DNA from: Dichotomocladium elegans
Lineage: Eukaryota; Mucoromycota; Mucoromycetes; Mucorales; Lichtheimiaceae
Direction of reading: 5' to 3'
Length of the DNA: 64,000 nt
Assembly: GCA_025716815.1 (NCBI GenBank)
Contig: JAIXMN010000033.1
Location: 186,001 to 250,000 of the forward strand
In this document: positions 1-64,000 of the stretch, one piece after another
Numbering within the stretch: position 1 is the first letter of the stretch
How the letters are laid out: every line of letters begins with the position of its first letter
Made by a program: the position numbers and the translations under genes
Notes under the pieces: generated by a model
Told to the model about the DNA's origin: nothing
Database searches by the model: none
Seen by the model: only the letters and a program-made list of their open reading frames with translations

Positions 1-1902
1 GAAGTTTGGCTCTCCACGGTTAACAAAGCCGAACGCCGCACCCAAGGCGAAACTGCCCGCATCCGAGAACTCATTAATCGCCACAAGGATGAGTACCTTC
101 AGATATCCGGATACGACAGGCCTGCGTTCCCTTATTTCCAGCAATGTTCTTCTTACGAAGGCACCAAGATTTATACTGCTTACGTGAATAATGTCCACAT
201 GCGGTTCGGGCAACACCTTCGGCGTGTCATCAATGTCATCTTGAATCTTCGTCAGCGAAAAGCCGACCGCAAGCGAGAGTTAATCGCACAGGGCCTAAGC
301 CCCGATCAAGTACGCCAGGACCTTTATGAAACCATCACCCGGCATGCCACAGGATTCAAGCTAGCAATTGCCCGTCGAGGTGTTTTGAGGGAAGACATTC
401 ATGCCGAACCTGGATTTCTTCGGGAAGCATACGATATCCTACAGCCTGTCTTAAACGCTTACCCCCGAAACCACCAATTCCAACACCAGAGTATCTATTA
501 CGATGCCAAGGCCAATCCTATTAAGCATTTCAACGCCTTCTTCCAGCTTGCACGTGTTTGTCAACAGAACGGAATACGCAGATTCAACTGTTTTCCACTT
601 TGTCGCTCGTCGTCACCATGCTACATGGAGATCGATACGAAAATCCTTTGCTACCAATATCCTGGGCAGCAAAATGGAATCCCACACAAGCAATATGGAG
701 TACTGGAGACGGGTTGTAAACCTGAAATCAAGAGCTTTCAAACCCCCAAGAATGCTCCAATTCCGTGGGACTATTCACACTGACGGCGTCGGTGTTACTG
801 TGTTCAAGAAGACAAATGGCCTTCAATCGGGTTTCGGACAGAGATTTGGCACCCAGAGCGAAGATATCGAGTACGTCACCCCACGATAGTCCGGAACGAA
901 GACTATAGAGGACAATGGGTCACCATTGATCCTGGCAGAAGGGACCTGTTGTATTGCGTTCATGAGACCTCTTCACCCGACAACCACCAGACCTTCCGAT
1001 ATACAAAGCAGCTTCAAGATCATATACGCAAGACCAAACGGTACCGCAGACTCCGAGAACGACTCAAGTTAGAGCGACCCGAGGTCGCGTTGGCTGAGCA
1101 GAATCTATCCCAATTTCAAAGTCATACACTTTCCGTGCCCAACTACGACGGATACCTCGCCGCCAAGAACAGGGAATCTCTGTAGTTCTCAAGTCTTTCT
1201 ACGCGACAACCACCCGAACCCACAATTTCTTTTTCGAAAACTTGGCCTGTCAGCGTTTTACAAGAAGCAGCAAGCAGATGAAAAGCTTCTCGACTCTTTG
1301 AATGCGCAAGTTTGGCAGTAGGTCCGTTTTCGTGATGGGAAATTGGTCTGCGCGCCGCATACAAGGGATCACGAGCCTATCCGTGGTGTCGACTTCCGGC
1401 GGCTGTTGAAGAAGGAACAATTGCAATATTTATTTGATCGACGAGTACAAGACAAGCAAGTGCTGCCCCTGTATGTGACAATGAAAGCCTTGCTACCTTT
1501 AAAATGGTTCCTAATCCACGCCCATATCGACGACCCGACGATCTGTCATGGCCCTGCTACGGTATGAAGGACGGGCATGTTGTGTTCTATTTCCAAAAAA
1601 GATTTTAATATTTTGATGTTTTAATAGATGCACAAATCAAAACTGTACAGCAGGCATGGCAGAGGGTGGTGGTCAACCAAGGTTATGGAACCCGGGATCT
1701 GGCGGCGGCTCTCAACATGCATCATATCCTTCGGGAAGATGGTATCATCCCAGCAAGGTTCCAGAGAAGAAATGCTGCACAAGCGTCCGCAGCTGGTGGA
1801 AGACCACACTCACCTGAACCAGAGCAGCGCAGCGTGGGACCACGACGGGCAAGGCCAGGAAGGCCACGAGGTGCACGCTCTGGCGGGTCGAGACGACCGT
1901 AA
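1..1902 (+). pseudogene. Decayed Fanzor (eukaryotic TnpB/IS607-like RNA-guided nuclease), 5' end outside window
   Basis: Reading starts open at base 1, so the 5' end lies off the left edge. Family features appear in order: a conserved N-terminal block ending in CFPL and IDTKI (about 590-650, frame 1), then TDGVGV (frame 2, about 780-800), RuvC-I IDPGRRD (924-944, frame 1), VFVMGNWSA (about 1326-1350, frame 3), HEPIRG (frame 2), LIDEYKTSKCCPC with a zinc-knuckle CxxC-like pair (1434-1472, frame 3), and the RuvC-III-like block RDLAAALN (about 1694-1717, frame 1). The C-terminal tail is Arg/Pro-rich and stops at 1900-1902. At least six frame changes and several stops break the gene. Bases 1560-1627 have GT...AG ends and may be an old intron. 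Fanzors are known RNA-guided DNA endonucleases; this copy cannot encode a working one. The family call rests on motif order recognised by eye. Confidence 0.72.
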
Positions 1903-2062
1903 ACCCCAGCCAAGAATTTTCCGCGTCAGTTATCGCTGACGCACCCAGGATAACCACAGCCCTTCGGGCCAAGCCCCCTTCCTTTGGAAGGACGGTGGGT
2001 TGTAAGTCAACGGGATTGGAGAAGGCGTAATGTTTTCTGCTGACTAACAGGGTTTCATCCAT
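1903..2062 (+). ncRNA. Candidate omega-RNA-like structured 3' tail of the Fanzor element
   Basis: Directly after the Fanzor stop codon the DNA forms closely spaced perfect hairpins: GCGTCAG/CTGACGC (1923-1942), GCCC-TTC-GGGC (1959-1969), CCTTCC-TTT-GGAAGG (1977-1991) and GTTG-TAAGT-CAAC (1999-2011). TnpB and Fanzor elements are known to make their guide RNA from the 3' end of the gene and the adjacent right end, so the position fits. The hairpins are visible in the sequence; the RNA function is inferred. The stems look intact although the coding part is broken. Confidence 0.42.
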
Positions 2063-2229
2063 GGATGCGAAATCCTTTTACCTATTGATACGACAAATTT
2101 ATATAATTCAATGCGACGACATTTATTTTTGAAAATAAAGTATAAACATAGATGAGTAAGAGAGCAAGGGACTCGTTGAACGGACAGGGATGTGTATTGT
2201 AGAGAGGTAAAAATGTAGGAAGGGAATGT

Positions 2230-5200
2230 TTATGGGCTCTGTGAACCGATCTTGCCCCGTGCTTGCCTGTCAGCTTGGCGCTTGACAAGGTAATTGAGTT
2301 TGTCCATGACATCCTCAAGCTTTGCCTTTCGGTCCTGCAGGTCGAGGTGCTTCTGGACGGGTGGGTTCTCTCGGGCAAACTGCTGGATCTGTTGGCGGTT
2401 CATCTGGTATACCAAGCGATTGTCAACCTCGCGGGGGAATTGAAAGAAGAACTCGTTCAGGAGCTCGACCTGGATAAACATTACAGCCTGTTTCAACCTG
2501 TAAGTCATGGTTCAAAGAAAACACACTCCGTTATTACCGTGTACGTTAACTTCTCGGCAATCACATTGAGGAACGCTTCGGGACAATACTGCTTGTTCTC
2601 TGCAGATTTGCACTGTCTGCTCTTGAGGGCTGCAATACGGTACTTGAGGATCATCGATCGATCGCGCAGAAACAGCGCTTCCTTTGCCTTCTCGAGGATC
2701 TTGGGGTTGTAGAACGGCTTCACAATCTCTTCGTCACCCTCTCCAAAGATCTGCTCCTCTGTCGACCTGCCGCCCTCGTCCGCAATCTGCTGGAGCCGCA
2801 GCTGGCGGCGATCATCTTCTCGCTCCACATCGAGCAGGTACTTGATCGCACCCTTGAGCTTCTTTTTGCCAACTGCATTTTTTATCGAATTGGCCATTTG
2901 ATCACACATCTCAAGCTCCTTTTCGAGCAGCGCAATCGATCGTTTCACGCCCTCGCTCCATTCCATGTCTGTCACCTCGACCTGAATGCCTTCAGCTTCC
3001 TTTTCTCATGCAGGCCATTTTTCCCATGCTACTAACCTCGTACTTGTACGGCTTGATCGTATTCTCCACCTGATCACTCGTCGTCAAAAACTTGCTCCGC
3101 AAGATCTCGCCAGTAAAACTCAGGATCTGTTTGCGCGTCTCGGGATGGTATGAGAAGGGATCAGCATTCGCCAGGCGCTCCATGTTACTCATGAGAACAT
3201 CCACGACAAGCTGTGTCGTGGACCGGCCAATGCCGCTCTTTGTCAGCGCCGCAGACGCCAGATCAATCTTATAGAGCCAATAAAAATCGTCTACGGTCGC
3301 CTTTGGTAGCTCTGCGATCTTTGCATCGGACCAGTATTGTTCGGCACAGATGTCGAGGACGCGTTGCTCCAGCATGGTGCGGACCTCGTGGCGCACCTGA
3401 GGCTTGCCGAAGCGGTTTGAGAAATCCTTAAAATTATGCTTGAGCGAGTCGATCGTCTCGGCCACATAGGATTCAGCCGTAACGCGGCGGTCGTTGTACT
3501 GGACCTTGAACTGATACCGTGCTTCTTCGAGCTCCTGCTGGACTGCATCCACAATACCGTAGAGCGATCGACCCATGCTTTGCTCAAGCACATTCATCAG
3601 CTTGTGGCGCAGGGTCGCAGTGCCGACCTGGATGTCGCGTTGGTTGTAGATGAGATGGTTCTGGAAAAAGTCCTCCTCATTCTTGATAAGTGCATTGGTC
3701 ATATTGCCTCCCGATCGCACATTATCGGGCGACCTGCACACAACACCAATGTAACCAAGATGAAGCGGATAGTCCGCGTTGCGAAGTACGGCAGCGCCTG
3801 CCTCGGGCGTCACAAGGTCCATCTTCGTGATTACACCAATCGTGCGCAGGCCGAGCGGATCGTTCTTGCGACTCGCACGGAGCGCGGGTGAGTTGGCAAG
3901 GTCGACGTTCGCAGCACACACTGCAAGAATAATGTTGGGCCCACGGATGTACTTCTCACAGAGTTCTTCGATCTTTTGTTTGAGCATCTCGGGTTGATTC
4001 TTGTTCGAGATCTGGATGTATCCCGGCAAGTCAATCAGCGTCAGATCAGGCACATTGGGCGAATAGATCTTCAGCTCAATGGGCTTTTCGGACACACACT
4101 CCGACTCGGGCACAGCCAAGTTCATGTCGATGAGCGTCTTTTGGACCTTCTTGAAGTCGCGCATCTTCCCCAGGCCGAGTTGAGGGAATTCGCCATACTC
4201 CTCGTCTTCCCCGGGCGTATGGATAAGCGTCAACTCAATCGGGCGTCGAGTCACCATGTTCGACCCTCTTTAGTACGCGCATGATTTAGCGAATCCCACA
4301 AAGACAAAGAGAAACACGTCTTGCTGACTGCGGCTCTTGCTCCTCTCGCCCTCCCTCCCCCCGAAACCCGCTCGCTCTCTCGCAGGATGATTCTTACTTT
4401 GGCAGAAATTCATGTCCGACGATGGCCTCCAACACCGAGCTCTTGCCGGAACTCTGAGAGCCGATGACGACAATGCTCGGGAGTTTGAGGGTTTCGTTAT
4501 GATCGATCGATAATAGAATGCTGCGAATCTCAATCAGCTTCTTGGTGAGCATCATGAGCTGCTCGTCCTGGTGTCCACCGCTATTCGCCACGCCTTTCTT
4601 CTTTTTCGTCTTTGGGATTTCCTGCTCGTCTTCGGTCTCGCTCAGAAACGCAGCTCCCGCCGCCGCTGCGGCGGCCGCTGCGGCCGCGTTAGGATCACTT
4701 CCTCCGCCCCCGCCGCTGTTCTTGTTGCCTCCCTGCTTTTCTCCCTCATCTTTTGCAGCCTCGGCGCTGTCAAATTTGTGCGTCGTCGAATGCGGCTCTT
4801 CGAGAGGCCTGTTGCTCGTCAACGACGCCAAAAGCCCCTTGACAGCATCGGGCACCTTGAGATGGATCTCCGGGATCGAAATATCAAGCTCTTCGGCTTG
4901 TTCCTGAAGAACACTAAACATCTTTTGTGCCTCTCGCACGCCGTCCATGACAAATGCCGTGCCCTTGTCCGTCCAATCTGTGCATGCGTTCATTGCAACC
5001 ACCCGCATGCACACACACGCCGGAGGGTAACAAAGGACCTGTTAGCAAACCATACAACCCATTATTCCTAAGCCCCAAAAGTCCTCTCCCCCCCCTCAAG
5101 AAAAAAGAAATGCACCTGATATCTTGTTGTTCGCTAGCGTCACACCAGCCACCGTTGTGCCTGCAATCAACGTAGGAACGCGAAGTCCAGAAAGCACCAT

Positions 5201-5482
5201 GCGTGGCACAGATGAAAATGCAATAGTTCTGACCTGAACCGCCGGCAGACTAGCAGCGGCATGTGAGAAGAACCGGGCTCGGGTCGGATGCTGAAGCAAA
5301 GGAATCGCATGGAGATGATGGACGTCTTTGGTGACATGGTGGCCGAGACGATGGTATTGGGCTTTTGTTGTGCAGCCTACTGCAGTGGTTGTGCGGCCGC
5401 TGGCTACAGCGGCAAACAGAAAAGCGCCATTACGACCTGAAGTAAACGGGACCAGACGGCGTTTAAGTATGCTAGTTATCAT
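2230..5482 (-). CDS. MGM1: Mitochondrial inner-membrane dynamin-like GTPase (Mgm1/Msp1/OPA1)
   Basis: Exons 5482..5116, 4977..4398, 4267..3037, 2981..2545, 2497..2230 give 960 residues. The family drives inner-membrane fusion and cristae shape. The start at 5482 is chosen because [10 protein letters not shown] begins a typical basic presequence; an upstream in-frame Met at 5545 would add a less likely leader. A hydrophobic segment lies at about 102-117. A poly-Ala stretch (about 219-232) sits before the GTPase domain, where yeast Mgm1 has its rhomboid-cleaved segment. P-loop GSQSSGKS is at about 295, G3 DLPG and G4 TKMD follow, then dynamin stalk and GED-like sequence. The join across intron 3 restores YKYEVEVTD and that across intron 4 restores AEKLTLKQAVMF, both family-like. 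The gene lies tail to head behind OCT1, 296 bp away. Call is very secure. Confidence 0.95.
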
Positions 5483-5778
5483 TATCGCATTCCCAGCTTC
5501 TGGTCTATGTGGATATGTATCTTTCGAAGCGTCAAAAGCAAACAAGGGAAGGCGATACGTAAAAAAGTCGACGCTTTAATGAAAAAAAAAAAAAAAGTGC
5601 TGCGTTTTTTTTCTTTCCAAAAGCAATTTGCCCGGTCAGAAGTCCGACCTAAGGTTCAGCTCACGTGATAAAAGCGATCAAAAGCAAGAAGGTGCTCGTC
5701 TCTATATGTTTGATTTATTTACACTCAAAGCGCGTTTGTGTTTCTTCGTTCCTTCCTTGCGTCAGACATCTCATAAAC

Positions 5779-8276
5779 TCATACATCAATGCCCCAATCG
5801 CCCACAGTACGCATCGCATCTTCATCTCCCTCTGCAAGACGCTCCGCATCCGCTCCTCCGAGAACATTTGCTACGCACTCCCATGGGTCCTTTGCACCGC
5901 CCCATACCAACAGGTTGTCACGGAACGCCAGCCCCTGCTCACGATCAAGCGGGTCTTTCTCAAACCGCTTCTGCCAAATCCGCCGAGCAAGTGTGCGATC
6001 AAATAGATACGAATAGTAGCCTGCACCGTAGCCAAAGAGATGTTCAAATTGGACAGGCCACATTGTATCTGGCACGCTTGGGAACAAGCCAAACTCGTCC
6101 TGGAGGGTGTGCCAGATGGCCATACTATCGAAATCGGCTTCTGTGATCTTCGAGTGATATTGCTGATCCAGCAGCGCCATCACAATCTGACTGTTTGTCT
6201 CGATGCCGTTGAAACGCTTTTGTTGCTGCAAGAATGAGTTGATGGCTTCGGGGGAGTAATGGACGCTGCTTTCTTCGGAAGACGAAAAGAGAGGGAGGAC
6301 TTTGGGATGCCAAACAAAGTGCTCCATCAGTATGGAAGGCAGCTCTACAAAGTCAGTTGCACAACGCGTGCCGGATACATTGTGAAAGTCGGTCCGGCCA
6401 AGCATCGAGTGCATAGCGTGACCCATCTCATGGAAGAGTGTCTCGACCTCAAACATGGACAGGAGCGCACCCGAGTTGCCAGCCCGATTGAAGTCACACG
6501 TCAGCGCAATGATCGGCAGCTGAAACTTGCCTTCGCGTCCGCGGATCGTGTCTTCGGATTGGGACATTGGCGGCATAAACTGGTCTGGAGATACGTCCTG
6601 GTGCGGGAATGCGTAGCGGATATCGTTTTCGGCATCATCGTCGTCGACGCGGCGTGAGGTTCGCACGGTATAATGCGCAGCGCGTGTCGTCTTTCCCGGC
6701 CGTGAGAACAAATCGCAGTAAATCGTGCCGATCTTGCTGTCCCGTTCGCAGACGACATCTAGTTTCCGGACATCCTCGTGCCAGGACTCACCTGGCATTA
6801 GGGGAGAAGGCACAAACTGGACGCCGTACATATGGCCAAAGAGCCTGGACAAGCCTTGCATAACAGATCCAACAGAAAAATAGGGCAACGCTGGCGCTGG
6901 GCCATGTGACATGCGCTCAGTCACGTTGGACACATGCATATAGTAATCGCGGTCCCAAGCGTTGATGGTCGGTGCAGTTTTGAGACGCAGCGCCTTCTTC
7001 TTGACTTGCTGTAGAATCTTAAGGTCGCGCTCAGAAGCGGGGGCTTGGTGGCGAAGCAGTGTCCTTAAGAACGCGTTCACGTTTTCTGTTACATTGTTCA
7101 GCACCTTGTGTATGGCTCATGATTGTACGGTTATTACCTGGATTCTTGGCCATCTTATCCTGCAGCTGCAGCTCGGCATACGAGCCTCTGCCAACCAGAT
7201 TCGCGAGCTCTGCCCGGGATAGCATCAGCCGTTCTAGGGTAGAGACGCTCTCTTCTGTCGCCGAATTGATGGCCTCAAAGGCTGCCTTGCGGACATTTTC
7301 ATTGTCGGCATACTTTAAAATAATCTGACACTCGGACGATTCTGTCGGCACATAGAGATAGCCGTCTTTGATAGGGTAACTGCGCACAATGGACTGCGCA
7401 AGCCCTCCTAGCGCAGTGGGGTCCAGCTTGAGATGGGTGATGCCGCGCGGATCTTGCTGAATGAAGTCGCGGCCACATTGGATGATCCTGTCCGACAATT
7501 CAACAAACTTGGACCGATGCTTGTCGGACAGGTGGATCCCAGACTTTTCAAAGTCGCGCAGAAATACAATGGCTGCTGCGTGTTCATCGGCCGAGAACCC
7601 TGCCACGATCGACTTATCGCCTAGTACTTGGGATAGAACCTGGCATTCCCTTCTTAATCTCACCAACAAATACGTGATCTTTTCTAATTGTTACCTGGTG
7701 CATCCGTGTATCCGTATTGAGTGTATTCATGAAAAAACACAGGTCATTGTAGGCTTTGTTCGCCGCCTCCATGATAGTATCGTCTGGGTGCACATTTCGT
7801 ACAAATTCAGCCATGTCGATCACGCTACATAACGTGTCTGAAAGTCGATCGAGGTTCTTGACCACTCGTTTCATCTCCTCTGGTCCATTCTCTGGTGCCC
7901 GCCAGATCCGTTCTACGATCAGCTGCGCCCGTTGGATCGCTTGTTCAGTCGCATACGCAAACCCTTCCGTATCTGTGAAATGCTGGCTCCCGAGCAATCC
8001 CACAGGCTTATGCTGTCCTCGATGGGAATCCAACTGCCGCTGCTGATTCCAAATATCTTTGTCGTCGAAGATCATTCGAAGGTGTTCGTTGTTGTGGGAC
8101 CGACGGCTGCTCATGTCGTTGCCTAGATCCGAGGTAGTCTTGGCATTCACCTTATGTAAGCTCCAAGTATTACGTTTCAGTATGCAAGAAGAATAATGAG
8201 GAAATGAGCTACGGGAGGTTGAAAGGATGCCATTGTTATAGCGGGCGAGAGCTTTACAGGACCAGTGAAAGGACAT
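5779..8276 (-). CDS. OCT1: Mitochondrial intermediate peptidase (M3 metallopeptidase)
   Basis: Exons 8276..7695, 7639..7138, 7085..5779 give 796 residues, the usual family length. The enzyme removes the N-terminal octapeptide from matrix proteins after MPP cleavage. The zinc site HEMGH is at about 580-584, with the family-typical GTRCATDFVELPS shortly after. The N-terminus is rich in Ser, Arg and aromatic residues with few acids, fitting a matrix presequence. Splice sites were chosen by phase: MHQ|VLSQVLGDK at intron 1 and KNP|ENVNAF at intron 2, the latter using an acceptor 15 nt or more inside an apparently open stretch. It is upstream of MGM1 on the same strand, so two mitochondrial genes are neighbours; separate promoters are likely. 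Confidence 0.95.
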
Positions 8277-8635
8277 TGGCCAGAAAATGAAAAGAAGTAG
8301 AAAAAAAGGGGGGGTGGGCGTCGGGTGGCGGAAGGGAACAAGTTCCGCAATTTGTATTCCAGGAAAAATATAAGTAAAACTGGTCTACTGATCGATCCAT
8401 CAAGTTCATCGCGCTCCTTCGACCATTATTATTCAACTTTATTTTCAGCACCCCAGCCTTCTCAGACATCAGCTTGGGAATGGAAAGATAAGGTTAAAGG
8501 AGCAGACGTATTTTTATAGTGAGTTTGTCGATCTTCTGTGCGACGTTTTTTCTACGACTGTGAACAGAAAATTCAAGGACCTAGAGCATGGCATTAACGT
8601 ACTGCGAGAGTGAGCCGTCACGTCTTCTTTCTACC

Positions 8636-10580
8636 CTATGTCCCCGAAATATCGTCATTGCTACTCTCGTTATTATTGCCCTTCAGCTGCTGGTTCAGTG
8701 CATCGATCTGTTGCCGGAGACGCTTCATTTCATGATCTTTCCGCTTGTTTGCTTCCTTGAGTTTCAAAATATATTCGTACGAGTGCTGGATGAGTTCCAC
8801 CTTGCTCATCTGTTTGACCTCTTTCTCTTTGCTACCCCGTCGCTCTTGCCCAGCCGGCATCACCTCCGCCGTTCCTGTTGGCTGATCACCATTGTTACTA
8901 CTACTGCTACCACCTTCATACTCTTCATCAGGAAACACTGCGTCTGCAATTTCCTTCCGAAGCGAATCAAAGCTTTGCTTCAGCGTGTCCCGACGTCTTT
9001 GCTCGGCCACCTTGTGGGCAGACCGACGCGTTTCTACACCTGACTGGAATGTAGATGAGAAATCGATTCCGAGACTCTTTGCTTTGCCCTCCCGCATGTT
9101 TTGATAGTTGCTCTTGCTCGCCAGGGCCGCTGCGGCTGCTTCCTCTTCATAGGCATTAAGGCGCTTGCCGTTCGGCTTGAGCGATGGGGAAATAAGTGGC
9201 TTTAATGCACGTGGCGAGGACGTGACCAGCTGAGGACGTAAGGCAGCTGGTGATAAGAGCACTGGAAGGGTTGGATCGGATGAAGAAAAATGGGGTGATA
9301 TCATTGGGACTAAACCAGGCGACGTGAAGGCCCCAGAAGCCCGCGACATACGTCGGCGTTTTGACTTCACCGGCGTTATTTTCTTTGTCGCCGTGGGCGG
9401 CTTTATCTCGAGCATAGCAGCCGGAAGAGATCCCATATTGTCAACAGCAGAGCTGGATGCCGCTGATGCCATGTTGTTTGTGTAAATTGCTGAATTAGTT
9501 GGTGTGCCTGCGCTGTGCTGGCCGAGCTTCATTAGGAGTGACGGGGTTGCTGGAGCAATGAATCGGTCGTCTGCCGTGGCAGCAGGTGCTTTCACAGATG
9601 TACCACTAGCAGCGGTAGTAGTAATAGCGGCTACAGTGGTAGCGGTTGCAGGAACACTAGATGAGGAGGAGCTGCCGCTCTGTCTTTGTGGTAAAAGTGA
9701 CTGGGAAGAGGAGACCACTGCGGTGTCCAGGTATGGTGAACTCTGTATATTTGACGAACTGTGAGCTGCCGAATTTATATCGGAGGAAACAGGCTGTGTA
9801 GAGGGGGAGGGCGGTAATTGCTGGTGGTTATGGAGATATCGGTGCGCGTTCCGGAGTTGTTGCTGTCGATGTTCGATTAAAGCTAGTTTTCGTTGAAGAT
9901 CATCTTCGGATATATGGTTTTTAACAGCATCGCTATCTTCGTTTTTGGATGCATCTTGAGCTTGTGTCAATACGCTCTTGTGGTTGTGTTGAGATGTTGA
10001 TACGGAGTGCATTGCTGGGGATGTTAGTGGTGAAATAAGATGCTCGTCGCTCATTGCCGCAGCCGTATTTCCAGTGTTCCCTCGAGAATGTTGCTGATGA
10101 GGGAAAGGGGAATTATTGGCCGGTAGCACGAGTGGGTAAATGGCCTCCTGCGTTTATTCAGGTCTTGTCAGATGAAGATATCATTTCTTATCAGCTTAGA
10201 AGTTCCCCCAATACCTCATCATTAACCATGCCCGTTGTTGTCATATCAGCATGTGAAGTTGACTGAAGCATAGGTGAAATAAGATAGTCAGGATTGTGAC
10301 CAGCTAACATGGGGGTATGATTGCCAAGGGGATCATTGACAGCGTGGAATGGGAGCATGTGATAAGCCGCTTCTAGAGTTTGTGCGTGGGAATCATAATG
10401 GGCAGTGCCTATGGAGGCAGGATCGACATGATTAAAGTCCGAGGATGCATCGGCAAAGGAGAAGAAATCAGCACTGGTGTCGATAGGATTTTGTTGTTGT
10501 TGCTGCTGATCGGCGCTCGTACAAGGTATCTTGAAAGCATCATGTGAACTTCCGAAATTGTTGTATGAGCTGAAATGCAT
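8636..10580 (-). CDS. bHLH-leucine zipper transcription factor
   Basis: Exons 10580..10215 and 10147..8636 give 625 residues. The basic region RRSAHKVAEQRRRD (about 493-506) carries the H, E and R spacing of class B proteins that read CACGTG E-boxes. Helix 1 is followed by an unusually long Ser/Asn/Gly-rich loop of about 45 residues, then helix 2 (SKVELIQHSYEYI) and a leucine-zipper-like coil to near the C-terminus. The rest is low-complexity Ser/Ala/Thr/Gln, typical of activation regions, with a Gln run near the N-terminus. The intron join gives MVNDE|EAIYPL. The ATG at 10580 overlaps a good 3' splice site (CTAAT branch, then TTTCAG), so an upstream exon could exist. The exact orthologue (Pho4-, Rtg3- or Cbf1-like) cannot be decided. 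Confidence 0.85.
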
Positions 10581-11867
10581 GGAGGTTAATTAGAAGTGCA
10601 GGATGAAGAATCAAAAGGAAAAGAGAAGGCAATGCAGGAAGCCGGCAGTCGGTTGATTTGGCTGGTAGTTTGTTATCTGTGAGTACAGAAAGCCCGAGAG
10701 GCGCTGGAATTTATTCATCAGTCGTGTACGCGGGACTGGTTCTCCGAGTGTTATGATATAGCGGCATCACTCCTCTTTCTTTTGGTACTCAAGGCCTCGA
10801 GTCCTTGAACCGAAACACCTTCTTCTGTCTGGAATATGTCTGTCCACCTTTTGTTTTGTTTGTCTTTTTGGTTCCTACTTTATTGGCGAAAAAGCCAATG
10901 GTGGCGTAGAAGCTCCTATTCAGGGAACATATTTATACATGTAATGAAAGCATTCGAGCCTCTTTAAAAAAGTACATGTGTACGTGGCTCTCTTACCACT
11001 ATCACTTGTAACTAGGATAACTATTACTTACAAAAAGCTAATACCGTCAACTATATAATTTTAGACACAGCGCCTATGGCTGCCTCTTCCATAACACAAA
11101 GAACTTATTGTTCACTTATGCAACGAACCTTAATTCTCTGTAGGTGGCACGTCCCCTTCCCGCAAAGCCAATTTTGGTTATTCTTTCTTTTATCTAGCTC
11201 GAAACACGGTTCTTCCCGAAAAAAAAAACTACGAAAACACAGGTCTGAAGGGCAACTATCTCGCAGACAATTGCTTCTTCGTTTCAGATCCATCGTAACA
11301 TGGCTGTTGCAGGAACAGATCCAAGAATATGACAGCTAAAAATAAGGCGGATATAGGGAAGATCTTTTCTAAGAGAGAACTCAGCGTTCCACTGTACCTT
11401 ATGTGTTGGACTAACCGAGAAGACCATTGGAAACGGACACAGCTAGCTCTTTCGCCGGTTGGCGTTTTTCAAAGGCTGGAAGTCCATACGTACACTATCG
11501 ATAATACTCATACGTTTCTTGCGGTACATAAGGCGTACATATCTCGAAAATAATAATAGTATGTAGTCATATCTATTGGAGTGGGGAGAGCGTTTTCATG
11601 GACGTCTTTAAATATACATCGCTGTCCTGTCTAGCAAAAAAGTTGTACGTTATTACACGGCGTTTTACGTGTTTGGTAAGTGCATGCATGCCTTATCGCT
11701 CTGCCAATCTAAATGGGGATATGTCAGGTGTTCTCTCCTGTTACCTTGGCAACCGCTTAATTTAGATCAACCGCAGCAACTTTCACCAAGGTATTTAAAT
11801 AGAGTTTCCACCCATTTATTCTTGTGGTTGCTTCTCTTCTACTTCTCTTTTCTTTTCTCCTTTACCA
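10581..11867. other. Divergent intergenic region
   Basis: It separates the bHLH gene (minus) from the septin-like gene (plus). A TATA-like TATTTAAATA lies at 11792-11801, about 70 bp before the septin-like ATG, followed by a CT-rich leader. No convincing coding sequence was seen. The side next to the bHLH gene may hold a leader intron. Confidence 0.5.
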
Positions 11868-13727
11868 ATGTCATTTTGTCGCTCCATATCCGACTTCAAC
11901 AAGAAGGGAATATCTCCAGTACCTTTATCCCCTCTATCTGATGGCCTCCTTGATGAATTTGGTATCGACACTATTGATGATTACACGCTTCCATTACATC
12001 GTACCGTGGAGCCATCGCAATGCCATGCGCGTACGTTGCTTCCACTTCATCTCCAAATCGATGAATACCGCAAAGAGACTGCTATAAATACGGCACGCTC
12101 TCCCCCAGTCCTTGATGAAGCCTTTCAGGCACGGACTGGTGCTCCGGAAGACGGCCTGCCAATTCAATTAGACGACGAGTCAGATGATGAGATGATCATG
12201 GCTCTTTTGGGGGAACAGCTGGAAGAGGAGATGCTGGCAATTGAAGAAAAGGACAAGATGTATCATCAAGAAACAAGCGTGCGAATCATGGTCCTGGGCG
12301 CTGCAACTGAAAAGGACAAGCGGATTGGCATCTTAAAAATATCGCAGGCTCTCCTTAACCAGTCTCGCCATAAGCTCTCCTCCTCCAATAACTTCAAAGA
12401 AAGAAAGCACCAGGTTGTTAGAGGCGCATTAGGAATAACTGATCAATCGCCAGATGGTGATGATCTCTGCGTTCAAACTTTTGAGGATATTGGCCTCTCC
12501 GTCATAGAAGCTGACTTCTCTTGGCCTACTGGTCGGAGGAATCAGGTTGTGCATTATGCTAGCTTATTATTCCAGCGCCACAATGAGGAACGAACTTTGG
12601 CATTGCAGGGCAATCAAGACAAGGAAGGCGACTTTATGCTTTACCCCAGATCGATACATGACACCACCATCAATATCTGCATCTATTTTTACGAGAGTAA
12701 CCATTATCTAACTGCCGTTGAGGAAGATATGTGCCACCTATGGCAACTTCAGAATATGGGAGTACCTATCCTCCCAATTCTAAGTGGCAATGGGGCCAAG
12801 GATAACATCGTCTCCGCGCAGCGCGAACAATTCGCCAATCTGCTTGCGCGGTATCAGATATATCCCAAGTCCTTTTCCACACTTCTTGTGGACGCCGGCC
12901 CTCCGCCATCCTTTGCCAAAGAATCAAGTCGCCGTTTTGAAGTAAGCAATGGACATCAAATGAAGGGAAGAGCACGGAATAACGAATGGCCCATCTCAAA
13001 CCAACCCCGTTTTCCTCCATGTGTTGACATACTAACCATTCATCAATTTGCTGCCTTAAATGTTCACGTTATCACCAAACATATCCTCGAGGACTGCGGT
13101 CCTAACCCCCATATTCAAGGTCACAGCGACAAGGATGAGGCCATGCTCTCAAATCAATACTCCTCTTCAAATCACGTACTCAGCACCACCCACGCCACCG
13201 CTACTGCTGATAAGCATCATTCCTCGCTAATCAATTGGCACCTGATGTTTATTCTCAGTATGCTTTTGATATTTGCAATTGCGACACTGTATTGGCATCG
13301 ATCAAATACTGGGAGCAATGAGCCCGACACATTCAAGCCTTTAACCATACAACTTTCCCTCGGTCGGACTACCGCAAATGATCCCCCGTTCATTGAAGTT
13401 GGGGTCTGTAGCGAAAGCGACCACTCCTGTGAGCACCATCACATACCAATACCAATGTGTATCTTACCCGGCACAAAGGCTGCTGGTATCATACATATCA
13501 CTGCAAAGAGCTCCAGTGTTGATATCATCCAGCAGGATCCAGATTCGATCTGTTTAACAGCTACAAGTACATCCTCAGAACTTAGTGCCCATCCCTCAAC
13601 GAAACCCCATCATCAGAATGAAAAGAGAATTAAGTACTCGGTCGGAGGATTTCATCAAACTGTCATGTTCCTGCTTGAATATCATTCAAGGATCCTCCGC
13701 TCGATACTTACCAAGGTGTTAGCTTGA
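11868..13727 (+). CDS. Septin-like pseudo-GTPase with C-terminal membrane helix
   Basis: One uninterrupted 619-residue frame; the ATG follows a CT-rich leader and a TATA-like box. Residues about 137-335 resemble the septin G domain: the first beta strand (VRIMVLG), the strand and helix INICIYFYESNHYLT (septins have ACLYFI.PTGH.L), and GVPILPILSGNGAKD where septins have NVIPVIAKAD. The nucleotide motifs are missing: a TEKDKRIG stretch replaces the Walker A GxxxxGKS, DxxG is not visible, and AKAD is altered. An acidic stretch (DDESDDEM) precedes the domain. A hydrophobic helix at about 455-476 is followed by a 140-residue tail with paired Cys/His. The assignment is by fold-like pattern, so moderate. 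If correct it is a membrane-anchored, probably non-hydrolysing septin relative. Confidence 0.6.
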   Translation: MSFCRSISDFNKKGISPVPLSPLSDGLLDEFGIDTIDDYTLPLHRTVEPSQCHARTLLPLHLQIDEYRKETAINTARSPPVLDEAFQARTGAPEDGLPIQLDDESDDEMIMALLGEQLEEEMLAIEEKDKMYHQETSVRIMVLGAATEKDKRIGILKISQALLNQSRHKLSSSNNFKERKHQVVRGALGITDQSPDGDDLCVQTFEDIGLSVIEADFSWPTGRRNQVVHYASLLFQRHNEERTLALQGNQDKEGDFMLYPRSIHDTTINICIYFYESNHYLTAVEEDMCHLWQLQNMGVPILPILSGNGAKDNIVSAQREQFANLLARYQIYPKSFSTLLVDAGPPPSFAKESSRRFEVSNGHQMKGRARNNEWPISNQPRFPPCVDILTIHQFAALNVHVITKHILEDCGPNPHIQGHSDKDEAMLSNQYSSSNHVLSTTHATATADKHHSSLINWHLMFILSMLLIFAIATLYWHRSNTGSNEPDTFKPLTIQLSLGRTTANDPPFIEVGVCSESDHSCEHHHIPIPMCILPGTKAAGIIHITAKSSSVDIIQQDPDSICLTATSTSSELSAHPSTKPHHQNEKRIKYSVGGFHQTVMFLLEYHSRILRSILTKVLA

Positions 13728-16519
13728 TCTCATTCCCCTTATCAACATGACATATAGTTCCTTGTAATTATCAATCAGTTTCAGTTCCTTGTTATTTATG
13801 TTTGTTATTTATCTTAGAAACGCATTCGTTGTTGAATTACTGATAGCCGTTGAAGAAATAAACAAAGATATAAATCGTGCGAAGGTCAGGGTTTTATCTT
13901 TAGGACCTATGCCGATTGCTGGAAATAGTCATCAATCAGCGTCCTGAAATTAGCACGAAACTTATTTAGCCTCTTAGTGTATGCCATGTTCATAGTAAAA
14001 CATGTCGCTCAGAGTAAAAAAAAAAAAAACACCGTATATGTAGTGTGGCACGCGACTAGATAGCAGCATTGCTATGACCTAGACGGATCCGATTCAAACA
14101 TCTAAACTCAAAAACGGATGTAGTAGGAAAGGTGCTCCTCAAGGAAAGTTGGGACCAACATCGTCCAGGTGCGATGGATCCGGTACCAACAAAGGGACGC
14201 AGCAGATGCGGAAGGTTATTGTGATGCTATAAAAGAGACATAGTAAAGTATGTAGGCGCAGAGTAACTCTTGACGAGAATAAGGCAGAGACAATGCCAAG
14301 GATGTAAGGTGGTATGTATGGTGCAATCGCTGGGACAAAGGCCACTGTATATCTCCTGGCTAGACCTATTCAAAAATGTTGTCCCTAGTATTTCATCACT
14401 GACAGGTCCACTAACTACAGTGGACCCCTGGTTTGCGGTTCGTGGTCCATTCCCTAGCCGGCATATACCACATATCTACTTCATCCAAAGAACCACTCGT
14501 GAATCAAACTTTAAAGAACGACCTAATCATTCCAACTTGGTAGTGTATGTAAAGCAGAAGAAGATGTAGTTAGTTCCGCTTGATCCATGGGTTTGTACTG
14601 CGAAATAGGACGAAATGTCATTTGGTCCTGTCTTATTAAAACTGTATAGATTTTGGTCGTATGAGGTTATGCGTCTTTTAACACATATTCACTAGTGTTA
14701 GGCTGAGGAAAGGTGGAGGGATTCGGACTCGTCTATATTATATTTGCACTAACAAGAGACTAAGCGAGACGGAAAGCATGGAATAAATCGGCTGTCATCT
14801 TCTGTGTTCTTGCTACTGCGTATGTATTTCGCAAGTCCTGTTGACATCGCAAGTAACACACTGCACCTTATTTCTTCTCGTTTACATAGACCTCATTCAC
14901 AGGAGCATTGATTAGAATAAAAGATAAATATTTCGTATGACAAACAATACTTGTGGAACTTGTATGACCGAGCGTTCTCGAAGTTGAGACTGGCCGCCTG
15001 AGATAAGGATGTTTGATTAGGGAAGGATCATGAATCTTGAACTACTTCAGCGTCCTGCACATCGTATGTTACAACCAGATATATGATACATGCTCATTTC
15101 AAAGAGGCTGCATAAAAATCTGCAAGTCAAACAAAATTTAAATAGCTAACCACAGTCTTTCATGCAGTGCCAGCAGTAGTAACTAGACGCCTTCATCAAG
15201 TTGCACCAGTATGTTATGAGTAAGCTCTCTCTCTCTCTAGCATACAGATATCACATTCTATAACTCACGTGTTATTTCTGTTACTTGGCAGCGTCACATT
15301 AACAAAATTACAAATCACCAGTGACTCCATCCTAGGAAAATCAGTGCGGATGACCGAATAGTTCTAGCTGATAGGATGTGTACTTTTCACCAAAAAGCGT
15401 TGCATCGAGTATACAGTAAAACAAGAGGAGGGGCGGTTCCTCCAGGTGGTTTCTGCATTAGAGCGGGTATGTAGTGCTTTTGTGACTCGTTAGAAACACG
15501 GTTGTAGAAACTATTCGGAGTCCCCATCCATTACTTTGAAAACGCTTTCCTCATAAGCACAATCTATTTAACTCATTTGCAAGTGCAGGTCTCCCTTTGT
15601 AACATTCACTCGATAGCACCATAAAGCATATCATTGAACACATTCATGCGACGTCCGACAAGGATCAAATCCATAAGTAGAGAGCAACATTCTAGAAAAG
15701 ATACAAGAACGACTGATGCGAATTTAAATGGGTATCTCATGACCCACCGTGCCTCTCGCATGGCTCTACTACCTATGATGATTTTTAGTTGCTTTTGTAG
15801 GTGGACTGTCAGAATACGATGAAACTCGTGGATGACTTTTATTTGAATGAAATCGGAATCAAGATCTTCCATCGCAACACATTTATTCTACTACTTGTAT
15901 GATTTATGAGAGAGATCCTAGTTGGTACTCTGAGATGGCGACACAATTACGGACAATGTTGCTCGGTGCACAGGAGGACGCTACCATAGACTATGTGCCA
16001 TCATTTCATTTAGACTATACTCATGTCAATGAAGCCTCATAAAAACCCCACCGGGAGAAAGATAGAGGGAAAAAGGCTACGGAAATGGATCTATTATAGC
16101 GCGGTGTCCGTTTTTTCCATCCGCAATCACCTATGCGACAGCATCGAGTAAAGCAGATTGATTCTACAAAAATAAGCGACACAATATAATACCCGACCCA
16201 TGTCGGCTTTCTTTTTCTGGATCCACACAGAATAATAGACGACGTCCAAAAGGGAGATGATATAATCACGAAGGAGAATAAACATTAAGGAGTAGATAAC
16301 CACCCAGCAAATGCAAAGGGTATAAAGAGAACGTAAGATGATGCTTTATTCTATGTGATGGTCCACTCTTTATATCTGTTGGATGGTGCTAAGTAATATG
16401 GATGTGGCGAATTAATGGAGGGCGCAGCATAAAAGAGATAGATGATACAGTCATACAAAAGATAATACCGATCATGAAGATCCGATATCTTGTTACGACA
16501 CACCCAATGCGATATAAAA
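13728..16519. other. AT-rich gene-poor region, left part
   Basis: No frame longer than about 100 codons with natural-looking composition was found, and no recognised repeat family. Short A-runs and a CT microsatellite (about 15222-15238) are present. It reads as non-coding or old decayed sequence. Confidence 0.5.
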
Positions 16520-16581
16520 AAAAAGTTGCTCCGTAGAGCGATCCAACTCAGGAAGTTTAGTGTCATCCTTGTGCAGGGGCC

Positions 16582-16613
<32 letters not shown>

Positions 16614-16649
16614 AGAAGTGACAGAGGTCCGAAGACTTGTCGCTCGAAC
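16520..16649 (-). ncRNA. U6: U6 spliceosomal snRNA
   Basis: The minus strand carries the near-invariant U6 core: AAAATTGGAACG, the ACAGAGA box, GATTAGCATGGCCCC with the AGC triad, and TGCACAAGGATGACAC of the internal stem-loop. A UUCG-capped 5' stem (AGTCTTCGGACC) precedes it. The 5' end is placed at the G starting GTTCG, as in yeast U6, but may be up to about 8 nt further in. The RNA ends at a run of nine T (16516-16524 on the plus strand as A), the Pol III terminator, preceded by a GCTC-TACG-GAGC hairpin. No intron interrupts the conserved core, unlike fission yeast U6. It catalyses splicing together with U2 and U5. Confidence 0.95.
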
Positions 16650-16665
16650 CCTGTTCTCGATTTCC

Positions 16666-16672
16666 TTATAAA
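16666..16672 (-). promoter_or_regulatory. TATA box of the U6 gene
   Basis: TTTATAA lies 23-30 nt upstream of the U6 5' end, the usual distance for the Pol III TATA element of U6 genes. A B-box-like GGTTCGAG (about 16643-16650) overlaps the start; whether it acts as a TFIIIC site is unknown. Confidence 0.6.
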
Positions 16673-17144
16673 CACTGTCTTTTAAAGTCTTTTGCAAGTT
16701 GTGGGTTTTTCCTTTCAAAGGCCGACTTTGCGTGTATGTAAGTTTTCAATCATTTTCTCAATAGCCCCTACGCTTTCCACTTTCTAAACCGCTTCTATTT
16801 GTTCAAACTATAGTAAATAGCATTTATTACTCATGAAAGTAAGGGTTAGTCCAACCAAACATGGTATCGTTATTTACCTCTCCGTAGGGTACCAAGGAGG
16901 GGTTCTGGCAGAAATTTTCGGGAGTTGAAATAAGGAGCCGGACGCAAGTACGTCAGTTCAGCTTAAAAAGATACCACTTTCATCTTCACTCGAATCCAAA
17001 TGCCTTCTAATTCTAAACCACAATTGACTAGCCAATCCCTCGTTTTATTTGTGGAGGACAGTTTAACAGCAACGGGGATGGTGTGGTCAAGAAGAAAAAA
17101 CCACTTGAAATTTCATAGTGCGCTGGTAAAGGAAATAGTATAGT

Positions 17145-18490
17145 AGGCTTGCTCCCCAATAAGGCAGAGCGAACATACCGCCTATATGCATACCATTGGC
17201 AGTGAGCTACTTTCAGAAGGAGAGAGCATTCCCTTTGGCACATTTGACGATATTATAATTGATATCTGCTTAGTTAAAAGCAACCAATGCTTTCCTGATG
17301 ACTATATCAGACTGCAGATGCTCTCGCGCCCTTCCTTTGGATACTGCCTAGTCGCCGTTTGCCCTGTCGGTTTCCTGCCCGTCTGGGTTCAAGAACTCCT
17401 AAAGACTCTTTTAAATAGCTATAACGGTCTGCTGCTGAGGTACTGGTCCTTTGCTACCAGCTTGCCAAACTAGTGGGCCACCAATTCTCAGGCACATGGC
17501 CTCAAGTCATGTACAATAGGCATGTCAGTTATGCGCGAGCAAGACCACAATCAGCTGTTTGCTGATGTGGCGAGCAGTATCGACCGGGGACGGTCAGTGC
17601 TGCTCAAGGCTTCCATTTCAGCAAAGCGCCACTCCCTCTTTGCCATGACGAATGCGCTAACCTGGACCGCGTCGTCAACGCTTTGAGGGAGCAGCTTTTC
17701 GCTAATCTCCATGCATGGAGATACCTGTGGACCTGCGGAATCAAACGCGCGCCTCGTTGTTGTAGTCGACTCTGTGCCACTTGGAGCACATGCTGTGTCG
17801 AGGGCTGACATGGAGCCATATACAATGGATGCCATTTTCGATGGTTCAGTTTACAACACCTTCTCTAAGAACATGTTCCAGGATGAGCTTGATTTTGCTC
17901 TGGAAATCTTCCCTGACGGCTTTCAGAAATCTACATCAAGGACAATGGTTCATATTGCTGGTTTATAATTTCCCATCAAGTGCCCAAACTGAGCACGATT
18001 ATATGTACAGACATCGGTTATTCCATTCATCGCAAAAGGTCTGCGTAGCTTCCCTGTCCTGTTCGATGAGGAAGTCATCTTGTTCTAGCCTCAAGATATA
18101 CTCATGCGCATAACAGGTGGTATTTTCAACCATTATCGGTGTCAGATTTGCTTGTTTAACAGGCTCTCTGCTGCGGAGAGACTACGAACCACAGACAGCA
18201 CCTACAACTTTTCGTCCCGTGGCAAATTTTTCCTACTTCTTTTGCCTCATTATGGTCATTCCATGATGCGTCATTTCTTTCGGCAGGGACATGATGCATC
18301 TACTCGGTCATGGAATAGGCAATCAAGTTATTCACTGTTAAAAACCCATCAAGCCGAGCTACTACTAGCATTTGTGCAATTGATTATTGTACTTATCTCA
18401 AATATCCTCTGTATTACAATTTTCCTGTTCGATACCTTTTTTCCCTACATTGGTGATGCAATCATTAATTGCGGTTCCAAGTGCGCTTGA
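17145..18490 (+). pseudogene. Decayed coding sequence, family not recognised
   Basis: One frame stays unusually open for about 448 codons, with only about five stops (around 17471, 17685, 17966, 17990 and 18086). Neighbouring DNA has stops about every 20 codons. Parts read like ordinary protein, for example MDAIFDGSVYNTFSKN and ALEIFPDGF. A hydrophobic segment is found near the end (about 18360-18460). No splice pairs that remove the stops in phase were found around the first two. I do not recognise the protein. It may be a dead gene or a mobile-element remnant. Confidence 0.35.
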
Positions 18491-21400
18491 TATATGAATT
18501 ATAATGTGAATTTGCTCGAGAACGTGTCGCTCTGAGAGAAACTCTACATGAAAATAACCGTGGTCTAGTACGACTTTTTGCAGACAAATACCATTATAAT
18601 ATGTAGGACGAATAAGGCAGCTGGCATCGGCAAAGGCTAAATGGAAAACTGGCAAATATGGAGAACAATGGATAAAATCTATAGGGTAGGAACGGGTCAT
18701 TCATAACATTCTTCACAGGGCTAATGGCCCCCTAGGGCAGCCTTGCTATAAAAGGTTTTCTAGGCATCGTACAGGTCAGCATCAGAATCAGCGTTGGGCA
18801 GAAGTACCGAGAACTTTTCAATATTTATTTGCAAGTGGCTCCTCGGGAAGCCATTGATTCTGAATAGATTCGATCTCTACATGATAAAATTGCTTATAAT
18901 TGCCTCGTGACGAGAGATATGCGTCACCCTAGAGGAAATTAACGCGAGACACATCGTGGTTACATCTACTTTGACAGACTTATCACAACGACAGTGCAAA
19001 TTCCTCATGATACTACGATACGCCGCCTATCTATGTGTCCATCTGATATTTCATCGGCCATATCAAAGACAATTGCCCGTCTCCTAATAACACGATGTGT
19101 CCCAATAAGTTCTCTTAAGTAGATCTTCTTTGCCTGCGCATGCGCGTATCCCTCTTTCAACGCAGAATATCAACAGCACTCCCTCATTATACAAGGAAGG
19201 GGCTAAGTGCTAGGGACCAACGATTCAGAGTGTGCTATTTGCTTTGTATGAAGAAGAAGTTACCGGATGCTATCCTCGGAGCCGGATCATTATTTCAGTA
19301 AACGCCACATAATTAAGTACAGTATCTACAGCATTCACGGTACTCTTGAGAGAGGGCGATTAACTTGTTGCACAACTTGCCGCTGCTCATATACAGTGCA
19401 CCTAGAGATCTCCCCGATCGAACAATGCAAGAATGCCCGTCGGTGGAGCATCGGTGGGCAGTAGAGAGAATATCAAATCCATGGTGAATAACCAGATTAC
19501 AGCACTGGTAGAAGGTTGTCATAGCCCTATTGTTCATGACACTGCGCTTCTACAGACAGTACTGAGTAAGGTTATCGGCTTATCCACCTCTTCTACAGCA
19601 CGCCTCGACTGTCCTCCCATTTCAACGTTACGAAGCCCGCTACCTGGTAATGATTGGGGGACAATGCTCGATGACTACCGCTTTTTATCACCGTTACCAC
19701 CGTGGTCCGAAATCATATAAAAACAGAGTAGTTTTTATTCAATAAAGAGGACTCCGTCTCAAAGACTCGATTTTGGCCTTAACAGTTTTAACACCTGCGA
19801 CTAACTCTCTAACCACCACAAAGGTCCAGATCATTCAACTATTCCGGAGGTAACATGGAATAGGTTGACAGCATGCGCACCGTTGCGCTCACTCGGATCT
19901 GGAAGTACTCTCATCCCAAGCGCTACGTCACTAGATGCAATGCGCCCGATTGTCAGCTCGGTCAAATATCCTCGCACTGGCAAAAGCCCGACGTCATTCA
20001 GAGCAGAAAGGGTCATCCAGGTTATGTTATAGACCATTGAGAGCAAGAACAGATCTGAAATCGCGAAGTTCATTGGAGCACCCATAACATACGCCCGATA
20101 CCTGAGAATAAGGACACAATCGCAGACTCTTCTTCTAAGGAGTAATATCATTTGGATCAGTCTCCAAGGGACCATAGGAGGAACAATTTTCTGGAAGTAT
20201 TATGGAGTGTATCCCCACAGTTACATAGAGGATAGTAGACAAACCCAATGCTGTCCCATGTTGAACGAACCAGGCGATTTGAAAGCGTAATAAAACAGTT
20301 TGAGAAGAGTAATTAGTGCATGTGCGCCGTCCATCCGTTCCAGAAGGAAGATCGCATTAGCTGCAGCTTTGATTATCCTTTAATAGTTTTTCTCTTGGCA
20401 TCTATCAGTAAAATTATATAGTGTTGGGCCTAGGTAGATGTAAATTAGGGCGTTCTGCAAAGCGGAGTACACGATACTATGATCTCGCATGGACCAATGT
20501 ATCTGCCATTTTCTAAAGTATAAAACCCGATATTTTGATGATGTCAAGATTGTTCACGTGACTATGATACATAACTATGCGGGGCCACGTGGGAGTTATT
20601 CATGAAAAAGCATCTTCCGAAAAAAACATAAACACCCTTTTCCACATTTCACGCAGATAGAGTAGTCATCATGATAGATTGCTATGGTTGGGATAAACAG
20701 CAAAGTAAATATAATTGTACTGAGTTTTGCGGAGCAGAAGTTCCTCTTTCCCAGAATCTTGAATGACCAAGTCTGCAATGCGATTTGCCGATAACGCATA
20801 TGATGACATCCCAAAAATCTCATAATAATAGTCTTGCATGTATCCCGTAGACTGAACTTGTTCCTTGTGTACATGCTACTTTGAATCGCTTGAACCGTTT
20901 GGAATCATAGACATAATTGGTGTTCAAACACAAATTAGTTTCCTCTGCCTCCACATCAGCAAGATGAATGTAAATATCAAGGAAAAGAATAAGTTTGGGA
21001 CACGCACTTGTCTTGTTCTCCTTTCTACCATCATCTGGAAAGAAAATCTTGGAACGTCTCGGAGCTTAGAGGTCATATGACCGCTGATAACGAGGTCAGT
21101 TATTTCCCCATCCATGAGCATCCGGACATAGCGATTGGTTCTATTTCTTCTATCAATAACGCTACACTAGTATCATATCATAGCACCGCTTATAATTACC
21201 AACAGATGGACACAAATGGCGTCTGATAGCGATCATCGAGAAACTTATATAACCAAAGGGCTGTAGATAGTGAAGGGCCTGATCTTCCAACCTTCTATCT
21301 TTACGAATATAAAGAGAAGTATTCATATTTCCTTCAAGGGCAAAACTGTCAATGTCATGCATTATAATGACACCAGAAAGCCACCTCTTGAGTGCTAGAA

Positions 21401-24400
21401 TATGTACCCAGGCTCGTTGAAAGGAGAAGCTACATCGCGAACTCCCTCATCAACCTTTTCACTTTATCATCTCATATTGATATTGTACGAGATCTGATCT
21501 CAAATATTTGCAAACTTACCCTCCGATAAAGTATGCTATTATAAAATCCTGACTTGGACGCATCTTGCAAAAGATATATTTAGTGGAAGGATTGTTATGA
21601 GCACGATGAATGCTTATAAAAAGACGAAGAATGTCGGCATCCTGTACGATTAGTTCGGTAAAACTTGATGAAGATGCTCTAATGACACGTCAAGGTCCGG
21701 TTCAGTTCGATTCGACCTAACCCTTTATTCTCTATGTGGAATCCAATAGTGTCCAGATATAAAACCGTGAAGTCAAGGGTGTTCATTTTTCTTATCAAGT
21801 CCAAAAACCATAATACAGTCAAGTAAGTATTCCATCATCTTCGGAACACAGAAAATATAACAAAACATTGTTCCATTGAGAAGTTTGAGTTTGCGAGAGT
21901 ACAGCTTTCAGTTACTGAGATGTGTGCATAGAAGTAGAGATGAGTGCTTTTGCTAATATGAACAATCCGACATTGGGAATGATAAAGACACTCAGATGCT
22001 CTTACTTTGTATAGGCTGTAAAGGGATTAAGAGCATTCTGAAAATCACATGTGCTATCGATGGTGGTTAGAAAGATATGTTATAGCTTTCGTGGATCAGC
22101 AGAGGATAAACAGAGGATAAGCGTATGGATCATTATCAGATGTCTCTTACATGCGTTTTGATAATCAGGTTAGTTGAATATACAAGTTAATTGCAGATAC
22201 TAAAGAGAGGTTACTAAGAATTAAGAAAGTAAATGGGTTCAAAGGAGAACAGGAACAGATTGTCGGTATCTCATGTAGAGTCTCTGAGTAATACCCTAGT
22301 GCTGTTATTGTTTAGAATCTGCATAACTTGATCGGATGCCAACTGCTTCTCTTGAGCCGATCAGGGAGTTCACCAAAGGTAAATAACGGATGAGTTTATA
22401 TCAGCTGAACAGGAAAAGTCGTCGCCTTGGGATTTTTCACTAGTGGAAGGAGTTCATCTCAAGTCCGTCAACAGATTTCATTCTATGCAGAGCTTACGAC
22501 AGCTCAGGATCAATATCAGGCAAAATACATCCTTCTCGCCGGAAATAAATGGCGGGAGGATTGCCAAGCTCAAGTGTTAAGATATCTGATTGTACATGCG
22601 ACTCGGAACGCGACATTAGTTGTATTACTGAGGCACCTTGCGTCAGAAAGTAACAAACGCTGCGGCCGAGTTTTGCGATAGTCGGATATCCATCGAAGAT
22701 GGAACCAGTATCAACGGTCTTTAATTTCTTTCTCGTATGCTTCTTGAAAAAACATCAACACTGCTATATTAATCAGTCAACTTTTCGAACGCAGTAGTAG
22801 GTCAATCTGACTATTGAGCTGACATATTCCTCAACTGTATCGAAGCTAGGAATATCCTTGGTACTTCTACAACCCTGTTACATTCTGCTCTATAACTCGG
22901 TCATATCCATTTCTCGCACTAAGGGAAAAAAAGAATGTCTCTGGATGGGTATAAGTATTTGCCTCAAAGGAAAAGTCCCACACGTCACTGATAAGGGAGC
23001 TTGACCTCCTATAGCTTATCCGCCAGAAACTGGTGTCTCCATGGAACCGATAGGACGGAAGAAAAGTATACGTTGAGAAGTTTCCTGAACACGCATTATG
23101 ACCAATTTTTTTATTTCTATAGGAGAATATAAGGGTCATATACAGTGTAATGATGCTTTGAGCATAGCCAAGCGAAAGAATGCACGTGCCCAATCAAGGT
23201 ATAGTCAGCTTTTTAAGGGAGTGCCTGAGAAGGTTTAACAGGCATTGGTTGCGGTAAAACGTATGGAATACATGCTGAATCAGCACAAGGATGGGTATTA
23301 CAGTACGATAAGAGATGCTGCTTGGGTTTTTGATAATATACAAGGGATGCTCAATATACCGAAAGACTGAATGAGAGCGAAGTGGTGCCGAGACGATGGA
23401 GGATTCTAAAAGGAGAAAAGTCTCGTGTAACAGAATGGCAAAAGCGATGATCACATGTATTCCTCTCAAAGAGAGAAAATAACTTGCGCGTCACGCACAT
23501 GGCTAGCCTTATCCTTGAGCCTTGTTCTGAAACTCGCAGGGAAGGAATTAGAATGAATGCCAATAACCACAGCTTCGTGACATCCTGGGAATAAATGGGA
23601 CGCACACATTCCTATATATCCATTTGTTTGGAATCAATTGCCTGAAGACATACACTTCACATAAGTTGAGATGACAGCATCGGCTGCGCATTATTATCAG
23701 TGCAATATTTACTGCCCTATCCTTTGTTGAAAGAAGCCAAACATATTTTCCTGCAGCGAAAGAAAAACGCAAAGGATCAGACCAGCTCGGTGATTTGTTA
23801 AAGATGCTGTAAGAGCGTAAGAGTAGATAAATAATGACTTCATCGGCATCTTGGATCTATGAGCATGCTTATTCCTCACCAGGCATTGATTCTCAGAATC
23901 TCCTTTCCTTGATTTATGCACTGCCAAACATGCTTGCTTGGTATCATAGTTGTCAGGTTTAACAAGAAAAACAAGTCTTTCCTACTCAGTACTTTCTGAG
24001 CTTTCACCGGGTTTTTAATCGAGAGTGAGATATACTAGGCAGTCTCTTCCCGAGAGGGGGGTGTAGGGCCCGGTCCGCATTTACACATGCTTCAGCAGAC
24101 TGTCAAACTGTATTTAGTTTTGCTTCCTCACTTTCTAGACATCGTCTCTTTCGTTGACAACGCTTGTATGGATAGCGCCGTGCGCTTATGCCGCATACTT
24201 TTTGTGCGATGGCGGTGACAATAAGTTGAATCATAACTTGCTACTTTGTGTAACCATTAGCAGCACAGGCCATATGCTACAAGAGCTTATGCCACGAGCC
24301 CGACCATCTAAGAAACGGAAGGGGTGTATATCTTCGAAGATTGAGCAGAATATCGGTGTGCCTTAAGGACACAGACTTCGGAATATTCATTTTCGCAGGG

Positions 24401-24743
24401 TCTTTCATTTTTCTATGTATTACGCTATCCATCTCTGGGTGGATGGTGAAAGCGTCTATGATTGACCGAGAAATTAGCAGAATCATGATCCTGCCATATG
24501 GGAAAGAGGATTCGGGTGGTGATAGCAGTGGTTTTCGAGCGGCACTTAAAACGATTGCTGCATAGGATACGTGTTAACCATCATGCTAGGAGCAGAGGGA
24601 CTGGATGCCACTGTTTAGAGCAACGTCATTTGTAAAATAGTAAGCGCACTCTTCTATGAGCATCTGAGGTGATTTGTTTATACCCAGCAGCATTGCTGAT
24701 GCTGTCTTTTTCACTTTTCTTTCACTCTTCTGCTTCTCCCCCG
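18491..24743. other. AT-rich gene-poor region, right part
   Basis: Only short, unconvincing frames occur. Those at 19433-19720 (plus) and 19831-20175 (minus) have fairly natural composition but no recognisable motif. No tRNA, rRNA or terminal repeat was seen. The region is much more AT-rich than the gene-bearing parts on both sides. Confidence 0.5.
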
Positions 24744-25631
24744 ATGCCTCCCACTAAAAACTCTCGTCATGACACACCAAGGGTGTTTCGCTGCTCGGGG
24801 CATGGTGGATGTCAAATGACATTTACCCGCAACGAGCACCTACTTCGACATATTCGCATGCATACCGGCGAGGTGAGTGAATGTTTGATTTTTTGACACG
24901 CTGCAGTCAGATATGACTGAGCCTTTCTGAATGAGTAGAAGCCATTCGAGTGCATCATTCCAAGCTGTAGCCGCAAGTTCACCCGCTATGACAATATGAT
25001 ACAACACACTCGCACTCACCAGCGGCAGAAGAAGAAGAAGAAGCAGGAGCAGGAGCAGCAACAGCAGCAGCAGCAACAACAACAAGCCGACGGTACTGTC
25101 AATCCCGTCAACGAGGCCCCCAAGGGTGTTTCACAGCCCTTTGCTGACGCGCATATTGCCGCGCTCTCTTCTCCCCCTTCTCCTCAACCTACCCATGATC
25201 ATGTCATGAGGATCGATTTCCTTCTGGTGACCCCAATATCACCAAAAGTACGCTTGCGAAAGCCATGCCTTCGACACCACCAACGTTCTGGGTGCCAAGG
25301 GAATTCCATAACAGCAATGGCACCACCGTTGCCATCGCCCTCGAGCCCCGCGCTGCCAGAAGAGCAGTCGCCCAAGCCTGAAGAAGGTCGCTGCCGCAAG
25401 CGCAAAGCGCAGGACGTGGAGGAGCCGCAGAAGCGCCAGCGCACTGATGACGCTGATCGAGAGGGAGCGAATCTTCGTTACCTCTCACAGCTTGACCTCC
25501 TGACGCCGGTCGGGGGCTGGCACGGACCATTGGGACGCGACGGGACTGATGTCCTTCAACCCACCGTTAAGCTCACCTCGGAAGAATGCGAGGCCATCCT
25601 TGCTTTTGGCCGCCTTCAGCGATCTCGATGA
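24744..25631 (+). CDS. C2H2 zinc-finger transcription factor (two fingers)
   Basis: Exons 24744..24872 and 24939..25631 give 273 residues. Splicing joins HTGE to KPFEC, the classic linker. Finger 1 is C-x5-C-x12-H-x3-H, with a wider than usual Cys spacing; finger 2 is C-x4-C-x12-H-x3-H. The RNEHLLRH and RYDNMIQH helices resemble the fungal Msn2/Rgm1/Com2-type pairs that bind C-rich stress elements. After the fingers come a Lys run, a poly-Gln run, a Pro/Ser-rich region, a KRKAQD...KRQR basic patch (probable nuclear signal) and a C-terminal block that looks folded. The start at 24744 is preferred over an in-frame Met at 24669 whose leader is hydrophobic. The middle (about 25195-25320) shows a better-looking alternative frame, discussed in the findings. 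Confidence 0.82.
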
Positions 25632-26697
25632 TTATCCTGCCCTTGCCTAAGGGCTTAATCTTCATTGTTTTAATATTTAATCTTTATTGTTATAATTATC
25701 TCCTTCGACCACCCCTCCTCCAAGATCGCCCTTTCCCTTTCCTTCTCCTTTGTACATAAATCAAACTGATTGTTTAAATATCTCATCTTATCAAATTCAG
25801 TAAGGGAGCGTTGCGCGCTTGAAGCCCTTAACACATCGGTGGCTATTATGAGATGCTTAAAGGAACAGAGGGCTCTCATGCGCAAGCCATTAAAGTAGCA
25901 TTGATCAGGCTGGCTTTTCCTCCTAGCGTCTGTGATTGTTGGATCCGGAAACCAGAGCGATAGTTGGGTCCTATAAGTCTCATAGCAACCCACGTTGCCA
26001 GAGATGTTGATCTGACCGCTATGATGCCATCAATCCTTTCTTACTAACAAGGAGGAATCCTATCGAGGTGACTTTTACAACCATATTCAGCTCAACCACG
26101 AGCGAGGGATGGATTCAAGAATATTATGTCCCCGCGCCCCTCCCCCGCGTCCACCAGGGAGGGTTGACGGGTTAAGATTATCTTTTGGGTCTTCAGGAGA
26201 TGTTCCATGTGATAGTGGCGTTTTCCTCCCAGTCTATTCCCAAAATTCGGCATGGAGCGGCAGGTGCTAAATGAATTAGAAATCTGCCAACACTAGCATG
26301 TCTTGCCAGCAATAGCATGTTGAATGAATTTTGTTTTCAAAACCCGTGTGTAGCTTGCCAGGTCATGTGTTACAGCCAAACTCCCATACATGGACCTGCC
26401 GATCTTTGTCATCCTGTTTAAGACGCATTCAAATAGCAGGGTAGAAAAAAAAAATTCCCGCCCTCATTCCCCGCGCTCTCTTTTTTGCAGTATTAAAATG
26501 GTCTAGAAAAGAAAAATATTCACGTGTGCTGCTTTTTCCCCCACCCAGAGCGGACAATAAAAAATAACGAAAACCTAATTTTTTTTGTCTTATTTGAGCG
26601 AAGAAGGGATACTTTGGGCCCGAGAAATCAGCAAGAGAGAAAGAAAAATACAGTACAAGGCGGAAGGGAATGGAGAAGGGGGAGAAGCAAAATATAT
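25632..26697. other. Intergenic region
   Basis: Convergent 3' flanks of the zinc-finger gene and the SCP2 gene. No gene is seen. Confidence 0.5.
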
Positions 26698-27275
26698 CTA
26701 GAGCTTGGCAGTGGGATTGATGCTCTTGAAGACGCTGTCGAGCTTCATAGCCAACATGATTTGTCCCTTGACCTTGAGCTTGCCGCTCATGTAAGCCTTC
26801 TGACCTGGAATGTATACACACAGATATGGATGCATTAACAATCCCATGTTCCGCAACCACCGAACCGATCGGCCCTTCTTCTCTTTCTCTTATGCTGGAG
26901 AAGCATAGAACATTACCGTTCAACTTGCCAGTGGCAAGGTCAACAAAATCCTGGTCCTTGATCGACAAGGTGGCATCGGCCTTAGGACCCTTTCCGCGGG
27001 TGACCTTGCCCTCCTTCTTGACGTCAATGATGAAGGTCTCAACCTTGCCGTCCTTGTTCTTGATATCGAACTGGAAGATACCGTTGACCTACAGGTATTT
27101 GCATGGTTGGATTCATTTATGCATTCGTGTCAGGTCGCGTCTTTTGTTTTTGTTGCTTTCGATTTACCTGCTTGAGCAACTTCTGCTTCTCCTCAGGAGA
27201 GTAGCCCTCAAAGACCTTGTCCAGGGAGGCGATGAGCTCAGAGCTGGCGAATCCGGGAACAACGATATCAGACAT
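26698..27275 (-). CDS. SCP2-domain sterol/lipid carrier with peroxisomal PTS1
   Basis: Exons 27275..27168, 27088..26917, 26804..26698 give 128 residues, the length of a stand-alone SCP2 domain. Domain hallmarks are VNGIFQFDI, DATLSIKDQDF, the Gly-Lys-rich KLNG turn and AYMSGKLKVKGQIMLAMKL. The last three residues are AKL, an accepted PTS1 variant, so a peroxisomal site is likely. The family binds sterols and fatty acyl-CoA in a hydrophobic tunnel and is linked to beta-oxidation and lipid traffic. The start follows a purine-rich leader. It lies 325 bp downstream of MET2 on the same strand. Confidence 0.93.
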
Positions 27276-27599
27276 GGTGTATGTATGTGTGTATACGAGT
27301 TACAAGAAAGAAGCAAAGACCAAAAAGAAGACGAAAAGAAAAGAAAAAAAAAACGGCGGCATCTATTTATGCTCAGTACTTCACGTGTCTCTCCCCAGAT
27401 TTCATTCTGCTGACGGTTGAAATTGACACTTTTTTGGCAAGACCCAGTCTTTTTACGTTTGTATTTTTTTAGGTGTATCACAAACATTTGCATACACACA
27501 CACACACACACAGGCACACGCAGCCAGCACTTGGAAGGGCGTCCGCCATCTCTACCATGCAAAATATATGCTCTCTTTTCTATGATAAAATGCTTTCTA

Positions 27600-29083
27600 C
27601 TACCACTCTGTAATATCCTCCGCCTCACCAAATAGGCTTGGCTTCGTCGCCTTGAGCAGCTCCTCCGCTTCCTCCTCGCTTACTAGCTGCGTGCCATAGA
27701 TCTCTGGCAGCACCCGCGTTATGAAGCCCAGGATGTGTCGATTAATCTGGTCAAATTCGAGGAGGAAGCCGTCGTGTCCGTCCGGTGACTGAATCACGAC
27801 CATCTCGGCATTGGGGATTGTCTCTGCGAGCTCGTACTGTTCGGAGATAGTGAACAGCCCGTCGGACTCGATACCAATTACCAATGCGGGCTGCGGAATC
27901 GATTGAAGCACCTCATCATAATCACCGCGCCCACGCGACACGTCGTGAGAGTCCATCTTTCGGGTCAGTGCTATGTAACAGTTGGCATCGAAGCGACCAA
28001 TGAACTTCTGGCCCTGGTAGCGCAAGTAGGACTGCGCAGAGAAGACGCGCGGTGTAGGCATGGGCGGATCGTTGATCGTCGTATGCTCTGGGGAAGCGGA
28101 TGTGTTACGCACATTCTGGTGGCCATCGTTGTGAATAAGCATATTGGCCTCGCGGGGCGATGACGGCCGTTTGATAGGGGCAATCCGGTTAAGATCAGCT
28201 GACTTTCGACCGAATCGAGATTCAAAGGAATTGCGTGATCGGTACGTCAGAAGAGCCGACATACGCGCCGCTGCGAGGCCTACATTGGGGGGCTGGTCAT
28301 CGGAATAATAGCCATCAGCTAAGAGAAAGACATAGCAACATGAGCAGCCATTCAAGGCAAACTTTCCATCCCCATTTTTCTTTACCGTAATGCGGGTCGC
28401 TATAAATCGATTGACGTTGAGCCTCACCCCAACTGATACCCCATGCAGAGTGCCGTCCAGACGTCGCAATGGGAACAATAGCCTTGACGTAATCCGACCC
28501 CTGGAAGGCCCATTCCAAGACCTGCATGCCGCCCATCGACCCTCCAATACATATGGCGACCTGCTTGACACCTAGCTGGTCGAGGATTAAACGATGAAGC
28601 TTGACGTCGTCCCGAATGCTGACCAGAGGAAATTCAGGTCCGTACCGCTCGCCCGTTTCAGAATTGATCGTGAGCGGAGAGGCCGATCCATACGGTGATC
28701 CAAGGACATTGCAGCATACAATGAAGAATTTGGTCGGGTCGAAAGCACGCCTTGGGCCCATAAGAGGTCCCCACCTGTTGTGTCATACAAGATAAGCATA
28801 AGTTTCCATTAGTCATAGTTCTATAACAGTGTCCGTTAGGAGTTTACCAGTCTTCGACGTCAGTGCTGCCCGTGAGAGCGTGGCAAATGACCATGCAGTT
28901 GTCACCACGTTCATTGAGTTTACCAAACGTTTTCCATGCCACCGGTACGTTGGTGATCCGAACACCCGATTCGAGAGTGAACTCTGGAATAATTGAAATG
29001 TTCTGGTCCTGAATGAGCTTGACTAGCTTATTCTTGGCAAGCGCTGGAGGGAGCCCGTTCTTGGTTGCAAACGTTTCATACAT
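27600..29083 (-). CDS. MET2: Homoserine O-acetyltransferase
   Basis: Exons 29083..28848, 28774..28386, 28318..27600 give 447 residues. The enzyme acetylates homoserine with acetyl-CoA, the committed step to homocysteine and methionine in fungi. It is an alpha/beta hydrolase: the nucleophile Ser is in GGSMGG (about residue 158), the Asp in GIESDGLF, and the His in SPDGHDGFL. The substrate-binding block CHALTGS is also present. An insert of about 70 residues, rich in Ser/Pro/Asn, lies between the cap helices, as in other fungal Met2. It is divergent from the phosphoglycerate dehydrogenase gene, with 323 bp between the two ATGs. Confidence 0.95.
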
Positions 29084-29406
29084 GGATGTTTTGCCCTATT
29101 TCCGACCGAATAACCCGAAAAGAAAAGGACAAAAATGGGGGTCAGTCTCTTTTACCCAAATGCCGCTTTGAGCGGGGAAATAAAGGCGGAAGCGGTAGGC
29201 AGGAGATTGTTGCTAGCCAATGAACGTCCAGATACGTCGCATCAAATCAACGTCGGTGACTCACCAAAGACGCATACCCACCAACAACCCCCTCCTCCCC
29301 GCCCCCCCAAATCCTATATAAACTCTTGTTTCACCCTCCAGGAGAGAGAGTCAGCCTGTTTCCCCTGTTTGCTTCTTACCCAGACCCCCCACCTTCCACT
29401 TATACC
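29084..29406. promoter_or_regulatory. Bidirectional promoter of MET2 and PGDH with a Gcn4/CPC1-type site
   Basis: The only DNA between the two divergent amino-acid biosynthesis genes contains TGACTCA at 29257-29263, the exact palindromic site bound by Gcn4/Cpc1-type bZIP regulators of general amino-acid control. A TATATAAA element (29315-29322) lies about 85 bp before the PGDH ATG. Joint control of both genes is inferred. Confidence 0.55.
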
Positions 29407-30923
29407 ATGGTCAACGATAAATCCGCCCCTGTCGCCACTAACGGCAAGACTGCTACCATCGACAAGGTGCGTCGTAGCTCCGTGAGCCAGGTCAAGGCCA
29501 AGGTCCTTCGCCCTTTCAACACCGCCGAGGTCAAGATCCTTCTCCTGGAGAACGTGAACGATACGGCTATCAAGGCATTTAAGAAACAAGGTTACCAGGT
29601 AATAACAGAAACAACGGTCAGCTGATAAGGCTGGCTAAAAAATCTGCGAGGCTTGCCCCTTGTTTAACCCTCTGGAAATTCTGCATAGGTCGAGACATAC
29701 GCCAAGGCCTTGGTGGGAGATGAACTTATTGAGAAGATCCGTGATGTCCATGTCATTGGTATTCGCTCCAAGACCAAGCTGACGAAGAATGTTCTCGATG
29801 CTGCCCAGAATCTGCAAGCCATCGGCTGCTTCTGCATTGGCACTAACCAGGTCGATCTCCAGGCAGCTGCTAAGAAGGGCGTAAGTAGAAAGGAGGGCGG
29901 GAGCGGGATACTGTGGACACAGCGTTTTTGCAGAGGGTATTTACGCAGCAGCCCCTATCTGGCTAGATTGCCGTCTTCAACTCGCCATTCAGCAATTCCA
30001 GGTCTGTGGCTGAGCTCGTAATTGGCGAGATTATTGCGCTTGCTCGCCAGCTGGGCGACCGCAACACGGAGATGCACCAGGGCGTGTGGAGCAAGGTTTC
30101 CAAGAACTGCTTCGAGATCCGTGGCAAGACGCTTGGCATTGTCGGCTACGGTCACATTGGCTCCCAACTCTCGGTCCTTGCAGAGGCCATGGGTATGACG
30201 GTCTACTTCTACGACGTGTTGCAAATCATGCCCCTTGGCACAGCCAAGCCCGTCGACTCTCTGGAGACACTTCTGTCGATGTCCGACTTTGTGTCGCTCC
30301 ACGTACCTGAGTTGGAGGAAACGAAGAATATGATTGGCGAGCGGGAGATTATGGGCTACATGAAGAAGGGGTCCTACCTCCTCAACAATGCCCGCGGCAC
30401 AGTTGTCCATCTGCCGGCCCTGGCGAAAGCCTTGAAATCCGGCCACCTTGCAGGAGCTGCTATCGATGTGTATCCTAAAGAGCCGGCCGCCAATGGCCCC
30501 CATTTCACGGATTACCCGGAGCTCCTCAAATCGCCCAACTTGATTCTAACGCCCCACATTGGCGGCTCGACTGAGGAGGCCCAGAGCATGATTGGTATCG
30601 AGGTGTCGTCGGCCTTGATCAAGTACATTAACGAGGGCGGTTCGCTCGGAGCTGTCAATTTCCCCGAGATCGATCTTCGCGCTATCCGCGAAGAAGATGA
30701 TGTGGTTCGCGTGCTCTACATCCATCAGAATATCCCTGGTGTTCTGAGAGAAATCAATTCGCTCTTCGCCGATCACAACGTCGAGAAGCAATACTCAGAC
30801 TCCAAGGGTGACATCGCCTACGTCATGGCGGATATTGCAAAGGTTTCTGAGGAGGATCTCATCAAGCTTTATAACGCCATCACCGCCACCCGCGCCAACA
30901 TTAGAACCCGTGTCCTCTACTAA
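29407..30923 (+). CDS. SER3: D-3-phosphoglycerate dehydrogenase
   Basis: Exons 29407..29598, 29689..29880, 29967..30923 give 446 residues. It oxidises 3-phosphoglycerate with NAD, opening the serine pathway. The nucleotide-binding GYGHIGSQ, the RGTVVHLPAL and the LILTPHIGGSTEEAQ with its catalytic His are all visible. A C-terminal ACT domain (NIPGVLREINSLF) is the serine-sensing module. A short N-terminal extension of about 40 residues precedes the catalytic domain, as in yeast Ser3/Ser33. It is divergent from MET2: serine and homocysteine meet in transsulfuration, which makes a shared promoter sensible. Confidence 0.96.
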
Positions 30924-31477
30924 AAAAAAATAGCGATTGCTTTTCGTGCATATATTTTCCTTCGCACCCTTTCCCAGCGTATGCATCTTATTCCCCGTGT
31001 ATTCAAAAAAAAGGACAATGGTTCCTTTCATCTGTAATTCAACATTTGTACATTCTTCATACCTTCTTTATTGACCCCCCATCCGTCTATCTTTTCAACA
31101 AGACATGCTTTGCAAGACATATATCCTTTCGCCTTACAAATTTCTGTTCATAAAAGGGAGGGGGAACGAGGAGCAAAGGCCAGGGTCAGTGGCTACTATC
31201 ATCACCGGACCTCATCGTTTCTGTTTCCGTCTTGTGTAGCAAACCAAGGATCCATCGTTTGTTTGTCCTGCTTAATCATGTTCCACCAGCAGAGCGGGAC
31301 AGTGCGTCCGCTCACAATAGAAAATGAGCGAGGGTTATGCCCAAAGCCGTGTGTTGATTGGCCCTGGATTTCGCTAAATAGGGTAAAACGGAGAACCTCA
31401 AGAAAAAAAGGAACTTGCACTATTCTGGAAGACCTTTTTCGCACACACGCACAACAACAAAAAGTAAAAAGTTCTCC
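30924..31477. other. Intergenic region
   Basis: 3' flank of PGDH and promoter of the kelch gene. No further gene is seen. Confidence 0.5.
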
Positions 31478-33651
31478 ATGCTGTCATCACTGTCATTGCA
31501 CTGGCCATTGGCCGTCCTATATATATTGTGTATGGTTGATTGCATCCTGGCCCAATGCAACCTACTATCACCTATCAACTACTCGGACTTCTCCGCCATG
31601 CTGCTCAATCAGCAGCACGTTTACATGACCGGCGGCAGCGCAGTAATACATATTAGAATACGCTTTCTAGAAGACGATTCCATCATGCCAACGGTCTTTG
31701 TATTTCTTCTCTTTTTATCTCTTTCTCTCCTCTTAGGATAAAATCGAAGTCTGGAGGCTCGATTTATCAGACGGCCTGAATACATCCTGCCCGAATTGGC
31801 AACTCCCCGCTTTTACGTCGCCACTGCCATCAACAGACAGCACGAATGACACACAAAGCATAGTATCTGTTCAGCCATACCTGTATGGCGTGGCTTTCCC
31901 AGGGCCTAATCAGACGATTTATATCCAGGCCGGTGATCTTGGGACACCTGATATGGATAATATGGTTGTCTATGCTATCACAACTGGCTCATGGCGGCAA
32001 GCATGTAAAAAAAAAGATTCCCCCCCCACACTTTCCCCCCTCAGTTCTTTAATTGTCCGCCGAAACTAACTTTTTCTTCTTCTTCAAAGACGTGGATACC
32101 AACAGTCCACTTCCGCAGTCGCGCGCAGAAATGTCGGCCGTTGCCAATGAAACAACCCAGGTTGCTTGGTATTATGGTGGCCGATCCACGGTCGCTGGAC
32201 AACAAGCCGGAGAGCAAAACTATGTAAGGCACTCCCTCTTTTATCCCCTCTTGTTGTCTTGTCGCCGTTTCCAAGCTGGATATTCTTAGTAAACCACACA
32301 CACACACACACACGCACATCCGTAAACACGAACCGCAATTCCTGCAGTATAACGATTTTTACAGCTTTGACATGATCACATCCACTTGGAGCTGGCCTCA
32401 GGTCCGGTACGCGTGGGGCCAGCGGCCGGCGCGGTATGGCCACAAGTCTGTCTTGGTGTAAGTAAAAAATCCTAGATTTTTTCTGATTCGGATTGACGTG
32501 ATACACATGCGGTACCTTTTCAGAAAAGGGCAATTATTCATCCTAGGCGGGAAGACAGCAATAAGGAACGCGACCGAGGGAGATTGGATAATGCGCTCAG
32601 CAGATTTCGAGAGTGTCTTAAGTACGGCAACCGCAAACCTTTTTTTTTATATCTTTTTTCCTTTAAAAAAAAACACTCACCAGACAGTGAATGCTGGGTA
32701 TAGTATTTGATACCATTAAAAACCAGGCAGTGACAATGGCAACGATCGGCGATATACCAAACGGAAGATTGGAGTAAGGGCTTCTGTGCAACGCACACAT
32801 AAAGCAGTGAGTGAAGAGACATGATATTAACTTATTCAACATCAAGTTTTTCTGCTGCATTAGGTAAAGAAAAATAAAAAAGACAACCATCTAATCTATC
32901 ACTCCCGCCCTACTCCCACCCTTAGAAACCCGAAATGTTGATATAAATCGAGAAGTTCACGTCCCCCATCCTTTTTTTTTTCTCTGAATAGCATCAGATG
33001 GCAAATCGATCGTGATCTTTGGTGGCAAGGTAGCAAACACCACAGAGTTCATAGCAACACAAGATGTGTATGTACTTGACACGTGCTCCTTGAGCTGGTC
33101 GACTCCCAATGTTACTGGAACCGCACCCGCTGCCCGTGCAGGCCACGAGTCGGTATCCTACGGCGACTATATACTAATGATGATGGGTAAAGAAAAAGAA
33201 ATAAACATTATCCATGTGTTGATCATGTTTTGCTACAATAGGCTACAATGGCGAGACGACGTTTGTTAATGACGTTGGCGTGCTCAACACGGCCACTTGG
33301 GAATGGGTAAACCATATCCCCGCCCAAGTGGACGTCGGCACTGCACCCGAGTTCCTATGCCGATTTACGTTTCCACACATGCCGGGAAATGATACAGGCG
33401 GTGATGACGATCCTACAAGCGATCCAAAAGTTATATCCAATTCGTCCAGCGGTTTTTCTACGGGTGATATTGTTGGAGTCGCCCTAGGCGTCATCGGTTT
33501 TCTTTTGCTGACCGGCGCGGGTTTGTTCTTTTTCTTACGCTACCGAAGACACGCCAATAGACCCCGCAACCCACGGTGGCTACCGCGCAAGAAGGATTCG
33601 AGGCCGTGCTCGGAAACTGCGCTTGCAACGCATGGGTTACCTCAAGATTAG
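31478..33651 (+). CDS. Kelch-repeat single-pass membrane protein
   Basis: Nine exons (31478..31642, 31737..32004, 32090..32223, 32348..32457, 32524..32621, 32704..32773, 32847..32863, 32992..33186, 33242..33651) give 488 residues. A signal peptide ends near residue 26 (ILA/QCN). Kelch blades follow, with the VYMTGG, AWYYGG, FILGG and IVIFGG strands and paired W/Y positions. Near the C-terminus a hydrophobic helix (about 428-451) is followed by a basic 37-residue tail, so the beta-propeller faces outside or the secretory lumen. Exon 7 is a 17-nt microexon. Such kelch membrane proteins are numerous in Mucoromycota; ligands are unknown. The tail reading frame (after 33560) is the least certain part. 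Confidence 0.78.
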
Positions 33652-33985
33652 CCCGAAAGCAAAAAAAAATGTTTGTCACTCTCTGCTCTGCATCCCACGC
33701 TCACATTGCATTTGCATATCGAACAACACTGCCCCTCCATCCATCTTTTTGTGCTTACTTTCATTATTGTTTTAATTGTTTTATTTTTTACGTCATTCTG
33801 TATGTTGAGAACTATCCCTACCAAATCATATTCTTTCTTTATTCTCACAGAAGGGTATGTGAAACATGGCCCACTCGGGGGGAGGGGAGCCAAGGCATAA
33901 AGCAAGGGTAAAATTTTCCACTATCCTTCATCTGAAACTGCGTTTCTCTTTTCGATATCTTTACCCTGTTGAATCAAAGCATCCC
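33652..33985. other. Short intergenic region
   Basis: T-rich 3' flank of the kelch gene and promoter of GPD1. Nothing else is recognised. Confidence 0.5.
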
Positions 33986-35390
33986 ATGGCGGCACAACAG
34001 AAGTTGAAGGTGTCCATTATCGGCTCAGGCAACTGGTAGGCTAACAGAGGAACTGAGATCAAGCCTTTGGAGGGGATTGACAGACGTAAATTCAATAAGG
34101 GGATCGTCCATTGCACGCGTGATTGGACAAAACGTTAAACGATACCCGGACCTTTTTGACGAAAGCGTCCGTATGTGGGTGTTCGAGGAGGAAGTAGATG
34201 GTCGCAGTTTGACAGATATCATCAACGAGAAGCACGAGAACGTAAAGTGGGTAGGATGAAGAATTCGACGAGGACCGACCGAGTTCTAAATTGCCGTCTC
34301 CCGGACATAGATATCTCCCGGGCATCAAACTGCCCGAGAACGTTAAGGCCGTCTCGGATCTGAAGAGCGCGGCCGAGAACGCAAACATTGTCGTGTTTGT
34401 TTTACCCCATCAGGTGAACTGGATGCTTCCAATGGCAGACTGTCGAACTAACCGCAGGTCCTCGTTTAGTTTGTCTACCAAGTCTGCGAGTCCCTGCGAG
34501 GGGTCATCTCACATGACTGCCGCGGTATTACACTTATCAAAGCAAGTAGTGGCGAGCGGGGAGGACAAGGAGTCGCGTGTTCCTAAACTAACAGGATTTA
34601 ACAGGGCCTCGACTTTCGAGATAATCACATTCTGCTATTCTCGGACGAAATATCCAAGATCCTCGACATCTCATGCGCCGCCCTGAGCGGCGCCAATATC
34701 GCATCCGAGGTTGCCGAAGAAAAATACGGCGAGACTACCATCGGCACAGTCAACCCAGAAGACGGTGCTATCTTCAAGAAATTGTTCCATACCCGCTACC
34801 TTAACGTATCCATCACTGGGGACTATACCGGTCTTCAGATCTGTGGTGCACTCAAAAACGTAGTCGCCATTGCTGCCGGCATATCCGATGGCCTACAGTG
34901 CGGCAACAATACAAAGTCGGCCATCATCCGACGCGGTCTGCTCGAGATGCGCAAGTTCGGCAAGACCTTTTTCGGCGGTGTACACACAGAGACATTCTTC
35001 GAATCATGTGGCGTGGCCGATCTCATTACAACCTGCTCCGGCGGCCGCAATCGCAAGGTGGCAGAGGCATTCATTAAATCGAATAAGGTACGTGTCAATA
35101 TGTCTCTCGATAAGCCGTGACACATAAAGATAGAGAGCGTGTATGTGTGCACATGTCGAGAAGGCAGCTGAGAGGAATCATTGCTTATACATGTTTAGAC
35201 CATCGATGAGGTTGAACGGGAATTATTGAACGGCCAAAAGTTACAAGGAACGACAACAGCCGCCGAAGTCCATCGCTTCTTGATGGCACGCGAGATGGTC
35301 GATGAGTTCCCACTTATGACAGCCGTTTACCGCGTCATCTACGAAAATGCACCTCCCACCGCCATTGTTCAGTATTTAATGCACGATTGA
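33986..35390 (+). CDS. GPD1: Glycerol-3-phosphate dehydrogenase (NAD+)
   Basis: Exons 33986..34035, 34100..34246, 34311..34413, 34470..34541, 34605..35087, 35199..35390 give 348 residues, the standard length. It reduces dihydroxyacetone phosphate to glycerol 3-phosphate for lipid and osmolyte synthesis and redox balance. The NAD site GSGNWGSSIA spans intron 1. The conserved ITLIKG|LDF, the catalytic-lysine region [11 protein letters not shown] and GLLEMRKFG are present. Intron 4 (34542-34604) must start with GC: only AAA|GCAAGT joins ITLIK to GLDF in phase, so it is a GC-AG intron. No PTS2-like N-terminus is seen. The call is secure. Confidence 0.95.
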
Positions 35391-35608
35391 AAATCCGGAT
35401 AAGAATGATAATCGTTTTAGGAGGGAGGAATACTCATGCCCCTCTTCGCTCTTGAGAAAAAAGCGCTGCTGTGGAGTATTCAATAAATATTTGGTAAAGA
35501 GAGCTGCAAGGATATATGCTGTTATTGTCTTTGTAAGCATTTCGGCGGATAAAAAGCAATCTTCCTGGGAGGGGGAGAAAGACAATAAAAGGGTTCCCGC
35601 TTTCTGCT

Positions 35609-37149
35609 ATGTATTTGAATCCCAAGACGACTGAACCTTACTGGCTACACAACGCACCTTTTCAAGATCCACCTACAGAACCATTGCCCAAGAGGGCCGA
35701 CATTGTCATTGTAGGAGGTAATGTAATGCTTGCAACCTAAACGGTTGATACCAAAAGGAGACCCATGGGCCCATTCCAAAAGCTGATTGATTGCGCAATC
35801 TAAACAAGCTGGACTGACCGGCATGTCGACGGCCTATTGGCTCCAGAAGTTCCGTCCAGACCTTGCGGTGGTCGTCTTGGAAGCACGTGGGGTTTCCAGC
35901 GGTGCGACAGGTCGCAACGGTAAAAATCGTACACCCACCTATACGTTGCTCCCTGCTTTCAGTTTTTGTGCTAATGATGTACGTATCAGCCGGTATCCTG
36001 GCACCGGGTCACAACGATGATTTTGAGGAGATCGTGGCGCGTTATGGCGTCGAGTCTGCAGAGAAGCTCATTCAGTTCGAATTCCTCAACACCGACATGC
36101 TGCTGAAGTTCCTCGATGAACACAGTGACAAAGACAAGGGCTTCTTTGATCCAGAGTTCACATGGACCAAGGGGACGATCGTGGCCTGGTCCACGGCGGA
36201 GGAAGCCGCCGAATCGCTCTCATCTGCCAAGAGCCTCTGCGAAAAGATTCCAGGGATGCGCATCCTGTCGCCTGAGGAGCTTCAGCAACTGTCTGGGTTC
36301 GACGCCTTTAAGTACGGCGGCATCCTGATCGACAAGACCGCCATCGCCTGGGCCGCCAAGATTGTCTTCTGCTTGACCCGCAGCGTGCTGGACAAGGTCC
36401 ATATATCGACACATACGAAGGTCGAGTCAGTGGAGCAACTCACTGATGGAGAAGGATACAGGTTGCACACAAACCGGGGTACGATCGACGCGCAAAAAGT
36501 GGCTTATTGTACCAATGGGTGGACGGGACATTTGCTCGAACCGCTGAAGGAATGCTTGATACCAGTGATTAACCAGGTCGTCAGCGCACGCAACCAGCCA
36601 GGAACACCTCGTTTTGAATATGCCCTAACTGCTAACCATGGGTACATACATAATTTGAGCCTGTGATGGTGACCGAGAGAAAACATACATATGCTGATAA
36701 TGCATTATAGTTACATCTACATGTCGTGTAGACCCAATGGCGATATTATCATGGGCGGTATGCGCAACATTGTGCCTGGGAAACAAGAAAACATTGATGA
36801 CGATTCGGTGAAGGATGCCGTGGTCTCCAAGGCGCTGACGGATTTTATGTTCAGTGTCGTCAAGGTTCCTTCGGTCGAAAAGGAATGGGCGGGAGTGATG
36901 GGTTTCACCAAGGACCGCCTCCCTCTCGTAGGCGACTTGCGACATGTTCTCGGTGATAGGGCAGGGAAGGGCCAGTTCATTGCAGCAGGCTTTACTGGTC
37001 ATGGCATGCCTCGTACATTTCTGTGCGGTCGGTCGTTGGCACGTCTTTTGGTTGATCAACCGTTGGACGATTGGTTTCCGGCAGAGTTCCTTGTTAACCA
37101 TCCATCTCGCAGGTCGTGGTGGAAGAGCAACCAAATTAGCAAGCTATAA
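35609..37149 (+). CDS. FAD-dependent amine/amino-acid oxidoreductase (DAO family)
   Basis: Exons 35609..35717, 35809..35919, 35990..36641, 36711..37149 give 436 residues. The Rossmann FAD motif IVIVGGAGLTG is split by intron 1. LEARGVSSGATGRNAG continues the FAD-binding fold, and the C-terminal WAGVMGFTKDRLPLVG and FTGHGMP are typical of DAO/glycine-oxidase-like proteins. Related fungal proteins oxidise amino acids, sarcosine or other amines to imines with peroxide release; the substrate here cannot be read. No clear targeting signal is visible (C-terminus SKL appears as ISKL). That C-terminal SKL is a perfect PTS1, so peroxisomal import is likely, as expected for a peroxide-forming oxidase. 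Confidence 0.88.
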
Positions 37150-37323
37150 TAAAGAGAATGGCATATCTTCCCAGACTTATGTAGGATGTCAAATCCACCG
37201 CTTCCCTTCCTCTTTTGGGGATTCGAGACCGACCGGGAACTTGGCCAGATTGTTTATCTTTTTTTCTAACTTCCCAGAAAACTCAGCACAGAACGAACGG
37301 TTTTAAAAGAAACAAAAATAAAC

Positions 37324-38705
37324 ATGGCAGCACAGGTACGCGGTGCTACCTGCTATCTCACCCATTGTCTTTCTTATTTTATCAATGGCCTCATTGAAGC
37401 ACGGTCATGTAGCAGGCCGTTGCGTCGACGGTGAAACAGGCCCGGGTTATCTTTTCTGGCATTCAACCTACCGGCATCCCGACCCTTGGCAATTATCTTG
37501 GTGCGCTTGCCAACTGGGTTAGCCTTCAAGAACCGTCAGCGACAAACTACTACAGCATCGTCGATCTGCATGCCATTACCATGCCTCAGGCGCCCGAAGA
37601 ACTGCGTCGGTCCAAACTGGACATGGCCATGAGCCTGCTGGCTTGCGGTGTAGATCCCGACCGCAGTGTCTTGTTTGAACAGAGTCGAGTCCGTGCGCAC
37701 ACTGAGCTCGCGTGGATTTTTAATTGTTTAACTCCAGTGGGATGGTTGGGGCGAATGACGCAGTGGAAGGTTAGTGTACAGATGCACTACACGGGGAGGA
37801 GTAGGAGGGAGGGGCTGCTTTATTATTATTATTTATTAATGGCCTTGCATATAGACTAAGATGGAGAGCTCGCGGGGTAAACTTTCCTCCCATGCCGAGA
37901 TCCTGGCGGATGAGTCCCTGACGACAGGGCTTAAGATGGGTCTCTTTGACTACCCCGTCCTTCAGAATGCGGATATTTTGTTATACAAGTAATGTGGATA
38001 AGATACGACGGCGCAATGCGACAGACGGTTGATTGACGGGTCGCTTTTTTCAATTACTAGGGCCACTCATGTTCCTGTTGGTCAGGATCAACTCCAACAT
38101 ATCGAGCTAGCCCGCGATACTGCTCAGCTCTTCAACAAGACCTTCAAGACGGATTTCTTCCCTAAGCCTATTCCCATCATTCGTAAGTTGTAATGCTCTG
38201 TGAAGATAAGTATCAAGAAGAGGAAGTTACTCAAAGAAAACGGGGTATAGCCCAAAACACGAAGCGTGTCATGTCTCTACGCGCTCCGACCGCCAAAATG
38301 TCCAAGTCTGACCCATCCGATCACGCACGTATTAACCTTACCGACACCCCCAGCCAAATCCAAGCCAAGATCCGGCGTGCAGTGACGGATTCCATCAGCA
38401 CCGTGAGCTATGATGTCCAGGAGCGACCGGGTGTATCGAATCTGCTGAGCATCTACAGTGCCATGCGTGCCATTGAGATTGACGAGGCCGTCAAAGATTT
38501 CGCCGATGTCACGAGTACGCGGGTCTTCAAGGATCGCGTAGCGGACGCAATCATTGAAAGGCTCACTCCGATCCAGAAAGACTTGGCCCGTCTCCAGCAA
38601 GATGAGGGCTATGTTAAGCAGGTGCTGGCAAAAGGTGCTGCAAAGGCTGAAGAAGTCGCGAATGCAAACATGGAGGAAGTGTACAAACTTGTTGGATTGC
38701 GATAA
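37324..38705 (+). CDS. MSW1: Tryptophanyl-tRNA synthetase, bacterial/mitochondrial type
   Basis: Exons 37324..37335, 37413..37769, 37855..37988, 38061..38182, 38251..38705 give 359 residues. The class I signatures are SGIQPTG...TLGNY (HIGH equivalent) and KMSKS near 38297. [10 protein letters not shown] and [10 protein letters not shown] match bacterial TrpS, the type used in mitochondria. The first coding exon is only four codons (MAAQ); the next acceptor is a NAGNAG (CAG could be included or skipped). The N-terminus is short for a presequence, so targeting is not proven. The join at intron 4 gives [13 protein letters not shown], as expected for the family. Confidence 0.92.
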
Positions 38706-39315
38706 TAATAAAAAGACCATGAGGGCGTCCAGTGAACCTGTAGAGAAAGGGGGTGTAAGGATTTTATATAATGTAACAAAATACTGTAGGCCTCGTCCAC
38801 ATCCCAGTATTTTGAAGCTTTGGACAATATCTACAGTCTCGTCCTGAAAAATACCACGGAATCATATAGAGGATAGAGAACGCAGCAGTGGCAGGGGGAA
38901 AACAGGTACCTTCTAGGTATTCACCCATAGTCGAAGAATCGTATATATCGTTCGCATATTCCAGTCAATGTTCGTTCTGTTCTCTGTTCTACTGCTACTG
39001 CTGACCAGTCAACTCCAGAAAGAAACAATCTTGCACAGAACTGGCCGGCAAGAGCAAGGATATTTGTTCCTACGGTTGATAATGACCTTTCGAGTGACCC
39101 TCCTATAGGATCCGCACTGCCCTTCCCGCATCATTCAAGTCCTTCCTCGATTTGACAATTCGACGCATCAGGACGTATATATGATATCTGTGCATCGGAA
39201 ATGAAAACATACACTATCTTCCAAAATCAAAGTCGCACCCCCCTCCAGCTCTGAAGTCGCAGGATCACAAAAATCGCGTTTTGCCTAGAAGACGCATGAT
39301 GACAAAGCAAATGTC
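38706..39315. other. Intergenic region
   Basis: No gene, repeat or RNA is recognised here. Confidence 0.5.
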
Positions 39316-39730
39316 ATGTTCATCCACCGAAACATGTCGCTTCCCCTCTTTTATACACTTTTACATTCTGAAATGAGCAACCTATTTTTCTACTACGATG
39401 GTCAACATCATGTTGTTGATGAAGAAACGTACTCTCTGCAATTCGCCTGTTCTCGCACTGAATGTCTGCGTAGCATGGCTTGCAGAGATAATTCTGATCT
39501 TACTATCACACACATCCCCAAGCGAAAGGATACCGACATTCGGATGAAGTAAGCAGGGATCAAGCGCAGTTATACAGCGCACACGGACCAAGGCAAGGTA
39601 ACGGATGATTGACAGAGTCTTGAGTGCATCAGTTGCTACAAACAGTTTGGAATCCATGATCTACTCGCGCAACAGTGCTTATACTGTTACATATAGCCAA
39701 GAGGACATGAAGAAGGTGCTTCATGGGTAA
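39316..39730 (+). CDS. Small protein of unknown function
   Basis: Exons 39316..39548 and 39616..39730 give 115 residues; a start at the second good Met (39373, MSNLFFYYDG) would give 96. Support comes from a GTAAGC donor and a TTGACAG acceptor that join two open stretches in phase and keep a natural composition (KVLSASVATNSLESM). The C-terminus is SQEDMKKVLHG. A TATA-like TTTTATACA lies just before the second Met, which makes the shorter start attractive only if the transcript has almost no leader. No family is recognised. It could also be chance. Confidence 0.45.
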
Positions 39731-40202
39731 TTTTTTTTAAGGGTTGTCATATTTGCCTTTGGGTGGTGTTGGGTATGGTGTAAACAGACGTTAATAAGTC
39801 ATGAGACTCGAAGGTACCTTGACGCCTTAAACTGGGTGCTCGTAATATACACTTACTCTGCCTGTTCCTTTTCCATCCTTTCTTATGGTAATGGCATCAC
39901 GAACGAAGATATTATAAATGATGGGTGACGTATTGGTATTATGGAGTTAGTGAAAGAGCCTGCTCTTAAAACATCTAGTGAACATAGGGTAGAATACTCT
40001 TAAGCGTTACCGTTGTTCAAGAGTACTATTCAGTGTGCTGAAAGCAAGTTGTAGTAGGAGGATGTATTGAAGAATCTGATGACAATTCACATAGAATAGA
40101 ATACAATGTGCATTTCCCCTTTTATTGGTTGGCGTAGCGTGTACGTGTGAGCCTATGTACAAGATTGGAGATCCACAAAAATATACACCTCGTCCGTATT
40201 AT
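39731..40202. other. Intergenic region
   Basis: 3' flanks of the small gene and of ELP3. Nothing is recognised. Confidence 0.5.
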
Positions 40203-42325
40203 TTATACTAGCATCTTCGACATATACGGGCCTAAACAAAGCACATAATCAGTCTACCCATTCCTTTTGATACGTTTCATCTTTCATGCTTACCGTCCAA
40301 GTGGTATCCGAGCTTCGCATAATAATGACGGACACCCACACCAGAAATGACACTTAGTTTGACGCTGCCGTGCTCCTCGCGAGCAATGCGCTCAGCTTCT
40401 TCCATTAAAAGAGTACCAAAGCCCTGATGCTGAAACTTGGTGGGATCACGATCGTGCATTGGGACCACCGACCCATACACGTGTAGCTCACGGACAATCG
40501 ATGTAGGCTGACCAGTGAGTTCTGGTCGGAATGTCTGCGGTGAGCACTTGCGCAGACGGAGCAAGCCAACGAGAATATCTTGGTGCGGATCCTCGTAAGA
40601 TAAGAACGTCTCCCATCCGCCGTTGGCTGTATAATCCCTTCGGATCAACTCAACTTGATCGGGTTGGATCTTTTGATGGATTTCGGTGATGCCTACTTCG
40701 CGGGTCCGAACGTCGCGGCACTCAGTGCCAAGATCCTTCATCCGATTCAATGCAAGTTCACGCAGATTGCCGTGCTCAACGCCCGACGTCACCAGCGGCA
40801 TTGGGATATCTCGCTGGACACGATAAATGCGTGTCCACGGCGGAACAAGCGCCAGAATTCGCGCTACTAAGTCGACCAGTGCGTTGGGTGTGTAGTTTTG
40901 GTATCGACCTGTTCGCCAGAGCTCGTAAAGGCCTGTACCACGAATAACTAGCGTAGGGTAAATTTTGAGACCGTCCGAGCGGAAGTCTGGGTTCTCAAAG
41001 TATTCCTTGAATTGCTCAATATCACGCTCCATGCCCACGTTCGGAAGATCTGGCATCATGTGTGAAACGACCTTGAAGCCCGCGTCTTTCGCAAGCTGGA
41101 ATGATTCACAGACAGCCTTCACCGTATGTCCACTGCAAAACGTCAATCACGCTTAAATCAGACTGCCCTCAATCACATTGTGCGTATTATCCATTACCGA
41201 TTTGTATCTCTTGCTACATCTTCGTATACACTCTGGACACCAATTTCAAGGCGCGTACAACCATACCGCAACATCTGACTCAAATGCGGCTTTAAGCAAT
41301 AATCCGGTCGAGTCTCAATGGTAATGCCAATACATTTTGTTTGGCTCTGTTGCGAGTATCTATAGACCGGCCATGCAGCCGAGCTTCAGCGTAAAAGAAA
41401 TAGGAGCACAACAACCAATCCAGGCCATACCTGACAGCTTCATCAACGTCGTTGCTCGAGTGGCCTGAAAGTGCATCATGAAGATTTGCAATAAACCCGT
41501 TACGATAATCCTCGGGCATCGACATGAATGTGCCACCCATAATGATGTATTCGACCTTGTCTACAGAATGGCCCAGACTTCTAAGCTGTTCCACGCGGCC
41601 CTGTGCCTGTTCGAAAGGGTCATATCGGGCACGGATGGCGCGCATGGACGTAGGCTCATATCCAGTGTAAGATTGTGTTGAATATTCAAAATCGGAATCC
41701 GGACCGCCAGGACAATACCTAATTGAGCCCAAACAAGATTGAATGTCACGTCTTAGTTTCGGTAGATTCACTTACACACAAATATTGCCTGTCATGGCAA
41801 TGTGAGGACATCGATGTGGCTTACACATGACAGCAACTACAGCAATCTAATAAAAAAGAGGGAATATGAACGTAATGAGCATGATTGGATTGACTTCTCG
41901 CACTGTTCAGATTGCAGACTTACTCCAGACGCCGTACGGATCGGCTTTGCCTTCAGTTTCGGCAACAGAGCCGCGCGATGCTGGTCTGGGATGGCTGCAA
42001 TAATATCAACCAATTTTGGAAGACATTGCATCTTGTTCTTTCGAGAAATTCGGTGCTTGAGACCATTCAGATTGACGTCCTTGCCGTTCTCGACAGCTAC
42101 CACAAGCTCATTGACAATTTCGGCACATGTTTTGACCATCAATTCGGCCTATTGTTTGTTCGATCGTATCGTGCAGGCATTACGTTAAGCAGGCAAGTAC
42201 GGGGAATGCTGGTATATAGTTGTATAAATACCTGAGTAGGGCCTTTAGAATAATCAACAATATTAGTTATGAAGGAAAGGACGGTATTTTTCAATATTTT
42301 TACCCTTCTTTGGTTTGAGATTCAT
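40203..42325 (-). CDS. ELP3: Elongator complex catalytic subunit Elp3
   Basis: Eight exons (42325..42304, 42242..42232, 42148..41924, 41846..41776, 41718..41431, 41359..41198, 41132..40294, 40231..40203) give 548 residues, matching human and yeast lengths. Elp3 is the radical SAM/acetyltransferase that starts cm5U-type modification of tRNA wobble uridine. The radical SAM cysteines lie in [14 protein letters not shown] and NICVYCPGG. ETRPDYC and [10 protein letters not shown] follow, and the GNAT domain has [18 protein letters not shown]. Exon 2 is an 11-nt microexon that restores the conserved PxxAELM before the N-terminal helix. The last exon supplies PYMSKMLV, the usual C-terminus. Divergent from the Ser-rich gene. 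Confidence 0.97.
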
Positions 42326-42814
42326 GGTATAAGTACAAGACGTTTGAATTTTTTAAGCAGGATCAATTTTTTTTTTAAAAAAAGGACGGAGACACAGAAC
42401 AAATGGTTTTCGGAAATCCTTTCTGGCCACCAGCGTTAAGGCGGGACCTGCATGTGTTTCAGTAATGCGATCCCTCAAAGTCAAGTTGCAGAGTGACGAA
42501 TACGCGTAGATAATACGTTAATGGATTTCAGTACGTCCAATATACTGTCTATCCGAAGCACACTTGTTTACTGGTTGGTGCGTCCTGTTCTTACCTCGCT
42601 TTGTTACACATGGAGGCATAGCTGTGCGTGCGTGCGCGTGCCTTGCAACAATTTTTTCCCTCTATCTCCCCCTTCCTCACTGTCTGCTTGCCCACCCCCA
42701 GCCTTTTTCTCCTTTTATGCCTGAGTTCCATTGAACAACAGAAACCATTTCTCTATCTCTCTCTTCCCTTCCTCTCTCTTTTTGTCTGCACTCTTCCTTT
42801 CCTGAAGTGGGAAT
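42326..42814. other. Divergent intergenic region
   Basis: Promoter DNA between ELP3 (minus) and the Ser-rich gene (plus). CT-rich tracts before 42815 are typical of fungal core promoters. No other gene is seen. Confidence 0.5.
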
Positions 42815-44980
42815 ATGACGCAATCTTCAGCTCGACGCTTCTTTCGCTTTAGCAGAGATCGCCAACCTAAGAAATCGACGCCATCGTCTCCAGCCTCGAA
42901 CGGAGGACGTGCACTCGGATCTCCGACTTTGGCGGACCCTGTAGTCGTCGAGCATCAGCAGGACCAGGACAATGTTCACGGATGGCTCATGAACGTACCT
43001 GGTTACCGCGAAGATGCCACCCGTAGCAACAGCAGGCAATATGTCTATTCCGATGAACCTAACAGCGTTGACATTGTTGACGGCGATAACAATAGGTAAA
43101 ACATTGTAGTCCTGTGCCATCAGAAAAAAGGGATTCCATGTAAAAAAAAAAAACGCGCTCCCTTGTCTGTCATGATCTACACACAACATAGCAAAGACCC
43201 TTTTTACGCGTTGTTGCTTTGCAGAGCATTTTCTCAAGACGGGATTGCTATTAATTTATCGTATAATATGTAGTATCTCAACGGATAACCATCGACCCCA
43301 GTTGGGACGACCGGCATCAATATCATCTATCTCCTCGGCCGATAGTATCAACCTGGATGAATTAATCAGGAACAACTATACAGAACAAGTGGATGATGAG
43401 ACGGACCTACTGAACTTGGCTGATCTCGACATTGATGATTCAACCGACGATTTCTGGAAGATGGATGATGTGAGCATGACGCGTCTTTGGGGATAAGGAG
43501 GATTCAGCCTATGACAGATCGCAACTTATACAATGGACGTATGCCATTCTGTAGGCCCTGGCAAGCTTTTCTCCTGCTTATCTTGCGTCAAAACAAAACA
43601 ACTCAGTTGCAACGACAGGGACAGATGCAGTAAAGATTTCGACAGCAGGTCATCCAAAAAGAAATGACGATATTTTATCAATAGATGAACCGTTTAATGA
43701 GATGCTGGTGAGTTCGTCGAAAATGCCATAATTAGTATGATGTATGTATTTATTGGTGTGGATGTGCATAGATTACAAATGACGATGAGGTTATAAACTG
43801 GTCCCCAGAAGGTAAACAACAAACACTGTTTTCTTTCCGCCAATGTGTGCATTTTCCTGATAAGTGCTCTTACATCCCATCAGCTGACCACTTGGAAACT
43901 GCATCTGTTGCATCCTACACTTCCTCGAGAACCGCCTATCATTCATCTCGACTACGCGCACCGTCTGCCTTATCATCATCGCCACGCTACTCGGCTACAT
44001 CATCACCAGAAGGAAAACTCATGCGGCAGCGATCCGGTAGCCTCAGTAGTGAGAACAGTATGACATCACAGTCGACGATTACCCAACAATATTCGCGCTT
44101 TGGGATGACTGCTGCGCTCCACCCCTCAGAATCCACCTCCAATTCATCCCGATCCCATAGCCGCTTGAGTGATTACTCAGCCACCAGCAGCGTGGCATCA
44201 TCCAAAACCGCATCAGGCTTGCCAAGACCGAAGCCGGGTTCGAGAGGCGCATCCTCGCCCACTGTGGGTAGCAACAGCCATCTTTCAATAACAACACAGA
44301 ATGGGACTGGCGCGTCACCATCACGACGAATGGGAGGAGATAAGGCACCTAGCGAATTCCTCCGGTCATCCTCTCGAATAGGCACATCAACGCAGTCTCG
44401 TTTAGCAAAGCGAGCGACGCATGTACCGCTGCCTTCGACACGTAATGCGCCTATACCTCAAGTGGTTACGTCTTCAAAATCCACCGGCCTTTCGACTTCA
44501 CGACTTAGAGGCGTGTCCGCATCCAGTAACAGTGCCCTGAGCCGGCCTGGGAGCCGGATTGGCAACTTGCGGTCAAGTCATATTCCCCCACCGCGCAACA
44601 TTACATCCCCAGAACCTTCTGGCTCGTCTGCTCGCAATCTCCGGTCACAGTCACCGTATGGCAGTAGCAACACAGCCGCCGCTGGTAACACATCATCCCG
44701 CACGGTCGGATTGCGAAGCTCATCGGCGGCTGGCGGCAGCAATGGCAGTATATTTGGCGGAAACTACAACGCCGTCAATGGTAGCTCTTCCAATTCAGGG
44801 CTCGACGGAGTAAGAAGGAGCATAACGAGGGAACCAAGTAGAATTAATAGGGCAGGGGGCGGAAGTGCACATGCTGTAGAAGCGAGCAGAATCGTTCGTC
44901 CTGGCTCCGCTGCAAGCTCCAAAGCGTCAGGGCTGCGTCCACCGATGGGGAGGCTAACATCGATTCGTCGACCGGCATGA
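42815..44980 (+). CDS. Ser/Arg-rich disordered protein, candidate microtubule plus-end binder
   Basis: Exons 42815..43095, 43274..43469, 43555..43707, 43772..43811, 43884..44980 give 588 residues. The N-terminus is basic (SSARRFFRFSRDRQPKK). An acidic middle follows (LADLDIDDSTDDFW), then about 360 residues dominated by Ser, Arg, Gly and Pro. One SxIP-type motif, SSHIPPPR, sits in this basic Ser-rich context, the setting in which EB1-family proteins bind their partners. The C-terminus is LTSIRRPA. No folded domain is visible and no family is recognised. The five-exon model closes in phase at every junction, which supports a real gene. The microtubule role is only a suggestion from the motif. 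Confidence 0.68.
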
Positions 44981-45573
44981 TAAAGATTACAATGTCCATT
45001 CCCCAACCCTGTCTTTCGCACAGCATACATCACATATATAAAGCATGATCACAATACTTCCTCTTCTTCCTGTATGATACACACAGTACTCCCCCCCCTT
45101 TTCTTTCAAGAATGGGCTGTTGGTAAGACAAACACTCTCCATGACAAATCATTTTTTTGTAAAGTGCTCGAGAGATGTGGTCTTTTTGGCAGGATGGACT
45201 GGCAAATGGTACGCCATCATATATGCTTAGCTTTCAGAAGTACCATCACGGCCCAGTGCGAAAGGGGCGAATCGGCCTTTTTCTTTACTGTTGCACAGAA
45301 AGAGTGACTCGTCACCTGTGCATGAGGGAAGGGCGCTTTCTCTCTCTCCCCTCTCTCTTTCTCTGTCTGCTGTGTGTGGGCATAACAAAACCGTCAGTCC
45401 TAGTCAACTCACCAAAAAAAAAGAGGCACGGATTCAACTTTTTGTTATTTTTCCTTCAGCAGTGCGTCTAAAGATACCTATTGTTTGCCTTCCTTCCTTT
45501 CTTCCCTCTCCTCTCTACGACTCTATATATATCCAGACACAGGAGAATCCTCTACGTTTAGTTTCTTCCTATT
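44981..45573. other. Intergenic region
   Basis: Promoter of the first kinase, with CT-rich tracts and TATATATA close to 45528. No gene is seen. Confidence 0.5.
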
Positions 45574-48500
45574 ATGCTCAACACAACAACACCAGATAGT
45601 GCAGACCAACCGCCAGATGACAGTCGGGCGCCACTAGACCATCTCCCTGTAACACGAACCTCGAGTATTCATTCATCCGCAGGAAGCAGCCATCACCATG
45701 CAAAGCGATCTATTGGAAGTGCTGCCGAGATTCTCAATAGCCTTAAAATCGCGACGAGCAGTGGGATAACAGGTAGCGCCGGTCACCATCACGACTACTC
45801 AACTCCGGCATCGCCCATTCCCTCAGCAACTGCAGATAATGCTCATGTCATCAGTGGCAACATTGAGGATTTTGCCATAAAGGCGCCTATTGGTAATAAA
45901 CAAAACATACTGGGGTCGGGGGAAGTACACGGCTGTTCATAGCATTGATTTTCTTGGCCCCTTTCATATTTTTTTTTATTAGGTTACGGCTCTTCGGCCG
46001 TGGTTTATAGCGCTATATATACCCCGCTCAACCTTCGGGTTGCGCTTAAAATGATCGATTTGGACATGTTTGAACGTAACCAGATTGATGAGCTTCGGGT
46101 ATTTGTCAAGTAAGGGGGAGGTCAAAAAATGCGATGATTGATTTGTTGCCATAGCGTGAGACAACATTGATGGCCCTGTCCAAGCATGTGAATGTCCTCC
46201 GCGTCCTTGGCTCCTTTGTCCATGGCTCGAAACTGTACCTCGTCCTTCCATACTTGGCTGGAGGTAAAACAGAGCCTTTAAAGAGAAGAGTGAGGGCAGA
46301 GCTGGACTGGGTGGGGTTGCGAAAGGCGAGGGGGAGGGAAAGCGAATGGATGAATGAGTGATTGTGCGTGCATGTGAGGTTGCTTACATGACCCGGGAGG
46401 GGAGGATGGTTAGGCTCTTGCTTAGACATTATGAAAACGCATTTCAGTGAAGGACTTGAAGAGCTGAGCATTGCAACAATTCTCAAGCAGGCGCTCGAGG
46501 GCCTTGCTTATCTACACAAGAACGGACACATCCATCGCGATATCAAGGCGGGCAATCTGTTGATGGACGAAGACGGAACGGTGCTACTGGCAGATTTTGG
46601 GGTATCCGGCTCGTTGATGGATACGGGAGGAGAAAGGGGCGTGCGCAAGACGTTTGTTGGAACAGTAAGATCCCCATCAAGCGTTCCATATCAGTCATTC
46701 TAACATAGTTGTTCTTTGCAGCCCTGCTGGATGGCTCCAGAAGTGATGGAACAAGCTGGTTATGATTACAAGGCTGATATCTGGAGTTTCGGCATCACTG
46801 CTATCGAATTAGCTACAGGTCATGCCCCGTTTGCGAAACTGCCGCCTCTCAAGGTACGTGAGAGCTAGACTGGCCATATTCCCACCCCCCCGGACTATTA
46901 GACACTCATAGAAATATGCTCCTTATGATAGGTGCTGATGATGACACTATCTAGTGATCCGCCAACCCTAGTCCGGGAAACAACAAAAAATAAGTATTCA
47001 CGCATCTTCAAGGACATGATCGATTCGTGCCTTAATAAGGACCCTTCAAAACGGTGAGTATTAGAATTATTTTTATCAAGTATCTCTTCAAGCCTATTCA
47101 GTATTATGTGTGTGTGTGGGTATCATCAGGCCCACGGCTGAAAAATTGCTGCAGCATGCGTTTTTCAAACAAGCCAAGCGTAAAGATTATCTGGTCAGAA
47201 CCCTCCTAAATGATCTTCCTCCGCTTGAGCAACGTCCGCATAAAAAGATCCTACAGCGGCAGCTGTCAATTACAAAGACAGACGAATGGGACTTCCAGGA
47301 TACTGGGTCTAACACACCAGAGAGTAAAGAAACGCCAGCGGCGCTGTCTTCTCCTCAGCAGCCCAGGCGCCACATCTCGTTTGGCGACGTGGTGATCCGG
47401 AACCCGCCCCAGCCCTACACGAGTGCGAATAGCGGATCCCCTCCGAGCGGCGGGGGCAGCATGACAATGTCTGTGCAGGGCGAGGGGATTGCACCGCAGA
47501 AAAAATCACGCTTTGTTGTCGAGGAGATCTCCCACGAGCAGCACCCGACATCCAGCATCACAGGGCCCGAGCAGCTGACGCTGACGCCTCCCTCCATTTC
47601 CCGCCAATCGAGCATGTCTGACGGACAACATAACACAAGTCTAACGCTCCTTCAGGTCGATGACGAGCAGGGCGTCAAAAAGGGCAGATTCAGTGTCAAG
47701 CAAGGATATGAATATCAGACTGTATCGTCTGTTGAATCCGCACTATCTGACCATCGCGAAGGGGGAGCCAGCAGCGACAGCCGAAAATCGCGTTTCGAGG
47801 TACAGATGGGTGACAGCGCTCCTTATACAGCTCTGTCACGCGGCAATTCGCTCTCGGCCCCGAGCAACAGCGGCAGCAATAATAACTCCATCACGAGAGA
47901 CGGATTGAGCCATACGACCACTACCAATACACCGTCCCCGCCGAACTCGCGGCTAGTTAGATACCATACGTACCAAGATACCACCCATACCAGGGACGAG
48001 TCATTGCCCGAGCCGCGCAAAATCGGACGTTTCGAGCTCACCACCTCCGATGCAGGTCGCTCCTCGTTGACCCCAGGCGCAGTTGTTCCAAACGCCTCGA
48101 CTGAGAAAAACGAAGGCAAGTGTGGTTGGGCTAAAAAAGATACCATTAAATTTAATACAGGAAGGGGATGGGGCAATTCAATTAGTTTTGAATGAATCGC
48201 CATCGTCCTCTCTTTCCGGCGCGTCCTCCAGCACGTCACCTTCCACATCGCTTCTTCGTGGACAGGGTCTCGTGCGGCAAAGTTCCGATACAGGCTCCTT
48301 GCCATTATCACTACCACCGCTGCCGACATTTCAATCTCATATGGAAGAATTGATCAAAACAAATGAAGCACAAAAGCATATCCTTCTAGAACTGTGCAAA
48401 ATGCTGAACCACCCTAATATTACTAAGCACCAGTCTCTTTCCGCACCGCAGAAATCAGTTGTGATGCAACATCAGATGTCTACATCCTCGTTTTCCGATA

Positions 48501-48829
48501 TGTCGGATCGGTAAGTTCTGAAATACCACCTGTCCCGCTCACACACAACTGACCGCACGCACACGCATATCCCTCCCCGTGTATCATAAAAAGATTAACG
48601 CAAAGTGCATCATCCGACGATCTCCAGCATACCGTGGTACGTCCTATTTTTTTTTTTTTTTGGGGGGGGTGAGTTATCATTTTCCTGTATTAATGATTTA
48701 TCATCTGCCTAGGATACGCTCGAGACCCAGCTCCAAGCAATAGTGAGGGAGAACCAAATGCTTCAGCGAGAGAACGAAGAGTTAAAGGGAGAAATTGATC
48801 ATCTTCGACAGTCGCTGTCGTTGCAGTAG
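45574..48829 (+). CDS. OSR1/SPAK/Fray-like GCK-VI protein kinase, copy 1, with RFxV repeats
   Basis: Ten exons (45574..45892, 45983..46098, 46155..46263, 46414..46664, 46722..46853, 46932..47053, 47130..48115, 48186..48510, 48594..48636, 48713..48829) give 839 residues. The kinase domain (about 105-365) has a variant glycine loop [26 protein letters not shown] and [14 protein letters not shown], the last being a hallmark of OSR1/SPAK/Fray. A TDEWDF element follows the domain, like the PF1 region of OSR1. The tail holds four motifs RFVV, RFSV, RFEV and RFEL (about residues 477, 536, 571 and 650). The C-terminus is a coiled coil. Intron 7 (48116-48185) is GC-AG; retaining it would end the protein early at 48195 and remove the coiled coil. 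GCK-VI kinases control ion transport and osmotic responses in animals; the fungal role is not known from sequence. Confidence 0.9.
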
Positions 48830-49090
48830 AAAGCGCCATTTTTGGGGGACGAGCAATAAGGGTTTGGATGAATCATGGGAAAATGAACTTGATCGAACCA
48901 TACATCTTTTCTGGCTATTTTCGCGCGTGTTTCTTTCCGCCATTCCCTTTTTCCCCTCTCTTTCTTTTCCAATATCTCGCCACCAAAAAGGCCAGGGGAA
49001 CAAGAAAAAAAAAAACTCCCAATGCTTTCTGTCGACAGCAGCAATAGTAGATAGTTAACTTTTCCTTCTTTCCTTTCTTTTATCATTATC

Positions 49091-51316
49091 ATGTCTTCTT
49101 CCTTTGGCAAATCCCGCCACAATTCGCTGGCCTTTCTTCACGGCCCGACTAACATCTCGAGTGGGTCCCTGCCTAATACCACCAGCGCCTCCCCTAATAA
49201 CAGTAACAGCGCGCGCATAACAGAGCAACGACGCTTTAGGAGCCGGTCTGTTCACCAACTTCATTTCGCCCCCATCGCACGTCGTCTTTCTGAATTTCAG
49301 CCTCGGCGATTCAGTGACCTGTCGCCGATCGCACCCGTTCTTTCTTATACTGCGCTCAACGCCAACAACTTTTGGACGGCCTCGATTGCCATTGATGATT
49401 TGGAAGTCAAAGAGCCCATCGGTATATGTCTATATCTCTTTTTTCTACCCAAGCAACGTGCACATGCACCAACATTTGGTTCTTGATCGTCTCTATCCCT
49501 CCCTCTCCCCTCTCTCTATCATGCTTCAAAGGTTTCGGGTCTTCTGCTATTGTCTATCGGGCCATCTATCGGCCACGGAAACAGGAAGTAGCTATGAAGA
49601 TCATTGATCTCGACCATTTTGAGCGCAATCGCATTGATGAGCTTCGAGCAAGTGCCTTGTTTCTTTTTTAACCTTCTCGTTGGTCTGATGGCAGTGGCTG
49701 ATGTGTGTTGTTGTTATCCGTATAGCGAGAGACGACGCTGATGGCCCTCTCCAGGCACCCCAACGTTCTTACGGTCCATGGGTCCTTTGTCAGAGGATCA
49801 AAGTTATACATTGTCATGCCCTATATGGCAGCGGGTAAAATTTGCTATCTATGCACAACGTTACTTTTTGCTAACCATCCCATTTATTATTAGGAGCATG
49901 TCTGGATATTATCAAATCCGGGTTCCACCAGGGGTTCGAGGAAATCACAATTGCAACCATTCTGAAACAAGCTCTCGAGGGCCTTGTTTACTTGCACAAG
50001 AACGGTCATATCCATCGGGACATCAAGGCAGGCAATCTCCTGATGGATGACCAGGGCACTGTTCTCCTTGCTGACTTTGGTGTCGCAAGCTCCTTCTTTG
50101 ACACCAACGACCGTCGCAAGACATTTGTGGGCACGGCAAGCGAGCTTTATCTCCCCCCCCCACTCCTCATGTAGTGCGGCCTATTGACTTGTATAACTTT
50201 TCTGTTATAGCCTTGCTGGATGGCTCCGGAGGTTATGGAACAGATGGACTACGATGACAAGGCTGATATCTGGAGTTTTGGTATTACTGCAATAGAACTC
50301 GCAACGGGACATGCGCCTTACGCTAAGTTGCCGCCGATGAAGGCATGCATTTTCCCATCCGCCCCTCCCACCCCCGCAACCACCTTGGCTCACTTTTTTC
50401 TATACAGGTCCTCATGATGACATTATCTAATAAGCCGCCGACCATTGACCGTGAAAAAACGCGGCACAAGTATTCAAGAACATTCAAAGACATGGTAGAC
50501 TGGTGCCTGCGCAAAAACCCTGAAGAACGGCCCTCTGCGGCCCAGCTTCTCCTTCACCCATTTTTCAAGCAGGCCAGGCGAGGAGACTATCTCACAAGAT
50601 CCATTCTGGCAGCCGTACCTCCCATCGACAAACGTCCGCATCACCTTGCCAAGAAAGCCATGGTGCTACTACCACCGACCCTTCTCGACGATGATCGTGC
50701 TATAGAGGAAACGAGCATCACGTCCTGGGATTTTGGGACCTCCCCGCAGAGCCGACAACGGCAGCCATCCATCATGATCAAGAAAAAAATAACCACCATC
50801 TCGGTTCCTTCTGCCCCAAGGCGCCGCTCGAGTACGGGTCGCGTCGATAAGGAAATGCCTCCCCCAATCCCGGTGACAAACAAGGATGCCTTCATTTCCC
50901 CTTTGGACCCGGTCCCATCGGAACCGCTCTACTCTACCAGTACGTCTCAAAACACGTACACACGCGGAATATAGACCCATAGCTAACAAACAGATACACA
51001 CACACACCTACTTGTAGAAGTCCATCCTACTATAGTGCCTGCTGGCCAGGACCCATCCAGACTCATGTCCCTCTTGGTCCAGCAAACGGAAACCCAACGT
51101 GCCATGCTGATCGAACTTATGGCTCATATTATACCCGCTGCCTATTCATCACCGCCCGCAGCAGCAACAACAACCACTCATTCCTCCCCTCCCATTGACC
51201 AGCTGAGGCAGCTCTTGGCAACGTGCCAACATGAACGCGAAGTCCTCACACGCGAAAACGAGCTGCTAAGGCGACAATTGGAATCCATGCGACGCAGGAG
51301 ACAGCAGCAGCAATAA
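49091..51316 (+). CDS. OSR1/SPAK/Fray-like GCK-VI protein kinase, copy 2
   Basis: Exons 49091..49421, 49532..49647, 49726..49834, 49894..50135, 50211..50342, 50408..50939, 51018..51316 give 586 residues. It is a tandem paralogue starting 261 bp after copy 1. Motifs include [26 protein letters not shown] and [14 protein letters not shown]. The first five introns are in the same places and phases as in copy 1, but introns 2, 4 and 5 need GC donors (CGA|GCAAGT, ACG|GCAAGC, AAG|GCATGC); without them the RETTL, TPCWM and VLMM joins fail. The copy 1 intron 6 is absent. The tail keeps TSWDF but lacks RFxV motifs, and ends in a coiled coil ([16 protein letters not shown]) and a Gln run. Divergence in the tails suggests different partners. 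Confidence 0.9.
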
Positions 51317-51532
51317 AACCCGTTTTCTTTTTGTTTTGCTTTATGCGTATGCGATCAGAAGAATATTGAATGTGAATGTGTATATATGTGTTGCGTGTGT
51401 GCGTGCATTATAATACAGGAAATAATGGAGAGCGGAAAGAAGACATTGGAACTACTGTATGATGGGACGGGGACGCGCATGGTGTGGAAAGAGAGAGAGA
51501 TGCATATTTTATGTGAAGAGCGTTGCCGCGAT

Positions 51533-52823
51533 TTAGTCTTCTCGAGGGCGCTTCGGGTGGTGGCAAAGGGTATCAATGCCGAGCAGGTAAGAGTACTGGA
51601 TTTTGCCCCGAAGCACCAAGGGTTCGTAGAGCTTCATCCAGCGCCATTCCCTGAAATGCGACAGCGAGGTACGGTCAGATGCTTTGTTGTACACCGGTAA
51701 GACATAGTCGGCCGGGCTCCAGGGTGCGGAATGGTCATTGCTATATTCCCGCACACACACCTTGAGATAGATACCACGATGCGGTTGCTCAGAAATGTCT
51801 GTGACACGGATCTGGACGGTGCAACCGATCCCGCCAAACGGAACGGCCATTCTGGAGAGTGGTTTCAGCGCGAGAAAAACTTCGGTGCCGCTAAATACCG
51901 GGACTTCGCCGGTATGGTTGCGCGGTGTCCTGAATTCGGGGAACATCCGCCGGAGTATGTCTCTACTCTTATTTTCCAGCGTGATGACCGTGGCAGCTGC
52001 CTTGGGCGTGAGCACGTAGCTGCTGTTCTCGATGATTTTCTGGACTGTCTCGCGTTCCCAGTCGGGATTGAAGACGGGTCTGATGGGGCGGACTTGGTGG
52101 ACATGGCAAGCTGTCAGAAGGTGCTGTTCGTATTTCAAAGTATCGAGGAAAAGCTGGAATTTTTTCACGTGATGGGGTCGGTCGTCCCACATGGTCACTG
52201 TTGACAGCGACGGCACTCGGTGCAGCAAATGAAGAATGAACGCCAGCTTAAATTCCATGGTCGAGGCGAACACAGACTGGTTATCGACCTCCGGGTTTTC
52301 GGGGTCAGGCCGCAGACAGGTCATATCGAACCGTAGGTTCTGCGAAGCAAGCATGGCCGACACCTTGTCGAAGAACGGATGTACTCGCCGGCCAGTCAGC
52401 ACCACCGTCAGCGTCGACTCATCCGCAATGCACTCCCTCGCTTGCCGAACTACCTCGGGATTCCAAAATCCGTCCCAACGCGAGTTCTCAACGTCCGCAC
52501 CCAATTCAAGCGACCGAATATCACGCCACCAGCCAGGTCCTAGCTGTCCTTCATTCGTCACAGCATGCACAAGTGTCGGGTGCCAGATAGACGGGCTAAG
52601 CAGGGGCGAGTAGAACAATGTTGAATCGAAATCAAAGATGGCGAGCTTCGTCGGGCGTCGATGGGGAGTTTCTTTGGCAAACAAAGTTCCATCAAATTGT
52701 CGATCAAGGATAGCCTGTAGCACCAAGTCATATAGGTTGAGACGGTGTGATCTAATGCGTTAAGGCATTCCATTGAATGCATACCTTTTCGTGATCTAGC
52801 ACGTCGGCATACGAGTGTTTCAT
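51533..52823 (-). CDS. SAK-type HAD-superfamily protein (Swiss Army Knife RNA repair-like)
   Basis: Exons 52823..52785 and 52714..51533 give 406 residues. HAD motif I is FDFDSTLF, motif II is VLTGRR and the acidic motif IV is WDDRPHH, so the phosphatase/hydrolase catalytic residues are present. WDDRPHHVKKF and the surrounding order match the HAD_SAK family of fungi, named for its relation to RNA-repair proteins; the true substrate is unknown. A first exon of 13 codons gives MKHSYADVLDHEK. The C-terminal half (after about 270) is a conserved-looking region of unknown fold. Divergent from COX17, with 605 bp between the ATGs. Confidence 0.8.
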
Positions 52824-53428
52824 AATGTAAGGAAGGGGAAGATGTTCTTTGGATATAAAAGAACAGGAGAGCGAAAGAGGGAACTATGTGACTTGAATGA
52901 GAACAGTACAGCATTTACTACACTAGAATTTTAAGAATCTACAAATTGAACCGATTATATGTAGTAGCGTGCTCATCCTATGCTTGCAGATTCAAATGGA
53001 AGTCATTCTCTTCTTTGCACCTTATCGTGCTCTCTATGCTGATGGATGCTGATGGCGGCGGTAGATACGAGACCCCCCTTTGTCTTTTTTGTTTCTTTCT
53101 TCGAAGGTGAGCATGACCTTTCAGCAACAGGTGCAGTGTCGGATCTTGTTGACATTTTCATAATCACGCGGTTCTAGCGATAGGCCTCCATCACGTGTGT
53201 GCCATCCCAGACTTGACCAGATAAAAAAGTAATCGGCTTATTCTATCCCATTTAACCTTCATTACCAATCAAAGATCTGCATTCTTATTTTCCACCCCCT
53301 AAAAAAGGACACACAGCACTCCAACCCCACCATCCCCCGACGGTTAAGCTCCGACGGGCGAGTTTCAAGCAACATTGCCAGCCAAAATAAACAAAATTCC
53401 CTCTTTTTTTAGATACTTCTAATCCCTA
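52824..53428. other. Divergent intergenic region
   Basis: Promoter DNA between the HAD gene and COX17. A T-rich tract ending in TTTTTTTAG just before the COX17 ATG could be the acceptor of a leader intron. Confidence 0.5.
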
Positions 53429-53632
53429 ATGGCCGAACCCGTCAAGACTTCTTCTACGCACTCGGGAGTACTTCCTATTGGAGCTGATGGAAAGCCACTC
53501 AAGCCGTGCTGCGCATGTCCTGAAACCAAGAAGGTCCGTGACCAATGCATCTTTGACAAGGGCGAGGAAAACTGCAAAGAGCTCATCGAAGCCCATTTGA
53601 AATGCATGCGAGACTTGGGCTTCAAGATTTAG
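53429..53632 (+). CDS. COX17: Cytochrome c oxidase copper chaperone Cox17
   Basis: A single exon of 67 residues, the normal size. The copper-binding CCACPETK, and twin CX9C motifs ([11 protein letters not shown] and [11 protein letters not shown]) are all present, as is the final GFKI. It is imported into the mitochondrial intermembrane space by the Mia40 disulfide relay and hands copper(I) to Sco1 and Cox11. No presequence is expected and none is seen. The call is secure. Confidence 0.97.
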
Positions 53633-55667
53633 AGCTGAACGCCAAACAACAAAAAAAAAAAACACCAGAGACAGCGACAATTACCACCCTGATTCACATC
53701 TGTATAGACTGTAATCTAGCACTGCACACAGACACACAACGCACACCATACTAAAAGAAAAAAGAAAAAAGAAAACAACTGTAAATAATTATACCCTCTC
53801 TTATGTCTTTAACATCTGGGCCTCTCGTATCATCTTCGAGCAGGAGACGAGAGAGAAGGCTTTATTGAATTGTTTCCTCATCGTTTATAAATGAATAAGA
53901 CCGAGCTAATCGAGCAAAATGCATCCTAACGTATTCTTACTGGATTCCTTATTCGATCATAGGCCTCCGAAGCAGGCGTAGCAATCAGGACACAAAAACC
54001 AGGATCGGACCTATCCACATGTGCGCGCTATCTACGATTGCGGATTCAATGGAACGGATCTATACTTCATTTGCGAGCATCCCTTCATAAATGGTGCCGA
54101 AAGCTGAGCCTGCTGCGTAACGTGTAACCTCAGCAGCTATGAAAAGCTTTGTGGGGAGCTGATCCGTTCTTATCGTCAGAAAACCATATCAGTCATCTTG
54201 TACTCCATCCTTTGGACGCACACCTTTGACTTCTTTTCTCCTCTCTGCCTGGCCATAGTATGAATCGACCTTGTATCTATTGGACATAAGGGCACAAGTT
54301 ATGATAAAGAGCGTAGAATTATGAAACCTTCTTGATAAGCTTTAGTGTGAACATCAAAGTAGCTGAATGTAAATAAACCGGAGCTGTTGAGCACCGAGGA
54401 CAGAAACAATGGGTTTCCCGTCTCATTGTACATAGCACTTAATAATTCAGGCTGATCGATGTCTTTAGAAGATCATCGGTGCTATATATCCGAAATAATG
54501 GGGCAGAACTGCATTAACATTCAGCGAATGAGAAAGGAAGGCGGTGTGTCTGGTAAGGAAAGCTCCCTGTGCAAACCTTCGCTATCGATGGTTATGAGTG
54601 AAGACGGAATATATGTACCACGTTCTTCTCCTTCCCTAGGTCAATATATATAGCTATCTATTAATTTAATAGTGCGATAGTAGTAGAGAAACTTCGATTT
54701 GCTTTATCATTGGTAGCATTACGGTAGAGTATTCTTCTTTTTAGGCAAAGTTGAAGACATGACTCACATTAATACTGCTATCGATTGTCATACCTACTGA
54801 TTCAGATCGTTCATATATGAAACAAATTCGACATATGACCTGTAATATTGTTTAACTGAGATACTACAGGAACTTTATTATTGGACTACATAATCATATC
54901 TGTTGGTTTCCGTAGCCCTTCATTCGCAGTTCCAAAATTCCCGGGTGTTTCTTTGGAATATGCCAAGCTATGAAGGGTCATGATGCCGTGCTTGTCTGAA
55001 GAAGTCGTTCTATGGTGAGAGCATCATCCGGTGAATACTAAAGAACTACTATTCACGAAGAAGGGTGACCTGAAGACTGTAACATTGATAATGCGTATAA
55101 AGTATTCTCGGTGCGTGCTGGATAGGTATGTGGAATGAAGACTCTATTATTAGAGGCACTACAGTATTCGAATTTCCTCTTCTGCTTAAATTGCATTCTA
55201 CGTAATTCTCGAATAATAAAATCTGAGAAAGTCTACTTTATTTACTCTATATTCTCGTTCGGGCTGAGCCCTGGAGAGCATACAGGAAGTTTCCGTATCT
55301 TCTGATCTGTGCTACTGTACGTACACAATGGGCTTTGTGCTATCTTTTTACGGCTTAGAGAGAAAAAGCATGGTCCATTCGTTATGGGTAATAGTCTACT
55401 CCATTCATTGTATTAGCCCGTGACCATATATGGATATTACTCATTTTCGATGTTACTGTTCCAATACTGAGGACAAAAAGCCGATATCAGTATGACCATG
55501 CAATTCCGTCAGTTCAAAAAATTGGCAAGATTGAGACTTTAATTTTTTTTTTGCAGAAATGTATAGACAGGTATTACAGTACTTTGAAGGGCTTGGGGGA
55601 ATATGAGATTATTACGGAAGATAGAATAAAAGAAAATAAATGAAAAGGAAAGCCCAAAACGAGATAC
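53633..55667. other. AT-rich intergenic region
   Basis: Convergent 3' flanks of COX17 and the transporter, 2 kb. Only short frames without recognisable motifs are present, and no RNA gene is seen. Confidence 0.5.
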
Positions 55668-57740
55668 TCAAGAACTGCGGCCCTGGTAGTCATAATCTTG
55701 GGTAGGATAAGAAGGTGGCGTGTCGTTGCTATTATGCACGTGAGCCTGAACTTCAGCAAAGCGGCCAATAGGGTCACGGTGAAGCTTGGCGTGGCGGATA
55801 CCGTAAGCGAAGTAAAAGATCCAGCCAATACCCATCCAGACAAACAGACGCCAGATGGTGGTGACTTCAGTGACCGCCATGAGAAGTACACAGACGGCCA
55901 TGCCAAGGATGGGGAAGACTGCGAAAAAGTATTTGCCACCGGGAATCTTGAACCAACGGTGAATATCGGGACGAGTGAAACGGAGGAGAATGACGCCAGC
56001 ATGGACAATGAAGAAGGCAAGCAAAGTACCGATGCTGGTCATGTTACCCAAGAGATCAACGGGGAAGACAGAAGCGAGGATGGCTGTGATAAAGCCTACA
56101 GTGATGGTAGTAATGTAAGGTGTCTTGAATCGGGGATGGACCTTTGCAAAGATAGGGGGAAGAAGGCCGTCGACTGCCATCGAGTAGAAGACACGGGTTT
56201 GAGCAAGCATAGTGACGAGCAACACAGATGTCAAGCCAGCAAGCGCACCGAGGGACACAACGATGTTGAGCCACTTCCACGATTTGCCGGTGCGCATCTC
56301 CACAAAGTCAACAGCGACAGTAGGCGGGGCTGGGACGTTCAGAGAGGTGTAGGGAGCAGCGCCGGTCATGATTGTGCAGAAAGCAATGTACAGAATGGTG
56401 GTGATGACCAACGAACCAATGATACCAATAGGCAGATCGCGACGAGGATTCTTCGCCTCCATGGCTGCGGTTGTGACCGAGTCAAAACCGATATAGGCAA
56501 AGAAAACAGTTGAGGCAGCTGCAAAGACACCCGGCGCTCCAAATAATCGCCAGTTGCCATCCACATTGGGAGGTACGTAGGGGCTGTAGTTCGATCGGTC
56601 GACGTATCCACAGAGCGCAAAGATGAAGATGAGCACAACAACAAGCTTGATGGACACAATCACAGTGTTGAACCAGCTGGATTGCTTGATACTAATAAGG
56701 AATATTAGCAAATGCGCGGACCTACACCACTCTTCATCCAGATCCACCGCAGTTCTCCCTTTTCTTACCCAATGACAAGAATGATAGTCACGAGCATGAT
56801 AATCACGAAACCTGGAACATTGAAGTAGTGGCCTGGCGTATACGACACAGATGCGGGACTCTCGTGCCATGTCACAGTAGGCTCTGTCCAGTTTGCACCA
56901 AAGTGAACGTTAAATGCGACCTGGAAAAACTTTACAAAGTATCCAGACCAGCCGACACCAACTTTTAAAAAGAATATGTGAGTTAAAATAAAGGTTTTTC
57001 TCTTAAAAGAGCAGTATTACCTGTAGCAGCGCCAATCATATATTCGAGCACCAAATCCCAACCGATTGTCCAGGCAACGAACTATGGGGAGAGAGATAGC
57101 GTGAGAAAGCATGTACAATAAGTTGGTTGCAAGCATTACCTCGCCCATTGTGGCGTAGGCATATGTATATGCTGACCCGGACACTGGAATCATGGATGCA
57201 AGTTCAGAATAACTTAAAGCGGCAAAGGCTAGAAGAGAAGTTGGAAATCATGTGAGAAAAAAACATTTTTTTCCATCTCAAGGTGCATGTCTGCATATAC
57301 CGGAGGCAATCGCAGCGATAATAAAGGAAACAGTCACTGCCGGACCAGCGTGCTTAGCAGCAGCCTGACCAGACAACACAAAGATACCTGCAACGAGAAA
57401 GATAAGATGAGGATTGTACTGTACTCACCAGAGGGTAAACGGATCACGTATCCTTACCAGTGCCAATAATGCAGCCAATACCAATAAAGATCAGTTGAAA
57501 TGCATTCAGATATCGACGCAATTCAGTGGAGTTGTATTCGCCGACAAGCAGCTCGACGGGCTTCAAAGTGCCTAAGCGCCGAGTCCAATAATCGACATCA
57601 GACTCGTCGGTGCGACGCAAATAGCTTGCGGGATCGACTCTGGCATAGCGCGATTGGAGGCCTTCGAGGAAGCCCATGCCTCCATGACTGCCTTTTTCGA
57701 CGTGTTCTTCATGTATTCCGCTCTCGTATTTCTCTGTCAT
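55668..57740 (-). CDS. Cationic amino acid transporter (APC superfamily, CAT type)
   Basis: Exons 57740..57458, 57387..57301, 57228..57140, 57081..57021, 56961..56769, 56691..55668 give 578 residues. The protein has many hydrophobic segments, typical of 12-14 helix CAT carriers. GTGIFVLSG (substrate-binding break in helix 1, split by intron 1), the SELASMIPVSGSAYTYAY block, FFAYIGFD and AKNPRRDLP are CAT/SLC7 hallmarks. Arg, Lys or related amino acids are the usual substrates. The N-terminal tail is soluble and Lys/Glu/Gly-rich. The C-terminal tail has PPSY, a PPxY motif that Nedd4/Rsp5-type ubiquitin ligases bind, so endocytic control is plausible. Confidence 0.93.
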
Positions 57741-60700
57741 AGTGAGGACGAAGATATAAAGGATGGATGAAAAGAAGGAGAAAAAAGGAGGAAAAAAGAC
57801 AAGCAAATGAGCCAATTTATGATCTCCACGAACAAGGCATCTGAAGAGGTCTTAGATCACTTCTAATGTTGTACACCTTTTCACACATAAACAAACACGA
57901 ACCTTTTTCTTTTGTCTAACATGCCTTTGCACTCCCCAATCCCACTTTACAACCCCCCCCAACTTTCCTTACGCCCGTAAAAGTGACTATGTGACTCCCT
58001 CTCTCAACTTTTGTACCTATTTTTACAGATCATCGTACTCTTTCTGTTGGTAATGCCCATTTGCTTCAAGCAAGGTGATAATGAAGCATTGGCTCAATGG
58101 TGATACAGACGTATGATAAGCACACATTGCTCTACCAACGCGGGACTTTGGCGAGGGAATGAAGGGTCTTTCATGTCTTTGTCACCACCTGTGTATGGAC
58201 ACTAACTCTCTCACGAACACATGCGCGCAATTGAAGGACTATGCATTCATTTCAATAAATAGCATACGATCAAACAACGATATCACAATATACTCTAACA
58301 CGCGATGGTCTCGGGGCGAGAGATGCACCTCCCACTTTTTCTTTTACACGGATACAGAATTGCACCATTTCTTATGATAGCTGAAAATATGAAAGCGACC
58401 AGATATGGAAATTCGAAGCTGGTAACCCGTGTCACGCGCATATTTCAACCAAATAAGAAAACTATCGTCACACAGACAAAACCAAGTGACCCACCCGATG
58501 AACCTTATTTTGCCGCTCCAGCAATTATTCTTGCTTGTTTGTGCACGTCTGTATGATACACACGCTCACACAAATAAAATTAGAAAGGCAAAGGGATCTG
58601 TAAGGGAGAACGAGATATATGTCTTCAGTCATATAGATATCCATCCACTCGTTTCCTCCTACTCTTGGCAGTTTTAAATAACGGATCGCACCAGGAACGG
58701 AATGCTTGTGTTTATTGATATCGGTCGGAAGTGAAAATAGCGTATCTTTCTGTGCTATGCGAGTGAGCAAACAAAATGATTTTTAATCAGGAAAGTTTCT
58801 CCCAAAAGGTAGTCTCCGTCGAGTGATACGATATCTCCCACGCACATTCTGGATATACAGTCAATCGAGCTCATCAGAAACCAGGTGCCATTTAAGAGAT
58901 GCAATGGGGCATGTTCGTAAACCGATCTTTAACGATCAACTTAAAGACTGAGTAATAGAGATCAGACCGTCTCAAGAGGCCGAGGCGCTGATTCGCAACG
59001 TTAATAGACTCCGCTCGCATGACTATATTATGCTTTCGGTGCTCCTTTGTCTCTCTGGGCATATTGGATCAAGAGACTTTCTGACATGGACAGCGTCTAT
59101 TGTAAACCGAAATACAATTTATTATTTTTTCTTTCTGATCCACGCCGTAACTCTCGTGAGAAGAGTATAAAGCCTCTGCTCGCGCTCTGTACTTTTCGCG
59201 CAGCTCGTCCAAAGGAAGCGGATGAGTTTGGGGGAGTTATAAAGTGCAACATCGAAACCATTTGCTTGTCATACTTGAAGACGATAACGCCCAACTCACT
59301 TCTAGTGTGAGAATTAGTAAGGATTGCGCTCTGGTTAACAGTGCAAAAGGACAAGTCAGACCCCGAACATCTGGTTAAGGTCCTTGTGCAATCCGAGATT
59401 GTTCTTCTCACCCTGTTATATTGGATCCTTCTCGATGATCCATGCTTTCGATCCAGTTACGTACCACTCACTCACTAGTAACTCCACTTCGTGGCAATGT
59501 ATTTCGGCTGAAACTCCCATCAACCCCTTTTTCGACGACGCACGACATCTTCTGCTGATGACCAATGGATCTTATCTCCCCACCACGATGCACATAAATC
59601 ACACGCACACGTGATGCAATCTCATGAGGATGTATCCATACTTGCAGAGATAGCAAACAGGAATTAGCGTGTGCTCCAGGTACGCGATCTCAGGGTTCTC
59701 AGTCGTCAGCGCTTCAACGATATGTTTGTTAGATCCAAGTTAGACAACGATGGCGAATGGGCCCATTGTTAGTTTTGGGCATCTTCTGACCTTTTTCTGC
59801 CCCTGCATTCCTTTTTTGAAGACATCCTTCACTGTAAATATATATTGTGTCTGTTGACCTCTCTAGCGGCAGAAATGATAAGGATCACAAACACAAGGAT
59901 GGAGCACTTAACAGGCAGTTTCGATGCCATATCTCTTCGTGTGACATGAAACGAACGCTTTGTCACATTCGCTTTTGGCTTACCTTGGACCCCTCTCCCA
60001 GCATCTTTATCTACCGTACCACCTTATTATGAGAACACCAGATATTTCCAAAGACAATCTCAAAGGGCCGTAATCATCATGTCATCCTTTCCAATAAATC
60101 AGGTTATCAAATACTACAAAGATCACTCCAGGAGATTTTGTCATTTAATACGTATAAATTTTATAATACCTTTCCCCTCCAACCATGAACGAGATCTACC
60201 CGCCAAACTGTACCTATCACAGCTCTGGATATGGACGTGACTCATCGCCGCTTTATGTCACCCAACTCTAGTACTAAGCAAGTCCTCCTGTTTATACATA
60301 TGTGATGCTTGCTGCAGCGATAGATCTCGATTACAAATTATCTTTGGAAATTACACATGAGAAGGATTGAATTGCAAGTTTTCTAAGCCAACTGTTCATA
60401 CGGAATGTCCCCTTTTTTGTAACTGTCCTTACTGTCTTGTGAACTGGGCAACACCCATTTGCTTGAGCCAACATAAGCTTATGCATGATACAGTTGCCAT
60501 CAGAAAAAATTGGTCTAACACTATACCATCTGCTGTCATTCATTTCTTCCGTTTATTGCAACGTAGAAATGCATTCTAACTTTCAGGATATAACTTGATC
60601 GTGTAGTCGTTTGCAGCAATTCCCCTGCTAAAAAGTTCGATTTGTTCTGGATTCGAAAGAGTCCTCAGTCGATCTACTTTAGAGGATATGTATAATCAAC

Positions 60701-62719
60701 AGTTTGCTTTCCGTAATAAAAAATTGATTGGGCATATATATATACAGAAAGAAAGCATATTTCTGTAAGGGATGTGTCTGTTTTTTTCGTCCTTTCAATT
60801 GGCTCCTTTGCCATGAAGAATATATTGATGATGACTAAGATTACCTTGAATTGTGGATTATATCATCGATAAGATAATCCTTAGATTACATAACTAACAG
60901 TAAAAGCAGCCGGAATATCGATGAAATAAGATGAAATCGAGAATTGACCCCGCATCGATCATGATAATATTGAACCGTAACACCTACAACGCTTATGTCA
61001 TTAGAAAAGCCAATCTTCTCAGCGTTCCCAAATGCAAAGAAAGATAGTGCCATAATATACCGAATTCATCAGTAGGATCTGCCGTCTGTCCGCTTTCCCG
61101 CAGTTCCTGCTCTCCCACCTTTTTTACCCAGCACCGATTACTCCTAGCATTACCTCTGCTGCGGTGGCTGTGTAGGTATTGATACCCCACAGAAACGCCT
61201 GTACAACCCTCAGTTGTTCTCGTGCTCCAGTTTTAAGACCAATCTTTCCGAATTCCCCCTCCCCTCAACATACCCTTCCCGTGGATTCTAGAGCTGCTTA
61301 CCGCTGTTTCTGCTATTGGTTCTAGCATGGTTCCTGTACTTTCATGTGCGCATATTTTTGGTACCCGTTGACATGGAGTGAGTTAAGCCCTACAGAGAAG
61401 GAAATAGTATATAGTTTCTGTTTGACTATGGTCCATCGACGCGAACATACGCACTTTCTATACTTTCATCAGGCCTTCCCGAGCGTCTTGAAGATTCCAC
61501 CTTTATGAAGATGGAAAGAGCAATAGCAGATAGCATACTTAAATAATGCTGCGTCAAAGCCTCAGCAGGAGAACGTGGCTTCTCACGTCACACCATGGTG
61601 ATCGATCCTTTATTAATGTTGTTGCTATTGATCGTTTGCCGAAACGATCAAAGTATTCGCTTAAATCATTGACTATATCAAAAAGGTCCTTGTGGATAGA
61701 GGTAGAATTTGGTTTCACTACGTAATTAAATCGGGCAAACATAGCCTACGCTAGCATACAATTTTTCAATGATCCAACTTTTCCTCATGCTGCGGTGCAG
61801 CGCTGCGAAATTGTCGTCATAAGGATATCAAACCGGAAATAGTGTCTTCAGAACACGGTAAAGTCCCATCGGATCCCTTCCTGTACTTATTGCCAAGTAC
61901 TAAATCCATTGGAAAAAAATTCCCCATATTCCCAACCAAACAAGACGTTTTCCTTCGGCATTCTAAAATGTGGCAAGTCTGTTTATATTCTTTATAGTTG
62001 GTGGATGATGCGGCCAAACTCTCCAATGTATTGAGCACGACGGTAACTTGGTGCTCGGATTTGGGCACTAGCTGCAATGCGCGTCTCTACTTCTTTTGAG
62101 AAGAAAAAGTTATAGAACTATCTCTGAAAAGAGATTGAACCTGCCCTTTCAGACTCAACAATGCATTGGATCCTTTCGACGCACCAGCTTGGGACTTGCG
62201 AACCTTTCATCTGCTGCACTAGCCAACAGGGATTTTCTTCCATGGATACTAGCGAGACAGTGCACACAGAGCCCGCACGTTCCAGATATTATCAAGCCCG
62301 TATGCTCTAACGTTACGATAAAGTAATGTTTGTATACGTGCTTGGAGATATAGACCCGCGTTTGATTCATAGATCGTATTTGCAGATCCAAGTTATCCAT
62401 CTCCCGGCTGATTTGCTTTACCGACTTGTCGTACACCTTAGTTCGAGATATTTTGATCTGTCCAACCGGCAATTCTCTTCGACGATCGATCTTCGACTCA
62501 ATGAAGGATTGGAAAAGAATGTAGCAGATCTCGCATTAGCACTGGATGAACCGCGATGATGTATTTATTGTCGCGCATATTCAATATCGAAACACTGGCA
62601 CGCGCCGAGCTGCTTGTACGGTGAGCACACGCGCGTGACCATTTTATTAGCACTTTATCGGGACCAAAAAAAAAAGAAAGCACCTCACGCTTTCTTTTCT
62701 TTCAGCGCGAGGCCGAATT
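57741..62719. other. Gene-poor AT-rich region
   Basis: About 5 kb without a supported gene. The two strands at 62155-62560 both carry open frames with fairly natural composition (minus: VYDKSVKQISREMDNLDLQ; plus: LIHRSYLQIQVIHLPADLL), and one may be an exon of an unrecognised gene. No tRNA, rRNA or repeat family was recognised. Confidence 0.45.
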
Positions 62720-64000
62720 ATGGACGTAGGTTTGGCTATTCACGATCACCGGTGATCTCTGTTCTGACCAAGTCAATATGTATTTTTGGTACAGCAATAT
62801 TTGGCAGAGCTTGATGAACTGCTGACGAGATTGGCTAGTGCACAAGATTCAGAAACGATTCGTCTGGTAAAAAAAAAAAAAAAACTTATACTTAGGTTGA
62901 TTCCAAGTAGAAGAAAAGAATAAAGGATAATCGCTGAGCAAACATCGCACGATAGGCAACATCTTCGCTCAATTCTCATTACTATAAGTCTGCCAACTGC
63001 ATTCCCGCTCTTGCCGAGATCATTGACCGATCGCCTCATTACCAGGTCCGGCAGCTAGCTGCGGTTGAGCTTCGTAAGCGTATCAACAAGTGGTGGCCGG
63101 ATATTCAGGAAGACAATAAAAGCGTTATCCGGAATCAGCTTCTCCAAATATCACTTAATGACGAAAAGTAAGGCATTGATAGTTCAGCCCATACAATTGA
63201 ACAGGCGATTGAAAAAAAAGTGTCTCTATATGCGCACGTGCATAAAGGGAGCTCGTTCGACACTCAACAGCACGTGTGATTTCATCCATCGCGCACTTGG
63301 ATATTCCCCGAGAATCATGGCCTGAACTTCTGACTTTCCTTCACCAGGCCTGCACGAGCCCGGACGCATCACATCGTGAGGTCGGCACGTATCTCTTATA
63401 TACCCTATTTGAAGCAATTGCCGATTACTTTATGCAGAATACCACTCCATTGTACGAACTCTTAGCAACATCAATTGTCGATCCCGAAAGTATCAAGGTC
63501 CGAGTTACCACAGTCCTGTAAGTAAGGTGAAGATAAATTAAAGATTTGGACGGCTGAGTGGACCATCCGTGATGCAGGATTCTCGGAAAATTGGGCGAAT
63601 TCGTTGAACCTGAAAATAAAGAGGATATTGTAAGTATACTTTGTGTTGGCAAAAAAGAAAATGGAAAAGTAGATCATCGCGTGACCAAACATGGGGGTAT
63701 GTACAGAAATGGTACAGAGGCATGATCCCGAACATGGTGAACGTCCTGGAACAATGTCTGGAGAATAACAATGAAGAAGGTGCCGCAGAAGTGTTTGAGG
63801 TTTTTGATACGCTGCTGATGTTGGTAAGGAGAAGAAGCCGAGCGGATACACCGCGCCTGCGTCAGTCAATTGACATTACGCATAGGATACGCCCCTCTTG
63901 TCTACTCACCTTGTTGAGCTGATACGATTCTTCTTAACCGTTGGCTCGAACCGAGAGATCGAGGAGTCTATTCGGATTATGGCGCTCTCTTTTCTCATGT
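62720..64000 (+). CDS. KAP123: Importin-beta karyopherin (Kap123/importin-4), 5' part
   Basis: Exons 62720..62725, 62795..62866, 62956..63167, 63248..63517, 63578..63629, 63707..63823, 63886..>64000 give the first 281 residues; the rest lies beyond the right edge. HEAT repeats carry YQVRQLAAVELRKRI and the IPRESWPELLTFLHQ...HREVGTYLLYTLFE order typical of Kap123/importin-4, which imports ribosomal proteins and histones H3/H4. The first coding exon is only ATG GAC; joined to QYLAELDELL it gives the expected short N-terminus. Every junction keeps phase. Introns are 52-88 nt. Confidence 0.92.

Follow-up and report, generated by a model that had tools for sequence, protein, structure and literature searches.

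A recently inactivated member of a multi-copy Fanzor1 family in Dichotomocladium elegans with a putative guide-RNA stem-loop in its tail

The left end of the DNA analyzed here from Dichotomocladium elegans holds one of many copies of a Fanzor1 element, and this copy died recently. Taken as a whole, the sequence comparisons make it probable that this dead element carries in its tail a guide-RNA stem-loop that covaries among related elements, and that the transposase for its movement came from another copy. A preliminary description had seen here a decayed Fanzor followed by a tail rich in hairpins. The comparisons with other copies in the same genome set out below uphold much of that description, correct some of its details, and weigh the reasons it offered for an intact tail.

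The window, meaning the whole 64,000-nt stretch that was analyzed (G000:C50:186001-250000, in a genome of 39.4 Mb), contains only part of the element. When the window copy was compared with 19 other copies fetched from the genome, the whole Fanzor1 element was placed at C50:184339-188140 (about 3.8 kb), with its left edge 1.66 kb left of the window start. The right-hand part, at window positions 1 to 2140 on the plus strand, makes up 56% of the element, and the right TA (2141-2142) lies just outside its edge. The extent given earlier, 1..2062, is sound as the Fanzor-bearing stretch but falls short of an element that runs from C50:184339 to window position 2140. In a self-search of the genome, at least 38 places (window included) cover at least 2,038 of the first 2,100 bases, and at least two more cover about 1,575 of them; with 40 of 319 candidates scored, this copy count is a lower bound. 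Family members with the tail, for which a search had been proposed, are thus present in the same genome, and the tail is shared among them. Most fetched copies are 98 to 99.5% identical to a young and intact copy, L012, the least similar being L016 at 95.3%; over the main stretch, the window copy shares about 94.5% identity with the others. Adjoining the element on the minus strand is a gene for a mitochondrial-type dynamin. Among its named relatives, the Rhizopus microsporus protein comes closest (85%), and other relatives reach 91 to 93%, which points to a probable Mucorales-like host.

The coding part is a broken Fanzor1 frame that begins some 246 bases before the window. Exon 1, without those first 246 or so bases, occupies 1-1561 on the plus strand, as judged from the reading frames and from homology to PDB models 9cf0 and 8gkh via the intact sister copy. 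A putative spliceosomal intron of 66 nt (GTATGA...AATAG; 1562-1627, plus strand) follows, indicated by frame continuity and by homologues, and exon 2 (1628-1902, plus strand) encodes the second half of the zinc finger, the third RuvC motif, and a basic C terminus. The intron is common to the intact copies (69 nt in L012), and splicing of this gene of at least two exons yields LLRC-x4-C and WNRDLAAALNM, which were aligned with relatives. With the majority of 17 other copies as the reference, exon 1 of the window copy carries 11 indels, 10 of them frameshifting, and exon 2 carries three, two of them frameshifting, giving 12 frameshifting indels in the coding part inside the window. The first in-frame stop is codon 342, and the exon 1 protein match contains five stops. 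The decay reported earlier is therefore real, and its count of at least six frame changes is borne out by the 12 frameshifting indels, but one apparent change is the 66-nt intron; for that one, the idea that all the frame changes are mutations was rejected.

That the dead gene is a Fanzor was confirmed through its intact sister copy, L012, which returned Fanzor in a protein search. Against PDB, L012 matched the Fanzor1 of Parasitella parasitica (E = 1.3e-119), a fungus that we take to be probably of the same order as the host, and that of Spizellomyces punctatus (E = 1.7e-43); at E values up to 10, no distinct PDB sequence besides these two Fanzor1 proteins was matched. In the protein collection, the L012 Fanzor has 115 relatives at no more than 51% identity, and the named ones are fungal. 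The motifs DPGRRDLLYC, DEYKTSKCCPVC, VDEYKTS, CPVC with C-x4-C, and WNRDLAAALNM align in L012 and four relatives and are taken here as the RuvC acidic residues and the zinc finger; the gene model of one relative, P0001, is without the second cysteine pair. Pfam matched none of five pieces of the window's own sequence and gave only weak sub-threshold matches with the intact copy. PF26935 is annotated on the relatives and was absent from the results of the Pfam library used. Within the window, Rfam at gathering thresholds returned only U6, elsewhere than in the tail.

A search for intact copies in the same genome, also proposed earlier, was successful. The spliced frame of L012 comprises 709 codons, and this frame is open in 12 of the 20 fetched copies, a set that includes the window copy; among the eight others is L014, in which the motif search did not locate the intron and whose frame may therefore be open or broken. 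Genome-wide, 79 protein matches include at least 16 that span residues 1 to 634 of exon 1 free of stops, 70 of 863 candidates having been scored for this count. Pooled dN/dS across 17 copies was 0.24. For the window copy it was 0.31 against L012 and between 0.27 and 0.57 against six other copies, and part of the divergence of the window copy therefore arose under selection.

The sequence of the element points to its derivation from a Tc1/mariner-type (DDE) transposon, in which the transposase would have been truncated while Fanzor1 and the tail were retained. The left 600 bases or so are 73 to 86% identical to the start of a DDE transposase gene (an open frame of 475 aa; DDE_3, E = 1.8e-30), seen at two loci that are 99.5% alike over 2.3 kb (L059 and L060). 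This partner frame has the same left end, and the element itself holds transposase remnants only. An upstream open frame with an HTH was tried as an extra Fanzor exon and rejected; it is a truncated transposase start. At two loci of a related subfamily (family 2; the window copy belongs to family 1), a broken transposase extends to about residue 397 (L067) and residue 376 (L068), and Fanzor lies behind it, as seen in L067 and by coordinates in L068. The ancestor is likely to have had the transposase, Fanzor, and the tail in a row. The right end of the transposase partner was not found, nor was the inverted second end of a convergent transposase-Fanzor unit at C57, for which a search was made.

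The edges of the element fit this setting. TA is present at both outer edges in all 17 family-1 copies with both ends found, and the bases before the left end read TATA in 17 of 17, with a left register that is ambiguous by two bases; the first element bases are altered in two copies. In the family-2 elements, the transposase elements, and the ghosts (elements with the guide-RNA part and without a nuclease gene), CATA precedes the left end in all eight that have one. By eye, the inverted terminal repeats are short and imperfect (CACCATTTTTCAAAAT / CTTTATTTTCAAAAAT). The right terminus (2122-2140, plus strand) is self-complementary, reading TTTATTTT-TG-AAAATAAA and then G, and together with the next TA (21 bases) it has 418 matches in the genome at up to two mismatches, compared to one for the reversed control. 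Among the joined flanks of 13 of the 17 copies that were searched, no clean empty site was found. One paralogous place, L080, has about 50 nt extra compared to the L014 site, and suggests that the left TTA beside L014 was in the target before insertion. By analogy, the predicted TAMs would be TATA for family 1 and CATA for family 2. CATA is known as the TAM of SpuFz1. In the available text of Xu et al. 2024, the TAMs CATA and TTAA are given for GtFz1 and SpuFz1, respectively, and ATN for PpFz1 (PMC11423790).

About 20 nt after the Fanzor stop, the hairpins of the tail begin. The candidate first stem-loop of a guide RNA, SL1 (1923-1942, plus strand), follows TTTCC and consists of the 7-bp stem GCGTCAG/CTGACGC (arms 1923-1929 and 1936-1942) closed by the loop TTATCG. 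Behind it lie second, overlapping small hairpins around CCCTTCGGG (1957-1976, plus strand), with arms at 1959-1962 and 1966-1969 or, alternatively, at 1966-1969 and 1973-1976, altered here by one substitution. The hairpin CCTTCC-TTT-GGAAGG (1977-1991, plus strand; arms 1977-1982 and 1986-1991) is without counterpart in family 2, and a different hairpin occupies its zone in family 3. A last small hairpin, GTTG-TAAGT-CAAC (1999-2011, plus strand; arms 1999-2002 and 2008-2011), is absent from family 2 and overlaps the motif GTAAGT. The four perfect hairpins described earlier after the stop thus exist, but the second has been changed by a substitution in the window copy; as to their significance, SL1 is recognizable in two other subfamilies, whereas families 2 and 3 do not share the later hairpins. 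The notion that all four hairpins are functional is unsupported, the first alone being common to the subfamilies. For the segment 1916-2025, the folding energy is -44.7 kcal/mol (z = -2.91), a value matched by 3 of 200 shuffles. Across 38 family-1 tails, substitutions affect 6 of 760 cells in SL1 (0.79%), 27 of 2,238 in the hairpin part that follows (1.21%), 94 of 4,061 in the 107 nt from GTAAGT on (2.31%), and 11 of 684 in the terminal hairpin (1.61%).

Three Fanzor subfamilies of the genome carry SL1 in their tails, in each case behind a TTTCC-like leader. The family-1 stem GCGTCAG/CTGACGC is replaced by GTGTCGG/CCGGCAC in family 2, whose protein is 51 to 58% identical to that of L012, and by G[GA]CCCTG/CAGG[GA]TT in family 3, at 56 to 58% identity over an 89-residue piece. 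Neither of two further subfamilies, one seen in L032 and the other in L035 and L078, matched the SL1 pattern. A scan of the fetched loci on both strands (505,594 strand-bases) for TTTCC-7-TTATCG-7, with 2 and 1 mismatches and at least six pairs, returned 60 places, 19 of them distinct, all in Fanzor or ghost tails by position. On the 19 distinct rows, 127 of 133 cells are paired (95.5%), a percentage that is raised by the six-pair requirement, so that the covariation counts weigh more. Both-sided changes occur at four of the seven pairs, and the covariation score is 0.662 compared to 0.282 when shuffled (reached by 0 of 500), falling to between 0.044 and 0.120 when the SL1 partner is slid by one to three columns. 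Two of the five covariation measures were reached by shuffles (both-sided pairs in 59 of 500, pair types in 29 of 500) and are not strong. The check for compensatory changes in the stems, which had been suggested at the outset, thus came out positive for SL1.

We call this tail a guide-RNA tail because SL1 fits the known SL1 in place and size. As far as the available text of the structural work goes, the three Fanzor1 RNAs that have been solved share an SL1 of seven base pairs, which contacts the RuvC and TNB domains, and the stretch between SL1 and the guide varies by species (PMC11423790). The guide-RNA-like tail proposed by the preliminary description would therefore have its counterpart in a stem of seven pairs that covaries and lies between the gene and the right end, and we regard this putative guide-RNA stem as well supported. 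Several observations weigh against it. Each both-sided difference that separates families 1 and 2 may reflect a single event, and the remaining covariation stems from family 3, in which five of eight copies have one mismatch in SL1. Folding of the whole tail (1903-2144) is unexceptional (z = -1.37; 16 of 200 shuffles as good). The distance from the start of SL1 to the element end is 218 nt in the window copy (about 260 nt in most young copies), in contrast to the 75 to 150 nt of known Fanzor1 guide RNAs in the available portion of PMC11423790.

The hairpins could instead be parts of the transposon end, serving transposase binding or transcript ending, with no guide RNA involved. The SL1 pattern (27 positions, up to three mismatches) occurs 145 times in the genome (reversed control, 0), compared to the 418 places of the terminus, which argues that the outermost end has a function for the transposon in general. 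SL1, however, is internal, sits behind the Fanzor gene, and has seven pairs like the three solved Fanzor1 RNAs; its pairing is kept through both-sided changes, with a near-invariant loop, in three Fanzor subfamilies. We therefore consider a purely transposon-end role very unlikely. A different proposal keeps the guide RNA and turns on the long distance between SL1 and the edge: since this exceeds the length of known RNAs, splicing would place the scaffold beside the guide. An intron from GTAAGT (2002) to the last AG (2140) would join the SL1 scaffold directly to a guide taken from flanking DNA, yielding scaffolds of about 40 to 90 nt, within the known range. The 5' splice-site-like GTAAGT (2002-2007, plus strand) is kept in 36 of 38 family-1 tails and occurs in most family-2 tails, with GTGAGA in family 3, so that such a motif follows the hairpins in all three families; it is changed in 2 of 228 cells, compared to 50 of 1,520 over the 40 nt that follow and 11 of 760 over the preceding 20 nt. 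Likewise, a branch-point-like motif, CTGACTAAC, TGACTAAA, or CTGCTAAC, is found in the three families, the window copy having CTGACTAAC at 2040-2048 (plus strand), then AG at 2049-2050 and the next AG only at 2139-2140. AG-free runs measure 130 nt in L012, 88 nt in the window copy, 108 nt in family 2 (L029), and 95 nt in family 3 (L072), and the probabilities of finding no AG in mononucleotide shuffles are 0.0037, 0.0046, 0.028, and 0.0029, respectively.

Set against these signals is the fact that the arrangement was noticed post hoc. The AG just after the branch-like motif in family 1 would give a 49-nt intron ending within the element, and the acceptor at the edge would be AAG, a weak splice acceptor. 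In a tally that leaves out motif-search failures (7 of 38, 3 of 12, and 0 of 8 in families 1 to 3) and tails without a right end, an extra AG lies in the zone in 2 of 31 family-1 and 2 of 6 family-3 tails, and in none of the seven family-2 tails analyzed. Substitutions creating an AG in the zone number 3 versus 5.3 expected (P = 0.18), which is no significant avoidance. Of six right ends drawn from places not on the SL1 list, four show AG-free runs of 107, 109, 127, and 129 nt and two show runs of 17 and 76 nt, so that the lack of AG may simply be inherited with the right end. The four long-run right ends in that group look like family 1, and SL1 there may have diverged. On balance, we regard a spliced tail as improbable. 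If true, ghosts and the tails of dead copies would feed new guides into a common Fanzor pool.

The preliminary description had also raised the prospect of a specially preserved RNA end beside a dead nuclease. Relative to the majority of 17 copies, however, the window copy has substitutions in 2.61% of exon 1, 1.77% of exon 2, and 2.93% of the tail; the 102-base hairpin part carries two substitutions (1.96%) and no indels. The tail is kept no better than the exons, recent decay therefore explains the intact hairpins, and special preservation at this locus was rejected. The tail is intact mainly through recent decay, so that the plainest of the explanations offered earlier is also the better one at this locus. 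Elsewhere in the window copy, substitutions amount to 10.7% in the transposase remnant, 6.5% in the left end, and 8 of 57 bases (14%) in the intron, but to only 2.7% in what remains of the upstream region; this uneven divergence suggests that the window copy has a mosaic origin or belongs to an older lineage.

It is nevertheless possible that RNA from the tail of the window copy could be loaded by proteins from intact copies, which exist in this genome. At 108 listed SL1 places, a match to the Fanzor C terminus lies within 1.6 kb upstream in 80 and in none of the other 28, in a search that scored 150 of 323 candidates; the window copy is among the 28 as a false negative, so true absences number at most 27. 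Six ghosts (L061 to L066), most of them picked for a transposase remnant just upstream, were read, and in every one the 5' part of the transposase is fused to the end of Fanzor exon 2 and the tail. They share one breakpoint and have differing flanks, and one nuclease-less element with the tail has therefore multiplied. Both ends were found in L061, L063, and L066. The right end is damaged in L062 and altered in L064, the left end was not found in L064 or L065, and one SL1 pair is broken in L065. The window copy itself is no ghost, as its nuclease gene is there, though broken. In Spizellomyces, 134 ghosts are reported, along with 42 loci that hold a complete or partial Fanzor gene, and in the available text the authors suggest that Fanzors may act in trans (PMC10432273).

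Active maintenance of the dead copy's tail would go a step further, with proteins of intact copies loading its RNA and the locus acting as a guide source or a non-autonomous unit. The 12 open spliced frames among 20 copies, the multiplication of an element that kept the tail without its nuclease, and the similar ghost loci reported in Spizellomyces (PMC10432273) are consistent with such use. Against it stand the tail of the locus, which is conserved no better than the dead exons, the nonrandom choice of the six ghosts, and the state of L062, L064, and L065, with ends that are damaged, altered, or unrecognized and, in L065, the broken SL1 pair. We would therefore hold active maintenance to be doubtful, though less so than the spliced tail, and recent decay to be the preferred account.

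A Fanzor1 in a Tc1/mariner-type setting is a known kind of element, and in the available portions of the cited reports three sets of elements offer close comparisons. SPu-1, with SpuFz1, of Spizellomyces punctatus likewise combines a Fanzor1, TA edges, and a guide RNA between the stop and the right end (PMC3627910, PMC10432273), and also has many copies, some of them intact, with nuclease-less ghosts keeping the RNA part (PMC10432273). A conserved CA precedes its left repeat (PMC10432273), comparable to CATA in the eight family-2, ghost, and transposase elements here, whereas the window family has TATA at its left edge. SPu-1 differs in being a single open reading frame (PMC3627910), compared to the intron-containing Fanzor gene here, and in a scaffold of 75 nt, compared to an SL1 that begins 218 nt from the end (PMC10432273). 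For the SPu-1 repeats, the available text reports that no transposase was found (PMC10432273), in contrast to D. elegans, where a transposase gene shares the left end and transposase remnants lie inside the elements. The Fanzor1 of Parasitella parasitica (PDB 9cf0-9cf3) is the closest solved protein and has an SL1 of seven pairs in an RNA of 75 nt; it has an extra RuvC insertion domain, FRI (PMC11423790), of which about 94 residues are unaligned with the protein here. Mariner elements that carry Fanzor1, among them PGv-1, PUl-1, and PUl-4, share the Tc1/mariner setting and the TA edges, with Fanzor and transposase or Fanzor alone (PMC3627910). Compared to these, a transposase gene, a broken transposase with Fanzor, Fanzor with a remnant, and ghosts all occur here in one genome, and this series occurs together with a covarying tail stem.

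We propose that the tail would be transcribed together with the Fanzor gene and that the Fanzor protein would bind the SL1 stem-loop, while the guide sequence would come from the DNA to the right of the element. The nuclease may then cut the matching insertion-free site and so favor copying of the element, whose movement would depend on a transposase supplied from another copy. At the window locus, where the nuclease has been lost, a transcript of the tail could still load onto the proteins of intact copies.

The role of Fanzors in their hosts was described as unknown in 2023, in the available text of PMC10432273. In D. elegans, a single fungal genome brings together intact copies, dead copies with intact tails, replicated ghosts, a transposase gene, and three covarying subfamilies. 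It makes testable whether a Fanzor serves other elements in trans, and how a guide comes to be joined to a conserved stem-loop whose start lies some 200 nt or more inside the edge. This genome is therefore a good test bed for Fanzor biology.

The left part of the Fanzor1 element (C50:184339-185755), which lies outside the window, holds a transposase remnant, and one stretch of this remnant is retained in the window copy but missing from its intact sister copy, L012. Divergence of the window copy is 10.7% in this remnant compared to 2.6% in Fanzor exon 1, and the window copy may be either a mosaic or a separate lineage. On its other side, a Mgm1/Msp1-type dynamin gene on the minus strand (window 2230-4257) has its apparent 3' end approximately 90 bases from the right edge of the element; farther along, a U6 spliceosomal RNA is encoded on the minus strand at window 16532-16641 (80.4 bits).

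Among copies of family 1, the Fanzor subfamily of the window copy, the hairpin-bearing 3' tail varies from 220 to 270 nt because of short near-repeats that precede the right terminus (just left of window 2122 and in the corresponding zone of other copies). The 21-base right terminus has 418 matches genome-wide when 2 mismatches are allowed, compared to 145 for SL1, the proposed first stem-loop of the guide RNA, at 3 mismatches. At the latter stringency, SL1 is absent from most places in the genome that bear the terminus.

At an element-free site (C35:677900-678500) paralogous to the site occupied by copy L014 (C112:374988-379035), the flanks are separated by approximately 50 nt that the occupied site does not have; either the target lost bases when the element inserted, or these nucleotides are a footprint of earlier date. 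Elsewhere on C112, a distance of 14 kb separates two Fanzor tails of family 3 (C112:214510 and C112:228350) that look alike over the 700 bases compared, including a matching truncated end fused to matching other sequence; this pair is probably a local duplication.

On C57 (C57:1660083-1664635; loci L059, L079, and L032), a Fanzor gene with a 609-aa open frame (52% identical) lies within approximately 1 kb of an intact, convergent DDE transposase gene (475 aa). A search for an inverted second end of this convergent unit found none. Contig C44 carries a second instance of the transposase together with the Fanzor 3' end, 99.5% alike, and because both recur there, the two genes seem to have been moved or copied as one pair.
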